Below, piece by piece: positions 1 through 64,000 of a stretch of DNA of 64,000 nucleotides. The notes beneath the pieces were generated by a model. That model was not told the origin of the DNA. It made no database searches and worked only from the letters and a program-made list of their open reading frames with translations. The translations under genes were made by a program, and so were the position numbers. Numbering within the stretch: position 1 is the first letter of the stretch; every line of letters begins with the position of its first letter. The stretch is from Planctomyces sp. SH-PL62 (lineage in GTDB: Bacteria; Planctomycetota; Planctomycetia; Isosphaerales; Isosphaeraceae), in NCBI RefSeq assembly GCF_001610895.1, contig NZ_CP011273.1, forward strand, positions 1,488,001 through 1,552,000, in the 5' to 3' direction.

Positions 1-353
1 TCTTCCAGGACCCGACGCTCTTCGTCTGGGGATGGCAGAGCCCCTTGTTCTTCTACGGCCGGCTCGACCACGCCAGTCGGCACATGTTCACGGACAACCT
101 CCTGCGCGACTACGCGGATCGGCCGCACCCGCTGATCACGCCTCGCGTGGAAGAGATCCTGGCCGACCTCAAGGCGAAGCCCCCGGCCCTGATCTTCGCC
201 GGGTATCCGCCGTTCCCCAGGCTCCGGGCGTTCCTGCTCGAAAACTACCTGCCGTCGCGACTGGTCCCCAGCGGCAACGGCCTGGGCCTCTGGGTGGCTA
301 AGGACCGCTACGCGGCGTTCGAGAACTTCCAGGGCCCCGGGCCTGCGCGATGA
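1..353 (+). CDS. Membrane glycosyltransferase-like protein, C-terminal fragment
   Basis: An open frame enters from the left edge (first full codon at position 3) and stops at 351-353, so only about the last 116 residues are present. The visible tail reads WGWQSPLFFYGRLDHASR, followed by a soluble stretch with GYPPFPRLRAFLLENYLP. This pattern is typical of the C-terminal periplasmic part of multi-pass dolichyl-phosphate-mannose/ArnT-like glycosyltransferases and related polymerases; that assignment is inference from a fragment. No transmembrane helices are visible here. Its 3' end overlaps the convergent GT4 gene by 56 bases. Confidence 0.6.
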   Translation, partial: FQDPTLFVWGWQSPLFFYGRLDHASRHMFTDNLLRDYADRPHPLITPRVEEILADLKAKPPALIFAGYPPFPRLRAFLLENYLPSRLVPSGNGLGLWVAKDRYAAFENFQGPGPAR

Positions 354-1464
354 CGCCGACGTAACGCTCGCGGAGGTCGTCCATGATCGCGTTCCAGGTC
401 TGCGACTCCGCGTACGCCCGCGCCGCTTTCGCGAGGCGGCGGCGCGTCTCGGCCTGATCAACGAGCTGGAGCAGGGCGACGGCGAAGTCGTCGGGGGGAG
501 CGTCGGGGGCGACGAGCCGTCCGGTCTCGCCGTCGCGGACGATCTCGCCCACGCCCCCCGCGCGGAGCGCGACGACGGGGAGGCCGGACGCCATCGCTTC
601 GAGGACCACGTTGCCGAAGGTCTCGGTCGTGCTCGTGAACGCGAACACGTCGCCGGCGGCGTAGTGGTCGGCCAGGTCGTCCCCCACGCGATAGCCCACG
701 AACCTCGCCGCGTCGCCCATCCGCGCCTCCAGGTCCTCGCGCGAGGGGCCGTCGCCGACGAACAGGATGCGGACTCCGGGGCGTCGGGCCGCGACGATCG
801 CCAGGGCGTCGGCCAGATAGTCGACGTTCTTCTCCGGGGCGATCCGACTGACGTAGGTCAGGACGACGTCGTCGGGCTTCCATCCGAGGCCCTCGCGCAC
901 GGCGAGTCGGCCGGGGCGGTCGGGGCGGAAGAACGAGGCGTCGACGCCTCGGGGCCACAGGGCGAGCCGCTCGAAGCCCCGGCGCTCGAGCTGGGCGATG
1001 GTCGTCCGCGAGGGGACGTAGGTCGCGCGGGTCCGGTTGTGGAACCAGCGGAGGTAGCGCCAGATCAGCGAGCGGGACCAGCCGACGCCGTAGTGGGCGC
1101 TGTACTGGTCGAAGTTGGTGTGGAAGCTGGACACGATCGGGATCGTCCGACGTTCGGCGTGGCGGAGGACGCTGTGGCCCAGGAACGCCTCGGTCGCGAC
1201 GTGGATCACGTCCGGTCCGAAGGCGTCGATTGCGCGATGGACCCGTCCGAACGGGGGGAGGGGGAGTCGCAGTTCCCTGTAGAAGGGGAGGCTGATGGAT
1301 CGGACCCGGCAGGCGTCGGGCCGGTCGGGGCGGTCGCCGTAGTCGGGATAGACGAGTTGCACGGCGTCGCCGCGCTCGCCGAGGCGGCGGACCAGTTCGC
1401 CGAGGGTGCGCGAGACGCCGTTGACCTGGGGAGGGAAGGTCTCGGTGACGAGGGTCACGCGCAT
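298..1464 (-). CDS. Glycosyltransferase family 4 (GT-B, group 1)
   Basis: 388 residues. The N-terminus MRVTLVTETFPPQVNGVSRT is the glycine-containing nucleotide-sugar transferase start typical of the MgtA/SqdX-like GT4 branch (GDP-mannose-dependent mannosyltransferases and sulfoquinovosyltransferase relatives). The C-terminal Rossmann half holds the EX7E retaining motif ETFGNVVLEAMASGLPVV, preceded by SRIAPEKNVDYLADAL. Likely cytoplasmic or membrane-associated, transferring a sugar to a lipid or polysaccharide acceptor; the exact donor and acceptor cannot be read. It lies 75 bases downstream of icd on the same strand. Its last bases overlap the convergent gene at the left edge. Confidence 0.85.
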   Translation of the reverse strand: MRVTLVTETFPPQVNGVSRTLGELVRRLGERGDAVQLVYPDYGDRPDRPDACRVRSISLPFYRELRLPLPPFGRVHRAIDAFGPDVIHVATEAFLGHSVLRHAERRTIPIVSSFHTNFDQYSAHYGVGWSRSLIWRYLRWFHNRTRATYVPSRTTIAQLERRGFERLALWPRGVDASFFRPDRPGRLAVREGLGWKPDDVVLTYVSRIAPEKNVDYLADALAIVAARRPGVRILFVGDGPSREDLEARMGDAARFVGYRVGDDLADHYAAGDVFAFTSTTETFGNVVLEAMASGLPVVALRAGGVGEIVRDGETGRLVAPDAPPDDFAVALLQLVDQAETRRRLAKAARAYAESQTWNAIMDDLRERYVGVIAQARGPGSSRTPRSGP

Positions 1465-1539
1465 GGTCGCTCTCGTCTCGCCGCCGGGAAGGGACGGCCG
1501 GGGGGCGGATTCGACGCCCCCCGGCGCGGCCCGTTCGGC

Positions 1540-2838
<1,299 letters not shown>

Positions 2839-3098
2839 AAACTCTCTCCTGACTCGTTCTCGTTGTAGACCGACGGACGCGGCGACGATTGCGCGCGTCT
2901 CCCTGGTACGGGCCGGGGCGCCGCGGGCCTCGGAGGGCGGAGCGTCGTCCCCGGGGAGCCTCGCCGCCCGCCCGCTCGGGCCGGGGCCCGGGGCTCGTGC
3001 GAGGCGATCGGGGACGGGGCCGACGCGGCCCGTCCCGTCCCGCCCGGACGGTCGATCATGGCAGAATCGCCGGGGGTCGGCAAGGGAGGCGGCGGGGC

Positions 3099-4265
3099 TC
3101 AGGCGTCGGTGCGCTCGAAGACGGCGACGCTGGCGGTGTAGCCGTGGATGAAGTTCTGGCCGCCGATCGGCCCCAGTTCCCCCATCGCGAAGAACCCGGC
3201 GACCGGGATCGGCCCGAGGACGTCCCGGATTACCGAGACGTCGTGGTTCGGGGTCCCGAACAGGCGGGAGCCCCGGCCGTTGCAGGTGAAGAGCAGGGCC
3301 CCCGCCGGGACGGCCGAGCCGTCCGCCCCGTGAGGGACGCGCGCCAGGCTTTCGCGAAGGTCCTCGTCGGCCGTCTCGGCGTCGCGGATGTGGAACTGGA
3401 CGGTCTGGCCGACCCGGATCAGGTCGCTGATCTGGATCGACCCCGATTCGTCGGCACCGACGACGTTGTGGACCAGGAAGTCGCCCCGGTGGAACGACTC
3501 CTGGTACTCGTTGATGACCCGGCCGATGTGCAGCCCTTCCTGGACCTTCTCCACGTCCTCCGGGGGGAGCGTGAGGAAGACCTCGCGGAGCGATTCGAGC
3601 GCCGGGCGTCGGCCCAGCTCGCGGATGACGTTCTGCTCGGCCTTGGTCACGAGCATCGTCCGGCCGATCGGCCGGCAGCCCTGGCTGACCACGGTCCGGA
3701 TCGCGATCGGCCCGGAGAGCCGCATGGCGACCGCGCCGTCGGTGAAGGCGTCGCCGTCGAGGAGCAGCCGATTCGCACCCGGCTCGCTGCCGCCGCTGGC
3801 CATCCCCCCCACGATCCGGAGGCCGGGGTGATGCTCATTGGCCAGCTTGAGCAGGTCGTTGACGCCGAAGCTGAACGGGTCCGCCAGCAGGATCAGGGTC
3901 GATTCCGAGGGCTTCTCCAGCGAGTCCAGCGATTGCCGGAGCGAGCCGCCGCCGGGGTCGAACCTCACGGGCTGGATCTCGACGCCGGGGCTGGTCAGCG
4001 ACCAGACGGCCAGCGCCGGCTTGTTCTCCACCTCCAGGTCGTCGCCGACGACCCCCTCCCCGGTGCATCCCAGGACGTGACGCGTCCGGCCCTGCTCCAG
4101 GAACGCCTGGGAGAGCTTGCCCAGCACGCTCGCGTGGTGGCGCGAACTGAAGATCACGGTCAGGTCGGCCGGCGACCCGTCCGGGGCGTCTTCCAGGCGC
4201 TCGAGGATCTGGTGGAACGCCGTGCTGGCGCTCCGGGCCGTGGAGAGGGCCGAGACGCATTTCAT
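3099..4265 (-). CDS. FIST domain signal-transduction protein
   Basis: 388 residues from ATG at 4265. The open frame extends further upstream, but that part is arginine/proline-rich and looks non-coding. The N-terminal half ([40 protein letters not shown]) matches the FIST_N ligand-sensing domain. The C-terminal half ([47 protein letters not shown]) matches FIST_C. FIST domains are predicted small-ligand sensors often tied to chemotaxis or two-component systems; no kinase or receptor gene is adjacent here. No transmembrane segment or signal peptide is seen, so it is probably cytoplasmic. Confidence 0.9.
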
Positions 4266-4681
4266 GGCCGCACCTGCATTGGGGATGGCCCCGCCGACGC
4301 CGTCCGTACCCGCGAGGGGAGGAGGCGGCGAGGGGGAAGGCCGGGTCGACGATCCTGGGAGTCCGCATAAGCCGACTTCTCGCGACGCCGTGAACCCAAT
4401 ATAATCATTCGAGGGCGGACCCTCTACCGGAACAATCCCGGCGTGGACCCGGGACGTCGGGATCGGCCGGGCCGGGACGGGACGGACGAGGCGACCGATC
4501 CCGGAGATCCCGAATCGCGGCCGGACGAGCGGTCGCCCGTCGCCGCCCCCCGTCGACGACGATCTCGATCTCGCGCAGGCATGCCGCCACCGTGAAGCCC
4601 TTCCCGCCCGCTCCGCCTGGACGATGAGGACCGACGCACGTCGCGCTCGGGACGACCGATCCACGTCATCGGACCTGATTC
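4266..4681. promoter_or_regulatory. 416-base divergent intergenic region, FIST gene / lepA
   Basis: No convincing gene. It separates the minus-strand FIST gene from plus-strand lepA. An exact TATAAT lies at 4400-4405 on the plus strand within a short A/T-rich patch (4396-4410); on the minus strand the same patch reads TATATT about 135 bases before the FIST start. A clear -35 hexamer is not visible on either strand. The lepA start has no strong Shine-Dalgarno. Confidence 0.4.
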
Positions 4682-6487
4682 ATGGCCTTCGACCCCAAGT
4701 ACATCCGCAATTTCTCGATCGTCGCCCACATCGACCACGGCAAGAGCACCCTGGCCGACCAGATCCTGCTCCAGTCGGGTGCGATCACCATTCGCGAGTT
4801 CCGCGAACAATTGCTCGACGACATGGACCTTGAGCGGGAGCGGGGGATCACCATCAAGGCCCGGGCCGTGGCGATCAACTACGTCCTGGACGGGCAGCCG
4901 TACGAGCTGAACCTGATCGACACGCCGGGGCACGTCGACTTCCACTACGAGGTCTCTCGGAGCCTGGCCGCGTGCGAGGGGGCGATCCTCCTCGTCGACG
5001 CCACCCAGGGGGTCCAGGCGCAGACCGTCGCCAACGCCTACCTCGCGGTGGGGGGCGATTTGACGATCGTTCCGGCGCTCAACAAGATCGACATGCAGGC
5101 GGCCCGGCCGGACGAGATCAAGGAGGAGATCATGACCACGCTGGGGATCGACCCCAGCGAGGTCCTCGCGGTCAGCGGCAAGACCGGGATGGGCGTCCCC
5201 GACCTGTTCCGCGCCATCATCGAGCGCGTCCCGCCCCCGGCCGGCGACCCCGCCAAGCCGCTCCGAGCGCTGATCTTCGACTCGAAGTTCGACGATTACC
5301 AGGGCGTCGTGGTCTACGTCCGGGTGGTCGACGGCGTGCTCAAGGTGGGGCAGAAGATCCGCCTGATGGCCGGCGGGACCGACTTCGAGGTGACCAACCT
5401 GGGCCGGTTCCGCCCTCGCGAGGTCGCCTGCGACGAGCTGGGCGTCGGCCAGGTCGGCTACGTGGTCGCCAACATCAAGAAGCTCTCGGACGTCCGGATC
5501 GGCGACACGATCACCCAGGTCCCGAACCCGGCGACCGAGATCCTGCCGGGCTACGAGGAGCCGGTCCAGGTCGTCTTCTGCGGCCTCTTCCCGGCCTCGC
5601 ACAACCAGTTCGACGACCTCCGCACGGCCCTCCAGAAGCTCGCCCTGAACGATTGCAGCTTCACGTTCGAGCCCGAGACCTCCGACGCGCTGGGGTTCGG
5701 CTTCCGCTGCGGGTTCCTGGGCATGCTCCACATGGAGATCGTCCAGCAGCGGCTGGAGCGGGAGAGCAACCTCGCGCTGGTGCAGACCGCCCCCAACGTG
5801 ACCTATGAGATCCTGACGAAGAAGGGGGAGACGCTCCACATCTCCAACCCGACCCGGATCCCGGACCCCGGCGACATCGAGGAGTTCCGCGAGCCCATCG
5901 CCAAGATCAACTTCATCCTGCCGACCGAGAACATCGGCGCGATCATGCAGCTCTGCGAGGATCGCCGGGGGACGTACATCAAGACCGAGTACCTCTCCTC
6001 CACGCGCGCCATCCTGACCTATGAGCTGCCGCTGGCCGAGATGATCTACGACCTCTACGACAAGCTCAAGAGCGCCACCCGCGGCTACGGGACGATGGAC
6101 TACGAGCTTCTCGGGTATCGCGCCGACGACCTCTGCCGGCTCGACATCCTGGTGGCCGGGGTGAAGGTCGACGCCCTGTCGATCGTCGTCCACCGGGACC
6201 ACGCCGACCGTCGCGGCCGGAAGCTCGTGAAGAAGCTCCGGGCGGAGATCGACCGCCACCAGTTCGAGGTGGCGATCCAGGCCGCGATCGGCAGCCGGGT
6301 CATCGCCCGTGAGACGATCTCGGCGCTGCGGAAGAACGTCACCGCCAAGTGCTACGGCGGCGACATTTCCCGGAAGCGGAAGCTCCTGGAAAAGCAAAAA
6401 GAAGGCAAGAAGCGTATGAAGCAGGTGGGGAACGTGGAAATCTCTCAGGACGCGTTCCTGTCGGTCCTCGACGACAGCGACGACTGA
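4682..6487 (+). CDS. lepA: Elongation factor 4 (LepA), back-translocating GTPase
   Basis: 601 residues, the standard LepA length. A translational GTPase acting on the ribosome. The G-domain motifs are G1 AHIDHGKST (residues 15-23), G2 RGITIK, G3 DTPGHVDF and G4 NKID. They are followed by the EF-Tu-like domain II, the EF-G-like domains (LGFGFRCGFLGMLHMEI) and the LepA-specific C-terminal domain ending KRKLLEKQKEGKKRMKQ and VEISQDAFLSVL. The next genes downstream are signal peptidases, the same lepA-lepB neighbourhood known from enterics. Translation initiation relies on a weak ribosome-binding site. Confidence 0.98.
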   Translation: MAFDPKYIRNFSIVAHIDHGKSTLADQILLQSGAITIREFREQLLDDMDLERERGITIKARAVAINYVLDGQPYELNLIDTPGHVDFHYEVSRSLAACEGAILLVDATQGVQAQTVANAYLAVGGDLTIVPALNKIDMQAARPDEIKEEIMTTLGIDPSEVLAVSGKTGMGVPDLFRAIIERVPPPAGDPAKPLRALIFDSKFDDYQGVVVYVRVVDGVLKVGQKIRLMAGGTDFEVTNLGRFRPREVACDELGVGQVGYVVANIKKLSDVRIGDTITQVPNPATEILPGYEEPVQVVFCGLFPASHNQFDDLRTALQKLALNDCSFTFEPETSDALGFGFRCGFLGMLHMEIVQQRLERESNLALVQTAPNVTYEILTKKGETLHISNPTRIPDPGDIEEFREPIAKINFILPTENIGAIMQLCEDRRGTYIKTEYLSSTRAILTYELPLAEMIYDLYDKLKSATRGYGTMDYELLGYRADDLCRLDILVAGVKVDALSIVVHRDHADRRGRKLVKKLRAEIDRHQFEVAIQAAIGSRVIARETISALRKNVTAKCYGGDISRKRKLLEKQKEGKKRMKQVGNVEISQDAFLSVLDDSDD

Positions 6488-6583
6488 GGACGACGGGGCG
6501 CGGCCCCCGCGCCGTGCCCCATCCCGCCCGGCGGTTCGCATCGGGCGAGCCCGCCGCCCGACCTCGAAAGGGGACGATCACCC

Positions 6584-8038
6584 ATGGACGCGACGCCCTC
6601 GATCCAGGAGCCGGCCGACGTCGGAGAGGCCGCGACGGCCGGGGTGGCGCGGCAGACCGTGGACCTCCTGGTCGCGCTCTGCCTGGGCGTGCTCCTCTTC
6701 CGCACCTTCTCCGCCGAGGCCTACGTCGTCCCGACCGGGTCGATGGCGCCGACGCTCCTGGGCCACCATCGCGAGCTGACCTGCGCCAACTGCCAGTTCC
6801 CGTTCGACGTCGGGCTGGACGAGGAGGCCCCGCCGGCCCGCCCCGTCTGCCCCAACTGCGGCCGCGCCGGGTCCGACGCCCAGCCGGTCGTCGCCTGCAA
6901 CGGCGACCGCGTCCTCGTCCAGAAGTTCCTCTACGACTTCCGCGCCCCGGGACGCTGGGAGGTGGCGGTCTTCCACTTCCCCGGCGATCCCTCGCAGGCG
7001 TACGTCAAGCGAGTGGTGGGCCTCCCCGGCGAGTCGATCCGGATCGCCGGCGGGGACGTCTGGGTCGACGGGGTGGTCGCGCGCAAGAGCCTCCAGGACG
7101 TCCGCGCGATGCGGATCCTCGTCCACGACAGCCGCTACGTCCCGGCCGATTCCGATCGCTATCCCCGCTGGTCGTTCCGCCGGGGGACGACGGCCCGGCC
7201 CGAGCCCACCGGCTGGACCCAGGGACCCGACGGCTTCCGCCGCGCGGCGACCGAACCGGAAGGGGATGCCGAGGACTGGCTGACCTACCGCAACTGGGAT
7301 CCCGCGCTCGACCGCTACGCCCCGATCCGCGACTTCTACGGCTACAACGGCGGCGACTCCCGATCGGACAACGCCGTGAGGGACGTGGGCCTGGAGGCCC
7401 GCGTGGCCCTCGGACCGGGCGTCGAATCGCTGGCGGTCAGCCTTCGGTCCGGCGGCGACCGCTTCGTGGTCAGGATCCCGACCCGCCCCGAGGAGCCCGT
7501 CGAGGTCGTCCGCAACGGCGCGCGACGGAAGGTCTTCATCCTGGGCAATCCGCTGGCCTCCGACGGCGGCGCCGAGACGACCCACACCCTCGAAGCTTCG
7601 CTTTTCGACGACCGGCTGATGGTCGCCGTCGACGGATCGCTCCTGTTCGAGCCGCTCGACTACGACGACCCCGACGACGGCCCCGGAAACGACGAATCCC
7701 CCATCGCGCTGGGAGTCCGAGGGGGGACGCTCCACGTCCCCGAGGTTCGGATCTTCCGCGACGTCCACTACACCAGCTCCCTGGGGGCGGCGCACCGCCG
7801 GCCGCACGCGGTGCTCGACGCCTACCGGCTCGGCGAGGGGGAATACTTCGTGCTGGGAGACAACAGCCCGATTTCCAACGACTCGCGGTTCTGGGCCGAG
7901 GGGCCCGTCGTCCCTCGCTCCCTGTTCCTGGGGAAGCCGTTCCTGGTCCACCTCCCCGGCAAGCTCGTGGCCCTGGAGGTCATGGGGCGGTCGTTTTACT
8001 GGATTCCCGATCCCAGGCGAATTCGTTACATTCACTAA
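6584..8038 (+). CDS. lepB: Signal peptidase I with zinc ribbon and insert domain
   Basis: 484 residues, much longer than typical SPase I. One N-terminal membrane helix (residues 27-40) precedes box B PTGSMAPTL with nucleophile Ser53. A Cx2C...Cx2C zinc ribbon follows at once (C67/C70 and C89/C92). Box D is AYVKRVVGLPGE with the general-base Lys142. Box E is GDNSPISNDSRFW near the C-terminus. Between D and E lies a region of about 250 residues, the later part beta-rich (LEARVALGPGVESLAVSL, FDDRLMVAVDGSLLF), like a LamG/jelly-roll sandwich. Cleaves signal peptides at the outer face of the inner membrane. Start supported by AAAGGGGA nine bases upstream. Second paralogue follows directly. Confidence 0.93.
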   Translation: MDATPSIQEPADVGEAATAGVARQTVDLLVALCLGVLLFRTFSAEAYVVPTGSMAPTLLGHHRELTCANCQFPFDVGLDEEAPPARPVCPNCGRAGSDAQPVVACNGDRVLVQKFLYDFRAPGRWEVAVFHFPGDPSQAYVKRVVGLPGESIRIAGGDVWVDGVVARKSLQDVRAMRILVHDSRYVPADSDRYPRWSFRRGTTARPEPTGWTQGPDGFRRAATEPEGDAEDWLTYRNWDPALDRYAPIRDFYGYNGGDSRSDNAVRDVGLEARVALGPGVESLAVSLRSGGDRFVVRIPTRPEEPVEVVRNGARRKVFILGNPLASDGGAETTHTLEASLFDDRLMVAVDGSLLFEPLDYDDPDDGPGNDESPIALGVRGGTLHVPEVRIFRDVHYTSSLGAAHRRPHAVLDAYRLGEGEYFVLGDNSPISNDSRFWAEGPVVPRSLFLGKPFLVHLPGKLVALEVMGRSFYWIPDPRRIRYIH

Positions 8039-8104
8039 ATGGCCCGCCCGGAACCCGCTCCGGCCCCGGATACCCGCCCTCCTCGGTTTAGAGACCCAAT
8101 CATC

Positions 8105-9865
8105 ATGGGACGGACCGCCGCCTCGCCCCCCCCGGCCCCTTCCTCGAAGTCGTCGGGGACCGCGACCGATCCCCGGAGCCGGGGGGCCGCCACGGCCCGT
8201 TCGGGCGACGGTCTCCGCGAGACGCTGGAGGCCCTCGTCGTCGCGGCGGTCGCCGCCCTGGTCGTCCGCGGGTTCGAGGCCCAGGCGTTCGTCATCCCGA
8301 CCGGGTCGATGGCGCCGACCCTGATGGGGCGGCACAAGGAGGTCGTCTGCCCCCAGTGCGGGTTCCTCTACTCCGTCAACGCCTCCGAGGAGGTCGAGGG
8401 GAGCGGGCCCCTCCGCCCGGTCTATTCCGGCGTCTGCGTGAACTGCCGCCATCAGGCCACCCGGCTCGACGACGCCCCCAGCTACAAGGGAGACCGCATC
8501 CTGGTCTCCATGTTCCCCTACGACCTCCCCTCGCTCCCCGGGGCCTCCCCCCCGGAGCGCTACGACGTGGTCGTGTTCCGGTATCCCGAGGAGCCCGAAG
8601 TCAGCTACATCAAGCGACTCGTCGGCCTCCCCGGCGAGACCATCCGGATCCACCACGGGGATCTCTACATCAGGCCCCCGGGGGCCTCCGACTTCCGGCT
8701 CCAGCGCAAGCCCCTGGAGCACCTGAAGGGGATGCAGATCCCGGTCTACGACGACACCTGCCAGCCCCGGATCTTCCGAGAACGGTCCGAATGGCGACGA
8801 TGGGGCCCTGAGCCCCCGACGGCCGGCTGGAAGGTCGGCGAACCGGGCCTGAGCTTCTACCGCTGCGACGCCGCGACCGAGGAGTGGGCCGACCTCCGCT
8901 ATCGGCACCTCGTCCCCGAGCCCGAGCAGTGGGAGGCCCTCCTGAACGACCGGACGCCCTCGCGAGGCCCCCGGCCCACCCTGATCACCGACTTCTACTC
9001 GTACAACACGAACCTCCCGGCCGAGAACTCCGACCTCAACGGGTCGAGGGGGGACACCCGCAACGCCTGGCTCCAGCCCCACTGGGTCGGCGACCTGACC
9101 CTCGCGGCCGACCTGGACGTCCAGTCCGATCGGGGCGAGATCCGCATGGAGCTGGTGAAGGGTGGCGTCCGCCACTTCGCCGAGATCGACGTCGCCACCG
9201 GCAAGACGAGGTTCCTCCGGGGCGAGGAGATCCTGGCCGAGTTCGACGGCCCGGTCGTCGGCCCGGGCAAGCGTCGGCTGGAGTTCGGGAACGTCGACGA
9301 CCGCCTCACCCTGCTGGTCGACGGCGAACCGATCGGCGGCGAAGGGGTGGAGTTCGACCTCGGCGACGCGGTCCCGGAGCCCACCGCGGCCGACCTCTCG
9401 CCCGCCGCCGTCTCCGCCCGAGGGGCGATCGTTTCCGCGAGCGACCTTGTCCTGAAACGGGATATCTACTATACCCAGACGCCGGGCTACACCGATTACG
9501 GCCCGGTCTGGGAGGATCGGGAACCGAGACGGCCGTCCGAGCTGTTCGATTTCCTCTCCAACCCCGCCCGGTTCCCCAACCTCGCGCGGGTCCGCAGCGA
9601 GGAGTACGAGCTGGGCGACGATCGGTTCATGATGATGGGCGACAACAGCCCTCGGAGCAAGGACAGCCGAGGCTGGGATTCGTTCGATCGAGCCTGGGAC
9701 ACCGTCGACCGCCAGTCCTGGGAAGTCCCCCGGAGCCTGGTGACCGGCAAGGCCTTCTTCGTCTACTGGCCCCACGGCGTCCCGTTCGGTCCCGACTTCC
9801 GGCTCAGCCGGGACTTCCGCGTCCCGTTCCGCCCCTACTTCGAGCGGATGCGGTGGATCCGCTGA
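8105..9865 (+). CDS. lepB: Second signal peptidase I, tandem paralogue
   Basis: 586 residues from ATG 8105. An earlier ATG at 8039 abuts the previous stop, but the intervening codons (TTT AGA, CCA) do not match this genome's third-position G/C bias, so 8105 is preferred. The order mirrors the upstream gene: a proline/serine-rich cytoplasmic tail, one helix (LEALVVAAVAALVV), box B PTGSMAPTL with Ser68, zinc ribbon C82/C85 and C111/C114, box D SYIKRLVGLPGE with Lys170, a long insert with a beta-sandwich-like part (LTLAADLDVQSDRGEIRMEL, FGNVDDRLTLLVDGEPI), and box E GDNSPRSKDSRGW. The tandem copies have clearly diverged, suggesting different substrates rather than a recent duplication. Confidence 0.92.
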   Translation: MGRTAASPPPAPSSKSSGTATDPRSRGAATARSGDGLRETLEALVVAAVAALVVRGFEAQAFVIPTGSMAPTLMGRHKEVVCPQCGFLYSVNASEEVEGSGPLRPVYSGVCVNCRHQATRLDDAPSYKGDRILVSMFPYDLPSLPGASPPERYDVVVFRYPEEPEVSYIKRLVGLPGETIRIHHGDLYIRPPGASDFRLQRKPLEHLKGMQIPVYDDTCQPRIFRERSEWRRWGPEPPTAGWKVGEPGLSFYRCDAATEEWADLRYRHLVPEPEQWEALLNDRTPSRGPRPTLITDFYSYNTNLPAENSDLNGSRGDTRNAWLQPHWVGDLTLAADLDVQSDRGEIRMELVKGGVRHFAEIDVATGKTRFLRGEEILAEFDGPVVGPGKRRLEFGNVDDRLTLLVDGEPIGGEGVEFDLGDAVPEPTAADLSPAAVSARGAIVSASDLVLKRDIYYTQTPGYTDYGPVWEDREPRRPSELFDFLSNPARFPNLARVRSEEYELGDDRFMMMGDNSPRSKDSRGWDSFDRAWDTVDRQSWEVPRSLVTGKAFFVYWPHGVPFGPDFRLSRDFRVPFRPYFERMRWIR

Positions 9866-9932
9866 TCCGATCCGACGCCCCGCACCCCCGAACTGACCCG
9901 TTGCGCGTTTCACGATCACGGAGGATCGAGCG

Positions 9933-10906
9933 ATGGCCCTGCTGGAAGTCCGCGCCCTGGAGAAGTGGTACGGCCGTCGCCAGGTCGTGAACGGGGTCGA
10001 GTTCGACGTCGAACAGGGCGAGGTCGTCGGCCTCCTGGGCCCCAACGGCGCCGGCAAGACCACCAGCTTCCGCATGACCATCGGCCTGATCGACGCCGAC
10101 GGCGGCTCCGTCGTCTTCGACGGCCGCGACGTCACCAAGCTGCCGATGTACCTCCGCGCCCGCGCCGGCATGGGCTATCTGGCCCAGGACTCCAGCGTCT
10201 TCCGCCAGCTCACCGTCGAACAGAACCTGATGGCGATCCTCGAAACCCGCCACGACATGACGCGCAAGCAGCGCAAGGATCGACTCGACGACCTGGTCGA
10301 CCGCTTCGGGCTCGGCAAGATCCGCAAGACCAAGGCCCACATGGTCTCCGGCGGCGAACGCCGACGCACCGAGATCGCCCGGGCGCTGATCACCGACCCC
10401 AAGCTGATCATGCTCGACGAGCCGTTCGCGGGCATCGACCCCAAGACGGTCGGCGAGATCCAGGAGCAGATCCGTGACCTGGTCGACACCTTCAACATCG
10501 GCATCCTGCTGACCGACCACCAGTTCCGCGAGACCCTGGAAGTCACCGACCGCTGCTACGTCATCCGCGAAGGCCGGGTCTTCGCCTACGGCGACCGCGA
10601 GCAGATCCTCAACAACGCCGACGTCCGCCGCTACTACATCGGCGAGCGGTTCGACGGCGGCCACCTGCTCGACTCGCAGCGCCCCGTCATGTCGCTCTCG
10701 AAGACCCAGCCGTCGCTGCCGCCGACCCCGCCCCCGCCGCCCCCCCGGCGCAAGCCCCCCCGCCGACCGCCGAGCCCGACGATCCCGAGACCGTCCGGAG
10801 CGAGATCGCCGACGAGGGCCGAGGCTACGTCCAGGGGGGGACGCACTCGATCCAGATCAACCAGCTCCCGCCCGACTTCAACGTCGACGACCTCTACAAG
10901 AAGTGA
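9933..10906 (+). CDS. lptB: LptB-type ABC transporter ATPase, C-terminal tail in -1 frame
   Basis: The core of about 240 residues is a complete LptB: Walker A GPNGAGKTT (36-44), Q-loop YLAQDSSVF, signature VSGGERRRTEIA, Walker B LIMLDEPFAGIDP, switch His in LLTDHQF, and YYIGERF at the core end. It powers lipopolysaccharide extraction and transport with LptFG. After the core the initial frame runs on as P/R/T-rich nonsense to 11003. The -1 frame instead encodes a plausible acidic tail (EPDDPETVRSEIADEGRGY) ending IQINQLPPDFNVDDLYKK and stopping at 10904-10906. One extra C in the C7 run at 10740-10746 would join them seamlessly. Either a sequence error, a real frameshift, or slippage. Confidence 0.9.
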
Positions 10907-10933
10907 GCGAGCCACCCGGGCCGCCCCCGTCGC

Positions 10934-11040
10934 GATTGGGTTCGTTCGCGCCGACCGCGCAACGTACCCGATCGACGTAAACCTAAGAATAAAAACCGTT
11001 TAAGCCCAGATTTCGGCCTCCCGGATTGGCTTCGTTCGGC
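10934..11040. repeat. Two copies of the ATTGGGTTCGTTCG intergenic repeat
   Basis: GATTGGGTTCGTTCG at 10934-10948 and GATTGGCTTCGTTCGGC at 11024-11040, separated by an unusually A/T-rich spacer (10971-11003, containing ACGTAAACC and AATAAAAACC). The same element occurs six more times at 61866-62180. On the minus strand it reads CGCCGAACGAACCCAATC. The rest of 10907-11348 shows no gene. Confidence 0.75.
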
Positions 11041-11348
11041 GGATTTCGCCGCGCCCCCGTCCCTCGTTCCGGTCGGATCGGACTGCCCTCGTCCGGCTCG
11101 CCGCGCGACATCCCCTGGATGGAGGATGCATCGGGATCGGCGATTGCGCTTCGGGCCGAAGGTTCGCTTCACGACCCAGCGCCGCGGCAGCCGGACGAAT
11201 GCTCGGTTGGTCCGCCTGGATGCGGTGGACCGCCCTCGCCGACAGGGCGTCCCTTGCCCCGCATCACCACGCCGCTATCCTACTAGGCGAGGCCCCCTGC
11301 GGTCAGGCTGGGCCTCATCGTCAGGTGGGCGGGTCGTGGGGGATGCTC

Positions 11349-12554
11349 ATGGAACAGGGGCGGGCGAGCCAGGACGCCGGGAGGGCCCCGGAGCTTGCGG
11401 GGGAGGCGGCCTCGCTCGGCGAGATCGCCCTGGTGTTCCTCCGCCTGGGGGCGACCTCCTTCGGCGGCCCGGCGGCCCACATCGCCCTGATGGAGCACGA
11501 GGTCGTCCGCCGCAGGGGCTGGCTCTCTCCGGCCGAGTTCCTCGACCTGTTGGGGGCGACGAACCTGATCCCCGGGCCCAACTCGACCGAGATGGCCATC
11601 CACGTCGGCTGGCACCGGGCGCGCTGGGCCGGGCTACTGGTGGCCGGGGCCTGCTTCATCGCCCCGGCGGCCCTGATCGTCCTGGGCCTCGCCTGGGCCT
11701 ACGTCCGGTTCGGCCACCGGCCCGAGGCCGCCGGCCTGCTCTACGGCGTCAAGCCGGTGATCATCGCCGTGGTCGTGCAGGCCCTCTGGCGGCTCGGGCG
11801 GAACGCCCTGAAGTCGAGGACGCTGATGGTCGTCGCCGCCCTGTGCGTGACCATCAACGCCCTGGGCGTGGATGAACTGGTCGTCCTCCTCGGTGCGGGC
11901 CTCCTCGTCGTCGCGCTCCGACGATCCGCCTCGGTGGGGAGGGGGGTGGCTGATTCCGGGGGGATGGCCGTCGCCCCACTCGCCCTGGTCCAGCTCGGCG
12001 CGGCGGCGGGGGCGACGGCACCGTTCGGCCTGCTGCCGCTGTTCCTGTTCTTTCTCAAGGTCGGCTCGGTCCTCTTCGGCAGCGGCTATGTCCTGCTGGC
12101 CTTCCTGCGCGCCGACCTCGTCGACCGGTGGGGCTGGCTGACCGAGGCTCAGTTGCTCGACGCCGTCGCCGTGGGCCAGTTCACGCCGGGTCCGGTCTTC
12201 ACGACCGCCACCTTCGTCGGCTTTCTCCTGGGCGGCCTGCCGGGTGCGGGACTGGCGACGCTGGGGATCTTCCTGCCCGCTTTCCTGTTCGTGGCGATCA
12301 GCGGCCCGCTGGTGCCCCGCATCCGCCGATCGCCGGCGGCCGGGGCGTTCCTCGACGGGGTGAACGCCGCCTCGCTGGCGTTGATGGCCGTCGTCACCTG
12401 GCGGCTTGGCGAGGCCGCCCTGGTGGACCCGACGACGATCGCCCTGGCCTTCTTGAGCGGGGCCGTGCTGCTGCGGACCCCGATCAACTCGGCCTGGCTG
12501 GTCGTCGCCGGCGGGGTGATCGGGATACTCGCCTCGGCGTCCGGCCTGCGGTGA
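11349..12554 (+). CDS. chrA: Chromate transporter (CHR family), two-domain ChrA
   Basis: About 401 residues, the size of the long-chain CHR transporters, with roughly ten hydrophobic segments. Both halves carry the family signature: FLRLGATSFGGPAAHIALMEHEVV with LIPGPNSTEMAIHVGW in the N-half, and KVGSVLFGSGYVLLAFLRADLV with VGQFTPGPVFTTATFVG in the C-half. Characterised members export chromate or couple it to sulfate; the substrate here is inferred from family only. ATG 11349 is chosen because GGGGG sits six bases upstream; ATG 11343, in frame, is the alternative. No chrB-type regulator is adjacent. It lies just after the repeat-bearing intergenic region. Confidence 0.9.
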   Translation: MEQGRASQDAGRAPELAGEAASLGEIALVFLRLGATSFGGPAAHIALMEHEVVRRRGWLSPAEFLDLLGATNLIPGPNSTEMAIHVGWHRARWAGLLVAGACFIAPAALIVLGLAWAYVRFGHRPEAAGLLYGVKPVIIAVVVQALWRLGRNALKSRTLMVVAALCVTINALGVDELVVLLGAGLLVVALRRSASVGRGVADSGGMAVAPLALVQLGAAAGATAPFGLLPLFLFFLKVGSVLFGSGYVLLAFLRADLVDRWGWLTEAQLLDAVAVGQFTPGPVFTTATFVGFLLGGLPGAGLATLGIFLPAFLFVAISGPLVPRIRRSPAAGAFLDGVNAASLALMAVVTWRLGEAALVDPTTIALAFLSGAVLLRTPINSAWLVVAGGVIGILASASGLR

Positions 12555-12659
12555 GCCCCCCCAGGATTACGAGCGGCTGGGCGAGACGCTCTCCGTCCCG
12601 CAGAACGTCGCATCCAGCCTGCTCATGCTTCGCCCTTCGCCTGGGGGTCGGAGCAGGCC

Positions 12660-15545
12660 CTAATTCGCCACGAAGTTGATCAGCTTGCCCGGCACGACGA
12701 CGACCTTGCGGACGGTCTTGCCGGCCAGCAGGGCCGCGATCTTCTCGTCGGCCCGCGCGACCGCCTCGATGGCCTGGGCGTCGGCCTCGGCCGGGACCAG
12801 GATCTTGCTGCGCAGCTTGCCCAGGATCTGGACGGGGATCTCGATCTCGTCTTCCTTGAGCAAGGCGGGATCGAAGGTCGGCCAGGGTTCGTAGGCGAGC
12901 GTCCGGTCATGGCCGAGGATTTCCCAAAGCTCCTCGGCGGCGTGGGGGGCCATCGGCGCGAGCAGCAGGGTGAAGGTCTCCATGGCCGACTTCGGCCGGA
13001 CCTCCGCGCCGGTGAAGGCGTTGACGAACTCCATCAGCCGGCTGACGGCCGTGTTGAACCGCAACGCCTCGTAGTCGTCCCCCACGGCGGCCACGGTCCG
13101 GGCGATCAGCTTGGCCTGCTCGGGCGTCGGCTCGACGTCCTTCACGCGGGCGTCGGCGCGGACCTCCTCGGCCTCGGCGTCGACGATCATCCGCCAGGCC
13201 CGGCCCAGGAACCGATAGACCCCCTCGACCCCCTTCATGCTCCAGGGCTTCACCGCTTCGAGCGGACCCATGAACATTTCGTAGAGCCGCAGGCTGTCCG
13301 CGCCGTATTCGGAGACGACGACGTCCGGGTTGATCACGTTCCCCCGGCTCTTGGACATCTTGTGGGCGCGGGCGTCGACCCGGACGTCGGGCGCGTCCTT
13401 GAGGACGAACCCCTCCCCCTTCTTGACCACCTGGTCGTCGTCGAGCTTCACGAACTCCAGGGGGCTGGAGGCGTCCCCCTTGCGGAAGACGCCGTCGTCC
13501 GTGTGCGCGACCTGCTGGGACGAGACCCAGGCGCCGGAGGCGTCGCGATAGGCGTGATACTCGGTCTCGCCCAGGATCATCCCCTGGTTGATCAGCCGCT
13601 GGAACGGCTCCGCCGTGCTGACGAGCCCGCGGTCGTAGAGCAGCTTGTGCCAGAACCGGCTGTAGAGGAGGTGGAGCACCGCGTGCTCGGCCCCGCCGAC
13701 GTAGAGGTCGACCGGGAGCCAGTACTTCTCCTTCTCGGGGTCCCAGGCGCGTTCGGTGTTCTTGGGGTCGATGTAGCGGAGGTAGTACCAGCAGGATCCG
13801 GCCCACTGGGGCATCGTGTTGGTCTCGCGACGGTACTGGTCCGAATAGCGGACCCAGTCCACGGCCTTGCTCAGCGGCGGCTCGGGCTTGCCGGTCGGCT
13901 TGAAGTCGTCGAGGTCGGGGAGGAGGACCGGCAGTTCGTCCTCGCCCACGGGGACCACCCGATCGGACGAATCGAGCACGACCGGGAAGGGCTCTCCCCA
14001 GTAGCGCTGGCGTGAGAAGAGCCAGTCGCGGAGCTTGTAGTTGACGGCTTTTTTCCCGAGCCCGTTCTCGGCGAGCCAGGCGGTGATCGCCGGCTTGGCC
14101 TCGGCCGTGGGGAGGCCGTCGAGCGCGAACGACTCGTTCCGCGACTGGATCGCGACCCCTTCGTCGTGAAAGACGTCGAGGAACGCGCCCGGGTCGGCCT
14201 TGTAGGCGTCCCGGAGCGCGGCCGGGTCGGCGGACGCTTCCTGGAGCGTCGGCCCGGCGTGGGCGGCGAGCCAGGCCGCCGGGGGTTCGACGACGGCCGT
14301 GATGGGAAGGCCGAAGGTCTGCGCGAACTCGAAGTCGCGCTCGTCGTGGCCCGGGACGGCCATGATCGCGCCGGTGCCGTAGCCCATGAGCACGTAGTCG
14401 GCGATCCAGATCGGGATCGTCGTCCCGGCCACGGGGTTCACCGCATGACCGCCGGTGAAGACGCCGGTCTTGGTCTTGGCCAGGTCGGTCCGGTCCAGGT
14501 CGCTCTTGCGGGTGGCCTGCTCGCGGTACTTCGCGACGGCCTCGCGGCGGTCGGGCTTGGTCAGGCGGTCGACGAGCGGGTGCTCGGGGGCGAGGACCAT
14601 GTAGGTCGCGCCGAAGAGGGTGTCCGGGCGCGTCGTGTAGACCCGGATCACGTCGTCGGCGGGCGATTCGGGGAAGGGGCCGGCGGGGCGGGCTTTCGGC
14701 CCGTCGCCGAGCACGATCGGGAAGTCGACCTCGGCGCCCTCGCTCCGGCCGACCCACTTGCGCTGCATGTCCTTGACCGGCTTCGGCCAGTCGACGATGT
14801 CGAGGTCGTCGACGAGGCGGTCGCCGTAGGCGGTGATCCGGAGCATCCACTGGGTGAGCGGCATGCGGGTCACGGGATGGCCCCCACGCTCGCTCTTGCC
14901 GTCGATGACCTCCTCGTTCGCCAGCACCGTGCCCAGCGCCGAGCACCAGTTGACGGGGACCTCGGCGCGATAGGCGAGGCGCTTCGAGTCGCGATACGCG
15001 ACCGGGTCGGCCCCTTCGGGGATGGGGAGGTCGGCGATGGGGCGGCCCTTGCCCTTGCGGGGGCGGCCCTGGGCGTCGGTCCATTCGAAGTGGGGGTCGT
15101 ACCAGGTGTCGTGGATCTTGAGGAAGATCCACTGCGTCCACTTGTAGTAGTCGGGCGCCGTGGTGTCGATCTCGCGGGACCAGTCGTAGGAGAAGCCCAG
15201 CGACTTGATCTGGCGGCGAAAGTTGTCGACGTTGGCCTGGGTGGTGATCCGGGGGTGGGTGTTGGTCTGGACGGCGTACTGCTCGGCCGGCAGGCCGAAG
15301 GCGTCCCAGCCCATCGGGTGCAGGACGTTGAACCCCCGCATCCGCTTGAAGCGGCAGACGATGTCGGTGGCGGTGTAGCCCTCGGGATGGCCGACGTGCA
15401 GCCCCGCGCCGCTGGGGTAGGGGAACATGTCCAGGATGTAGAGCTTGGGCCGCTCGCGATCGAGGTCGGGGGTCGCGAACGTCTGGTGCTGCTCCCAGTA
15501 GGCCTGCCACTTGGGCTCGATCCGCTGAGGATGGTACGCGGGCAT
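12660..15545 (-). CDS. leuS: Leucyl-tRNA synthetase
   Basis: 961 residues starting [20 protein letters not shown]. Class I synthetase charging tRNA-Leu. HIGH-type motif within [17 protein letters not shown], then the CP1 editing insert ([31 protein letters not shown]), the [14 protein letters not shown] region, and the KMSKS loop in [18 protein letters not shown]. The anticodon-binding and C-terminal domains complete the protein, which ends [15 protein letters not shown]. It is somewhat longer than the E. coli enzyme (860) owing to expanded loops. The open frame continues upstream but with non-coding composition. Confidence 0.97.
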
Positions 15546-16093
15546 GGGGATGACTCTCCGGCGCGAAGCGGGGCGCGCCTCGACCTCTCGATTCGTCTCG
15601 TGTCCTTTAGCGAAAACGGCCCGCCGAGACTCCGGGGGCCGTTCGCCGATCGAAAAATCGAGCATACCGTTTCCCAACCGCGATCGCCAGCACGCCTGAT
15701 CCGCGGCGGGGCCCGGAGAGCCGCCCGCCGTCGCGACCCGCGCCGCCGCCCCGACCCGCGACGGCCCGAAATCCATCCCGACCCTTGCGACCGACGCAAG
15801 TCTCCTAATCGCATTCCTGACATGTGTAAGAATACTGAATCTTGCAATCGTTTGTCATTCTTACAAGCCGTCCGCCCCCCCTTCGGTGCGGAGACTTGAG
15901 GAAATCTCCGAAAAAGGGCCCGGTTTTCCGCACGTCGGACGATCGGCGTGTAGACTTGAGTCGAAGCCGAGATTTCCGGCCCCTCGCCTCGATCGCTTCG
16001 GCCGATGGTTCGGCATCGCTCTTGCGATTGGGGGAAGTCGAGGCTCGACTCGGGACGTCGAGCGAATGACCGGCCCGGCTAGGAGATGGGACA
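15546..16093. other. 548-base intergenic region between leuS and amidase gene
   Basis: Divergent promoter region without a credible gene. It is G/C-rich except for 15800-15865, which contains a perfect 9-base inverted repeat (listed separately). The final bases carry a good ribosome-binding site (AGGAG, eight bases before the start at 16094). Confidence 0.6.
15825..15865. promoter_or_regulatory. Perfect inverted repeat TGTAAGAAT / ATTCTTACA
   Basis: TGTAAGAAT at 15825-15833 and its exact reverse complement ATTCTTACA at 15857-15865, separated by 23 bases, in the only A/T-rich patch of the leuS-amidase intergenic region. It lies 280 bases upstream of leuS and 229 upstream of the amidase gene. 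Spacing of about three helical turns between arm centres would suit a dimeric regulator; alternatively it is the stem of a leader RNA hairpin. Confidence 0.5.
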
Positions 16094-17320
16094 ATGGCCA
16101 TGAGAGAATCGGCCCCGTTCGTTGTGCGCGCCCAGAAGGCGTGGATCGCGGCGGCCGTCGTCGGCGCCCTGCTGACGGCCGGCTGCAAACATCAGCGCTC
16201 CGTGCTGCGGCCGGTGATGCCCGCGCCCCGCGGCATGATCTCGACCCCCGGCTGCACCAATTGCGGCACCAGCGGCGCGACGGTCGTGACCGAGCCGGGC
16301 TCGGCCGTGATCCGCGACGGCGGCCCCGCCGGGCTGTCGAGCGAGCCCGTCATCCGCGAGCCGGGCGGTGCGCTCGATTCGAGCGTGCCGAGGCTGGAAT
16401 CCCCCTCGTCGATGATCGAGTCGACGCCGAGCACGCGACGCTCTCCGTCCCGCGAGGTCCCGCCGACGGCGACTCCCGACGAGCCGGGCCTGGAACTGGC
16501 GCCCGCCTCGACGAGCCGTTCGCGGAGCCTGCGTCCGCCGATCGAATCCAAGTCCTCGGGCAAGGCCCCCGAGCTTTCGGCGCCCGCGCCGGCGGCGGCG
16601 GGCTCGACCGGGATGAACGTGGGCCGAGACAGCCTCCGCACCACCTCGAACACGGGCGTCGTCCGTCGAGCGAGCGCCCAGGACCCGTTGCAGGCGTTCT
16701 TCGCCCCGGACGCGGCCGACGACCTCCACTTCCCCAGCAAGGCCGATCGGCCCTGGAAGTACATCGTCGTCCATCACAGCGCGACGGAGGCCGGCTCGTA
16801 CGGCGAGATCGACTCCGAGCATCGCAAGCTGCTGGGCTTCGACGGCTGCGGCTACCACTTCGTGATCGGCAACGGCACCGGCAGCGGCGACGGCCAGATC
16901 GAGGTCGCCCAGCGCTGGGTCAACCAGAAGCACGGCGTCCACTGCCGCAACGCCCGACGGGCCGACATCGACGAGTACGGCATCGGCGTCTGCCTGATCG
17001 GCGATTTCGAAAAGGCCCCGCCGACCGCACGCCAGATGGCCGCGCTGAAGGCGCTGACCGCCTACCTCAGCGAGCGTTACCGGATCGATCAGGACCGCGT
17101 GGAGTCGCATTCGCACGTCGCCGCGACCCCGACCGTCTGCCCCGGCAAGCACTTCCCGAGCGACGGCCTGGACGTGCCGGCCCGTCGGACCGAGGCCCAG
17201 GCCGACGCGACGCGGACCCGGACCCCGAACATCACCAACAGCCGCCCCGTGCCGACCGCCTGGCGGCTCCGCGAAGTCGGCCCCGCCCCGGCCCCGGTGG
17301 ACGAGGCCCCGGTCCGCTGA
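16094..17320 (+). CDS. N-acetylmuramoyl-L-alanine amidase-like lipoprotein (Amidase_2/PGRP)
   Basis: 408 residues. A type II signal peptide ends in the lipobox LTAGC (acylated Cys31), so it is a lipoprotein facing the periplasm. Residues 40-215 are a low-complexity Ser/Pro/Ala-rich linker. The C-terminal half is an Amidase_2 fold: KYIVVHHSATEAGS (first zinc His), GYHFVIGNGTGSGDGQIEV, GIGVCLIGDFE, and ESHSHVAATPTVCPGKHFP (second zinc His and the Cys/Lys end). It probably cleaves peptide stems from glycan or senses muropeptides. The start is supported by AGGAG at an eight-base spacing. Relevant because peptidoglycan in planctomycetes was long disputed. Confidence 0.9.
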   Translation: MAMRESAPFVVRAQKAWIAAAVVGALLTAGCKHQRSVLRPVMPAPRGMISTPGCTNCGTSGATVVTEPGSAVIRDGGPAGLSSEPVIREPGGALDSSVPRLESPSSMIESTPSTRRSPSREVPPTATPDEPGLELAPASTSRSRSLRPPIESKSSGKAPELSAPAPAAAGSTGMNVGRDSLRTTSNTGVVRRASAQDPLQAFFAPDAADDLHFPSKADRPWKYIVVHHSATEAGSYGEIDSEHRKLLGFDGCGYHFVIGNGTGSGDGQIEVAQRWVNQKHGVHCRNARRADIDEYGIGVCLIGDFEKAPPTARQMAALKALTAYLSERYRIDQDRVESHSHVAATPTVCPGKHFPSDGLDVPARRTEAQADATRTRTPNITNSRPVPTAWRLREVGPAPAPVDEAPVR

Positions 17321-17375
17321 ACCCGGACCGACCGCGCCGGGGGAGGCCCGGCCGACGACCCGCAGGGAAGCGGGT

Positions 17376-17981
17376 TCAGTCCCGGCCGCCGAGGCGTCGC
17401 GTCGCCTCGTGCAGGATCGCGATGACCGACATCGAGTCGGTGATCTCGCCGCGCCGGAGCATTCGCCAGGCCTCGTCCCAGGGGACCCGGCAGACTTCCA
17501 GGCGTTCGGTCCCTTCCGGCTCGCTCTCGCCGGGGGTGAGGCCGGTCGCGCGGAAGATGTAGGCGATCTCGTCGCTGACCGAGTTGGAGAGGTGGCTCGT
17601 GGCGACGAGTTCGAGGGAGCGGCAGGAGAGGCCGGTCTCCTCCTTCAATTCCCGAATGGCCGTGGCCTCGGGGGATTCGGAAATCGGACAGCCTCCCTCG
17701 GGGATCTCCCAGGAGTAGGCGTCCAGCGGGTAGCGGTGCTGGCCGACGAGCCAGACCGAGCCGTCGTCCTCGACGGGGAGGACGCCGACGGCCCGGTTCT
17801 TGAACTCGACGACGCCGTAGATCCCCGGCGCGCCGTCGGGACGGACGACATGATCCTCGCGGACGCGGATCCAGGGGTTCTCGTAGACCGGACGCGAGCC
17901 GAGGGTCCGCCAGGGATTCTCGGGCGTGGCCGCGTCCGGCCGTGGGGGGGTCGGAGGATCGGGATCGGGGGACCGGCTCAC
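17376..17981 (-). CDS. Nudix hydrolase, ADP-ribose pyrophosphatase-like
   Basis: 201 residues. The Nudix box GX5EX7REUXEEXGU is intact at [17 protein letters not shown] followed by KEETGL. The preceding beta strands ([42 protein letters not shown]) match the ADP-ribose pyrophosphatase/NudF group, which hydrolyses ADP-ribose or related nucleoside diphosphate sugars in the cytoplasm; the substrate is inferred. The start overlaps the end of sucD by four bases, so it is probably co-translated with sucCD. Confidence 0.9.
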
Positions 17982-18859
17982 GCGCCGATCGCTTCCTTGA
18001 GGGCCAGGCCCATGTCGGCCGGGCTCTTGGCGACCCGGATGCCCGCGGCTTCCAGGGCGGCGATCTTGTCGGACGCCTTGCCGGAGCCGCCGGAGATGAT
18101 CGCGCCGGCGTGTCCCATGCGCTTGCCCGGAGGGGCGGTCTGGCCGGCGATGAAGGCGGCCATCGGCTTGGTGAACTTGCCGGACGCCTTGAACTCGGCG
18201 GCCTGCTCCTCGGCGTTGCCGCCGATCTCGCCCATCATCAGGACGGCGTCGGTGTCGGGGTCGTTCTCGAACATCTCGAGCACGTCGACGAAGCTCGTGC
18301 CGTTGACGGGATCGCCGCCGATGCCCACGCAGGTGCTCTGGCCGATGCCCAGGTTGGTGAGCTGCCAGACGCCCTCATAGGTCAGGGTGCCCGACCGGCT
18401 GACGAGGCCGACGCGGCCCGGCTTGTGGATATAGCCCGGCATGATGCCGATCTTGCAGGCGCCGGGGGTGATGACGCCGGGGCAGTTGGGGCCGATCAGG
18501 CGGACCTCGGGATGGTACGCCTTCAGGTAGGCCACGGCGCGGGCCATGTCGAGGACGGGGGTCCCCTCGGTGATGGCGATGATCACGGCGATGCCGGCGT
18601 CGGCCGCTTCCATGACGGCGTCGGCCGCGCCGGGGGCGGGGACGAAGATCATGGTGGCGTTGGCGCCGGTGGCCTTGACGGCCTCCTCGCAGCTGTCGAA
18701 GACCGGGACGCCGACGGCCTTCTCGCCGCCGCGGCCGGGGGTCACGCCGCCGACGAGGTTGGTGCCGTAGGCCTTGCACTGCTCCGAGTGGAACGCGCCC
18801 GACTTGCCGGTGATCCCCTGGCAAATGAGTCGCGTGTCTTTACCGACCAGGATGCTCAT
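17978..18859 (-). CDS. sucD: Succinyl-CoA synthetase alpha subunit
   Basis: 293 residues, standard length. It binds CoA through the N-terminal Rossmann domain ([24 protein letters not shown], then [15 protein letters not shown]). The active-site phosphohistidine lies in [18 protein letters not shown]. Also visible are [11 protein letters not shown] and [13 protein letters not shown]. With SucC it interconverts succinyl-CoA and succinate with substrate-level phosphorylation. It sits 84 bases downstream of sucC and overlaps the Nudix gene. Confidence 0.97.
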
Positions 18860-18943
18860 TGGATTCGATTCCGTGGATTCGTTCGGGATGGGCCCGGCGA
18901 TCGCGGTCGCGACCGTCGGGGTCTTCTCGGTGTGTGCGGGGGG

Positions 18944-20197
18944 TCAGGCCGAATGTCGCTTGGCGGCGGCGACGACCTTCTGGGCGGCGTCGGTCAGGCC
19001 GTCGGCGGTGGTGATCTTGCGTCCGCTCTGCTCCAGGAGCTGCTTGCCCAGCTCGGAGTTGGTCCCTTCCAGGCGGACGACCAGCGGCACGCGGAAGTCG
19101 ATCTCGTCGTAGGCGGCGAGCAGGGCGCGGGCGATGATGTCGCACTGCATGATGCCGCCGAAGATGTTGACGAGGACGGCGTTGACGCGGGGCGAATCGA
19201 GGAGGATGCGGAAGGCTTCGAGCACCTGGTCCTTGTCGGCGCCGCCGCCGACATCGAGGAAGTTGGCCGGCTCGCCGCCGTGGTACTTGATGAGGTCCAT
19301 CGTGCTCATGGCCAGGCCGGCGCCGTTGACCAGGCAGGCGATGTCGCCGTCGAGGCTGACGTACGACAGGCCCGAACGCGCGGCCCGCAGCTCGTACGGA
19401 TCTTCCTCGTCCTCGTCGACGAGGGAGGCCAGGTCCTTGTGGCGGAACATGGCGTTGTCGTCGAAGTTGAGCTTGCAGTCGAGCGCCAGGACGTCCCCCT
19501 TGTCGGTGACGATCAGGGGGTTGATCTCGGCGAGCGAGGCGTCGGAATCGAGGAAGAACTTGACGAAGTTCTTGAGGAAGACGACGCCCTTCTTGGCCGT
19601 GGCGCCGGTGAGGCCGAGCCCCTTGCAGATGCGACGGGCCTGGAAGTCGGCGAGGCCCAGGCCGACGTCGACCGGCTCGCGGGTGATCTTCTCGGGGGTC
19701 TCCTCGGCGACCTTTTCGATCTCGACGCCCCCCTCGGTGGAGGCCATGACCACGGGCCGCTGGAGGCCGCGGTCGATCGCGATGCCGAGGTAAAGCTCGC
19801 GGACGATGTCGTGGCCGACGGTGACGAGCACCTTCTTGACGACCTGGCCCTCGGCGCCGGTCTGGTAGGTGACCAGCGTCTTGCCGAGCATGCTGGCGGC
19901 GGCCTTCTCGGCGTCGGCGGCCGACTTCACGAGCTGGACGCCCTTCGCCATGCCTTCGGGGCGGGGCTTCTCTCCGCTGGCGATGGCCAGGGCATCGGCG
20001 CGGTCGACCTCGGGGCCGACGGCGACGCCCTTGCCTCGGCCGCCGGCGTGGACCTGGGCCTTGACGACCACCAGGCCGCCTCCCAGCGCCTCGTACGCCT
20101 TGGCGGCTTCGCCGGGCGTCGAGACCACGACGCCGGCGGGGACCGCGACGCCGGCCTTGCCTAGAAGTTCCTTGGCCTGATACTCATGAACCTTCAT
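18944..20197 (-). CDS. sucC: Succinyl-CoA synthetase beta subunit
   Basis: 417 residues, about 30 more than E. coli SucC. It begins with the canonical [23 protein letters not shown]-grasp features follow: [15 protein letters not shown], then [26 protein letters not shown] with metal-binding residues, and the CoA-ligase half [46 protein letters not shown]. The nucleotide (ADP or GDP) cannot be decided by eye. It forms an operon with sucD and the Nudix gene. Confidence 0.97.
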
Positions 20198-20360
20198 TCA
20201 AAACGGCCCTGTTTCCAAGGAGACGAGACGGGAACGGCGGCTTCGGCCGGGTTCGCCAGCGGGGGATTCTCGGCATGAATTTGTACCGCGCCGCAGGCCG
20301 ACCGCCAAGGGGCGCAGGCCGGAACCGGGCCGTCGGGCGTCCGCGAACGTCGCCCCGGGA

Positions 20361-21074
20361 TCAGCCTTCCCGGTCGATCTCGCGCTGGATCGCGGCGATG
20401 TCGGCGTCGGTGAGCATCGCGGCGCGGAGGCTGGGAACGTCGCGCACGTCCAGGTCGACGGGCCTGGCGACGCGACGGTGGTCGGGCGCGGGGGGGGCGG
20501 GCTTGGGGGCGGTTTTGCCGGGCTTCGCGGCCGACCAGGGCCGCTCGCGGGCGGGAGGATCGAGGTCGATCGCGCCGAAGACCTCTTGCCAGTAGGCGCG
20601 CTCGGCGTCGTCGAGCACCGGCGCGCGGCGGACGGCCTCCGGGTCGGGTCCGGAGGGCGCGGCGGGACGATTCTCGTAGGCGATCGTCGACATCCGGTCC
20701 AGGAAGTCGTCGGCCTTGATCGCCTGGGCCTTGCGGCTGGTGGCGGACTTGCGGACCTCGCGGTCGTTGGAGACGACGGTGAGGGTCTTGGGGGTCGAGT
20801 GGCGGGCGAGGATGCGTTCGATCCGGTCGTCGGCGCTGGCGTCGGCGACCGCGAAGACCACGGTGATCCCCCGGTAGTTGGACTCGATCGGGAAATCGGC
20901 CGGCGGCTGGTTGGCGTCGAAGACGACCGTGGTCTCGAACGCGTGGTCGCCCATCGAGCGGGCCAGGCGGTCGAGGAAGCGTCGCCGCGCATCGCGGAAG
21001 CGGTGCCGGCCCATCTTGGAGTCGACGACCCCGGCGGCGTGCATCAGGTTGTAGCCGTCGATCAGCCAGCGCAT
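20361..21074 (-). CDS. NYN domain (YacP-like) putative RNase
   Basis: 237 residues. The PIN-like NYN fold is recognisable from MRWLIDGYNLMHAAG (first acidic residue), TTVVFDANQPPAD, VVFAVADASADDRIERIL (central acidic pair) and LTVVSNDREVRKSA (last acidic residue). This order matches the YacP/Rae1 family of ribosome-associated endoribonucleases. The C-terminal third, rich in proline and charged residues, is not part of the fold and ends DADIAAIQREIDREG. No signal peptide. It lies between sucC and pyrC on the same strand without overlap, so co-transcription is uncertain. Confidence 0.85.
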   Translation of the reverse strand: MRWLIDGYNLMHAAGVVDSKMGRHRFRDARRRFLDRLARSMGDHAFETTVVFDANQPPADFPIESNYRGITVVFAVADASADDRIERILARHSTPKTLTVVSNDREVRKSATSRKAQAIKADDFLDRMSTIAYENRPAAPSGPDPEAVRRAPVLDDAERAYWQEVFGAIDLDPPARERPWSAAKPGKTAPKPAPPAPDHRRVARPVDLDVRDVPSLRAAMLTDADIAAIQREIDREG

Positions 21075-21181
21075 CGCGACCCCGAGACCTCCCCGTTCGT
21101 CAAAGCTCCCCAGGGAAGTCTAGGGGACGGCCGCCGAGTATCAAGTCGGGAATTCCCTTCGACTTCCGGGGAGGCGCCGGA

Positions 21182-22492
21182 TCAGGCGGGCGACCCGCCC
21201 GACCTGACCTCGCGGACGATCCCGCCGAGGGTGTGGCGGATCTCGCCGTCGACGAGCACGGTGTGGGCGCGGCCGCGGACTTCCCAGCCGGCGTAGGGGG
21301 TGTTCCGGCTCTTGCTGCGGAACTGGGCCGGGTCGACGGTCCAGGTCGTGGTGGGGTCGATGATCGTCACGTCGGCGTCGGCGCCGGGCTTGAGCGTCCC
21401 CTTGGGGATGTTGATGAGCCTGGCCGCGTTGATCGTGAGCTTGCGGAGCGCCTCGATCCAGGAGAGGTGGCCGGGTTCGATCAGGTGGGTCACGGTGATC
21501 GGCAGGAGGGTCTCCAGGCCGACGATCCCGAACGGGGCCTGGTCCAGCTCGCGCATCTTCTTCTCGCGGGCGTGGGGGGCGTGGTCGGTGCAGAGGATCT
21601 CGATCGCGCCGTCCTTGAGGCCCTCGATGACGGCGGCCACGTCCTCGGCGGTGCGGAGCGGCGGGTTCATCTTGAAGTTCGAGTCGAACGTCCGCAGCCG
21701 GTCGTCGGTCAGGCTGAAGTGGTGGGGACAGGCCTCGGCGGTGACCCGGATCCCCCGGCGCTTGCCTTCGCGGACCAGCTCGACGGCCCTCGCGGTGGAG
21801 ATGTGCTGGATGTGGAGCCGGCCGCCGGTGATCTCGGCCAGGCGGATGTCGCGGGCGACCATGATGTCCTCGGCGGCGGCGGGCATGCCCCCCAGGCCGA
21901 GCCTCATGGACTCGAAGCCCTCGTTCATGACGCCGCCGACGGTCAGCTCCATGACCTGGCAGTGCTGCATGATGACCAGGTCGAACATCTTCGAGTATTC
22001 GAGCGCCCGCCGCATGAGGCCGGCGTTGGAGACCGGTGAGCCGTCGTCGGTGAAGGCGACCGCGCCGCCGGCGACGAGCTGGCCGAGCCCCGCCAGCTCC
22101 TCCCCTTTGCGGCCCTTGCTCACGCAGCCGACGGGGTAGACGTTCGCCTGGCGGGCGCGTCTCCCCTGGAGGACCACGAACTCGGCGGTGGCCTGGGTGT
22201 CGATCGGCGGCAACGTATTGGGCATGCACGCGACCGAGGTGACGCCGCCGGCCAGCGCCGAGGCCGCCCCCGTCGCGATCGTCTCGTCGTCCTCCTGGCC
22301 GGGCTCGCGGAGGTGGACGTGGACGTCGATCAGGCCGGGAGCCACGATCAGGCCGCGGGCGTCGACGACGACGTCGGCCGCGGCGGCGGGACCGTCCGCG
22401 ATCCGGCCGTCGACGATCCACAGGTCGGCGATCTGGTCAAGCTCCTGGGACGGGTCGATGATCCTTCCGCCGGTGATCTGGATGGTCGGCAA
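21182..22492 (-). CDS. pyrC: Dihydroorotase
   Basis: 436 residues, type I (long, AllB/PyrC-like) amidohydrolase. Third step of pyrimidine synthesis: cyclises N-carbamoyl-aspartate. The metal-binding HxH is in IDVHVHLREPGQEDDETI, the substrate region in SVACMPNTLPPIDT, further metal His in VTAEACPHHFSL, and the catalytic Asp in CTDHAPHAREKK. The C-terminal cap ends TVLVDGEIRHTLGG. Placed last in the minus-strand pyrR-pyrB-pyrC set, 54 bases after pyrB. Confidence 0.96.
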   Translation of the reverse strand: MPTIQITGGRIIDPSQELDQIADLWIVDGRIADGPAAAADVVVDARGLIVAPGLIDVHVHLREPGQEDDETIATGAASALAGGVTSVACMPNTLPPIDTQATAEFVVLQGRRARQANVYPVGCVSKGRKGEELAGLGQLVAGGAVAFTDDGSPVSNAGLMRRALEYSKMFDLVIMQHCQVMELTVGGVMNEGFESMRLGLGGMPAAAEDIMVARDIRLAEITGGRLHIQHISTARAVELVREGKRRGIRVTAEACPHHFSLTDDRLRTFDSNFKMNPPLRTAEDVAAVIEGLKDGAIEILCTDHAPHAREKKMRELDQAPFGIVGLETLLPITVTHLIEPGHLSWIEALRKLTINAARLINIPKGTLKPGADADVTIIDPTTTWTVDPAQFRSKSRNTPYAGWEVRGRAHTVLVDGEIRHTLGGIVREVRSGGSPA

Positions 22493-22546
22493 GGCGGGGT
22501 TCCCCTTGGTTGGAAGCCTTCGTGGGTCGAGGACGGCGAGGCCCGA

Positions 22547-23560
22547 TCAGTCGACCGGGGGGGCGGCGTCCATCTTGCCGCTGAGGAGGTAAAGGACCGC
22601 CATGCGGACGGCCAGGCCGTTGCTGACCTGATTCAGGATCGCCGAATGCTTGCCGTCGGCGACCTCGGGGGTCAGCTCGACGCCCCGGTTGATCGGGCCC
22701 GGCGCCAGGATCAGGAGATCCGGCTTGGCCTTGCGGACCCGTTCCTGGGTCATCATGTAGAACTGCGAATATTCCCCGACCGACGGGAAGAGGCCCCCCT
22801 GCTGGCGCTCGAACTGGATGCGCAGGACGTTGATCACGTCGCAGCGGGGGAGGACGTCCTCAAGCCGGTAGGCGACCTCGCAGCCGAGCCGCTCCATCGC
22901 CTTCGGGACGAGCGTGGGGGGGCCGCAGAGGATGACCTTCGCCCCGAGCTTGAGCAATCCCCAGATGTTGGAGCGGGCCACCCGCGAGTGGGCGATGTCC
23001 CCCAGCAGCGCGACGGTCAGGCCCTCGACGTTCCCCTTGGCCCGCCGGATCGTCATCAGGTCGAGCAGGCCTTGCGTCGGGTGCTCGTGCGCGCCGTCGC
23101 CGGCGTTGATGATCGACGACGAGACGTGCTGGGAGAGCAGGTGGGGCGCCCCCGGCGTGGGGTGGCGGACCACCATCAGGTCGCAGCCCATCGCCTCGAT
23201 GTTCTTGGCGGTGTCGATGAAGGTCTCGCCCTTGGACAGGCTCGACACCTGGGCCGAGAAGTCCTGGACGTCGGCCGACAGCCGCTTCGCGGCCAGGCTG
23301 AAGCTGGTGCGGGTGCGGGTGGAGTTCTCGAAGAACAGGTTGAAGACGATCCGGCCCTGCAGCGCGGGGACCTTCTTGCGGCTGCGGTTGGAGATCTCCG
23401 AGAACGACTCGGCGGTGTCCAGGACGGCCAGGATCTCCTCGCGGGAGAGGTCCTCCAGGCCGAGCAGGTGCTTGCGGGTCCACACGGGGGGGGCGGGTTC
23501 GGAATCCGGGCCGCCGGCGGCCGGAGGTCGCGAGTCGGCGGCGGAGGGGGCGGTCGACAC
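22547..23560 (-). CDS. pyrB: Aspartate carbamoyltransferase catalytic subunit
   Basis: 337 residues. Condenses carbamoyl phosphate with aspartate. The carbamoyl-phosphate loop is [18 protein letters not shown], followed by the mobile-loop lysine region [37 protein letters not shown] and [19 protein letters not shown]. There is an N-terminal extension of about 25 residues rich in Ala/Pro. No pyrI regulatory subunit is present in the window, as expected for the PyrB type that pairs with a PyrC. Confidence 0.96.
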
Positions 23561-23573
23561 GAAGGGGCTCCTC

Positions 23574-24131
23574 TCAGGAGGGGGAGAGGGTTTGTGGCGG
23601 GGGAGTCCTGACGATCTCGTCGGCCGGGTCGAGCGGCTGGAGCCGCACCCGGACGCGATCGAGGCGATCGGTCGCGAGCTTCAGCCCGACCACGTCGGGC
23701 TCGATCGGCAGTTCGCGCCAGCCGCGATCGACCAGCACGGCCAGGCGGATCCGCCTCGGTCGGCCCAGGTCGCACACGGCGTTGATCGCGGCCCGGATCG
23801 TCCGTCCCGTGAAAAGCACGTCGTCGACCAGTACGACGTCCGCGCCGTCCACGTCGAACGGGATCTCCGTGCCGCGCAGCACCGGCCACCGCGGAACCTG
23901 GTCGAGGTCGTCCCGGTAGAGGGTGATGTCGACGGCCCCGACGAGCGCCTCGCCACGGCCCATCGCGACGGCCTCGGCGGCCAGCCGCTCGGCCAGGGGG
24001 ACGCCCCGAGACCGCACGCCGATGAGTCGCACCGGGGTCTCGGGCGTCGAGCCTTCCCAGATTCGTCCGGCCATCGCCTGGATCAATCCGCCGGTCTGCC
24101 CGGCGTCGCAAACCCGAACATCATCGTTCAT
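23574..24131 (-). CDS. pyrR: PyrR, pyrimidine regulator / uracil phosphoribosyltransferase
   Basis: About 185 residues from ATG 24131 ([11 protein letters not shown]); a GTG nine bases further out is the alternative. The PRPP-binding motif [17 protein letters not shown] and [15 protein letters not shown] are characteristic. In Gram-positives PyrR binds pyr mRNA and attenuates transcription; in other bacteria it may act mainly as a phosphoribosyltransferase. Being first in the pyrR-pyrB-pyrC operon, 13 bases before pyrB, fits a regulatory role. I could not identify an attenuator hairpin in the 281-base upstream gap. Confidence 0.93.
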
Positions 24132-24412
24132 CAAGACCACCCCAGTCCTCTCCCGGCGCGTCTTCTCGATCAGACCGAAGTCTAGCAGACCGACGCGCGG
24201 CCGGACAAGCGACGCGGCGGCCTCGATCGCCCGGCGGCGTGCGGTCGTGCGGGATGCCCGTCTCGGATCCGTGGGCGCGAAGGCGGAAGGGGAAGGTCGG
24301 CGAGGCGCCGGGAGCGGGTCGGGTCGGACGCGATCCGTCTTCCCCCCAGGCGTCGGCCTCCGGTAGGATGGGGGGCGAATCCATCAGACCGCGATGAGGA
24401 GCCCCCGCCCTT

Positions 24413-25378
24413 ATGAAAATCCTCCTGGCCAACCCCCGAGGCTTCTGCGCGGGGGTGAACATGGCGATCGAATGCCTGGAACGCGCGCTCGAGTTCTTCG
24501 GGCCGCCGGTGTACGTCTATCACGAGATCGTGCACAACAAGTACGTCGTCGATCGCTTCTCCCGCCAGGGGACCGTCTTCGTCGAGACGCTCGACGAGGT
24601 GCCCGAAGGGTCGCCGCTCCTCTACAGCGCCCACGGGGTCTCGCCCGAGATCCGCGGCCAGGCCAGGGCCCGACGGCTGCTCGCCATCGACGCCACCTGC
24701 CCCCTGGTGACCAAGGTCCACCTGGAAGCGATCAAGTACGCCAAATCCGGCTACACCATCGTCCTGATCGGCCACGAAGGCCACGACGAGGTCATCGGCA
24801 CGATGGGCGAGGCGCCCGACCAGATGGTGCTGGTCGAGACCGCCGAGGACGTCGAGCGGCTGGAGCTGCCCAACCCGGAGAAGGTCGCCTACCTGACCCA
24901 GACCACCTTGAGCGTGGACGACGCCAACATCGTGATCGCCGCGCTTCGGAAGAAGTTCCCGAAAATCAACAACCCGCCCAAGGACGACATCTGCTACGCC
25001 ACCCAGAACCGCCAGGAAGCCGTCCGCGAGCTGGCGGCCCGCGCCGACCTGGTGCTGGTCCTGGGGAGTCAGAACAGTTCCAACAGCCGCCGGCTCGCCG
25101 AGATCGCGCTGTCGATGGGGATCCCGTCGCACCTGATCGACGGCGTTTCCGAGATCCTCCCCGAGTGGCTGGCAGGGGTGGAGACGGTCCTGATCACGGC
25201 CGGCGCCAGCGCGCCCGAGAACGTCGTCCAGGAATGCGTCGAGTTTCTCCAGCGGGAGTACGGAGCGACGTTCGACGAGGCCGTCGTCCGCGAGGAAGAC
25301 GTCCACTTTCCGCTTCCCAAGTCGCTCCGCGAGCTGCTCGCCAAGGGCGAACCGCCGGCCGCCGCGCTCCGGCCCTGA
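24413..25378 (+). CDS. ispH: 4-hydroxy-3-methylbut-2-enyl diphosphate reductase
   Basis: 321 residues. Last step of the MEP isoprenoid pathway, producing IPP and DMAPP with a 4Fe-4S cluster. The three cluster cysteines are in LLANPRGFCAGV, DATCPLVTKVH and DDICYATQNRQ. Substrate-binding motifs are YSAHGVSPEIR, IGHEGHDEVIGTMGE, TQTTLSVDD and SQNSSNSRRLAE. It starts at the first ATG after GGAGCCCC. It is monocistronic, divergent from pyrR and convergent with the following membrane protein (13-base gap). Confidence 0.97.
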   Translation: MKILLANPRGFCAGVNMAIECLERALEFFGPPVYVYHEIVHNKYVVDRFSRQGTVFVETLDEVPEGSPLLYSAHGVSPEIRGQARARRLLAIDATCPLVTKVHLEAIKYAKSGYTIVLIGHEGHDEVIGTMGEAPDQMVLVETAEDVERLELPNPEKVAYLTQTTLSVDDANIVIAALRKKFPKINNPPKDDICYATQNRQEAVRELAARADLVLVLGSQNSSNSRRLAEIALSMGIPSHLIDGVSEILPEWLAGVETVLITAGASAPENVVQECVEFLQREYGATFDEAVVREEDVHFPLPKSLRELLAKGEPPAAALRP

Positions 25379-25391
25379 TCCGGGCCGACGG

Positions 25392-26189
25392 TCACGGCGA
25401 GGGAGGGCGATCGGCCTCGGGCCAGGCCCGGACCGGCTCGCTCAGATCCTGATGGAAGGCGAGTCGGGGTCCTTCCGGCTCGTCGTCCGTCCGCTCCACG
25501 GCCACGCTCCGCACCTCCTCGTCGACGCGACGGAGGGCGGCGACGACCAGCGCGGCGACCTGGATCAGGCAGATGGTGTGGATCATCGTGTTGCCCATCC
25601 AGAGCAACTGGGCGTGGAGGCTGAACCGAGGGCGCATCTGCAACGGCCACCCCGCCTCCAGGTTCGCGGTCTCGCAGAACAGCAGCAGCCAGACCATCGC
25701 TCCCGTCGCGGCGAGCGACCTGGTGGATTTCGAGGATTCCTCCGCCGACTCGACCCCCAGATGGGCCAGGACGTCGCCCGAGAGCCCGGCCAGCAGCGCG
25801 AACTGCGCCCACCCCAGGGCCGACCCGAGCTGGTGCCGGAACCACGCGTGATCGCCGCGCATCTGCGGGTCCCCCAGGTCGAGGAACCAGCTGCCGACGT
25901 CCACCAGGCACATCGTCAGGAGCAGTCCCGCCCGACGCTGCCAGCCCTTGTGGTCCCAGGCGCCCCAGAGCACGGTCGCCCCGGCCAGCGTCGCCCAGGG
26001 GGTCAGCGTGGCGACGATCGTGGACAGCCCGAGACGCTCGGCCCAGATCAGGATGCGCAGATCCCCGAAACGGCCGACGACCCAGAGGAGGTCGAGGAGG
26101 CAGGCCGGGACCAGCCCGATGGCCAGCAGGAGGAACCCCAGGCGACACTGTCGGTACGTCCCGAGGAAGTCGCGTCGTTGGTCGATCAT
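25392..26189 (-). CDS. Polytopic membrane protein of unknown function
   Basis: 265 residues from ATG 26189 (MIDQRRDFLGTY). About seven hydrophobic segments can be seen, for example LGFLLLAIGLVPACLLDLLW, TPWATLAGATVLWG, LGWAQFALLAGLSGDVLAHL, LAATGAMVWLLLFCE and HTICLIQVAALVVAAL. It ends with a hydrophilic tail rich in Glu/Arg/Pro. No recognised family motif. It lies 95 bases downstream of another unknown gene on the same strand and may be co-transcribed with it. The open frame extends upstream, but the composition there is not coding. Confidence 0.7.
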   Translation of the reverse strand: MIDQRRDFLGTYRQCRLGFLLLAIGLVPACLLDLLWVVGRFGDLRILIWAERLGLSTIVATLTPWATLAGATVLWGAWDHKGWQRRAGLLLTMCLVDVGSWFLDLGDPQMRGDHAWFRHQLGSALGWAQFALLAGLSGDVLAHLGVESAEESSKSTRSLAATGAMVWLLLFCETANLEAGWPLQMRPRFSLHAQLLWMGNTMIHTICLIQVAALVVAALRRVDEEVRSVAVERTDDEPEGPRLAFHQDLSEPVRAWPEADRPPSP

Positions 26190-26284
26190 GCGGCGGCTCG
26201 CCCCTCTCGCGAATTCGTCCGGCGGCGCATCAGGATGAAAGGACAGGTCATCGTATCCCGCGACGGGGAGGATCGCCAAGTCCT

Positions 26285-26710
26285 TCAGTCGTCCCGGCCG
26301 CCGGTCGCGGGCGGATCGCCGAAGACGATCGCCGCCTCCCCCCAGGCGGACGCCGGCGCTGGCGGCAGCTCGATTTCGACGACGATCTCGTTGCGGGCCG
26401 CAAGCTCGGGAAGCTCCGCGCGGAGGCAGCCCGGGGACGGCTCCCGCCACCGCAAGGGCTCGCCATTGAAGGCGATCGACCGGACTCCGTGCGCGGCGTC
26501 CAGCACGAATCGGGCCCGGGGCGCCGCCGGGCCCGAGCCCGGAGGGCGGCCGAAGCGGCGGCTTAATCGTATGCGGCGGGGTGGGCGTCCCGACGGCCAG
26601 GGGAACGCCCGCCAATCGGCGGGGAGGCTCACCCGGAAAGGGGGCGAGGAGGGGTCTTCGGGGTCGCTCCCCTCCCACGCGGCGCGGAGCCGGATCGGGT
26701 GTTCGGACAT
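26285..26710 (-). CDS. Conserved-looking hypothetical protein, beta-rich
   Basis: 141 residues from ATG 26710 (MSEHPIRLRAAWEGSD). The sequence alternates short beta-like stretches: RLRAAWEG, FRVSLPADWRAFP, RIRLSRRFGRP, ARFVLDAAHGVRSIAFNGEPLRW and NEIVVEIELPP. This resembles the accessory jelly-roll domains of glycoside hydrolases, in which an FNG turn and a final VEIEL strand are common; that is inference. No signal peptide and no catalytic motif. A cAMP-receptor/FNR-type operator candidate lies upstream at 26818-26833. Confidence 0.6.
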   Translation of the reverse strand: MSEHPIRLRAAWEGSDPEDPSSPPFRVSLPADWRAFPWPSGRPPRRIRLSRRFGRPPGSGPAAPRARFVLDAAHGVRSIAFNGEPLRWREPSPGCLRAELPELAARNEIVVEIELPPAPASAWGEAAIVFGDPPATGGRDD

Positions 26711-26817
26711 GGCGCGAGTCCTTGATCGGTGGCGGTCGCCGGGCCGACGACGACCTGCAAATTTTGCATTGGTATGGTCGGAAACCTCGAGGAACAGTAT
26801 ATTCCGATTCTTCCCTG

Positions 26818-26833
26818 AGTGACCCACGTCACA
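26818..26833. promoter_or_regulatory. CRP/FNR-like palindrome AGTGA-N6-TCACA
   Basis: AGTGACCCACGTCACA has one mismatch to the CRP half-site consensus TGTGA-N6-TCACA. It lies between the divergent gene starting at 26710 and fabH at 26969. On the minus strand a good -10 box TATACT (26796-26801) is nearby, and the palindrome falls where the -35 would be. A second near-palindrome TGCAAATTTTGCA is at 26756-26768. Function inferred only. Confidence 0.4.
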
Positions 26834-26968
26834 ATCGGCGCCGTGCGTTGAGCCTATGAACTTCCGCGTGCAAGCACGCCTGGAGGTCGACTCTGCGACA
26901 TCTCACGACCGGGTCGCGGCCCCGCCCGGCACGCCCCGTCAACCGATCCTTGAGAGAGCCAAAGCAGT

Positions 26969-28054
26969 ATGGCCGGTACCAATGGTGAGATCGGCGGAGT
27001 CCGAGTCGCGGCTTCCGAGCCCCGTCCCTCGACCATGAGCAACGGGCAGGCGCACATCGCGCCCCGGACGCGCTCGCTGACCGGCGTCCAGATCCTCGGG
27101 ACCGGCAGCTACGTCCCCGAGAAGGTGGTCAGCAACCTGGACCTCCAGGACACCCTCGGCTTCGATCCCGAGTGGATCGTCAACCGGACGGGGATCCACG
27201 AGCGTCGGTTCGCGCTGCCGCATCAGGCCACGAGCGACCTCTGCGCCGAGGCCGCCGCCCGCTGCCTCCGCAACGCCGACTGCGACCCCGCCGACGTCGA
27301 TCTCCTGGTCCTGGCCACCTTCACGCCCGACATGGCGTTCCCCTCGACGGCCAATCTGGTCCAGGACCGGCTCAAGCTCAACTGCGCGGGGTTCGACATC
27401 CAGGCCGCCTGCGCCGGATTCGTCTTCGCCCTGGTCATCGGCTCGCAGTTCGTCGCGGCGGGGACCGGCAAGCGCGTGCTGGTGGTCGGCGGCGACTGCA
27501 ACAGCCGGGTCATCAACCCCGGCGACCAGAAGAGCTACCCCCTGTTCGGCGACGGCGCCGGCGCGGTGCTGCTGGGGCCGGGGACGAAGGAGCAGGGGCT
27601 CCTGGCGTATCAGATCGGCTCCGACGGCTCGGGTTCGGACCTCCTGACCCGCCCGGCGGGAGGAAGCCGGATGCCGCCGACCGCCGAGACGGTGGAGCAG
27701 GGGCTCCATTACCTGACGATGGACGGCCGGGCCATCTTCAAGTGGGCCGTCCGCATCCTCGCCGACTCCACCCTGACGGTCCTGGGCCACGCCGGACAGG
27801 CCGTCGGCGACGTGAAGTGGTTCGTCCCCCACCAGGCCAACGTCCGGATCATCCACGCCGCCAGCGATGTCCTGGGCTTCCACCGCGACGCCGTCTTCAA
27901 GAATCTCGAGCGCTACGGCAACACCTCCGCCGGCTCGGTCCCGATCGCGCTCGACGAGCTCAACCGGGCCGGTCGGATCGACCCCGGCGACCTGGTCCTC
28001 ACGTCGGGCTTCGGCTCGGGCCTGAACTGGGGCACGGTCCTCTTCCGCTGGTGA
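26969..28054 (+). CDS. fabH: Beta-ketoacyl-ACP synthase III
   Basis: 361 residues, 30 or more longer than usual because of a non-conserved N-terminal leader; ATG 27035 would remove 22 of these residues. Initiates type II fatty-acid synthesis by condensing an acyl-CoA with malonyl-ACP. The core runs LTGVQILGTGSYVPEKVVSN, WIVNRTGIHERR, then catalytic Cys148 in FDIQAACAGFVFAL, His in WFVPHQANVRII and Asn in RYGNTSAGSVPIAL. The C-terminal GFGSGLNWGTVLFRW is typical. No other fab genes are adjacent. A strong hairpin terminator follows 30 bases after the stop. Confidence 0.95.
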   Translation: MAGTNGEIGGVRVAASEPRPSTMSNGQAHIAPRTRSLTGVQILGTGSYVPEKVVSNLDLQDTLGFDPEWIVNRTGIHERRFALPHQATSDLCAEAAARCLRNADCDPADVDLLVLATFTPDMAFPSTANLVQDRLKLNCAGFDIQAACAGFVFALVIGSQFVAAGTGKRVLVVGGDCNSRVINPGDQKSYPLFGDGAGAVLLGPGTKEQGLLAYQIGSDGSGSDLLTRPAGGSRMPPTAETVEQGLHYLTMDGRAIFKWAVRILADSTLTVLGHAGQAVGDVKWFVPHQANVRIIHAASDVLGFHRDAVFKNLERYGNTSAGSVPIALDELNRAGRIDPGDLVLTSGFGSGLNWGTVLFRW

Positions 28055-28083
28055 GCCGAGACTCCCCGGCTTGAAGCCTTCGA

Positions 28084-28136
28084 AACGAGCGGGGCGTCCC
28101 GACCGAGGAATCGGCCTGGGACGCCCCGCGTTCGTT
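28084..28136. terminator. Bidirectional hairpin terminator
   Basis: Perfect 12-base stem GCGGGGCGTCCC (28089-28100) with GGGACGCCCCGC (28118-28129). The stem is extended by outer AACGA/TCGTT arms, and an inner CCGA/TCGG pair closes the loop. On the plus strand it is followed by TTCGTTTT. It lies between convergent fabH and the secreted-protein gene. Confidence 0.8.
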
Positions 28137-28150
28137 TTGATCGCGAGAGA

Positions 28151-29959
28151 TCAGGGTGCGATCGGCAACCGTCCGACCTTCCGCCGGGCGAACACGCCCG
28201 CGCCGAACTGGCCGAGGGCGTTGCGTCCGCCGGTGTCGTACGCCTTGCCGGTGACGTGGCCGGTGATCGACCCGTCGCCGAACGTGGCACCCTTCCGGTA
28301 GTCGCCCTGGTTCGGGGTGGTCGAGGCCGTCACGGTGCTGTTGATCAGGTCGCCGTGCTGCTTGTACGATCCGATCCGGCTGGGCTGCCGGAGGGGCGAG
28401 AGCCCCTGGCGGTAGGCCTGGTAGTCGAAGCCGGTGGCGATCGCGCTGTTCTGCACGTTGCCGTCGACGTTGACGTGGTCGATCGAATCGGTCGTGGTGA
28501 TCGAGGAGTTGACGATCGCCGTGCCGGGGGCGAGGGTGTTCGTCGGGTAGCCGATCCGCCGCAGGGAGACGTAATCGGGGTTCTGAGCGGCGATCGTGTT
28601 CACGTCGGCCGACCCGGCGACCAGCGAGCCCAACCGCCGGGCGCGAATGGCGCCGCTCTGGAGCCCGGCGGCGGCGTAGCCGGTGGAGCCCTGGGGGATG
28701 CCGTAGTTGGTGGCCGGCAGCAGGATCGTCTGCGTGTCGGGGTTCTCGTCGGTCGGCGCGGTCTCGGTGGAGGCCGTGTAGACGCCCGTGGGGTCGCCCA
28801 GGCCGCGATTGAACCGCAACTGGCCGATCGGGCCGGCGACGTCGAGGGCCACGCCGTCGGCCACGCCGCCGAACTCGGCCCGACGCAGGTGGTTCAGGCC
28901 GCTGTTCGCGGTCGTGAACGGGGTCGTGTCGCGCTGGGCCGTGAAGTTCTTGGCCGAGCCGCGGACCTTCAGGTTGTTGACGCCGACGGCCTGCAGCGAG
29001 GTGCGGCCGGTCGTGCCGACGACGTTGTAGAAGAACTGGTAGGCGGCCGGGGCGGGCCCCGAGGTGGGCACGCCGCTCCAGGTCTCGATCGTCCCCTGCT
29101 GGCTCCCGGTGACGTAGTTCGGCGGGAGGGCCGACTGGGTCGCCGAGACGATGCTGAAGTCCTGGACCACGCCGTTGATCGAGAACTGGATCCAGGGGGT
29201 CGTGACCGGCCCGGTCGGGATCGTCGAGTCGTCGCTGTTGTAGACCGAGTTGTAGATCGAGTCGAGGTAGATCGACGGCTTGACCCGGAGCGGCGAGTTG
29301 GGCTGGCCGATCTGGATCTGGTAGGGGGTCGGGGAGACGGCGGTGTCGAACAGGCCGACGACGTCGTGGAACTCGAGGACCTGGACGCCGCCGTAGAGGA
29401 AGACGCCGGTGTCCTCGGCGACCGCGGGCGTGACCATGCTGGTGAGGTCGAAGCCGTTGAGCTGGATCGACCGCACGCCGTCGGCGGCGATCAGCCGGTT
29501 GAACCGGACCGTGCCGCTGGTCGTGGTCCGCGTGGAGGCGACCGTCGAGCCGGTGACGTAGGTCGAATTCAGGCTCGAACCGACGATCTGGATGGTCGCG
29601 ATGTCGTCGTCGAGCGCGCCGTCGTTGGGCGTGGTGTCGGTGACGATGACCTTGCCCGGCCCGTGGACGGAGATCGTCCATTCGTTGCCGGCGCGGTCCT
29701 TGCCGGTGACCAGCTTGCCCTCGTTGCTCACCAGGGCGTTGGTCACGTCGTTCTGGCGATAGAGCGAGTAGGCCGCGACCGATCCCTGCCGTTCGTTGGT
29801 CAGGGGATTGCGGACGTACAGGTCGGTCGGCGTGTAGAGCGAGGGATACGCCCCGATGTTCGCCGCCATCAATTCCCGCCGCTCCAGGATCTCGAGACCC
29901 TGAAACCGGCCGCGCCGGGCCGAGGCGGACCGGCTGGACCCTCTCCGCGAGCTACCCAT
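28151..29959 (-). CDS. Large secreted planctomycete protein with LEPR-like N-terminus
   Basis: 602 residues. The N-terminus is Arg/Ser-rich and then reads LEILERRELMAAN, a variant of the LE-x-LE-x-R-x-LMA signal found at the start of many planctomycete surface proteins. The rest is Thr/Ser/Asn/Gly-rich with beta-strand repeats (VRFNRLIAADGVRSIQLNGFDL, VAGPIGQLRFNRG, AIVNSSITTTDSIDHVNVDG), consistent with an extracellular beta-helix or beta-solenoid. No enzymatic motif. The start is supported by GGGAAGGGAG upstream. It is probably exported and surface-exposed; no sortase or PEP-CTERM motif is visible at the C-terminus. Confidence 0.85.
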   Translation of the reverse strand: MGSSRRGSSRSASARRGRFQGLEILERRELMAANIGAYPSLYTPTDLYVRNPLTNERQGSVAAYSLYRQNDVTNALVSNEGKLVTGKDRAGNEWTISVHGPGKVIVTDTTPNDGALDDDIATIQIVGSSLNSTYVTGSTVASTRTTTSGTVRFNRLIAADGVRSIQLNGFDLTSMVTPAVAEDTGVFLYGGVQVLEFHDVVGLFDTAVSPTPYQIQIGQPNSPLRVKPSIYLDSIYNSVYNSDDSTIPTGPVTTPWIQFSINGVVQDFSIVSATQSALPPNYVTGSQQGTIETWSGVPTSGPAPAAYQFFYNVVGTTGRTSLQAVGVNNLKVRGSAKNFTAQRDTTPFTTANSGLNHLRRAEFGGVADGVALDVAGPIGQLRFNRGLGDPTGVYTASTETAPTDENPDTQTILLPATNYGIPQGSTGYAAAGLQSGAIRARRLGSLVAGSADVNTIAAQNPDYVSLRRIGYPTNTLAPGTAIVNSSITTTDSIDHVNVDGNVQNSAIATGFDYQAYRQGLSPLRQPSRIGSYKQHGDLINSTVTASTTPNQGDYRKGATFGDGSITGHVTGKAYDTGGRNALGQFGAGVFARRKVGRLPIAP

Positions 29960-30255
29960 GGAAGACTCCCTTCCCCAGCGGCCCTACCCCGGTCGCACTC
30001 CTCGGTCGCGGGACCGAGGAACGTCGCGGTGGGCCGCCCTCCGTGAATCGGTTGGTCATCCGGCCTGTCGGACCGACGCGCGACCCGCCCGGGCGGCGGC
30101 CGACCCTCCGAACGTGGAGGAGAACCGGAACCGTCGCTCAGCCACGACTCGCTTACGACTCTCTTGTTCGACGACCCTTGCAGGTCGACTTCAAGGGACC
30201 CGCGAGAATGGGGAGTCTCGGCGGCCGAGGGAATCGAGGGAAGGGGAAGGGCGGA

Positions 30256-30618
30256 TTAGTTCGAGGGGGAGGGAGGAAGCTGTTCGACGGCCTCCGCCTC
30301 CGCGTCGACGATCAGGAAATAGCGGTCGAGCTTCATGATATGGAGCAGGCCCTGGACGGCCGACTGGAGCCCGAAGAGGGCGATCCGACCCTCGTGCGTC
30401 TCGATCCGCCGCTTGAGGCCCACGAGGACCGCCACGCCGGAGCTGGACAGGTAGTCCACCCGGCTCATGTCGAGGGCCACGCGCGGCTGGGGCCGGTTCT
30501 GGACCAGGTCGAACAGCGCGTCGCGCAGCGGGGTGTTGCGGAAGTCGTTGAGTCCGGACGGATCGTTGAACGAGACGACCAAGACGCCCGATGCATCACG
30601 CGTGCTGAATGTGCTCAT
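30256..30618 (-). CDS. STAS-domain anti-sigma factor antagonist-like protein
   Basis: 120 residues from ATG 30618. A complete STAS fold: LVVSFNDPSGLNDFRN, PRVALDMSRVDYLSSSGVAVLVGLKRRIE with the conserved serine region that is phosphorylated in SpoIIAA/RsbV-type proteins, and ALFGLQSAVQGLLHIMKLDRYFLIV. Likely a cytoplasmic partner-switching protein. No cognate kinase or sigma factor is present in the window. It is divergent from the DUF2760-Hsp70 operon, with 328 bases between them. Confidence 0.9.
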   Translation of the reverse strand: MSTFSTRDASGVLVVSFNDPSGLNDFRNTPLRDALFDLVQNRPQPRVALDMSRVDYLSSSGVAVLVGLKRRIETHEGRIALFGLQSAVQGLLHIMKLDRYFLIVDAEAEAVEQLPPSPSN

Positions 30619-30946
30619 AACGACGACTGCTCCTCCGGCGGCGCATCTCGGCATCGATCCCGGTCCCGGTTCGGCCCCCGGCGGCGTGGGGCCGCCGGGC
30701 CGGCTCCTCTCGGGACGGATCGGGGACGTAGGGGCCCCAATTTCATCTTACCGCGCGGTTTCGCCGCGGTGCAATTTGAGGACTCTATCATATTCGGTGT
30801 GAACCCGGCCCGCGCGTTTTCCCGCCGTCGGCGGAATGTTAAGATGGTTCGTCCACACGGTCGCCGAGGGCGCCCGCGGACCCGGATCGCCCCGGCGCGG
30901 GGCCTCGGGCCGACGACGACCCCCCTGACTTTGCGAGGGACCAGGC
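30619..30946. promoter_or_regulatory. Divergent intergenic region, STAS / DUF2760 operon
   Basis: No gene. Contains a small hairpin ACCGCG...CGCGGT at about 30751-30771 and A/T-richer patches at 30735-30750, 30772-30800 and 30836-30846 (GTTAAGAT, -10-like). Promoters for both flanking genes presumably lie here, but no full -35/-10 pair is convincing. Confidence 0.4.
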
Positions 30947-31423
30947 TTGAACCGCTTCTGGCTGGCGCTACGGACCTTCTGGCGAACCTTGACCGACGCC
31001 GACTTCGCGGCCCGGGTCGAGCCACTCTACTCGGATCGGCCCTCGGGCCCGGACCTCCGGATCCTGGCGGTCCTGCAGCGCGACGGCCGGCTCGTCGATT
31101 TCCTGGAGGAAGACATCGACGGCTACGCCGACGCCCAGATCGGCGCGGCCGTGCGCGACATCCATCGCGGGTGCCGCAAGACGCTCCACGACTACCTGAC
31201 GATCGAGCCGATCCTGGCCGGTCCGGAGGAGTCCCCGGTGCGGATCCCCGCCGACTTCGACCCGGCGGCCGTCCGCCTGATCGGCAACGTCGACGGCGAG
31301 CCGCCGTTCCAGGGCGTGCTCAAGCACCACGGCTGGCGGGTCCGCTCGGTCCACCTGCCGGTGCTCCCCGCGGCCAGGGACGACTCCTCGGTCCTCTCGC
31401 CGGCCGAAGTCGAAATCCCCTGA
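30947..31423 (+). CDS. DUF2760 family protein
   Basis: 158 residues. It matches the DUF2760 pattern: an N-terminal MNRFWLALRTFWRTLTDADFAARV helix, LQRDGRLVDFLEEDIDGYADAQIGAAVRDIHRGCRKTLHDYL, and the C-terminal GEPPFQGVLKHHGWRVRSVHLP. DUF2760 genes are regularly found just before Hsp70-like genes, as here (40-base gap to the next gene). Molecular role unknown; the neighbourhood suggests a partner or adaptor of the Hsp70-like protein. Confidence 0.88.
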   Translation: MNRFWLALRTFWRTLTDADFAARVEPLYSDRPSGPDLRILAVLQRDGRLVDFLEEDIDGYADAQIGAAVRDIHRGCRKTLHDYLTIEPILAGPEESPVRIPADFDPAAVRLIGNVDGEPPFQGVLKHHGWRVRSVHLPVLPAARDDSSVLSPAEVEIP

Positions 31424-31463
31424 CCCGAACGACGGTCCCACCAGGCTGAAGGGAAGGCAAGGC

Positions 31464-33269
31464 ATGTGGCGATACGTCGTGGGCCTCGATTTGGGGACGA
31501 CCAACACGTCCCTGGCGTTCGCCGAGACGGCCGAGGGGGACGACCCGACGGCCGCCTCGACGATCGAGCAGCTTCCGGTCCCGCAGGTCGTCGGCCTCAA
31601 CGACGTGAGCCCCCGGGCGTTGCTCCCCTCGTTCCTCTACCTGGCGGCCCCCAGGGAATTCCCGGCGGGGGCGCTCGACCTCCCGTGGAAAGCCTCGGCC
31701 GACCGGGTCGTCGGGGTCTTCGCGCGGGAGCACGGGTTGAAATCGCCCGGCCGGCTGGTCAGCTCGGCCAAGAGCTGGCTCTCGCATTCGGCCGTGGACC
31801 GCCGCGCGGCGATCCTCCCCTGGACCGCGCCGGCGGAGGTCGCGAAGATCTCCCCCGTCGAGGCCTCGGCCGCCTATCTGGAGCACCTGCGCGACTCCTG
31901 GAACGCGCAGGGCGACCGGGGACGGCTGGAAGACCAGGAGGTCTTGCTCACCGTGCCCGCCTCGTTCGACGCCGTGGCGCGCGAGCTGACCGTCGAGGCG
32001 GCCTCCCGCGCCGGGCTGGCGAACGTCACGCTCATCGAGGAGCCGCAGGCCGCCTTCTACGCCTGGCTCGCCGCGGCCGGCGACGACTGGCGGAAGCAGG
32101 TCAAGGTCGGCGACGTGATCCTCGTTTGCGACGTGGGGGGCGGGACCACCGACTTCAGCCTGATCGCCGTGACCGAGGAGGACGGCGACCTCGCGCTGTC
32201 GAGGCTGGCCGTCGGCGAGCACATCCTGCTCGGCGGCGACAACATGGACCTGGCCCTGGCCTACGCCGTCGCCGCGACGCTCCCCCAGGGCATGGAAGGG
32301 CTCGACGCCGTCCAGCGAGTGGCCCTGGGGCACGCCTGTCGAGGGGCCAAGGAAGTCCTCTTCGCCGACCCCAAGAAGAAGGCGGCCCCCGTCTCCATCC
32401 TGGGTCGGGGCTCCCGGGTCATCGGCGGCTCGATCAAGGCTGAACTCGACCGCGAGACGCTGAACCGCACCCTCGTCGACGGCTTCCTGCCGTCCTGCGA
32501 GGCCACCGACCAACCCGAGCGCGGGCGTCGCGTCGGCCTGGCCGAGATCGGCCTGCCCTACGCGGCCGATCCCGCGATCACCCGCCACCTGGCGCGGTTC
32601 CTGGGGCGGCAAGCGGGCTCGCTGCACGCGGGGGGCGAGACGATCACCCCCTCGGCGGTCCTCTTCAACGGCGGCGTCTTCAAGGCCGACGTGTTGCGGG
32701 AGCGGGTGCTGGAGGTCCTCTCGCGGTGGGCCGGCAAGCCCATCCCCGAGTTGCGGTCGAACGACCTGGACCTGGCCGTCGCGCGGGGCGCCGCCTACTA
32801 CGGGCAGGTCCGCAGGGGTCGCGGGGTCCGCATCCGGGGGGGCGTGGCGCGATCGTACTACGTCGGGCTGGAGACCTCCGCCCCGGCGGTTCCGGGCGTG
32901 CCGCCGGCCGTCAAGGCCCTCTGCGTGGTGCCGATGGGGATGGAGGAGGGGACCCAGACCGACGTGCCGGGGGACGAGCTCGGCCTGGTCGTCGGCGAGC
33001 CCGCCATCTTCCGCTTCCTCAGCTCGACGACCCGCCGCGACGACCCCGTCGGCGCCGTCGTCGAGCGCTGGGGCCCGGAGGAGATCCAGGAGCTGGCGCC
33101 GATGGAGACCGCCCTGCCGGTCGAGGGGGGCACCGAGGGGGCGATGCTCCCGGTCCGGCTCCACTCCCACGTCAACGAGGTCGGCACGCTGGAGCTCTCC
33201 TGCCTGAGCACCCGCGACGACCGCCGCTGGAAGCTGGAGTTCAACGTCCGCGAGCCCGGCGCGGACTGA
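31464..33269 (+). CDS. Hsp70 family ATPase (actin-fold chaperone-like)
   Basis: 601 residues. The actin/Hsp70 nucleotide fold is clear: phosphate-1 loop VVGLDLGTTNTSLAF, LLTVPASFDAVARELTVEAA, phosphate-2 loop LVCDVGGGTTDFSLI, and LFNGGVFKADVLRERVLEVL in place of the adenosine motif. The C-terminal part differs from DnaK and lacks an EEVD-like or acidic tail, so this is a divergent Hsp70-like ATPase of the type paired with DUF2760, not housekeeping DnaK. Start at ATG 31464 after GGGAAGG. It precedes a small unknown gene and has a larger paralogue at 40168-43044. Confidence 0.92.
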   Translation: MWRYVVGLDLGTTNTSLAFAETAEGDDPTAASTIEQLPVPQVVGLNDVSPRALLPSFLYLAAPREFPAGALDLPWKASADRVVGVFAREHGLKSPGRLVSSAKSWLSHSAVDRRAAILPWTAPAEVAKISPVEASAAYLEHLRDSWNAQGDRGRLEDQEVLLTVPASFDAVARELTVEAASRAGLANVTLIEEPQAAFYAWLAAAGDDWRKQVKVGDVILVCDVGGGTTDFSLIAVTEEDGDLALSRLAVGEHILLGGDNMDLALAYAVAATLPQGMEGLDAVQRVALGHACRGAKEVLFADPKKKAAPVSILGRGSRVIGGSIKAELDRETLNRTLVDGFLPSCEATDQPERGRRVGLAEIGLPYAADPAITRHLARFLGRQAGSLHAGGETITPSAVLFNGGVFKADVLRERVLEVLSRWAGKPIPELRSNDLDLAVARGAAYYGQVRRGRGVRIRGGVARSYYVGLETSAPAVPGVPPAVKALCVVPMGMEEGTQTDVPGDELGLVVGEPAIFRFLSSTTRRDDPVGAVVERWGPEEIQELAPMETALPVEGGTEGAMLPVRLHSHVNEVGTLELSCLSTRDDRRWKLEFNVREPGAD

Positions 33270-33320
33270 GCGGCCGAAGTCCGGGACGGATGGAACGGTC
33301 AATGGCCCGAGGAGCGACCC

Positions 33321-33731
33321 ATGCACGCGGAGGAGAAGCTCGCCCTGCTGCTCGAAACGGTCTGCGACGACTGCCAGGAGTGGCGAGACGTCTTCGGGCT
33401 CAAATGCCTGCGGCTGTTCGACGACGTGGGCCCGACGGCGGTCCGGGCCGTCGCCGAGTTGATGGCGTCGACGGCCGAAAACGCGGCGAAGCTCCACGGT
33501 TCCTTCCTGCTCGCCCACAGCCATCAACCGGAGGCCGCGCGGGCGCTTACCGACATCCTCGACGTCAGACAGGATGATGAGGTCCTCGAACAGATCTTCG
33601 AGGACTCCACGGATTCTCCGACCATGAGGACGCACGCCCCCTTCATCGCCAGGGCGCGCGACCTTTCCCAACGGTGGTCGAATTCCTCGCTCGACGACTT
33701 CCTGCGTTCCCTGGGCGCCGCGGCCGGATGA
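33321..33731 (+). CDS. Small helical hypothetical protein in Hsp70 operon
   Basis: 136 residues, predicted all-helical from its periodicity: KLALLLETVCDDCQEWRDVFG, AVRAVAELMASTAENAAKLHG, PEAARALTDILDV and LDDFLRSLGAAAG. Two cysteines (CDDC) near the N-terminus. No family recognised and no signal peptide. Located 51 bases after the Hsp70-like gene on the same strand, so it is likely in the same transcript. Codon third-position G/C bias matches its neighbours. Confidence 0.65.
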   Translation: MHAEEKLALLLETVCDDCQEWRDVFGLKCLRLFDDVGPTAVRAVAELMASTAENAAKLHGSFLLAHSHQPEAARALTDILDVRQDDEVLEQIFEDSTDSPTMRTHAPFIARARDLSQRWSNSSLDDFLRSLGAAAG

Positions 33732-33773
33732 CCCGGCCGTCGTCGGCTTGATGAGGTCCCGGCGCCCTGTCCG

Positions 33774-35219
33774 TCACTGGGCCAGGCTCCGGCAGACCGC
33801 GAGGTAAGTGGGCCGGAGCTTAGCGAAGTCGGACTCGGGCCCGTACGCCAGCACGGAGACCCGGCGGTCGCGGGTCAGCTGCGTCACGTGGTAGCCCTTG
33901 AGCTTCTCGCCGAACAGGCCGCTCGACGCCGTGAAGACCGAGATCCGCCCCTCGCCCAGCGCGGAGTCCTTGAAGACTTCCGGCTTTCCCTCCTGGTAGT
34001 CCGCCAACTCCCCGGTGCCGGTCTTGGCGAAGTGCTCGTGGGCCTTATGGACGGGCGCGAACTCGCTCCCTTCCTCGAAGTCGCCGGGATTGGCCGAGTC
34101 GGAACCGGAGACCAGGGAGCCGGTGACGTCGGCATAGGTCAGGATCTTGAACGGGTCCTTCTCCAGATTGATGTACGAATAGGTGTTGTCGGGACGTCCC
34201 CCCGTCTGCGCCGTCCAGCCGGGAGGATGCCGAAGCTTGAACGCGCCGTCCTTGGCCCCGAATTCCACCGAGGCCAGCGCCTTGTCGGCCTCGGGATCGG
34301 CCTTCCGCGCCCCCTCGTCGACGAGGTCCTTGGCCACGTCCGCCTTGGCCTGGGACTCGGCCTCCGGCTGGCGGAACTGGCGGACGAGGTCGACCAGGAG
34401 CTTGCCGGAGTCGGGGTCGATCAGGGCCAGGGTGGCGCGGTCGAGCTTGATGCGATATTCGCGGTCGACCGGATCGCCGTCCTCGTCCTTGAACTTCAGC
34501 AGCAGCCGGCTCCCCTTGACGCTGTAAGTGCCGGACAGGGAGGACTCGTCGACGGCCATCGTCGCGCGCCGGCGGCCGTCGAGCGTGAGCGAGTAGGCCG
34601 TGTAGGTCAGCGAACGGCCGATCTCGTGCTCGACCATCGACCCCTTCCAGACCCCGATGATCGACGCGGGCTTGAGGAACAGGTCGTAAGCCATGTAGCC
34701 GATCCCGCCCACGATCGCGAGCCCGACGGCCGCGAAGACCGCCAGGACCCGCCTGTCGAGCGCGTCCGGATTCTTTTGGCCCTTCCCCTTCTTGCCGGCC
34801 TTCTTTTTCGGCTTCCTGGGGGCGTCGCCGGTCGAGGAGGGGGCGGGGGCCAGGCGGGCGAGCGGCGGGGCGGTCGGCTCGACGAGTTCCAGGTCGTCGA
34901 ACAGGCCGGACGGCCCCGAGGCGTCCGGGGGGGCGGCTCGATGGGCGCCGTTCGCGGCGGCCGCCTCGGATCGGGGCCTCGCGGGCGAGGAGTGGGCCGT
35001 CGCCGGTTTCTCCCGACCGTGCTCGACGTAGCCGCGACCAAGTAGCTCCTGGGCGACCTTCTCGCCGGCGGCCCGAGCGGCGGCCTCGCTCGGGAGCTCC
35101 TGTTCCTGACGCGACGTGGCTCCGTCGGGTTTCATCCGGACGACCGACAGCGTCGCCCCCCGAACATCGAGCGTCACCACCTTGCGGTCCGCCGCCGAGC
35201 CGAGGCTGAACCTGCGCAT
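33774..35219 (-). CDS. Single-pass membrane protein with PsbP/DcrB-like C-terminal domain
   Basis: 481 residues from ATG 35219. A cytoplasmic N-terminal domain (RKVVTLDVRGATLSVVRMK, ELPSEAAARAAGEKVAQELL) looks WGR-like. A Pro/Ala linker and a lysine-rich patch (KPKKKAGKKGKGQKN) precede one membrane helix (VLAVFAAVGLAIVGGIGYMA). The outer part holds a lipocalin-like strand set (IIGVWKGSMVEHEIGR, RRATMAVDESSLSGTYSVKG), then a PsbP/DcrB-like domain (FKLRHPPGWTAQTG, VSVLAYGPESDFAKLRPTYLAVCRSL). Function unknown. A palindrome at 35309-35322 overlaps its probable promoter. Confidence 0.7.
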   Translation of the reverse strand: MRRFSLGSAADRKVVTLDVRGATLSVVRMKPDGATSRQEQELPSEAAARAAGEKVAQELLGRGYVEHGREKPATAHSSPARPRSEAAAANGAHRAAPPDASGPSGLFDDLELVEPTAPPLARLAPAPSSTGDAPRKPKKKAGKKGKGQKNPDALDRRVLAVFAAVGLAIVGGIGYMAYDLFLKPASIIGVWKGSMVEHEIGRSLTYTAYSLTLDGRRRATMAVDESSLSGTYSVKGSRLLLKFKDEDGDPVDREYRIKLDRATLALIDPDSGKLLVDLVRQFRQPEAESQAKADVAKDLVDEGARKADPEADKALASVEFGAKDGAFKLRHPPGWTAQTGGRPDNTYSYINLEKDPFKILTYADVTGSLVSGSDSANPGDFEEGSEFAPVHKAHEHFAKTGTGELADYQEGKPEVFKDSALGEGRISVFTASSGLFGEKLKGYHVTQLTRDRRVSVLAYGPESDFAKLRPTYLAVCRSLAQ

Positions 35220-35308
35220 CGAGGGCCCCTTACCGAGCCGGGAGCGATCGCGTGTGGGAACGGCGCGGGGCCGTCGAATCGCCGTCGCTACCCTCGTCTC
35301 ATCCATCA

Positions 35309-35322
35309 ATCACGTGCGTGAT
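35309..35322. promoter_or_regulatory. Operator-like palindrome ATCACG-TG-CGTGAT
   Basis: Two perfect 6-base arms with a 2-base spacer, 90 bases upstream of the minus-strand gene starting at 35219. Read on the minus strand, a -10-like TATTAT directly abuts and overlaps it, so a bound protein would block polymerase. The owner of the site is unknown. Confidence 0.45.
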
Positions 35323-35378
35323 AATATGCGAAGCGGGCCGGCGGATTTCAAGGGCCGAGGGCGCCGAGTCTTCGAGAA

Positions 35379-35921
35379 TCAACCCCACCAACCGAAAAGT
35401 TCGGCGAGCTTGGTCGTGAGGACGACGGCCGTGATGGCCCCCGACGTGAACGCCACGACCAGCACGCCGGCCGCGGCGATCTCCCGCGCGATGGTGAGCC
35501 GGGGCTCGTCGGGGTCGCCGATGGCGCGGGCCAGCGTGTCCACGGCGCTGTGGCAGAGCTCGGCCAGGAGCACCAGGCTCCCCCCCAGGATCAGCAGGCA
35601 CCAGCCCCAGAGGTTGACCTGGAGGAGCCCCGCGATGATGACGATCAGGACGCCGCGATAGATATGGGCGTAGAAGCTGGAGTCGCCCCGGACGGCCTGC
35701 TTGAGGCCGCGGACGCCGGCGACGAGCTTCCCCCGGGTCCCCCGCCGGTCGGCCTGGGAGGAGACGCCGGGGACGTCCTCCAGCTGGAGCTGGAGCCGCC
35801 GCTCGTCGAACTCGGGGACCGGGAGCAGCCCCCTCGGCAGCGGTTCCTCGATCGCGTCGAGCGCCGCCGTCGGGGTCCTCGGGGAGTGGTTCGGGTTCGG
35901 GAGAGGGTTGGGTTCGAACAT
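35379..35921 (-). CDS. dgkA: Diacylglycerol kinase (DgkA-like)
   Basis: 180 residues from ATG 35921. An N-terminal cytoplasmic extension of about 80 residues precedes the prokaryotic DAGK module: VRGLKQAVRGDSSFYAHIYRGVLIVIIAGLL, LVLLAELCHSAVDTLARAI (the family's E-x2-N-x-A-x-E catalytic helix, here ELCHSAVD with the expected Asn replaced) and LTIAREIAAAGVLVVAFTSGAITAVVL. Three membrane helices. It phosphorylates diacylglycerol or undecaprenol to recycle lipids. It lies 62 bases downstream of lptD on the same strand. The altered catalytic helix makes activity uncertain. Confidence 0.8.
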   Translation of the reverse strand: MFEPNPLPNPNHSPRTPTAALDAIEEPLPRGLLPVPEFDERRLQLQLEDVPGVSSQADRRGTRGKLVAGVRGLKQAVRGDSSFYAHIYRGVLIVIIAGLLQVNLWGWCLLILGGSLVLLAELCHSAVDTLARAIGDPDEPRLTIAREIAAAGVLVVAFTSGAITAVVLTTKLAELFGWWG

Positions 35922-35983
35922 GATTTCGTCGCCTGATCGCCCTGACGTTCGCGGTTCATCTCGCTCGCCGGCCGGGCCTCGGC

Positions 35984-38900
35984 CTACTGGACCGGGGCCA
36001 GCCGCGAGTCGAACTGGTTCAGCCCCACGCCCGAGCCCAGCCGGAGCATCGGCGCGAGCCTCGGCGAGATCTGGAAGGCGAACATGTAGCTCTGCCGCTG
36101 GGGGTCGACCGACAGCCCGAGCGAGAACAGGTAGTCGGCCCCGATCCGCGTGAAGGAGAACATCGAGCCCAGCGAGATCTCGTTGCCGAAGTCGTAGGAC
36201 GTGGAGTACGTGCCGTACCACTTGGGGCTCAGCCAGTAGTTGATGGCCGTGTTCAGGGCCGAGGTCTGGATCGGCCCCGTGTTGATGACGCTGTAGCCGA
36301 TGAACAGGCTGCCTCGCGGCGGCCGGGACAGCGAGATCCCGGTGGTGATGACGTTCAGCCCCTTGGGGTTGAAGCCCGGGACGTTGTAGTTGTCCCTCGG
36401 CGCGCTGCCGACGAGGTTCCAGTAGTCGAACATGCCGGTGGAGATGATGCTGGTCCGGTCGCCCAGGAACCACTGGTAGTTGTACATCGTCTGGCCCCAG
36501 GGCTTGCCGAAGTTGTCGCGCTCGGCGTAGGGGAAGAGCGTGCTGGAGGCGTCCAGCGTCATCCAATCGACGATCCGCCGCTTGCCCTCGGGGCCGCGTT
36601 TGGTCTGGAGCCGCTGGTGGATGCCGAAGTTGAACGTGTCCATCGACGCCTGGACGTCGGCCGGGCCGGTGATCGGCGAGAGCGTGCGGCGGAGGATCAG
36701 GTGCCGCGGGTCGTAAGGCTGCGGCAGCACGCCGTTCTGCCAGCTCGTGATGGCGAAGTAGCGGCGGACGTGCTCGTACGAGTTGTCGTCCAGGTCGTCC
36801 TGGACGGCGATGTCGTTGAGCCGCACGTTGGAGTACGACGTGCGGTAGTCGCCGAAGAAGCTGACCTTGTTGTTGAGGCCGTGGACGTTGAACAGCTCGC
36901 TCTCGGCGCCGGGGTAGACCTTCCAGATGGTGGTCTCGGCGCGGACGCCGGCCGCCCCCCAGATCCGGCCCAGCGCGCCGACGCTCTGCTGGCGGTTGGG
37001 GCCGCCGCCGATCTGGTCGGTCCAGCCCATCGCCTGGCCCTGGACGTAGGGGTTGATCCGCACCACGTCGGAGACGTTCAGCGGCAGGCTCAACTCATGA
37101 TTGGTGAAGGCCCGACCGGCCTCGAAGACGCCGCTGGTGTTCGAGATCGGGTCGATCGGCGTATAGGCGAACAGGTTCGGATTGTTCACCATGACGTCGG
37201 TGTGGGTGTTGGCGTAGTTCACGCCCGAGTGCTGATAGTGGACCAGTCGGTTGTCGAACAGCGTGTCGCCCAGCCGGTAGTAGTCGAACCGGGGGAGCCA
37301 CTGCGACTCCGTGTTGAAGTCCATCAGGTTGGCCTCGCCCCACAGGCTGGCCGACCAGTTGTTCTTCTGATACTGGCCGTAGAGCAGCGTCTCCTGGTCC
37401 ATGCCGACGTCGAACAGCCGCTTGTAGTACTCCTCGAGGAAGTAGCGGTCGGAGCTGTAGCCGATCTCGGCCTGGAGTCGCAGGTCCTCGTACTGGTGCT
37501 CCTCGTCGTCGGGGAGGAAGCGCTGCATGTGGCGGAGGTTGAACCGACCCCGGATGTCCTGGAACGCCGGGACGCCGGACCGCTGGTAGCCGCGTTGCCC
37601 CGCGCCGGCGGGGCCGTTGGTGACGATGGCGGGGCCGGAGCCGAGGACGTCGATCCCCTTGTCCTGGAGCCCCCAGACGTCGAAGTAGCCGTAGTAATCG
37701 CGGGTGACGCTCGGCTCGCGGTTCCGGTTCGTGTGGTACGGGTCGAGCACGTCGTTGATGAGGTCGGTGCCGAACCAGCCCAGCTCGCTTCCCAGCGCGG
37801 GGAAGGTCTTGGTCCGGGCGCTGAGGTAGTCGACGTCCAGATTCCAGGTGTCGATCTGGTTGGGGCGTCGGATGCCGAAGACCTTGAAGCCGTTCCAGTC
37901 GGTGAGCAGCTGCTGGCCGAAGTAGTTGTTGGTGCGGAAGCCGATCATCCGCAACGGGGGGTCGAGGTCGTCGGTCTCGCCGGTGAACCGGGGCCAGTAG
38001 AAGACCGGGACCGGCCCCATGTAGAAGAGGTTGGTCCGCGCGTCGTAGCGCCAGACCTGGTCGCGGGAGGTCGCGCCGTCGGGGCCTTTCAGGGGCTTGC
38101 CGTTGACGGGGTCGGTGGCCTCGGTGGACGACCGGGAGAGGGTGATCGAGCGGTTGTAGATCTTGTACGCGGGGTCGGGGAACCGGCTGCCGGTGGAGAT
38201 GGCGCGCTCCGCGCGGATCTCGGGGTCGGGGCTCATGACGAGCGTGCCGTCCTCGCGGCGGACCACGGCGCGGAACTGCTCGATGCGGGGGGCCTTGAGC
38301 TTCATCGGGCTGATGAGGTTTGGCGCGAAGACGTCGGCCTGGGCCTGGATGGCCATGAGCTTGTCGGTGACGAAGTCGTAGTAGATCTTGTCGGCGCGGA
38401 AGGTGCGCTGGTCGGCCTTGCCGGCGAACTTGTTCTCGTCCTGCCGGAAGATGACGTCGCCTTCGAGGTAGATCTCCATCGGCTGGCCCGGATCCTCGAC
38501 CCGCTCGCCCTGGCTGCCGACGACGGCCTCGCCTTTCTCCGGGTCGGGGTGGCGCCAGATGACGGCGCTCTCGGCCACGATGTCGACCGTGCCGAGCTTG
38601 GGCATGGTCGCGACCACGTTGACGCCGCCCCGGATGATGATCGTGTTCGTCCCCTCCGAGCGGAACTCCTTCACGTCCATCGGCCGTCCGCTGCGCGGGA
38701 AGATCCAGGTGACGCGCTGCGAGCCCGGGTTCTTCGGCGGCTGGAACATCGGCGGCGGGGCGAGCGGGTCCGCTTCGGGCGCGGGCTCGTGAGGCTCGTC
38801 GGCGCGGAGTGGGGGCGCGGGCTCGTCTTCCATATCGCCGGGGAGCGGCTCCAGGGAGGGCGCCGGCGACGGGTCGAACTCGTCGCGAAGGTCGGGCACC

Positions 38901-39636
38901 TCGACCTCGGGCGCGGCCTCGATCGGCGGCAGGTCGATCATCGGCGCCTCGTCCTCGTCGTCCTCGACGGCGGGCGCGGGCCGGCCGCCGTCCTGCGCGG
39001 GCCGGACTTCCGGGTCGCGGCCGGACGGGGGGGCCGGGGCGTCGTCGGCCGCCGGGACGATCGCCTGGGCCTCGACGATCTGTGGATCGACGGGCCTCGG
39101 GGCCGACGCCGCCGGCGCGCCGAGCGGCCGGCCGGCCTGGTCGACCACCTCGCGAGGGAGCGGGCCCGGGGGGCCGCCACGGCCGGCGCCTGCGCCGGGA
39201 ACCCGGCGCGGGCGAGGATGTCGAGCCCTTCCGGCGGCGCTTCCAGACGCTTGAGATTGGGCGAGACGCGGACGTCGCGCACGGTCTGGAGGACGGCCCG
39301 GCCCTGCTTGCGGGGCGGGGCGTCGGCCGTCGGCGCGCGGACCTCCCCCTCGGCGTAGAGCTCGGCCTGATAGACCGTGGACTCGTCGAGCGCCTGCTGG
39401 GTGATCCGGACCACCAGGCCGCCCGCGGTCATCCCGCGGCCCCCCTGGACAGCCGACGCCGCGCCCGAAAGGACGACCCAACGGCCGTCGGGCGCGTCCC
39501 AAACGATCGCGGTGCTCGCCTTCAGGTCGATCGGCTCGGCCAGGCCCGGATGGGCCTGGCGCGGGTCGTCGGCCGCGACGGCGAGGCCGCGGAGCGAGGC
39601 CGCAAGGATGAACCCGAACCACACGCGGAAGCGCAT
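35984..39636 (-). CDS. lptD: LptD-like outer-membrane LPS assembly protein, frameshifted
   Basis: Signal peptide MRFRVWFGFILAASLRGLAV from ATG 39636 (GTG 39666 alternative). An OstA-like beta-jellyroll follows in the first frame (IDLKASTAIVWDAPDGRWVV, TQQALDESTVYQAELYAEGEV). At a run of six G (39168-39173; C6 in the coding strand) the frame must shift by -1, after which it continues as a Pro/Asp-rich linker, a second OstA-like domain (NTIIIRGGVNVVATMP, GQPMEIYLEGDVIFRQ), and a C-terminal barrel of about 750 residues (YDFGNEISLGSMFSFTRIG, ending FDSRLAPVQ). Adding one C to the run restores a single frame of about 1,218 residues. It inserts lipopolysaccharide into the outer leaflet. Confidence 0.85.
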
Positions 39637-40167
39637 GTGACGTCTGGGTTGGTCGTGCTCGCGCACGGTACCTCCCGAGATTCGACCGACGTGACGAAGC
39701 GGACGGCCGTCCTTGGCCGTTCCGCGGGCAACCGACGTCCCGACTCGATCGCGACGTACGTCCTCGGATTCGCGCCCCGCCGATCGGCGCGACGCGGTCG
39801 TTCGGACCTGACTCTCCCCGCGGCCGCGCCCGAAACGGGCGCCAGATAGGAACGGGGATCGGATCGAGACAAAGACGCGAAAGGACGTTCGGCGGGACAG
39901 TATCCGCCCCCCCCGATTCGGTCAAGCCGAGATGACTCGTCGACTTCCCAGTCAGACGGTCCTCCCCCCGGTCGAACCGCCCAGGGCCGGAGGCCAGGGA
40001 CGAAGGCGCCGCGCAGCGGCGGATGGGGGGGCGACGCGCACGGAAACCGTCGCGGCTTCGTGTCGTCCGCCTTTACGGTCCCCCTCATCCGGACTTCGGC
40101 CACCTTCCCCCACCGGGGGGGAGGGGGGATCGAGACAGCACGGCGTTCGAGCGGATGGCTCGGTCTC
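39637..40167. other. 531-base intergenic region upstream of lptD
   Basis: No gene seen. Contains one G/C-rich repeat-like hairpin (40080-40131, listed separately) that follows the stop of the Hsp70-DUF3731 gene. The lptD promoter should lie in 39640-39950, but no clear -10/-35 pair is visible. Confidence 0.5.
40080..40131. repeat. CCCCTCATCCGG...CTTCCCCC/GGGGGGGAG hairpin repeat
   Basis: Reads CCCCTCATCCGGACTTCGGC, then CACCTTCCCCCACC and GGGGGGGAGGGGGG. Its form resembles a G/C-rich hairpin repeat I recall from the intergenic regions of many high-GC bacteria. It can fold (CTTCCCCC with GGGGGGAG) and sits 37 bases after the Hsp70-DUF3731 stop, so it may double as its terminator. Confidence 0.5.
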
Positions 40168-43044
40168 TCAGGCGCCGGCGTCGGCTTCGGAGCGCAGGCG
40201 GAGGCCGATGGGGAGGGCGTCGCCGAGGGCCTGGCCCTCCTGGGCGGCTTCCAGCTCGTGGTATTCGCGGACGGGGCGGAGCGCGGCCTCGTCGGCGCCG
40301 AGGCGGGCGAGGGCTTCCAGGGCGCGGGCGCGCACCGGGTCGGCCAGGTCGCGGACCCGGTCGCCGGAGAAGCGGGCGATCTGGCCCAGGGCGAAGGCGG
40401 CGTCGGCCGACTCGCGGCCCGGGGCGTAGTCGCGATCGGCGAGCGCCCCGGCCCAGCGCTCGGCGGCCTCGCGGCGGACGACGGTGTTGGCGGGTCCGAA
40501 GAGCGGCACGCGGGCGCCCAGTCGTCCCAGGCACCAGAGGGTGTGGCTCGGGATCGAAGGTCGCGCCAGGTCTTTCACGAGGAGGTCGCCGAGCGGCTCC
40601 TTGGACTCGGCCGGCACCCGTTCCAGGCCGGCGGCGCAGCGCCACATCTCGGCCAGCTCGTGGGCCTCGGGCTTGGGGCGGCCCGCCTTCTTGGCGGGGG
40701 TGGAGCCCCTGGGCGGGTTCAGGAACGGGGCGAGCCGACGGAGGATCTCGTCGTGGTGGGCGCGGGTCAGGCCGGCGGCCACGCGGCGCCAGAGGATCCA
40801 CCATTCGGCCCAGCACTGCACGTCCTTGGTGTGCTTCACTCCCTGGTGGAACGCCGGCCAGAGGGCCTTGATCCGAAGCTCGTCGAGCGGGAAGCCCCGG
40901 CCGGGCCGGAGGGCGTACCCCGCCAGGTTGAACCAGCGCGATTCATGACGAGGGCTCTTGAGGCGATGATCGGCCAGGTCGCGGAGCGGCTCCCAGAACG
41001 CCCGGAGCGCCGAGGGGGGCCAGCCGTCGCGGCCGACGTCCAGGATCTCCTCCAGCTTCTTGACCAGGCGGGCGGGGCCTTCGTCGGAGTTCGCGGCCGA
41101 GGCCGAGGCCTGGAAGGCCGCTCGGATCGCCTCGACGGCCGCGTCCAGCTCTCCCTGCTCGACCACGATCCGGTCGGTCTCGGCGTCGGCCACCGTGCCC
41201 CTCGTCGCGGAGGCGTCGGCCGCCCCGCGAAGCTGGATCTGGAGCCGCCAGCGCCGGGCGTCGGACTTCGCCTGGCACCACAGTTCGACCGTCCCGACCT
41301 CGGTCACGCGCGCCGCGAGATTGACCGCCGCGCGTTCGGCCCTGGCCTTCCGGCCGACCCGCATCAGGCTCTGGAGCGGCGGGAGTTCGAGGATCGAGTC
41401 CGGGTCTGCCGAGACCAGGTCGCCGGGGCGGTCGTCCGGTCGGACCGAGCTGCTCGCCAGCGGGAAGGCGACCGGCTGGCCCATCAGGAGGTCGAAATCC
41501 CGGCCCTCGATGGCGATCTCGTCCCCTTCCTCGGCGTCGCGAGGGACCACGCAGAGCCAGGGGCGGCCCGGCTGATCGCTCTCAAAGCCGACGTAGAACG
41601 AGCGGGCGGTGCCGCCGCCGATCCGGATGCCCCCGCCGCGACGGACCACCCCGTAGTACGCCGCGCCGTGGGCCACGGCCAGGTCGAGCGACGAGTTCGC
41701 CAGCACTCGAGGCGCGTACGGCGGCCCCGGATCGTCGCCGAACCACGAGGCGACGACCTGGACCAGCCGGTCGCGGATCGAGTCTGGCGTGAGGGCGCCG
41801 CCGTTGAACAGGATCGCGTCGGGCCGGGCGGGGCGGTCGCCGACAGGGTTCGCCTCCGGGTCCCGTCCGACCGGGAGGGGCTGGTGGCGGCGGAGGAACG
41901 ACGCCAGGTGCCTGGGGACGGCCGGATCGGCGACGAACGGCAGGCCGAATTCCTGGAGGCCGGAACGCGCGCCTCGGGCCGGGTCCTCGCCCCGGGCGAC
42001 GCTCGGGAAGAACCCGTCCAGGGCGATCTGCCGCACCTCTTCGCGGGTCAGCTCCGACTGGATGCTGCCGCCGATGATCCGCGACCCCCGCCCGGCGATC
42101 GTGACCGGCCAGCGCTCCAGGGCAGGGGACTGCTGGACGAGGAGCTTCTCCTTGGCCGTCCGGCAGGCGAACCGCAGGGCGCTCCACTGCTCGCCGTCGA
42201 GCTTGACGCCGCCGAGCTTCTTCTCGACGTGGTGGGCCAGGGCGAGGTCGATGTTGTCGCCGCCGAGCATCAGGTGGTCGCCCACCGCGACCCGTCGGAA
42301 GCCGGGCCCGGTCGGGGTCTCGGTGACGGTGATCAGGCTGAAGTCGGTCGTCCCGCCGCCGATGTCGCAGACCAGGATCAGCTCCCCGGCGCGGACCTCG
42401 CGCTGCCAGCGGTCCTGGTGGGTGACGATCCAGCAATAGAAGGCCGCCTGGGGCTCCTCCAGGAGCGTGACGGCCTCCAGCCCGGCGCGTTTGGCGGCCT
42501 CCAGGGTCAGCTCGCGGGCCGCCTCGTCGAACGAGGCCGGGACGGTCAGGACGATCTCCTGCTTCTCCAGCCTTCGCGACGGTTCGTCGCCGGCCATCGC
42601 GTGGTTCCAGGCGTCCCGGATGTGGATCAGGTAGTCGGCCGAGGCCTCGACGGGCGAGACCTTCTTGACCTCGGGGGGGCCTCCCCAGGGGAGGATGGGG
42701 GCCTCGCGGTCCACCCCCGCGTGGCAGAGCCAGCTCTTGGCGCTGGAGACCAGGCGGCTCGGGACCTTGGCCCCCTGGAGCCGGGCGAACTCGCCGACGA
42801 TCCGGTCGGCCCCCTCGCTCCAGGGGAGCCGGGACGCCCCCGGCGGAAGCTCCGGGCCTCCCGCCAGATAGACGAACGACGGCAGCGTCGGCCTCGGGGC
42901 CGTCTCCCCCGGCGCGACGAGTTGGGGGACCTCGAACGCCCGGATGTCGGCCGCCGGGCGTTCCCTCCCCTTCGTGTCGACGTAAGACACGGCGCAGTTG
43001 GTGGTCCCCAGGTCGATCCCGACGATGTACCGTGAACGCGTCAT
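40168..43044 (-). CDS. Hsp70 family protein with C-terminal DUF3731 region
   Basis: 958 residues. The N-terminal 560 residues are an Hsp70-like ATPase paralogous to the gene at 31464: YIVGIDLGTTNCAVSYVDTKG, LTVPASFDEAARELTLEAA, LVCDIGGGTTDFSLI and LFNGGALTPDSIRDRLVQVV. The C-terminal 300 residues are helical (WWILWRRVAAGLTRAHHDEILRRLAPFL, MWRCAAGLERVPAESKEPLGDLLVKDL), fitting the DUF3731 extension. In other genomes DUF2760, the short Hsp70 and this long form are neighbours; here they are about 7 kb apart and in opposite orientation. Probably cytoplasmic; client unknown. Confidence 0.9.
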   Translation of the reverse strand: MTRSRYIVGIDLGTTNCAVSYVDTKGRERPAADIRAFEVPQLVAPGETAPRPTLPSFVYLAGGPELPPGASRLPWSEGADRIVGEFARLQGAKVPSRLVSSAKSWLCHAGVDREAPILPWGGPPEVKKVSPVEASADYLIHIRDAWNHAMAGDEPSRRLEKQEIVLTVPASFDEAARELTLEAAKRAGLEAVTLLEEPQAAFYCWIVTHQDRWQREVRAGELILVCDIGGGTTDFSLITVTETPTGPGFRRVAVGDHLMLGGDNIDLALAHHVEKKLGGVKLDGEQWSALRFACRTAKEKLLVQQSPALERWPVTIAGRGSRIIGGSIQSELTREEVRQIALDGFFPSVARGEDPARGARSGLQEFGLPFVADPAVPRHLASFLRRHQPLPVGRDPEANPVGDRPARPDAILFNGGALTPDSIRDRLVQVVASWFGDDPGPPYAPRVLANSSLDLAVAHGAAYYGVVRRGGGIRIGGGTARSFYVGFESDQPGRPWLCVVPRDAEEGDEIAIEGRDFDLLMGQPVAFPLASSSVRPDDRPGDLVSADPDSILELPPLQSLMRVGRKARAERAAVNLAARVTEVGTVELWCQAKSDARRWRLQIQLRGAADASATRGTVADAETDRIVVEQGELDAAVEAIRAAFQASASAANSDEGPARLVKKLEEILDVGRDGWPPSALRAFWEPLRDLADHRLKSPRHESRWFNLAGYALRPGRGFPLDELRIKALWPAFHQGVKHTKDVQCWAEWWILWRRVAAGLTRAHHDEILRRLAPFLNPPRGSTPAKKAGRPKPEAHELAEMWRCAAGLERVPAESKEPLGDLLVKDLARPSIPSHTLWCLGRLGARVPLFGPANTVVRREAAERWAGALADRDYAPGRESADAAFALGQIARFSGDRVRDLADPVRARALEALARLGADEAALRPVREYHELEAAQEGQALGDALPIGLRLRSEADAGA

Positions 43045-43165
43045 CCGATGCCCTTGCCGACCTTCGCCCCGACCATTCCCCGACCGCCCGCCGATCCATC
43101 ATAGTGCGGCCGGCGGCCCGGTCCAACGCCGCTGCAGATCGGACGCGCCGCCCGCCGCCGCTCGC

Positions 43166-44233
43166 TCAGGCCGCCGAGCCGATCGCGTGGGCCAGGCGAG
43201 GGCGGACGACCGCCCAGACCCGGTCCGGGCTGACCTCGTCGTGGCATTCCAGCCGGTCGCACGTCTTGCGGAAGCTCGGGGCGCACCAGACGCAGCTCTT
43301 CACCACGGCCGCGCGAGGTCCGTAGGGGCCGGTCAGCTTCGGGTCGGTGCAGGTGTAGACGCCGACCACCGACGCCCCGACCGCCGCCGCCAGGTGGATC
43401 GGCCCGGTGTCGTTCGAGAGGTACACGTCCGACCGCCTCGCCAGCGCTGCGAGCTGGAGCAGCGAGGTCGCGCCGCAGAGGTCCAGCACGGGCGTCCGGC
43501 CCAGGCTCTCGCGGAGCGAATCGACCAGCTCGCGATCCTCGGGGGCGCCCACCGCGACGACCCCCGCGCCGAACTCCGCGACGGCCCGTCGCGCGACCTC
43601 GGCGAAGTGCCGCACCGGCCAGCGCTTGGTCAGCCAGCGCGAGCCGACGTTCAGGATCAAGGTCGGCCGGGCGACGCCGGACAGCGTCGCTTCCGCCCAG
43701 GTCTCGTCCTGTTCGCCGATCGGCAGCGAGAACTGCGGCTCGGAGCGATGGCCGCCGAGCGCCTCGGCCGCGATCATGACCCGGTCGACGGCGTGCACGC
43801 TCGCCCGAGGCGCCTCGATCGTGTGGGTGTAGAACCAGCCCGCCCCCTCGCGGGCGTCCGCCGGTCCGACGCGGATCGGGGCGCGGGTGGCGGCCGTCAT
43901 CAGGCCCGACCGCAAGAGCCCCTGGAGGTCGATCGTCAGGTCGAATCGTTCCCGCGCCAGCGTCGCGCCGAGCCGCGCGAGCCCTCGGAGCCCCTTCGCC
44001 GAGATCCCGGAAGGCCCCTTGTCGTAGATGATGACCCGGTCGAGGTCGGACCGGCCTTCGAGGAGGCTGCGGAACGACCGGCTCACGACCCAGCTGAGAT
44101 GGGCCTCCGGCCAGAGCCTGCGCAGCTCGGGGAGGATGGGCAGCGAGTGGACCACGTCGCCCAGGGAACTGGGCTTGATGATGCAGACCCGTCCCGGCGG
44201 ACGGCGGCCGACGATTTCCGACAACGATCCCAT
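43166..44233 (-). CDS. Glycosyltransferase family 9 (heptosyltransferase-like)
   Basis: 355 residues. GT-B fold of the ADP-heptose:LPS heptosyltransferase family: VCIIKPSSLGDVVHSLPILPELRRLWPEA at the start, DLTIDLQGLLRSGLMTAATRAP, ILNVGSRWLTKRWPVRHFAEVAR, and the nucleotide-sugar site YLSNDTGPIHLAAAVGASVVGVYTCTDP. A C-terminal cysteine cluster (CVWCAPSFRKTCDRLECH) is common in this subgroup. It likely adds a sugar to the lipid A core; the donor is inferred. It lies 121 bases before the Hsp70-DUF3731 gene on the same strand, near lptD and dgkA. Confidence 0.9.
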   Translation of the reverse strand: MGSLSEIVGRRPPGRVCIIKPSSLGDVVHSLPILPELRRLWPEAHLSWVVSRSFRSLLEGRSDLDRVIIYDKGPSGISAKGLRGLARLGATLARERFDLTIDLQGLLRSGLMTAATRAPIRVGPADAREGAGWFYTHTIEAPRASVHAVDRVMIAAEALGGHRSEPQFSLPIGEQDETWAEATLSGVARPTLILNVGSRWLTKRWPVRHFAEVARRAVAEFGAGVVAVGAPEDRELVDSLRESLGRTPVLDLCGATSLLQLAALARRSDVYLSNDTGPIHLAAAVGASVVGVYTCTDPKLTGPYGPRAAVVKSCVWCAPSFRKTCDRLECHDEVSPDRVWAVVRPRLAHAIGSAA

Positions 44234-44331
44234 AGCCGGGGAACTCCCTTTCCCGTAACTTCCAGAGGGGGCCGTAGACTAGCCCGGACGCCCTTTCCCG
44301 ACAACCCGGCTTTCGCAGGGAGCACTCGCCG

Positions 44332-45348
44332 ATGTTCGTCGCTTCGTTGATCTTAAGCGCGGTCGTCGGCCTCGGCTCGCCGGAGCGCGGCGAGGTCGCC
44401 TTCCGTCCCGGCGCGGAAGAGGCCGCGGTCCCCGAGCGGTTCCGTCTGGAGCCCGCCACCTTTGCGTATGAGCGGACGCCGATCTACGACGCCGGGCGTT
44501 ACTCGGTGTCGAAGCTGACGTTTCCCTCCCCCGTCAAAAGCCCCGACGAGGCTAACAACACGGTCCACGCCGAGTATTTCGAGCCCGTCGGCTTCCCGGG
44601 GCGACGCCCGGCCGTGGTGGTCCTGCACATCCTGGGGGCGGACTTCCCGCTGGCTCGCTACCTGGCCGCCCGCCTCGCCGATCGGGGGGTCGCCGCCCTG
44701 TTCGTGAAGCTCCCCTACTACGGCGAGCGACGGCCCGAAGGAGGGCCGGGGCCGGTCCCCCGGAAGTTCCTCTCGGACGACATCGAGCGGACGATGGCCT
44801 CGATGCGGCAGGGGGTCTGCGACGTGCGGCGGGCCTCGCAATGGCTGGCCTCGCGGCCCAACGTCGACCCGGAGCGGCTGGGCGTCACCGGGATCAGCCT
44901 GGGGGGGATCGTCTCGTCGCTGGTCGTCTCGGTCGATCCCGAGATCAAAACCGCGGCGCTCCTGCTCGCCGGCGGCGACCTGGCGAACGTCCTCTGGGAA
45001 ATGCCCGAAACCGCCCCGTTCCGCCAGGCCTGGTCCGAGGCCGGCAAGACCGTCGCCGACCTCAAGGCGCTGACCGAGCCGTACGACCCGCTGACCTACG
45101 CCGCCGGGATGGCCGGCAAGCGGATCCTGATGATCGCCGGGAACGTCGACGAGGTGATCCCGCCGGCCTCGGCGCGGGCGCTCTGGGAGGCGGGGGGCCG
45201 GCCGCCGATCGTCTGGTACGACTGCGGCCACTACTCGGCCGCCGGCTTCCTCCTGCCCGCCATGCGCCGCGCCGTCGCGTTCCTCGACGGCGAACCCCCG
45301 CTCGTCCCCGCACCACCCCCCGCCCCGACCCCGGAGTCGACGCCCTGA
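44332..45348 (+). CDS. Alpha/beta hydrolase (dienelactone hydrolase-like)
   Basis: 338 residues. The fold's strands and nucleophile elbow are visible: RRPAVVVLHILGADFP, VAALFVKLPYYGERRPEG, RLGVTGISLGGIVSSLVVSV (nucleophile Ser in GISLGG), RILMIAGNVDEVIPP (acid Asp) and WYDCGHYSAAGF (catalytic His). The first 20 residues are hydrophobic (MFVASLILSAVVGLG), possibly a signal or anchor. The C-terminus is a Pro tail. Substrate unknown. It is divergent from the GT9 gene with a 98-base gap. Confidence 0.85.
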   Translation: MFVASLILSAVVGLGSPERGEVAFRPGAEEAAVPERFRLEPATFAYERTPIYDAGRYSVSKLTFPSPVKSPDEANNTVHAEYFEPVGFPGRRPAVVVLHILGADFPLARYLAARLADRGVAALFVKLPYYGERRPEGGPGPVPRKFLSDDIERTMASMRQGVCDVRRASQWLASRPNVDPERLGVTGISLGGIVSSLVVSVDPEIKTAALLLAGGDLANVLWEMPETAPFRQAWSEAGKTVADLKALTEPYDPLTYAAGMAGKRILMIAGNVDEVIPPASARALWEAGGRPPIVWYDCGHYSAAGFLLPAMRRAVAFLDGEPPLVPAPPPAPTPESTP

Positions 45349-45449
45349 GCCCTCGGGGTCGCGATTGTCAGATCGAGGGCTTGGGGTTATCCTGCCGCGG
45401 AATCAGGGTCGAGCCCGAGCCATCGTAATCATGCGGAAAGGGTTATGCC

Positions 45450-45863
45450 ATGACGGCCTCCGTGACGAGCGTCTTCTTGTATGTGAAGGACGTTCGACGT
45501 TCGCTGGAGTTCTATAACGAGGTCGTCGGCGCGGAGATTCTCCAGGTCCACGCCGAGCAGGAGAACGGCCCCTATAGCCTGGCCATCCTGCGGATCGACA
45601 CCTTCACGATCATGCTCCACGCCCAGGAAGCCCACTCCGAGGAGTTCGCCGACGCCCGACTCGGCGTGGGCATCCACCTCCAGCTCCAGGTCGACGATGT
45701 CGACGCCTTCTTCCAGAAGTGCATGGACGAGGGGGCCATGCTGAGCGTCTCCGGCGAGCCCACCGACCAGGAATGGGGATGGCGCGAGTTCGCCCTCCGC
45801 GATCCGGACGGCTTCGTCTGGTCGGTCTACCAGGACAAGTCGGGGGGTCAGTGGACCGGCTGA
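45450..45863 (+). CDS. VOC family (glyoxalase/bleomycin-resistance fold) protein
   Basis: 137 residues with two beta-alpha-beta-beta-beta halves: TSVFLYVKDVRRSLEFYNEVVGAEIL and GVGIHLQLQVDDVDAFFQKCMDEGA, ending FALRDPDGFVWSVYQDK. The metal-ligand positions of glyoxalase I (usually His/Glu) are only partly kept: H at GIHLQLQV and E at WREFALRDPDG. Enzyme class cannot be decided. It converges with rsmE, overlapping by 16 bases. The start ATG follows GGAAAGGG. Confidence 0.9.
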   Translation: MTASVTSVFLYVKDVRRSLEFYNEVVGAEILQVHAEQENGPYSLAILRIDTFTIMLHAQEAHSEEFADARLGVGIHLQLQVDDVDAFFQKCMDEGAMLSVSGEPTDQEWGWREFALRDPDGFVWSVYQDKSGGQWTG

Positions 45864-46561
45864 GTCCTCGCCAGGATCGAAGCGGCCCCGGCCAGAACGG
45901 CGGTCTCAATGCGGAGGATGGGCGAGGCCAACCGCACCGGGACCCAGCCCGCCTCGCGGGCGGACGCGACCTCCTCGTCGGTCAGGCCCCCTTCCGGCCC
46001 CACGACGAGCCGCACGGTCGAGCCGGATTGGATCGCGGGCCAGGCGTCGAACGGGGCCCCCGAGGGATCGGCCAGGAGCCGCAGGCCCTCGGGGCGTCGC
46101 AGGAATCCCGGCAGGGCTTCAGGAGGCGCCAGCTCCATGAGCCGACTTCGCCCGGACTGCTTCGACGCCTCGACGATCGTCCGCCGCAGGCGCTCCAGCT
46201 TCGACCCCCTCGGGTCGACGACGGAACGTTCCGTGACCAGGGGCACGATCCGATCGACCCCCAGCTCGACCGCCTTCTCCACGAGCCAGTCGAAGCGGTC
46301 CCCCTTCGGGACGGCCGAGCCGACCTCGATCGAGCAGGAGGGGAGAGGGGAGACGATCGGCTCGCCTTCCGCTTCAAGCTGGACCGCATCCTTGCCGGCG
46401 ACGACGACGCGGGCGGCGGTGGCGAACCCCCGGCCGTCGAACAACTCCACGAGGTCTCCCACTCCGCGTCGGCAGACCCGGGTCAGGTGACGGGACTCGT
46501 CGGGGTCGAGGCGGTAACGGCCGTCGGTCGGCGGCTGGGGGCAGTAGAAACGCTGGGACAC
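45848..46561 (-). CDS. rsmE: 16S rRNA m3U1498 methyltransferase
   Basis: 237 residues from GTG 46561 (VSQRFYCPQPPTDGRYRL, the normal RsmE beginning). SPOUT methyltransferase that methylates U1498 of 16S rRNA. PUA-like N-terminal domain (RHLTRVCRRGVGDLVELFDG), then the SPOUT core with the SAM-binding knot VRLVVGPEGGLTDEEV and PVRLASPILRIETAVLAGAA; also DWLVEKAVELGVDRIVPLVTERS. An unrelated open frame extends upstream but is not coding. It overlaps the VOC gene end and is divergent from the ATPase gene. Confidence 0.94.
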   Translation of the reverse strand: MSQRFYCPQPPTDGRYRLDPDESRHLTRVCRRGVGDLVELFDGRGFATAARVVVAGKDAVQLEAEGEPIVSPLPSCSIEVGSAVPKGDRFDWLVEKAVELGVDRIVPLVTERSVVDPRGSKLERLRRTIVEASKQSGRSRLMELAPPEALPGFLRRPEGLRLLADPSGAPFDAWPAIQSGSTVRLVVGPEGGLTDEEVASAREAGWVPVRLASPILRIETAVLAGAASILARTQPVH

Positions 46562-46675
46562 GGGCGACTCCTGACGCGACCGCCCAGGCCTCCAGGCCGG
46601 GCGCGGACGGACTCCAGGATAAGACGCGGGGACGCGAGTCGTCCAGGACGACCGCCGGCGAAGGGACGCTTGACC

Positions 46676-47467
46676 ATGTGGACGCGACATTGGGGCCTGA
46701 GCCGCGACCCGTTCCTCGACGGGCCTTCCTCGTTCGTCCCCCTGGGCGACCACCGTGAGGCCGTCGACCGCCTGCTCTACACGATCGAGGCCGGTCAGCC
46801 GCTGGCCGTCCTGGCGGCGGGCGAAGGCCTGGGCAAGTCGATGGTCCTGGGGCGAGCCCTCGCCGAAGCACGACGGGCCGACCGTCGAATCGCCCTGTCG
46901 GAAGCGGCCGTCGATTCGCCGACGCTCTGGGGGGACCTGGCCGACCGCCTCGGCGGCCGTGCATCCGCGCCGATGGGCGACGACCGCGCGGCGAGTTGGC
47001 GGCGGCTGGAACGCGCAGCGAAGGTCTGCGCCCTCCAGGGGCGTCGGATCGTCCTGGCCGTCGACGGTTGCGAAGGGCTCGACGCATCCTCCCGGCGCGA
47101 CCTCGATCGGCTCGCCCGGCTCGAAGCCGCGACGGTGATCCTGACCTGGCGGGACGGCGGGGAGGGGGAGGGGGGCGAAGCCGAGCCGCCGCCGAGCCTC
47201 TGGACCCTGGCGATCCGCCTGGTCCCGCTGACCTTCTCCCAGGCCCAGACCTACCTGGGGGACAAGCTGGCGTCGGCGGGGTGCCCGGACGCGCTCTTCA
47301 CCCACCGCGCCGCGGTGCGGCTGCACGCGGCCTCGCGAGGCGTGCCGAGGGGCCTCGACCGGCTGGCGTCGCTGGCGCTGGCGGCGGCGGCCTCGCGGGG
47401 GATGGAGGCCGTTTCGTCCGAGGTCGTCGACGGCGTCGCGACCGAATGTCGGGTGCCGCCGGTGTGA
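46676..47467 (+). CDS. ExeA-like AAA ATPase with degenerate motifs
   Basis: 263 residues. It begins MWTRHWGLSRDPFLDGPS like the ExeA/GspA ATPase family. The P-loop reads LAAGEGLGKSMV: GKS is kept, but the first glycine is alanine. Walker B is RRIVLAVDGCEGLD, with the usual DE replaced by DG. Further on, VPLTFSQAQTYLGDKLASAG and FTHRAAVRLHAASRGVPRGLDRLASLAL match the family's C-terminal helical domain. ExeA couples secretion to peptidoglycan; this shorter version lacks a peptidoglycan-binding or membrane segment. ATP binding is plausible, hydrolysis doubtful. Confidence 0.8.
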   Translation: MWTRHWGLSRDPFLDGPSSFVPLGDHREAVDRLLYTIEAGQPLAVLAAGEGLGKSMVLGRALAEARRADRRIALSEAAVDSPTLWGDLADRLGGRASAPMGDDRAASWRRLERAAKVCALQGRRIVLAVDGCEGLDASSRRDLDRLARLEAATVILTWRDGGEGEGGEAEPPPSLWTLAIRLVPLTFSQAQTYLGDKLASAGCPDALFTHRAAVRLHAASRGVPRGLDRLASLALAAAASRGMEAVSSEVVDGVATECRVPPV

Positions 47468-47573
47468 CCCGGCGGCCGCGACGGTCGGGGTGGATGCCGA
47501 CCCGGCCGGGTGCTAGAATCGACGTAAATCCAGGGACCCCAGATCCATCGAATCCCAGGCCAGGCCCCACGAC

Positions 47574-48119
47574 ATGAGTGAACCCTCGATCCCGCTTCGC
47601 GACCCGGCCCGAGCCGCCTTCCTCGCCTGGCTCGTCCCCGGCCTGGGCCATTTCTACCAGGGCCGCAAGGGGAAGGGCTGGCTATACGCGATCTGCATCC
47701 TGGGGCTCTACGTCGCCGGATTCCTCCTCGGCGAAGGGAAGAACGTCTACTGGCGGTGGGTGAGCCCGTTCAACACCGACCGATTCATGCTCCATTACGT
47801 CGGCCAGTTCTTCGTCGGCCTCCCCGCGCTCCCGGCGCTCATCCAGGCGACCGTCGAGCACTTCCGGCCCGGCTCGAACTTCCTCTGGGGGTTCATGGCC
47901 GAGCCGCCGCAGAACGTGATCAACGGCCTGCATCTCCGGCTCGGCAAGGTCTACGAGATCGGCACGATCTACACGACCGTCGCCGGCCTGCTCAACGTCC
48001 TGGCCGTCTACGACGCCTACGAAGGCCCCGCCTACGGTCGCGGCGACGAGCCCGAAGCCCTGGCCGAGACCGAAGCCCCCCCCACCACCACCGCCGTCAA
48101 GGCCGGAGGCGCGGCCTGA
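47574..48119 (+). CDS. DUF6677-like membrane protein
   Basis: 181 residues. Three to four hydrophobic segments: AAFLAWLVPGLGHFYQGRKGKGWLY (the TM2-like GLGHFYQGRKGKG turn), AICILGLYVAGFLLGE, FFVGLPALPALIQATV and IYTTVAGLLNVLAVYDAYEG. The pattern matches DUF6677, seen in planctomycetes; function unknown. The stop codon overlaps the start of the next gene (TGATG), so the two are translationally coupled. Confidence 0.8.
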   Translation: MSEPSIPLRDPARAAFLAWLVPGLGHFYQGRKGKGWLYAICILGLYVAGFLLGEGKNVYWRWVSPFNTDRFMLHYVGQFFVGLPALPALIQATVEHFRPGSNFLWGFMAEPPQNVINGLHLRLGKVYEIGTIYTTVAGLLNVLAVYDAYEGPAYGRGDEPEALAETEAPPTTTAVKAGGAA

Positions 48120-48307
48120 TGAACGCCCCCTCGAACATCTACTGGCTGATCCTGCCGCTGGTCGTCGCCATCAGCCTGGTCTACACCGCGTCGCGGTACG
48201 AGTCCTGGCCGGTCATCTGGATGCGATCGCTGCGGCTCGGCCTCTGGATCCTCGCCGCGCTGGTCGGCACGACGGCCGTCCTGCTGCTGGTCAACACCCA
48301 GAGCTAG
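48119..48307 (+). CDS. Small two-helix membrane protein
   Basis: 62 residues: MNAPSNIYWLILPLVVAISL as the first helix, a short YTASRYESWPVIWMRSLRLG loop, then LWILAALVGTTAVLLLV. Its ATG overlaps the stop of the DUF6677 gene, so the pair is probably made together and may interact. Its stop codon abuts the stop of the convergent glycosyltransferase-like gene with no spacer. No family recognised. Confidence 0.75.
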   Translation: MNAPSNIYWLILPLVVAISLVYTASRYESWPVIWMRSLRLGLWILAALVGTTAVLLLVNTQS

Positions 48308-49783
48308 CTAATCGACCGGCTTCGGCTCCGGTCGTCGCCCGGCTCGATGCAGCACCCAGGCCGCGCCCGCCGTCTGGAAGATCGCCAGCGGGACGAACTT
48401 GACCCACTGCCAGGTCGCCGGCAGCCCGGCCAGCCACGGACCCGCCGCCAACCCCGCCAGGTTGCGCGTGAACCGCTCGCCGGTCCACCAGCGCGGGAGC
48501 GCCTCCACCCCCCGCCAGAGCGGCCAGACGACCTCGAGCAGGGGGTCGGCCACGTCCTGCGGCAGCCTCGCCCCGACTCCCTGGAACAGCAGCATCAGGG
48601 CGGCGCCGGCCAGGCCGAGGATCGCCGCCGCGACGAGCGCGAGCCGCCCCCAGCGCCCGGGCGCGGCCAGCGTCGCCGCCACCGGCAGCATCGCGAACGG
48701 CAGCAGCGGCACCAGCAGGCGCGGGCCCGTCGACCAGCCGCCGGACCACTCGGGATAGCACAGGTTGACGCCGAAGACCGCCGCCGACGCCGCCGCCGAC
48801 ACGATCGCGACGCCCCACCGCCGCCGAGCGACGAGCAGCCCCCAGCCCGGCAAGGCCAGCGCCAGGACCGGGGCGTAGAACAGGAGCCCGCGATGCCTCC
48901 CCCAAAGCAGGGGGACGAACCGGCTCCAGTCCGGTCCGCGAAGGCCCAGCGGGTTCTCCCGGCTGTGCACCTTGGCGAACTGGGCCGTCGCGTGGTGGAA
49001 GTACCCCATGTCGAGCGGGTTCCCGAACGCGATCAGGTTGTAGAGCAGGAGCCCCAGCGCCGGGATCAGGGCCCCGACGCCGAAGCTGGCGATCGCATCC
49101 CAGCGCCGGGCGCGCGTCGTGCACTGGCCGATCAGGAAGAAGCCCAGCACGGCCGACACCGGGCCGACCTGAAGCTCGATCACCGCCGCGTACGACGCCA
49201 GGAGCCCGGCCGCGAACGCGCAGAGGCCGTCGCGCCGGGTCCCCGTCCGGGAAAGGAGCGCGAACGAGGCCAGCAGCGCGAAGGCCGACGCCTGGTGGCC
49301 GTAGGCGAGCGTCGCATAGACGTACGCCGGGGTCGCCAGCCCGTAGGCCAGGCCGACCGCCGTCGCCGCTCTCGGCGAACAGCCGAGGCCCCGCGCCAGG
49401 TTCATCAGCACGATCGCCGCCGCCGCCGTGAGCAGTCCCGAGGTGGCCAGCGTCACCCCGTAATCCGAGGGCCAGTAGGCCATCGCCGGGCCGCCCAGGG
49501 GATGCGGCCTCGCCCCGAAGCCGTGCCGCATCAGGCCGTAGGGGACCGTCGCCAGCAGGGGATAGCCGGGGAGCTTGTCGCTGTAGTAATGGCCGTGGAA
49601 ATAGGCGCGGTCGCCGGTCTGGTCCTCCAGGCCGTCGATCGTCAGGCTCCCTCGATCGACGAGCGAGTAGGTCAGCATGAGGCGGCTGGCGGTGTTCCAG
49701 TCGCGTGAATGCCAGAAATAGGCGTAGCTCCCCAGCAGCACCAGGAAGGTGCCGAGACACGTCCGCACCCAGGCTCGATCCAT
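48308..49783 (-). CDS. Multi-pass membrane protein, glycosyltransferase-like
   Basis: 491 residues from ATG 49783 with roughly ten membrane helices. The first luminal loop (YFWHSRDWNTASRLMLTYSL, VDRGSLTIDGLEDQTGDRAY) carries acidic residues, as in GT-C enzymes and the related planctomycete DUF2142/PMT-like proteins. Further on are LYNLIAFGNPLDMGYFHHAT and FYAPVLALALPGWGLLVARR. Probably a polyprenyl-phosphate-sugar-dependent transferase; donor and acceptor unknown. Its start shares one base with the stop of the upstream GT39-like gene, implying coupled translation. Confidence 0.75.
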   Translation of the reverse strand: MDRAWVRTCLGTFLVLLGSYAYFWHSRDWNTASRLMLTYSLVDRGSLTIDGLEDQTGDRAYFHGHYYSDKLPGYPLLATVPYGLMRHGFGARPHPLGGPAMAYWPSDYGVTLATSGLLTAAAAIVLMNLARGLGCSPRAATAVGLAYGLATPAYVYATLAYGHQASAFALLASFALLSRTGTRRDGLCAFAAGLLASYAAVIELQVGPVSAVLGFFLIGQCTTRARRWDAIASFGVGALIPALGLLLYNLIAFGNPLDMGYFHHATAQFAKVHSRENPLGLRGPDWSRFVPLLWGRHRGLLFYAPVLALALPGWGLLVARRRWGVAIVSAAASAAVFGVNLCYPEWSGGWSTGPRLLVPLLPFAMLPVAATLAAPGRWGRLALVAAAILGLAGAALMLLFQGVGARLPQDVADPLLEVVWPLWRGVEALPRWWTGERFTRNLAGLAAGPWLAGLPATWQWVKFVPLAIFQTAGAAWVLHRAGRRPEPKPVD

Positions 49784-51141
49784 CACCACGTCCCCATCTT
49801 CTTCCTCGGGGCCGCGAGGAGCCGCAGCGCGTCCCAGACGCCGAGGAGCGCCGAGGCCGCCAGGAGCGCGAACGGCGCCTGGATCGGCAGGAGGTAACGG
49901 TCCCACGCCATCGGCAGGTAGAGCGTCACGACCGCCAGCGACACCAGCGCCCAGGCCGCCGCCGCCCAGGCCGACGGCGCCGCCTCCCTTTGGAGTTGGA
50001 GCAGGCCGACGACCAGCGCATACCCCAGCCCCCCCAGGCAGAGAGGAAGCCAGAGGAAGGCCCCCCAGTCCTGCGCCAGGTCGTAGCGGCGCGTCGAGTC
50101 GGACTTCCGGGGGCCGAACGGGCCGAACCGGCCGAAGCCCTGCGCGGCGACGACCCGCACCCGATCGCCGAGCCTGGTCAGGGCGTTGTGCGGGAAGGCT
50201 TCCTGCTGGCCCGCCGACATCGTCCGGCGATGGTCCACCAGCAGCCGGAACCGCTCCCACGCGCCCAGGCCGGCGATCCGCTGGGCGTCCGCGTTCAGGG
50301 GAGGCGCGGGCCGGGCCGTCATGAACGGGTTCAGGGCCAGGAACCCCACCCACGCCAGGCCCACCGCGATCACGGAGCCCAGGCCGAACCGGACCCAGGA
50401 GGGGCGGGGGAGTCCGGGGAGCCCCCAGCCCAGGACGACCCAGACGGCCATGGTCATGAGCGCGAGCAGGCCGTTGAACTTGGACAGGACCGCGAGGGCC
50501 GTCGCCAGGCCCGCCATCGCCAGGAGCGCGAACATCAGCCAGTCCGGCCGTCTCGACACCGCCCGTCGCCAGGCCGCCAGCGCGAACGCCAGCGCCACCA
50601 TCAGGAAGGTCTCGCACGGAGCCTCCGACATGGCGCGATGGGCGTGCAGCGAGTAGAGCGGGTTCAGCATGAGCAGGGCCCCCGCCGCCAGGCCGACGCG
50701 GAGGTCGAAGGCCATCGTCCCGATCACCGCGAGCGCCACGCAGCCCATCGCCCCGAGGAGGATCGACGGCACCCGCGAGACGGTCAGGGCGCGCGGGGGG
50801 CCGAACCGGCTCGATGTGTCGCGATACCACGAACGGGCGGCCTCGGGCCCCGGCCTCGGCTCGCCGACGGCGCCGAGGGCCAGCCCGATCAGATACTTGG
50901 GGAGGGGGACCAGGTCGTAGGCCGGGAACTCCAGCCAGGCGCGATCGTTCCGCTCCCCGGACAGGAAGAGGTCGGCATAGTAGGACTGCGACATGTAGGC
51001 GTACTCGTCGACGAACGGGGCGTCGAACGCCCCGGCGCCGAAAATCCCCAGCGCCAGGGCGCCGAGGATCGCGAACGACCCGATGCGAAGCTTTGCCGAA
51101 GGCGGCGAGTCTGTGGATCGCAGGGGTCGTCTAGGCGTCAT
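49783..51141 (-). CDS. Glycosyltransferase family 39-like (PMT_2) membrane protein
   Basis: 452 residues, about ten membrane helices. The first periplasmic loop has FDAPFVDEYAYMSQSYYADLF, the DE motif and aromatic pattern of PMT/ArnT-type enzymes that transfer sugars from lipid carriers. ALTVSRVPSILLGAMGCVAL and LNPLYSLHAHRAMSEAPCETFLMVALAFAL continue the family order. Substrate unknown. It is first in a two-gene minus-strand unit with the following multi-pass protein, and divergent from a lipoprotein gene. Confidence 0.85.
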   Translation of the reverse strand: MTPRRPLRSTDSPPSAKLRIGSFAILGALALGIFGAGAFDAPFVDEYAYMSQSYYADLFLSGERNDRAWLEFPAYDLVPLPKYLIGLALGAVGEPRPGPEAARSWYRDTSSRFGPPRALTVSRVPSILLGAMGCVALAVIGTMAFDLRVGLAAGALLMLNPLYSLHAHRAMSEAPCETFLMVALAFALAAWRRAVSRRPDWLMFALLAMAGLATALAVLSKFNGLLALMTMAVWVVLGWGLPGLPRPSWVRFGLGSVIAVGLAWVGFLALNPFMTARPAPPLNADAQRIAGLGAWERFRLLVDHRRTMSAGQQEAFPHNALTRLGDRVRVVAAQGFGRFGPFGPRKSDSTRRYDLAQDWGAFLWLPLCLGGLGYALVVGLLQLQREAAPSAWAAAAWALVSLAVVTLYLPMAWDRYLLPIQAPFALLAASALLGVWDALRLLAAPRKKMGTW

Positions 51142-51687
51142 CAGGCGGGTTTCCGCGCGAAGCCTGGGAAACTTTACCGACTTAACGAACTGGACTTACG
51201 CGCCCATTGTAGAAGGCTTCCGGATTCTTTGGCAACGGCTTGATCGTCGGCTAAGTTTCGGTGACGGCCCCGATCCGAGGGGTCGTCGCGACGGTCGCGA
51301 GCCTCGGGAAGCCGGGGCCTCGAGCCGTGTCGGTCGGCCGTCGGGCGGGCTTCGTCCTCGGGGATGGAGGCCGCTCGCGGGGATCCGACGCGGAGCGCGA
51401 CGCGAGCGCCGCCAGCGTCAGGGAAATTACGACCCATTGATCCGGCACCCCGAGACATCCCGATGCGCGCTTTATTCCGCAAGCTGCGGGCGGGCTCCCT
51501 CATGTCCCCGGGCGAGGGTCCGTCGCGTCCCGAGACGCGGCCGGACGCGATCGCTCCCTCCGGGACGGCGTGGGGCGTGCGCCCCGACGACGCCGGGATC
51601 GCCCCTGCGGCCGCGCCTCGACGATCGGGAGGCGGCCCGCGAGGGGCTTCCGTGCATCGGGTCTTACGAGAACGGGAGATTGATGCG
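51142..51687. other. 546-base divergent intergenic region
   Basis: Between the GT39-like gene and a lipoprotein gene. The frame of the lipoprotein gene stays open to 51364, but without a plausible start or signal peptide. There is an A/T-richer stretch at 51171-51265 (probable promoter zone for the minus-strand gene) and a small CCGCA-AGC-TGCGG hairpin at about 51478-51490. The lipoprotein start has GGGAGA upstream. No other gene seen. Confidence 0.5.
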
Positions 51688-53325
51688 ATGTTCAGCTTGA
51701 GCTGGTTGCGGGAGCGCGGGCTCACCCGCGCCCGGCCGTCAGGCCGTCGGCGAACGGCCAAGGCCGTCGCGCTCGGTTTCCTGATCGCCACCACATTCCT
51801 CCAGACCGGTTGCCGCTCCGGCGGCTTCGGCTCGGGGTGCAGTCTCTTCAGCCCCTGCGGCTTCCCCGCGCGGGCGACCAGTAAGATCCTCCAGCCGTTC
51901 CGCCAGGTCGGCGGTCGCCTCGGCGGCCTCGGCGCCTGCGGCGACGGTTGCGGGACCCCTGGCTGCGACGCGCCCATGGAGTACGCAGGGCCGGTCGGCG
52001 TGGTCACCCCCGGCGTGGTCCCCCTCGGTCCTCCTTCGGGCTTCCCCGCCGAGTCGACGCTGCCGTCCACGGTCTCTCCGTCGGTCGAGCCGCCGACCCA
52101 GCTGGAGCCCCTCCCCTCGGCCCGGCCCGACGCCGGCCCGACCCGGTCGGGGACCACGAACAGCGGCGTCCGCCGGTCCCAGAGTTCCAGCTATGACGCG
52201 AAGCGCCCGGTCCAGAATCCGGGCGTCGACCTGACGAACTCGGTCGTCTCGACGCCGGCTTCGACCAGGGACCGTGGCCGCGCCGTCGACCTCGACGCGG
52301 GGAACGTCCTCGACAACCTGCCCCCCCTCGACCTCCCCCCGGAGGTCACCGGACGGAGCGACAGCCCTCCCGTCGCCCCCGCCGCCGCGAAAACCCCGAC
52401 CGCCGCCCCGACGCCGACGCCCACCACGGCGTCGGCCCTTCCCCACGACCAGCCGGCTGGTCGTGAGGGAGGCGGGACAGGCCCGGAATCGCCCCCCCCG
52501 GCGGCCGTCGCCGCCATCGCCGCTCCCTCCGCCCCCTCGCCGGACGCCGACGCGGCGTCCCAGGGGGCGCTCGGCGTCTCGCGATTCGTCGTCGTCGATC
52601 TCAAGCTGGCCGGCGGCAGCGCCCCGTCGACCGTCGGCCTGGGCTGGCTGGCCGAGAAGGGCTATCGCACCGTGCTCGACCTCCGCGACCCCGGCAAGAT
52701 CGACCCCAGATTCATCGGCGAGGCCGCCAAGCGCGGGCTCCGCTACGTTTCGTTCCCGACCGACCTGGCGAGCCTGGATCGCGGCCACCTCGACCGCTTC
52801 TCCGCCGAGTTGGCCCTCGACGCGGCCCGTCCGCTCTACTTCTTCGACGAGGACGGCCGGATCGCCGGCGCGCTCTGGTACATCCGCCGCGTCCTGACCG
52901 ACAAGGTGGCCTGGGACGTCGCCCGCCGCGAGGCCGAGCAGATCGGGCTCGTCGACGCCGAGTCCTGGAAGACCACGCGTGAGTACGTCGACTCCAGCCT
53001 CGCCGCCGCCCCGAAGGCTTCGGCTCCGGCCGAGCCGAGCACGCCGGCTCCTGCTCCCGCCTCGGCCCCGGCCCCCGCTCCGACCGAGAAGCCGCCCGTC
53101 CAGGCCCAGGCGGTCGAACCGCCGGTCCTCGCGGCCGTCGCGTCCGACGCCGCTTTCGCCGCTTTCGTGCCGTCCCTCGACGTCGACTCCGACGTCTGGC
53201 AGCCGCTCGCCGCCATGCTCGTCACCGGCCTCAGCTTCCGCCTCGCCTTCATCGGCCGCGCGACGATCCCCACCATGCTGGCGAGGACTCGGGCCAGTCT
53301 GCCTGCACCGGAGCCTCGATCCTGA
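51688..53325 (+). CDS. Lipoprotein with inactive tyrosine-phosphatase-like domain
   Basis: 545 residues from ATG 51688. The signal peptide ends in FLQTGC, so Cys42 should be acylated. Residues 45-340 are low complexity (Pro/Ser/Thr/Ala). Residues 350-475 show a phosphatase-type fold: GWLAEKGYRTVLDLRDPGKI, GLRYVSFPTDLASLDRGHL, then the position of the P-loop as PLYFFDEDGRIAGALWYIRR. The HCxxGxxR signature is lost: Phe-Asp-Glu replaces His-Cys. A Pro/Ala tail and a final hydrophobic stretch (LAAMLVTGLSFRLAFIG) follow. Possibly a binding or scaffold protein; no activity can be claimed. The 3' end overlaps the next gene by 77 bases. Confidence 0.8.
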   Translation: MFSLSWLRERGLTRARPSGRRRTAKAVALGFLIATTFLQTGCRSGGFGSGCSLFSPCGFPARATSKILQPFRQVGGRLGGLGACGDGCGTPGCDAPMEYAGPVGVVTPGVVPLGPPSGFPAESTLPSTVSPSVEPPTQLEPLPSARPDAGPTRSGTTNSGVRRSQSSSYDAKRPVQNPGVDLTNSVVSTPASTRDRGRAVDLDAGNVLDNLPPLDLPPEVTGRSDSPPVAPAAAKTPTAAPTPTPTTASALPHDQPAGREGGGTGPESPPPAAVAAIAAPSAPSPDADAASQGALGVSRFVVVDLKLAGGSAPSTVGLGWLAEKGYRTVLDLRDPGKIDPRFIGEAAKRGLRYVSFPTDLASLDRGHLDRFSAELALDAARPLYFFDEDGRIAGALWYIRRVLTDKVAWDVARREAEQIGLVDAESWKTTREYVDSSLAAAPKASAPAEPSTPAPAPASAPAPAPTEKPPVQAQAVEPPVLAAVASDAAFAAFVPSLDVDSDVWQPLAAMLVTGLSFRLAFIGRATIPTMLARTRASLPAPEPRS

Positions 53326-53950
53326 CCGTCTCGCCCAGGGTCGGATGCGTGAACGACAGCTCCCGCGCGTGAAGCGCGATCCTCGGCTCGCCGTCGAGCG
53401 CCCGCAGGATTTTCCTCGAGCCGTACTTCCGGTCGCCGACGATCGGCAGATTCCGCTCGGCCAGTTGGACTCGCAACTGATGGCTTCGCCCCGTCGAGGG
53501 CCGGAGCGCCAGCTTCGTCATCCCCGCCCCCTCGGTTAGCACTTCGTACGCCACCCTCGCGAACTTCCCCTCGCCTTCCTCCGTCACCCTGACGCGGTTC
53601 GTCGTGCGATCTTTCTCCAGGTGATCGACCCACTCCCCCTCGGGAAGGTCGGGGCGCCCCTCCACGATCGCCCAGTAGAGCTTGGACACGGCTCCGGTGC
53701 GGAACTGGTCGGAGAGCCTCCCGGCCGCCTTGCTCGTCCTCGCCAGCAGCACGACGCCCGACGTCGGCTGGTCGAGCCGATGCACGAGCCCGACGTAGAC
53801 GTTGCCGGGCTTCCGGTACTTCACCTTCAAGTACTCGGCGGTCCAGGAGACGAGGCTCGGCCGCCCGGTCTCGTCCCCCTGCGAGAGCATGCCGGCGGGC
53901 TTGTTCAACACGAGGCAGTGGTTGTCCTCGAAGAGGATCTCGGGCGTCAT
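53249..53950 (-). CDS. RluA-family pseudouridine synthase
   Basis: 233 residues. Core motifs: ILFEDNHCLVLNKPAGMLSQ, then the catalytic aspartate in VGLVHRLDQPTSGVVLLAR, and LRPSTGRSHQLRVQLAE. This is the short RluA type without an S4 domain; it isomerises uridines in rRNA or tRNA, site unknown. Its start overlaps the truD stop by four bases (ATGA), and its 3' end overlaps the convergent lipoprotein gene by 77 bases. Two unrelated pseudouridine synthases are thus adjacent in one operon. Confidence 0.94.
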   Translation of the reverse strand: MTPEILFEDNHCLVLNKPAGMLSQGDETGRPSLVSWTAEYLKVKYRKPGNVYVGLVHRLDQPTSGVVLLARTSKAAGRLSDQFRTGAVSKLYWAIVEGRPDLPEGEWVDHLEKDRTTNRVRVTEEGEGKFARVAYEVLTEGAGMTKLALRPSTGRSHQLRVQLAERNLPIVGDRKYGSRKILRALDGEPRIALHARELSFTHPTLGETVRIEAPVQADWPESSPAWWGSSRGR

Positions 53951-55128
53951 GAGTCGTCGGCCCCCGAGGCCTCCGTCAGCCGCTTGACCAGCATGGTCGC
54001 GTAGGCCCCCTTGGGGAGTGCGAATTCCAGCCGCACCGCCTGCTTGCCCCGGTGGAGCGGGTCGTCGAAGGTCTCCGAACGGACGTCGCCGACCCCCAGG
54101 AGAGCCTGCCGCGATCCCTTCGAGAAGAAGACGTCCTTGAGCTTCTTCACGCGAACGTCGGCCCAGGTCAGGTCGAAGGCGGTCAGGGCCTCGGTCGCGA
54201 TCTCGCCGAGTGGGCCGTCGGGCGGGGGCGTCCGCGACGAGGGGAGCGGCAACGGGCGCTCGTCGATGAGCCGACGCTGGTCGGGATCGAGGCCGACCGG
54301 GAACGGCAGCGCCCCGACCTTCAGGTCCACCATCGCCCGCTGCTCCGGCCGGGTGTTGCGCTCGATCCAGCCGGCGAGCATCAGATTCCAGAGCCAGCTC
54401 TGGAAGGCGGAGAAATAGAGCCCGCGCAGGTCGCGCTTGAGGCGGGCGAACGCGCCGGTGAAGTCGGTCGGATGGTCGACCAGGTAGGTGACGATGCTCC
54501 GCTCCGAGGATCGGTCGAGCGCCGCCTTGGCCTCGGGCCAGTTCCCCCAGTGCTCGCGAAGGGAGGCCTTGCGAACCTTGGTGTCGGAGCGGTCGAACGA
54601 GTTGGGCTCGGCCAGGGCCAGCTTCAGGGCCTTCTCGTAGTCCCCCTTGAGCCAGGCGTGGCCGATGAACTCGCCGGAATAGCCGACCGAGCCGAAGCGC
54701 TGGTCGTCGAAGTAGTTGGGCACGCCGTCGTTGGAGGCCGCCGCGAGCTGTCGGCCCGCCTCGGCCGCCGCGCCCGGGGTCATGTCGCGGAGGACCAGGG
54801 CGAAGCGGTTGCCGGTGAAGTCCTGGGGGCCGTAGGCCCGTTCGAGGCGGCCCAGGGGCTCAAGGTCCAGGCTGGGCTGATGGATCGCGTGTTCGGGCCC
54901 GTCGAAGATCGTCACGTACTGGACGGTGACCGCGTGGCGGTCCTTGAGGCCGCCGTAGCCGACGCGGCCGCTGGGGATGTTCCAGCGCCGGCAGATCGCC
55001 TCCACGGCCTCGATCGTGCCGATCCCTCGCTTGGAGAGCCGGTAGAACGTGTACCTCCCCTTCGCCGCCGGGACGACGCTCGGCAGTTCCTCGACTTCGA
55101 AGTCCTCGGGCTGTCGCTTGAGCTTCAT
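53947..55128 (-). CDS. truD: tRNA pseudouridine(13) synthase TruD
   Basis: 393 residues from ATG 55128 (MKLKRQPEDFEVEELPSV, the usual TruD beginning). The catalytic aspartate is in GYGGLKDRHAVTVQYVTI, followed by GNRFALVLRDM and PNYFDDQRFGSVGY; the TRUD insertion follows, and AYATMLVKRLTE-type ending closes it. It modifies U13 of tRNA-Glu. It overlaps cinA upstream and the RluA-family gene downstream by four bases each, so all three are translationally coupled. Confidence 0.95.
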   Translation of the reverse strand: MKLKRQPEDFEVEELPSVVPAAKGRYTFYRLSKRGIGTIEAVEAICRRWNIPSGRVGYGGLKDRHAVTVQYVTIFDGPEHAIHQPSLDLEPLGRLERAYGPQDFTGNRFALVLRDMTPGAAAEAGRQLAAASNDGVPNYFDDQRFGSVGYSGEFIGHAWLKGDYEKALKLALAEPNSFDRSDTKVRKASLREHWGNWPEAKAALDRSSERSIVTYLVDHPTDFTGAFARLKRDLRGLYFSAFQSWLWNLMLAGWIERNTRPEQRAMVDLKVGALPFPVGLDPDQRRLIDERPLPLPSSRTPPPDGPLGEIATEALTAFDLTWADVRVKKLKDVFFSKGSRQALLGVGDVRSETFDDPLHRGKQAVRLEFALPKGAYATMLVKRLTEASGADDS

Positions 55129-56399
55129 CGGGGTCCGTCCTGGCCGGGCCAGGTCTTGAGGGTGGTCCGCACCCAGTTCAGGGCTTGCTTGGAAGAGCGA
55201 CGCTGGATCACGTCGCGAGGCTGTTCGGGGCCGATCTCGACGCGGCGGGTCTCGACGCCGTCGCGGGAGGCCAGGCCGAGATAGACCAGGCCGACCGGCT
55301 TCTCCGCGGTCCCGCCGCCGGGACCGGCCACGCCCGTCGTGCTGATCGCCAGGTCGACGCCGAAGCGTTCGCGGGCGCCCCGGGCCATCGCCGCGGCGAC
55401 CTCGGCGCTGACCGCGCCGTGGGCCTGGATCAGGTCGGCCGGGACGTCCAGGAAGTCGGTCTTGGCCCGGTTCGCATAGCTGACGACGCCGCCGAAGTAG
55501 TGGGGGCTGACGCCGGGGACGGCCGTGATCAGATGGGCGACGAGGCCCCCGGTGCAGGATTCGGCGGTCGCGAGGGTCGCCCCGGTGCGCCTCAGCTCGT
55601 CGGCCAGGGCGTCGGCGACGTCGGTCGTCCCCTCGCCGAGGACGAGCGCGCCGAACCGCCCCCGGATCATCGCGGCGGTCTCCTCGGTCTGCGCCCAGGC
55701 GGCCTCGGGCGTGAGGCCCTCGCCCCGGATGCGGAAGCTGATGGTGGCGTCGTGCGCCGTGATCCCGACCTCGGGGACGTGGCCCCGGGCTGTCAGGTCG
55801 AGCGCCTCGGCCTCGATGTCGGACTCCCCCTTGCCGAAGAGGGCGATCCGGCGATGGACGATGGCTCGTTCGACCCAGTGCCGCAGCCGGAGGCGGGGGA
55901 CGACCTGGTCGTGGAACATCCGCCGCATCTCCGACGGGACGCCGGGCATCGCGCCGAAGGCGGCGGCGCCGATCGTCATCCAGATCCCCGGCGCGGTGCC
56001 GATGGGGTTCGGCAGCGCCTCGGCGCCCTCCGGGAGCATGGCCTGGTTGCGGTTGCGATCGGCCATGGGCCGGTTGCGGCTGGAGAACAGGGCGGCGATG
56101 GCCGCCAGGGATTCGGCGTCCTCGCGAAGTCCCACGCCGGCCGCGCGGGCCAGGGCCTCGCGGGTCAGGTCGTCCTGGGTCGGCCCGAGGCCGCCGGTGG
56201 TCAGGACAAGATCGGCGCGGGCAGCGGCGATCCGGAAGACGGCGACGTTGTCGTCCAGGTCGTCGCCGATCGTGGTGTGGAAGGCGGTCGCGATCCCCAG
56301 CAAGCCCAGTTCGCCGCTCAACCATCGGCTGTTGGTGTCCAGGCTCTGCCCGCTGATCAGCTCACTGCCGATCGAAACGATCTCCGCCTTCAGCGCCAT
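55125..56399 (-). CDS. cinA: CinA family nicotinamide-nucleotide amidohydrolase
   Basis: 424 residues. N-terminal MoCF-type domain (KAEIVSIGSELISGQSLDTNSRWLS, VLTTGGLGPTQDDLTREALA, then GVPSEMRRMF) and C-terminal CinA domain (LATAESCTGGLVAHLITAVPG, FGGVVSYANRAKTDFLDV, TTGVAGPGGGTAEKPVGLVY). Such proteins deamidate NMN to recycle NAD and may also act as ADP-ribose pyrophosphatases. First gene of the cinA-truD-RluA-family operon. Confidence 0.95.
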   Translation of the reverse strand: MALKAEIVSIGSELISGQSLDTNSRWLSGELGLLGIATAFHTTIGDDLDDNVAVFRIAAARADLVLTTGGLGPTQDDLTREALARAAGVGLREDAESLAAIAALFSSRNRPMADRNRNQAMLPEGAEALPNPIGTAPGIWMTIGAAAFGAMPGVPSEMRRMFHDQVVPRLRLRHWVERAIVHRRIALFGKGESDIEAEALDLTARGHVPEVGITAHDATISFRIRGEGLTPEAAWAQTEETAAMIRGRFGALVLGEGTTDVADALADELRRTGATLATAESCTGGLVAHLITAVPGVSPHYFGGVVSYANRAKTDFLDVPADLIQAHGAVSAEVAAAMARGARERFGVDLAISTTGVAGPGGGTAEKPVGLVYLGLASRDGVETRRVEIGPEQPRDVIQRRSSKQALNWVRTTLKTWPGQDGPR

Positions 56400-56653
56400 C
56401 GAGGGACTCCCGGACGAGGCGGCCCGAGGCGTCGGAGACGATCGACGACAGGGCCATCCGATTCAATCTATAGTCCGCCTCGAACTTTCGATAGCCCGGC
56501 TGGGTCTGGATGGCCGGGCGGAACGCGGGGGGCGCCGGTTGCAGAGGCCCCCGGCCCATCGGTTATCATGGGAGGCGGCCAGTGCTTCCCAATGCTGAAT
56601 GACGCGGCATCCGTCCTCCTCGCAACTCTTAGCGTGAGTGGAGAGCCTCGACC

Positions 56654-57256
56654 ATGGGGGTGAGCGTACTGCAACGGCCCACACTCGTTCTCAATCGCCA
56701 TTGGCAGCCGGTCCACGTCGCCCCGGTGGCGCGGGCCCTGGTGCTGCTGTGGAACGAGGCGGCCCACGTCGTCGATCCCGACGACTTTCAACTGTATTCC
56801 TGGGCGGACTGGGCCAAGATGGCCCCGCGCGACGGCGAACCCTTCATCCGCACCGTGCGGTTCCGCCTCCGCGTTCCCGAGGTGCTGACGCTCACGCGAC
56901 ATGATCGGCCCCGGTTCAACACGGTGACCTTCAGCCGACGCAACCTGTTCAAGCGCGACCACGCCACCTGCCAGTACTGCGGCGGACGGCCGGGCACCGA
57001 GGAGTTGACGATCGACCACGTCCTGCCCCGCGCCCAGGGGGGGCAGACGACCTGGGAGAACTGCGTCCTCGCCTGCGTCGCCTGCAACTCCCGGAAGGCC
57101 AACCGCACGCCCGAGCAGGCGGCGATGAAGCTCCGCCGGCCCCCCTTCCGACCCTCGTGGAAGCCGCTGTACGACGCCTCGACCGTCCGGATCGCCAGCT
57201 GGTCGCGGTTCCTCAGCGCGGCCTACTGGAACGTCCCCCTGCTCGACGACGACTGA
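56654..57256 (+). CDS. HNH endonuclease family protein
   Basis: 200 residues. N-terminal region TLVLNRHWQPVHVAPVARALVLLWNEAAHVV and a central FIRTVRFRLRVPEVLTLTRHDR precede the nuclease core: RRNLFKRDHATCQYCGGRPG (first CxxC), TIDHVLPRAQGGQTTWENCVLACVACNSRK (HNH with D-H, N and second CxxC). This is the widespread chromosomal HNH form; it is not next to a methyltransferase or phage gene, so a restriction role is not supported. The start ATG 56654 follows GAGAG. Confidence 0.92.
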   Translation: MGVSVLQRPTLVLNRHWQPVHVAPVARALVLLWNEAAHVVDPDDFQLYSWADWAKMAPRDGEPFIRTVRFRLRVPEVLTLTRHDRPRFNTVTFSRRNLFKRDHATCQYCGGRPGTEELTIDHVLPRAQGGQTTWENCVLACVACNSRKANRTPEQAAMKLRRPPFRPSWKPLYDASTVRIASWSRFLSAAYWNVPLLDDD

Positions 57257-57371
57257 CCCGCCCGCGAGGGAGCCTGGCGGATCGAACGACGTCCTTCCCC
57301 CTCTCCCCCTTGCGAGGGAAGGCGGCCCGGAGGGTCGATCGAGGAGGGGACGAGCGCGAGAGCCGTCCCAC

Positions 57372-57406
57372 GCCAGGCCTCCTCCCAGCAGGGGAGGAGG
57401 CCTGGC
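57372..57406. terminator. Perfect 15-base hairpin between convergent genes
   Basis: GCCAGGCCTCCTCCC at 57372-57386 and its exact reverse complement GGGAGGAGGCCTGGC at 57392-57406 with a 5-base loop. It sits 7 bases from the hydrolase stop and 115 from the HNH stop. There is no T tract, so intrinsic termination would rely on the stem or Rho; it could also be a repeat element. Confidence 0.65.
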
Positions 57407-57413
57407 TCGGCCC

Positions 57414-58724
57414 TCAACGCGGGGGGAGGGACCGCACCCAGGCGGCAACGTCGTCGATCACCCGGACGTCGACGAACCCCGGCTTCTCGTACTCGGCCGG
57501 GACGGCCTTGCCCTCGCCGGGCTGGAAGCCGTGGTTGAGGTCGGGGTAGAGCTTCAGGGTCGCGTTGGGGCGGCCGTCGAGGGCGCGGCGGAAGAGGTCG
57601 AAATCGGCCTCGGTGACCTGATAGTCGCGGCCCCCCTGGAGGACCAGGACCGGCAGGGTCGGAAGCTCGGCGAGGAGCCGGTCGGGATGGGCGGCGTCCA
57701 TCGTCTTCCAGTACCGGACCGGGACTCCCAGGAGGGTCTCGTCGTCCTTCGCCTCGCCCGACTTCATCCGGGCCAGCCGGTCGTCGAGGTTCGAGTCCAG
57801 GTCGGCGAGGGCCTTCGCGCGGTCGGGGTCCACCCGCTTGATGTGGTCGACCTGGTCGCGGACCATCTCGGCGGCGGGCCGGGCCGAGGCGGCCAGGAGC
57901 ACGACCCCGGCGAGTCGGCCGTCCTGCTTCGCGACCATCGGGGCGGCGGTCCCTCCCAGGCTGTGGCCCAGGACGACGATCCGATCGGGATCGATCCCCT
58001 TCCAGCTCCTGGCCCTGGCGACGGCGGCCAGGGCGTCGTCGACGACCTCGTCCTGGACGGCCACGGCGTCGCGGACCTTGGGGTCGGCGTAGCGTTCCTT
58101 GTGGGCGTGGGTCCGCTTCTCGAAGCGGAGGACCGCCATGCCCCGGCTCGCCAGGCCGTGGGCCAGGTCGCGGAACGGGGCGTTGGGGCCGATCGTCTCG
58201 TCGCGGTCGTGCGGCCCCGAGCCGTGGAGGAGGATCGCCAGCGGGGCCTTCTCCACCCCCTTCGGCCGGGTCAAGGTCCCCGCCAAGGGCCAGCCCTCGG
58301 CCCCGACGACGACCTCCTCCTCGACGTATTTCGACGGGTCGGCGTAGGGGGGCTCGGGCTTCTTCGCGTTCTCGTCGGCGGCGGGGAGGAGGAAGAAACC
58401 CTCGATTCGCCCCTGGGGGTCGAAGCTCACCAGGGCGTCGAGCGCGGTCGTCTTGAACTGGCAGCGGATCTTCGCCCGCCGCGAGACCCCGACGCGGTCC
58501 TCGCGAGGCTCGCCCATTTCCGTGATCGGGCCGAGCTGCTTCTCGAGGCCCTGCCAGAGCTGGGCGAGCTTCTCCGTGGTCAGCGCCTCGGCCATTTTCG
58601 GGCCGAACTCCGCGCGGGCCTCGGCGAACTTCGACGCCTGGCAAAGCTCCAGGAACTTCCGGGCGTCCTCCTTCACGTCACCCCAGCCGCAGGTCGCCAG
58701 CAAGATCGGCAGCAAGCGGAGCAT
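57414..58724 (-). CDS. Secreted alpha/beta hydrolase with DUF3887-like domain
   Basis: 436 residues from ATG 58724, supported by GGGGAGGG upstream. A short hydrophobic N-terminus (MLRLLPILLATCGWG) is a probable signal peptide or lipobox. Residues 17-120 (ARKFLELCQASKFAEARAEFG, KTTALDALVSFDPQGRIEGFF) match a DUF3887-type domain. The hydrolase follows: PLAILLHGSGPHDRDETIG, IVVLGHSLGGTAAPMVA (nucleophile in GHSLGG), LPVLVLQGGRDYQVTEAD (acid) and PDLNHGFQPGEG (His). Domain order matches secreted peptidase/esterase-like planctomycete proteins. The open frame upstream of 58724 is antisense-like composition and not part of it. Confidence 0.9.
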   Translation of the reverse strand: MLRLLPILLATCGWGDVKEDARKFLELCQASKFAEARAEFGPKMAEALTTEKLAQLWQGLEKQLGPITEMGEPREDRVGVSRRAKIRCQFKTTALDALVSFDPQGRIEGFFLLPAADENAKKPEPPYADPSKYVEEEVVVGAEGWPLAGTLTRPKGVEKAPLAILLHGSGPHDRDETIGPNAPFRDLAHGLASRGMAVLRFEKRTHAHKERYADPKVRDAVAVQDEVVDDALAAVARARSWKGIDPDRIVVLGHSLGGTAAPMVAKQDGRLAGVVLLAASARPAAEMVRDQVDHIKRVDPDRAKALADLDSNLDDRLARMKSGEAKDDETLLGVPVRYWKTMDAAHPDRLLAELPTLPVLVLQGGRDYQVTEADFDLFRRALDGRPNATLKLYPDLNHGFQPGEGKAVPAEYEKPGFVDVRVIDDVAAWVRSLPPR

Positions 58725-58843
58725 CGGCCCCTCCCCTTCGAATCGAAAGTCGTCGTCGGATCGTCGGCCGGGTCGGCCCTGGATATCGGCATTCGCTGGA
58801 ACGCGAGGGATCTTCGACCCGAACCCGGCCGATCGGCGGGGAT

Positions 58844-60538
58844 TCAGGGGGAAGGAGGGCCGGGGGGCTTGAGGTCGGGGATCTCCAGAGTCTTGACCGC
58901 GCGGGTGCCGAGGTCGACGACCCTGATCTTGTGGTTGTTGGTGTCGGCCACGTACAGCTTGCCGTCGGCGAAACTGAGCCCGCCGGGCTCGTGGAATCGG
59001 GGGGGGTCGTCGGAGTCGCCGGCCTCGACGGCGCCGAGGAAGGTTTCGACGGCGGCCTTCTCGGGGTCGCAGACCTTGACCTTGTTGTTGTAGGTGTCGG
59101 CGATGTAGAGCTTGCCGTCGCCGAAGGCCAGGCCCAGGCAGTGCTGGAGCCGGACCTGCGCCGGGCCTACGCCGTCGCGGTCGCCGAACTCGAACAGGCC
59201 CATGCCCACGACGCGTCCGACCTTGGGCGCGGCGTCGCGGAGTCCGGAGATCACGCGCACCCCGGAGACCTCGGAATCGGCGATGAACAGGTTCTCGCCG
59301 TCGGTCGCGAAGCCGCTGGGCTGGGCGAACCGGGACTTGGCGGGCGTGCCGTCGAGGATGTTCTCGTAGCCCGAGCCGGCGAACCAGCGGACGACGCCGG
59401 ATTCGGGGTCGAAGGCGTAGATCTGGTGGGTGCCGGCCATCGCGATGTAGATCGTCCGCGAGCCGGGGACCTGGATCACGTCCCAGGGGCTGGAGATCGT
59501 CGAGGTCTTGCCCGGCCCCTCGAAGGGCGGGCGGGGGTCGCGGTCCGACTGTTTTCCGTCGCCGACGACCGTCGTCACCGTCTTCGCCTTGAGGTCGACG
59601 GTGCGGATGGCGTGGTTCTCGGTGTCGGCGACGTAGAGGACGTCTCCTTCCAGGCACATCCCCTGCTGGCGGTTGAAGCGGGCCGTGGCGAAGTCGCCGT
59701 CGACGAGGCCCTGGCCGCCGCCGCCGATGAGCACGGGGTTCTTGCCGTCGAGGTCGGTCTGGACGATCCGGTCGTGCCCGGTGTCGGAGATGAACAGCCG
59801 GTTCGACTTCGCGTCGGCGAGGACCTTGCCCGGGAAGAGCAGGGGCTTGTCGGCGTACTGGCTCTCCTCTGTGGCGAAGGTCATGGGGGTCTCGTCCAGC
59901 TTGCCGGCCTTGCGGAAGGTGTCGGCGAGCTTGCCGATGGCGAAGTCGAAGAGTTCGTAGCGGCCCTCGCCGCCGATCGAGGTGATCGGATTGCCGTCCT
60001 CGTCGCGGCCGAAGACGACGACCTGGCCGTCGGGGTCGATGAGGACGCGGGTCGGCCAGCTGTGGACGTCGAACCGCTCCCAGATGATCATCTCGGCGTC
60101 GTTGACGACGGGGTGTTTGATCCGGTACTCGGCCACCTTGCGGCGGATGTTCTCGGTGTTGCGCTCGGCGTCGAACTTGCCGGAGTGGACGCCGATCACC
60201 ACCAGCTCGTTCTTGTACTTCTTCTCGAGCTTCTCGAGGTCCGGGAGGATGTGGTGGCAGTTGATGCAGCAGTAGGTCCAGAAGTCCAGCAGGACGACCT
60301 TCCCCTTGAGCGAGGCCAGGTCGATCGGCCCCGAGTTGATCCAGCCCACGGCGCCGTCGAAGCTGGGGGCGGGGGGCGCCTGGAGCGACGCCCTGCGGAC
60401 GTGCAGGCGCCCGGCGTCGGTCGCGGACGGACCCGGCGGCGGGCCGGTGTTCGAATACCACGCGGAGAGGGCGACGACGCCCGCCGCCAGGGCGAGCCAT
60501 CCCAGGGTCGTGTTCCGCTCCGATCGCGGGCGCTGCAT
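58844..60538 (-). CDS. Membrane-anchored thioredoxin-like / NHL-repeat fusion
   Basis: 564 residues from ATG 60538 with GGAGG at good spacing. One N-terminal anchor helix (WLALAAGVVALSAWY, 14-28). A thioredoxin-like domain at about 55-230: LKGKVVLLDFWTYCCINCHH with CxxC at C91/C94 (and an extra Cys90), and HSWPTRVLIDPDGQVVVFGR. Five or more NHL-type beta-propeller blades follow: LADAKSNRLFISDTGHDRIV, LEGDVLYVADTENHAIRTV, DVIQVPGSRTIYIAMAGTHQ, FGDGKLYIADTYNNKVKV and FADGKLYVADTNNHKIRVVD. Likely a periplasmic thiol-redox or scaffold protein. It ends 119 bases before the hydrolase start on the same strand. Confidence 0.93.
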   Translation of the reverse strand: MQRPRSERNTTLGWLALAAGVVALSAWYSNTGPPPGPSATDAGRLHVRRASLQAPPAPSFDGAVGWINSGPIDLASLKGKVVLLDFWTYCCINCHHILPDLEKLEKKYKNELVVIGVHSGKFDAERNTENIRRKVAEYRIKHPVVNDAEMIIWERFDVHSWPTRVLIDPDGQVVVFGRDEDGNPITSIGGEGRYELFDFAIGKLADTFRKAGKLDETPMTFATEESQYADKPLLFPGKVLADAKSNRLFISDTGHDRIVQTDLDGKNPVLIGGGGQGLVDGDFATARFNRQQGMCLEGDVLYVADTENHAIRTVDLKAKTVTTVVGDGKQSDRDPRPPFEGPGKTSTISSPWDVIQVPGSRTIYIAMAGTHQIYAFDPESGVVRWFAGSGYENILDGTPAKSRFAQPSGFATDGENLFIADSEVSGVRVISGLRDAAPKVGRVVGMGLFEFGDRDGVGPAQVRLQHCLGLAFGDGKLYIADTYNNKVKVCDPEKAAVETFLGAVEAGDSDDPPRFHEPGGLSFADGKLYVADTNNHKIRVVDLGTRAVKTLEIPDLKPPGPPSP

Positions 60539-60844
60539 GGTGCATCCTCCAGGTGGCGAAAACTCAAGGCGCGTCGAACGATGCGTGTCGACTCCATCGC
60601 AGGCGATTGTAAACGATCCGGGGAGGCGGGATGAACCCCCGGCCGCCCTGGCGGTTTCTCGCATCGCCATACGTTATTGCGTCCGGCGCCGCTCCGGGTG
60701 GCCGAGCGCCGCGGAGGGTGTTAAGATCATGTGTCGACGGCCCGGCTCGGGAGGGGGGGCCGTCGGGCGCGAGCGCGGCGGCGGTCGCGGCGGGATCACC
60801 ACCATCCTTCCTCCCGAAACCGGGGCGGAACCGTGAGCAAGGAC

Positions 60845-61825
60845 ATGTCCCTGATCTGCACGTCGGAAGATCGGGTCGATCCCTACGGCGAGCTGAAAGT
60901 CTTCGCCGGCAGCGCCAGCGGCTCGCTGGCCGAGTCCATCGCGCACCACCTGGGGGCCGGCCTGGCCAAGGCGGAGACTCGCACCTTCAGCGAGGGCTGC
61001 GTCTTCGTCCGCGTCCTGGAGAACGTCCGCGGGCGCGACGTCTACATCATTCAGGGGACGGAATACCCGGTCAACGACAACTTCATGGAGCTGCTCTTCT
61101 GGATCGACGCCTTCAAGCGGGCGAGCGCGACCCAGGTGACGGCCGTCATCCCCTTCTTCTCCTACGCCAAGGGGGACAAGAAGGACGAGCCCCGGGTCTC
61201 GATCCGCGCCCGCGTCTGCGCCGACTGCATCGAGGCCGCCGGGGCCGATCGCGTCCTGACCATGGACCTGCACAGCCCGCAGATCCAGGGCTTCTTCCGC
61301 ATCCCGGTCGACCACCTCTACGCCATGCCGGTCCTGGTGGACTACTTCCGGCGCAAGCAGATCCCGGACCTGGTCGTGGCCTCGCCCGACGTCGGCTTCG
61401 GCAAGCAGGCCTACAAGTTCGCCGAGATGATCAACGCCCCGGTGGTCTTCGGCAACAAGGTCCGGCGCGGGCACGACGAGAAGGCCGAGATGCTCGACAT
61501 CGTCGGCGAGGTCAAGGACCGCAACGTCCTGATCGTCGACGACTTCACCATCTCCGGCGGCACCCTCATCGAGATGGCCGTCGCCTGCAAGGAGCGCGGG
61601 GCCAAGGACGTCTACGCCTGCGTCTCGCACGGGGTCTTCTCCAAGGGCTCCTCCGAGAAGCTCGCCCGCTCCCCGATCAAGGAGCTGGTGATGACCGACA
61701 CGATCGGCTACCGCTTCGAACCGCTCGCCCCCTGCTGCAAGGTCGTGAGCGTCGCCAGCCTGTTCGCCGACGCCATCATGTCCATCCACCGTCGCGAGAG
61801 CGTCAGCCGACTGTTCAAGAGCTGA
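60845..61825 (+). CDS. prs: Ribose-phosphate pyrophosphokinase
   Basis: 326 residues from ATG 60845 (AAGGA just upstream; GTG 60833 is the alternative). Makes PRPP for purine, pyrimidine, His, Trp and NAD synthesis. Motifs: LKVFAGSASGSLAESIAHHL, FSEGCVFVRVLENVRGRDVY, AVIPFFSYAKGDKKDEPRV (flexible loop), LTMDLHSPQIQGFFRIPVDH, LVVASPDVGFGKQAYKFAE and the PRPP loop NVLIVDDFTISGGTLIEMA. The flexible-loop KxDR-type arginines are altered to DKKDEPR, which suggests the class found in some planctomycetes. A GTTAAGAT box lies about 120 bases upstream. Confidence 0.95.
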   Translation: MSLICTSEDRVDPYGELKVFAGSASGSLAESIAHHLGAGLAKAETRTFSEGCVFVRVLENVRGRDVYIIQGTEYPVNDNFMELLFWIDAFKRASATQVTAVIPFFSYAKGDKKDEPRVSIRARVCADCIEAAGADRVLTMDLHSPQIQGFFRIPVDHLYAMPVLVDYFRRKQIPDLVVASPDVGFGKQAYKFAEMINAPVVFGNKVRRGHDEKAEMLDIVGEVKDRNVLIVDDFTISGGTLIEMAVACKERGAKDVYACVSHGVFSKGSSEKLARSPIKELVMTDTIGYRFEPLAPCCKVVSVASLFADAIMSIHRRESVSRLFKS

Positions 61826-61865
61826 TCCCCGCCCCGCCGTCGCCCCCGCCTCCTCCGCCCCGGCC

Positions 61866-62180
61866 GAATTGGGTTCGTTTCCGACCCGATCGGCCGGGCG
61901 TATACGCCGCGAGTCGAGATTCCACCGCCTGATCCAGGCGGCCGGATTGGGTTCGTTCGGCGTTTTTCGGCATCGGCGCCCCCTCCCCAACGGACCGATC
62001 CGCCCCCGCCGTATTGGGTTCGTTCGCGCCCCTCGCGCGATCCAATATCCACGTAAATCACCACGAGAAAATGTCTTACGGCCGATCCATTCGGGTTCGT
62101 TCGGCGCTTTCGTCGACGCGGCGCGGATTGGGTTCGTTTGGCGCTTCCGCCGACGCGGCGCGGATTGGGTTCGTTCGGCG
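61866..62180. repeat. Cluster of six ATTGGGTTCGTTCGGCG repeats
   Basis: Copies at 61866-61880, 61945-61962, 62012-62026, 62089-62106, 62126-62143 and 62163-62180, all in the same orientation. The last three are spaced exactly 37 bases apart, and CGACGCGGCGCGGATTGGGT repeats at 62114 and 62151. Minus-strand translations give recurring NEPN/RTQ/TNPI peptides, which is why such stretches tend to be mis-annotated as genes. The remainder of 61826-62379 shows no gene. Confidence 0.8.
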
Positions 62181-62379
62181 GATTTCTCATCGACGGGCTC
62201 CTCGCTCTCGGCCGCAACCGGCCTTCATGGGGCGCGGGCGCAACGCGGCGGCCTATTCACAATGGGGCCGGATGATCGGATCGCGAGGGGACGCCCGCCG
62301 AATTATCGCGCCTCGCCGACGAGGGAAATCGACGGCCCCTGGTCGCCGGGCGGATGACACGGACCGGGGATCGGGGATA

Positions 62380-63159
62380 ATGCGGAAAACCCGCCACACC
62401 CCGACAACCTTCGAGGTCGCCGTGAGACGTCACCGTGGATTCCGGCTCGAACTTCTGTTCGCGACGTTGGTCGGCTGCGTCGCCTGGGGCGCCGGGGCGA
62501 TGAGCGACGAGGGGCCGGGCGTCCGGGCGGAGGACGTCCGCAAGATCCTGTTCCTGGGGAACAGCATCACCCTGCACGGCCCCAAGGCCGACATCGGCTG
62601 GGAGGGGAACTGGGGCATGGCCGCGACCGCGCCGGAGAAGGACTACGTTCATCTGGTGACGGCGGGGATCGCCCGACGAGCCGGGAAGCCGCCGGAGACT
62701 CTGGTCCGCAATATCGCCGATTTCGAGCGCGATTATGCGAACTACGATGTCGAGGCGAAGATGAAGGAGCTGTTCGCCTTCGACGCCGACCTGGTGGTGC
62801 TGTCCATCGGCGAGAACGTCCCGGCGCTCGATTCCGAGGAGGCCGGCGAGCGGTTCAAGGCGGGCGTGGCGAAGATCCTCGCGGGCGTGCGTTCCGCGAA
62901 GCGTCCGATCGTCATCGTCCGGAGTTCCTTCTGGGCGGACGAGGCGAAGGACCGCCGGCTTCGCGAGGCGAGCGACGAGGCCGGCGCGATCTACGTCGAC
63001 GCCGGCCCGCTCGGCCGCGAGGAGGCCAACGCGGCGCGGTCGGAGCGGTCGTATCAGCACGCCGGAGTCGGAGCCCATCCCGGCGACCGCGGCATGCAGG
63101 CGCTGGCCGACGCCATCCTCCGGGCCGTCCCGTCCCGAGAGGCCGACCCGGCCCGTTGA
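62380..63159 (+). CDS. Secreted SGNH/GDSL hydrolase-like protein
   Basis: 259 residues from ATG 62380. N-terminal signal region with hydrophobic core LLFATLVGCVAWGAGA. SGNH blocks: ILFLGNSITLHG (block I, nucleophile Ser62), ADLVVLSIGENVPAL (block III, Asn), and YQHAGVGAHPGDRGMQALADAIL (block V, catalytic His). Probable periplasmic esterase or carbohydrate deacetylase; substrate unknown. The upstream open frame runs through repeat DNA and is not coding. Confidence 0.88.
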   Translation: MRKTRHTPTTFEVAVRRHRGFRLELLFATLVGCVAWGAGAMSDEGPGVRAEDVRKILFLGNSITLHGPKADIGWEGNWGMAATAPEKDYVHLVTAGIARRAGKPPETLVRNIADFERDYANYDVEAKMKELFAFDADLVVLSIGENVPALDSEEAGERFKAGVAKILAGVRSAKRPIVIVRSSFWADEAKDRRLREASDEAGAIYVDAGPLGREEANAARSERSYQHAGVGAHPGDRGMQALADAILRAVPSREADPAR

Positions 63160-63871
63160 GAGGCGGTCCCCTCAGGTCGAACGCCGCGTCCCTCGACCCC
63201 TCCCGCTCCACGCGGGGAACGCGGGTCCCGCAGGAGCCTGCTGAGGGGATCCATCGCGGCGGATCGCTGCGGATCGCACCGAAGCCCCTCGTGCCCGCCC
63301 CCCCTTCCTCCCTCGCGGCACGCCGACTCCTCCCGCGAGGATGCTCTGTCGAAAACACTTCGGAACGGCCTCGGACGGCCGATTTCTCGAAGTGAGGCGG
63401 CCCCCTCGTGGCCCGGCAGGGCAAGCCGAGCGAGGCCGGGTGTTTTCGACGAAGCCCCGCGAGCATAGGGACGGGATGCCGCCGCCGCCGAAGAACCGGC
63501 GGCCTACTCGATCGCCCGACGCGCCGAAGGGATTCCGAGCCCACGAGGCCATCCGATCGGGATGCGACGGGATTCGGCGTGCGACGCGGGAGGCTCCTCC
63601 CGAGGGGCCGACAGGGGCCGGTTTGCTCGCGAAGTCCTGGCGTGGCGGCGGTGGATCGCGGATCGGACCGCGCCGAAGGATCGATCGGCATCGCCGCCGG
63701 ATCGGCTGCGAATCCTCGGGGGAGGGTCGATGGCCAGGTGGAGACGACGATCGGGCCGCGCACGTCGCCGCACGGGGAAGTTGCTTTTGGATCACCAAAG
63801 ATTTAACATTAAACAAAGCGTCTTGGATGCACGCCACCGAAAGACACCAGACATTCACGAAAGGCGATAAG
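63160..63871. other. 712-base non-coding region with imperfect inverted repeat
   Basis: No credible gene; both strands are open in several frames but Arg/Pro-rich. A long imperfect inverted repeat is present: ATGCTC (63341-63346) and GTCGAAAACAC (63348-63358) match GTGTTTTCGAC (63440-63450) and GAGCAT (63461-63466). An A/T-rich leader (63780-63815), with small TTTGG/CCAAA arms and TTTAACATTAAA, precedes the next gene. Confidence 0.55.
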
Positions 63872-64000
63872 ATGAACACGAGTACGCGCCAGGCGGCCAC
63901 GGCGGCCGGCCTGGGCGGAGGGAGGCGGCGACTCTTCAGCCTGCGGCCCCTGGCGGCGGCCTGCGCCGTCGTGGCGCTCGCCTCCGCCGTCGAGGGCCGG
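63872..64000 (+). CDS. Start of a secreted protein (truncated by window edge)
   Basis: 43 codons visible from ATG 63872, preceded by GAAAGGCGATAAG. The product begins MNTSTRQAATAAGLGGGRRR, then a hydrophobic LRPLAAACAVVALASAVEG segment, a typical long planctomycete signal peptide. The mature part lies outside the window, so nothing can be said of its function. The A/T-rich leader upstream suggests a regulated or strong promoter. Confidence 0.7.
   Translation, partial: MNTSTRQAATAAGLGGGRRRLFSLRPLAAACAVVALASAVEGR

Follow-up and report, generated by a model that had tools for sequence, protein, structure and literature searches.

Tandem type I signal peptidases with a predicted concanavalin A-like domain in place of LepB domain II in Planctomyces sp. 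SH-PL62

Type I signal peptidases are central to bacterial secretion and are usually essential. The E. coli enzyme LepB, a member of the S26A family, combines a catalytic core (boxes B to E, with a Ser/Lys dyad) with a noncatalytic domain II, whose role is, to our knowledge, unclear. A further enzyme relevant for comparison is the chlamydial CT020, which is presumably of large size. It comes from a superphylum related to the Planctomycetota and, according to the accessible part of its description (PMC1403754), is a signal peptidase I that is strongly diverged from the non-chlamydial ones. For LepB, the accessible part of PMC12067869 describes two membrane anchor helices and names Ile86 and Ile144 as crucial for specificity. 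In the literature that we searched, as far as its accessible parts extend, no description of a lectin-like domain in planctomycete signal peptidases was found.

We analyzed a window of 64,000 nucleotides from the genome of Planctomyces sp. SH-PL62 (contig NZ_CP011273.1, positions 1,488,001 to 1,552,000), in which two adjacent genes, here termed P1 and P2, had been described in the initial annotation as tandem, enlarged, and catalytically complete signal peptidases. This description holds, in that both open reading frames pass the cutoffs of the Pfam Peptidase_S26 model (PF10502, cutoff 22.9; 104 bits and E 1.1e-29 for P1, 98.3 bits and E 6.3e-28 for P2) and of the NCBIfam sigpep_I_bact model (TIGR02227, cutoff 47; 90.7 bits and E 8.6e-26 for P1, 82.5 bits and E 3e-23 for P2). 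The gene order is lepA-SPase-SPase-lptB (Table 1), with the ATG of P2 directly abutting the TAA stop of P1 (8036-8038); lepA lies upstream in the E. coli lepA-lepB operon as well. Among 80 relative loci, some of which end at contig ends, lepA is present in 19 (in one of them, L048, on the opposite strand) and lptB is present in 39. Two long frames above the family cutoffs, together with 118 distinct relatives, rule out a chance or frame artifact. A recent mobile or phage-borne gene was likewise considered and rejected: 13 loci on viral contigs carry S26 frames of 170-368 aa. The P2 insert found no match in a search against plasmids.

Table 1. Features of the signal peptidase locus, in window positions
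Feature	Position	Strand	Basis or remark
lepA, elongation factor 4	4682..6487	+	TIGR01393, 910 bits (cutoff 534); upstream neighbor
P1, enlarged type I signal peptidase, 484 aa	6584..8038	+	PF10502, TIGR02227, structure model
P1 predicted membrane anchor helix, residues 17-41	6632..6706	+	Helix in model
P1 catalytic Ser53, box B	6740..6742	+	Ser in 118/118 distinct relatives
P1 CxxC-X18-CxxC ribbon, Cys67-Cys92	6782..6859	+	Cys67/70/89/92
P1 catalytic Lys142, box D	7007..7009	+	Lys in 118/118; LepB alignment
P1 predicted concanavalin A-like insert, residues 175-397	7106..7774	+	VIA-align to ERGIC-53
P1 box E, GDNSPISNDSR, residues 425-435	7856..7888	+	Conserved in relatives
P2, enlarged type I signal peptidase, 608 aa	8039..9865	+	PF10502, TIGR02227, structure model
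P2 predicted membrane anchor helix, residues 57-78	8207..8272	+	Helix in model
P2 catalytic Ser90, box B	8306..8308	+	Invariant in alignment A4
P2 CxxC...CxxC ribbon, Cys104-Cys136	8348..8446	+	Cys104/107/133/136
P2 catalytic Lys192, box D, after Ile191	8612..8614	+	Invariant in alignment A4
P2 predicted concanavalin A-like insert, residues 231-479	8729..9475	+	VIA-align
P2 box E, GDNSPRSKDSR, residues 534-544	9638..9670	+	Alignment A4
lptB, LPS export ABC ATPase	9933..11003	+	TIGR04406, 330 bits (cutoff 240); downstream neighbor

By profile, dyad, and predicted catalytic fold, P1 and P2 are type I signal peptidases of the S26A family. Their structure models reach a mean pLDDT of 88.2 and a pTM of 0.87 (P1) and a mean pLDDT of 82.6 and a pTM of 0.83 (P2), with low confidence for P2 residues 1-50, ahead of the helix. 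They share the catalytic core, boxes B to E, and the Ser/Lys dyad with LepB but have one predicted anchor helix each rather than two, the membrane role of the P1 helix being proposed from its hydrophobic sequence. To the LepB plan they add a four-cysteine ribbon, a predicted concanavalin A-like sandwich in the place of domain II, and an organization as tandem copies with a third elsewhere in the genome. Conservation was evaluated in a family set of 119 rows (118 distinct), from which the repeat loci of the window (L001, L002, and L004-L007), viral loci (L117-L129), and fragments with a profile span of <380 or a start after position 25 were left out, and in two hand-chosen model alignments, A2 (48 rows) and A4 (41 rows). 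In box E, Ser431 of P1 is kept in 117 of the 118 relatives and both Asp433 and Arg435 are kept in all of them; Gly534, Asp535, Asn536, Ser540, Asp542, and Arg544 of P2 are invariant in A4. The dyad first proposed for P1 is the one that we find. That proposed for P2 is present too, but its numbering (Ser68/Lys170) had been counted from an internal Met at residue 23 and becomes Ser90/Lys192 in the full frame. The intact dyad and box E rule out an inactive paralogue.

The Cx2C-Cx2C ribbon noted right after box B is borne out by four cysteines in each protein. In A4, Cys133 and Cys136 of P2 are invariant and Cys104 and Cys107 are conserved in at least 90% of the rows. At least two CxxC motifs lie between the catalytic Ser and Lys in 99 of the 118 distinct relatives, which argues against chance, and they are gone in the other 19, so that a metal is not essential throughout the family. 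Several zinc ribbon Pfam models give weak matches, each in 1-6 of 48 members (best E 0.00038). The P1 model places strands on either side of the first Cys pair, in a region barely covered by the fold searches.

The feature that most clearly distinguishes these enzymes is the long insert between boxes D and E. In the 118 relatives, 235-544 residues separate the catalytic Lys and the box E GDN; the figure is about 50-126 in the eight ordinary viral-contig signal peptidases that were measured. The insert had been called partly beta-rich, a description that falls short, since an ordered beta sandwich is predicted; disorder is rejected by a pLDDT of 76-98 per 10-residue block of the P1 insert, with one block at 63. 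Foldseek searches with the P1 model retrieved E. coli LepB at the top (E 1.1e-8), followed by sialidase, carbohydrate-binding module (CBM), lectin, and glucanase folds, and those with P2 retrieved CBM66 at the top (E 3.5e-7) and also LepB (E 3.0e-6). VIA-align matched P1 to LepB (Z 15.2), ERGIC-53 (4ygb_A; Z 13.3, rmsd 3.4, 168 aligned), and CBM66 (Z 12.0) and P2 to galactocerebrosidase (Z 16.2), CBM66 (Z 15.2), ERGIC-53 (Z 14.8), and LepB (Z 13.0); the concanavalin A-like rows span Z 11.3-16.2, and models without a clear match usually peak at Z 7-8. By these comparisons, the insert is predicted to fold as a concanavalin A-like beta sandwich and to occupy the position of LepB domain II. In Bacillus subtilis levanase, CBM66 (4azz, 4b1l, and 4b1m) has a sandwich of this kind and of similar size, as do PF06439 domains, but unlike the insert they are not embedded in a protease. 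ERGIC-53 and VIP36, which are L-type lectins of the same fold class, resemble the insert in fold alone, at about 8-12% identity. Both serve as cargo receptors in eukaryotes and have mannose sites that depend on Ca, and concanavalin A-like domains often do not bind sugars.

Sequence profiles reach this relationship in part. An hhalign comparison of 45 inserts with PF06439 domains of the same genome (20 used of 21 found) gave a probability of 82% (E 9.9e-6) and a score of 40.9 over 57 columns, which cover only the end part of the insert; the controls scored 16.6 (reversed) and 14.5 (best of 30 column shuffles). The PF06439 model itself matches 1 of 48 members (E 0.019). Pfam and NCBIfam named nothing convincing in the P1 and P2 inserts, PHROGs named the S26 core alone, and the insert profile had no significant hit among PDB sequences, where CBM66 (E 0.28) ranked below an unrelated ankyrin design (E 0.12).

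The insert profile matches 140 of 149 Planctomycetota genomes, leaving 9 with none. In SH-PL62 (19 of 106 first-look candidates scored), it is found in three places, corresponding to P1, P2, and P3, the last at about 4.903 Mb (G000:C1). These are the three S26 genes of the genome, all of them enlarged, and no match to PF10502 was found in it beyond them. The three S24 matches comprise two that read as helix-turn-helix repressors and one of 206 aa that is taken as LexA from its size and score. Counting frames of at least 440 aa as enlarged, with each frame taken once and matches accepted to E 0.001, so that the counts rest on frame size rather than on aligned inserts, 27 of 30 genomes of the class have the tandem enlarged pair; 25 of 30 lack an S26 frame of ordinary size, and the other 5 have a short one too. 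Outside the class, genomes often add ordinary short S26 enzymes, among the matches listed, so that the enlarged ones may not be alone as signal peptidases there. The best 80 of 494 relatives have titles that point to planctomycetes wherever a group is given; 2 of the 80 give none. Tandem in these 80 loci means at least two S26 frames on the same strand, and it includes L092 (frames 3 kb apart), L051 (one frame at a contig end), and L055 (P1 split).

The insert might be no more than a structural addition, one that took the place of domain II in this lineage and serves to keep the catalytic domain folded, without any partner. Its location at a point of length variation among signal peptidases, its own range of 199-368 residues in 48 aligned members, and the fact that only eight of its positions are invariant or nearly so all fit such an origin; we nevertheless consider it unlikely, given the retention of the insert in the great majority of genomes across the phylum and the near invariance of Asp, Trp, and Arg residues. 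In sequence, the conserved insert residues Asp250/Tyr254/Asn255, Asp267, and Arg392/Asp393/Tyr396 lie close to the domain junction and to the points where strands begin. They also bear on the proposal that the domain is a true carbohydrate-binding module, through which the enzyme would be held at LPS, peptidoglycan, or nascent glycoproteins and signal peptide removal would be coupled to a glycan, by analogy with ER cargo lectins. The nearest solved folds (ERGIC-53, VIP36, CBM66, and the galactocerebrosidase lectin domain) and the downstream lptB, which ties the locus to envelope export, are in keeping with sugar binding, as is the heavily O-glycosylated S-layer of the planctomycete Kuenenia reported in the accessible part of PMC5088730. 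However, a structural role would suit the conserved residues too, and we consider carbohydrate binding quite improbable. More generally, function does not follow from a shared fold. The insert may still have a role in docking or recognition.

A different role had been suggested at the outset, namely, that the inserts recognize LEPR-type long N termini or other special substrates. SH-PL62 does have one match to the LEPR-8K model (NF012209), and P1 and P2 differ at a specificity residue, as described below, but the distributions disagree: the model matches 8 of the 149 genomes and the insert profile 140, the insert occurs without a LEPR match in 133 (among them seven of the same class, G024, G048, G069, G087, G105, G121, and G137), and one (G004) has a LEPR match and no insert match. 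With only 24 positions, the model may miss LEPR proteins. Within the window, a LEPR-type motif expression found nothing in any frame, and a looser one gave three internal minus-strand matches that look like shadow frames. Moreover, SH-PL62 has no further S26 match left for general substrates, and we regard the proposed recognition of LEPR-type or other special substrates as extremely improbable. P1 and P2 look like general signal peptidases rather than an accessory set for LEPR proteins, a specialized role being unlikely because of the absence of other PF10502 matches here and of ordinary S26 frames in most genomes of the class. The pair was also correctly described as strongly diverged, with 33% identity between P1 and P2 (alignment A1). 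In the tree, the P1 clade (18 rows; SH-aLRT 96) and the P2 clade (42 rows; SH-aLRT 98) contain several families each, which marks P1 and P2 as old paralogues from an old tandem duplication, as judged from their sequences. Val141 of P1, just before Lys142, aligns to Ile144 of LepB; this position is Val in 18/18 rows of the P1 clade and Ile in 42/42 of the P2 clade and in 52/57 other rows. P1 could, then, be a specialized paralogue, with P2 doing the housekeeping: besides this residue, its clade differs in the strand of Pro452, His456, and Leu457, Pirellulaceae-titled loci keep P2 with P1 absent or in a long-branch form only, and the P1 gene of L055 is split into two frames. Against this, Ser and Lys are intact in every P1 clade row and the pair is retained almost throughout the class, leaving specialization of P1 a tentative option that we somewhat doubt.

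The best explanation as a whole, to which we assign a probability of roughly 0.72, is that of general signal peptidases with a ribbon and a predicted lectin-like insert, with docking and a division of substrates as proposed roles. P1, P2, and P3 would be the general, membrane-anchored type I signal peptidases of SH-PL62 and would use the standard Ser/Lys dyad to remove signal peptides at the inner membrane, on its outer face. The Cys4 ribbon, inserted after box B, would border the active site on the edge that faces the membrane, and it may stiffen or cap this edge by binding a putative zinc ion. The LepB domain II would have been swapped for a sandwich of the LamG/CBM66/PF06439 type, acting as a docking module that may keep the peptidase close to a glycan or to a partner in the envelope or translocon. 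Exported proteins would be split between P1 and P2, as the clade-fixed change in the specificity residue suggests. A bolder form, in which general secretion in Planctomycetota runs via lectin-bearing peptidases that couple cleavage to glycan recognition, with tandem enzymes sorting the exported proteome, strikes us as very unlikely. If true, it would be a bacterial parallel to the ER cargo lectins; the glycan would belong to LPS, peptidoglycan, or a nascent glycoprotein, and the two tandem enzymes would differ in cleavage specificity.

A phylum with a predicted lectin-like replacement of domain II, within which a class keeps a tandem pair, would constitute a natural experiment on the purpose of this domain. 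The finding bears on the maturation of secreted proteins in planctomycetes, with their unusual envelope, and on the transfer of signal peptide predictors and signal peptidase inhibitors to these organisms.

The two adjacent genes studied here encode enlarged type I signal peptidases, P1 and P2, each of which passes the profile cut-offs for the S26 family and for signal peptidase I. The TAA of P1 abuts the ATG of P2, and in the window, G000:C1:1488001-1552000 of the 6.78-Mb genome, the pair is flanked by lepA upstream and lptB downstream; the tail of the latter may be a genuine extension or a frame error. Among the best 80 of 494 relatives, those closest to P1 and P2 belong to loci bearing the titles Planctomycetales, Planctomycetota, and Singulisphaera. 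A set of 80 relative loci, some of them truncated by contig ends, shows at least two S26 frames on one strand in 20 cases, lepA in 19, and lptB in 39.

Features of the locus and members of the ribbon clade lacking cysteines
Feature	Window position or loci	Remark
P1	6584-8038	Type I signal peptidase ORF
P2	8039-9865	Type I signal peptidase ORF
lptB ORF	9933-11003	ABC family match stops at residue 240 of 356; Pro/Arg-rich tail beyond
Chromate efflux transporter gene	11199-12554	TIGR00937; follows lptB
Cys-less ribbon clade	L085, L095, L101, L102, L105, L106, L111-L113, L116	From tree and motif count

Both enzymes carry a long insert between boxes D and E, at the place of domain II of Escherichia coli LepB. 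The partly beta-rich character that the initial annotation had assigned to it agrees with AlphaFold2 models built from family alignments of 48 rows (P1; mean pLDDT 88.2, pTM 0.87) and 41 rows (P2; mean pLDDT 82.6, pTM 0.83), in which both inserts are predicted to match ConA-like folds. The modeled P1 insert resembles ERGIC-53 (Z 13.3; 3.4 Å over 168 residues), and that of P2 galactocerebrosidase, CBM66, and ERGIC-53 (Z 16.2, 15.2, and 14.8, respectively); the modeled catalytic parts match LepB with Z scores of 15.2 (P1; 3.0 Å over 158 residues) and 13.0 (P2). A comparison of the insert profile with 20 PF06439 domains, out of 21 detected in the host genome, scored 40.9 across the final strands (E = 9.9e-6), against 16.6 for the reversed profile and at most 14.5 for 30 column shuffles. 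This independent sequence-level match agrees with the predicted ConA-like fold. PF06439 itself matched 1 of 48 family members (E = 0.019), and a search of the insert profile against PDB sequences gave no significant match (best, an ankyrin design at 0.12; next, CBM66 at 0.28).

All 118 distinct relatives retain the catalytic Ser and Lys as well as Asp433 and Arg435 of box E, and 117 have Ser431. The dyad noted earlier for P2 is present, but its residue numbers had been counted from an internal Met; in ORF numbering it is Ser90 and Lys192. The Lys-to-box E distance spans 235 to 544 residues (median 325) in these relatives and about 50 to 126 in eight ordinary enzymes encoded on viral contigs. 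In an alignment of 16 relatives, the dyad and box E are invariant along with Trp211, Asp267, Asp342, Arg392, and Asp393 of the insert, and Asp250, Tyr254, Asn255, and Tyr396 are nearly so.

The proposed cysteine ribbon after box B recurs as at least two CxxC motifs between Ser and Lys in 99 of the 118 relatives. The other 19 comprise one clade of ten, six with a short linker, and three isolated cases. The clade, whose titles are mostly Phycisphaerae or just Planctomycetota, retains the segment minus its cysteines, suggesting that it may work without metal. At loci L017 and L026 this region is enlarged, with extra CxxC pairs.

In a quick tree, in which 42 of 115 inner branches were drawn open and long-branch rows are unsurely placed, the clade that holds P1 has 18 members (SH-aLRT 96) and that of P2 has 42 (SH-aLRT 98). 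Each spans several families, so the duplication is old rather than local. P3, a third enlarged copy outside the window beside what read as NADH-dehydrogenase-like genes, falls with P2. The P2 clade also includes two rows titled Kuenenia, an organism reported to have only one signal peptidase I (PMC2881027). The P1 gene of a MAG titled Gimesia (L055:3065-4745) is broken into two frames, so that P1 may be decaying there unless this is an assembly error. Short, highly diverged P1-like enzymes lie close to a normal P2 at L034 (second ORF), L056:3374, L077:3434, and L092:324, some titled Pirellulaceae; decay or rapid change of P1 is possible.

The clades also differ at individual residues. P1 members have Pro452 (18/18), His456 (17/18), and Leu457 (15/18) on a strand that may correspond to the membrane-facing one bearing Trp300 in LepB; P2 members have Ala (41/42), Tyr or Phe (41/42), and Trp (40/42). 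The residue before the catalytic Lys is Val in 18/18 of the P1 clade, and Ile in 42/42 of the P2 clade and 52/57 other relatives; of the two long-branch rows sister to the P1 clade, one has Leu and the other Val. By alignment this position corresponds to LepB Ile144 (numbering from published papers), which a review singles out together with Ile86 as critical to both specificity and fidelity of cleavage (PMC12067869) and which a modeling paper assigns to the S1, S2, and S3 subsites (PMC2259416). The Ile86 position is Val in P1 of the window and in 7/18 of its clade.

A P1 relative is present in 139 of 149 Planctomycetota genomes, though some matches may rest on the catalytic core only. The insert had tentatively been tied to proteins with LEPR-type long N termini, a link that the distribution speaks against: the insert profile matches 140 of the 149 genomes and the LEPR-8K profile only 8, a gap that stays large even if this short model misses members. 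Seven of the eight also have the insert (the exception is G004), and 133 genomes have the insert without a LEPR match. An enlarged S26 frame (440 aa or more) occurs at least once in each of 30 genomes of the host's class, of which 27 have a tandem pair and 5 an additional short frame; outside the class, ordinary short S26 proteins occur in many genomes among the matches listed. In the host, where 19 of 106 first-look candidates were scored, the insert profile matches P1, P2, and P3.

The enzyme family is already known; for its ConA-like insert and ribbon we found no account among the open-access papers surveyed, and text from PMC12419801 is unrelated to either. The chlamydial signal peptidase CT020 is a large protein. 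It is described as strongly diverged (PMC1403754). We propose that signal peptides would come to a LepB-like, membrane-side active site and be cleaved by the conserved dyad, with the ribbon, inserted directly after box B, probably at the membrane edge of that site, judging from the LepB layout. The ConA-like domain would stand in for domain II and, in the reading to which we commit as most likely, dock the enzyme to some envelope component, although its partner may be a sugar, a protein, or none. Since P1, P2, and P3 are the sole PF10502 matches of the genome, the evidence favors a general role for these enzymes over a special one.
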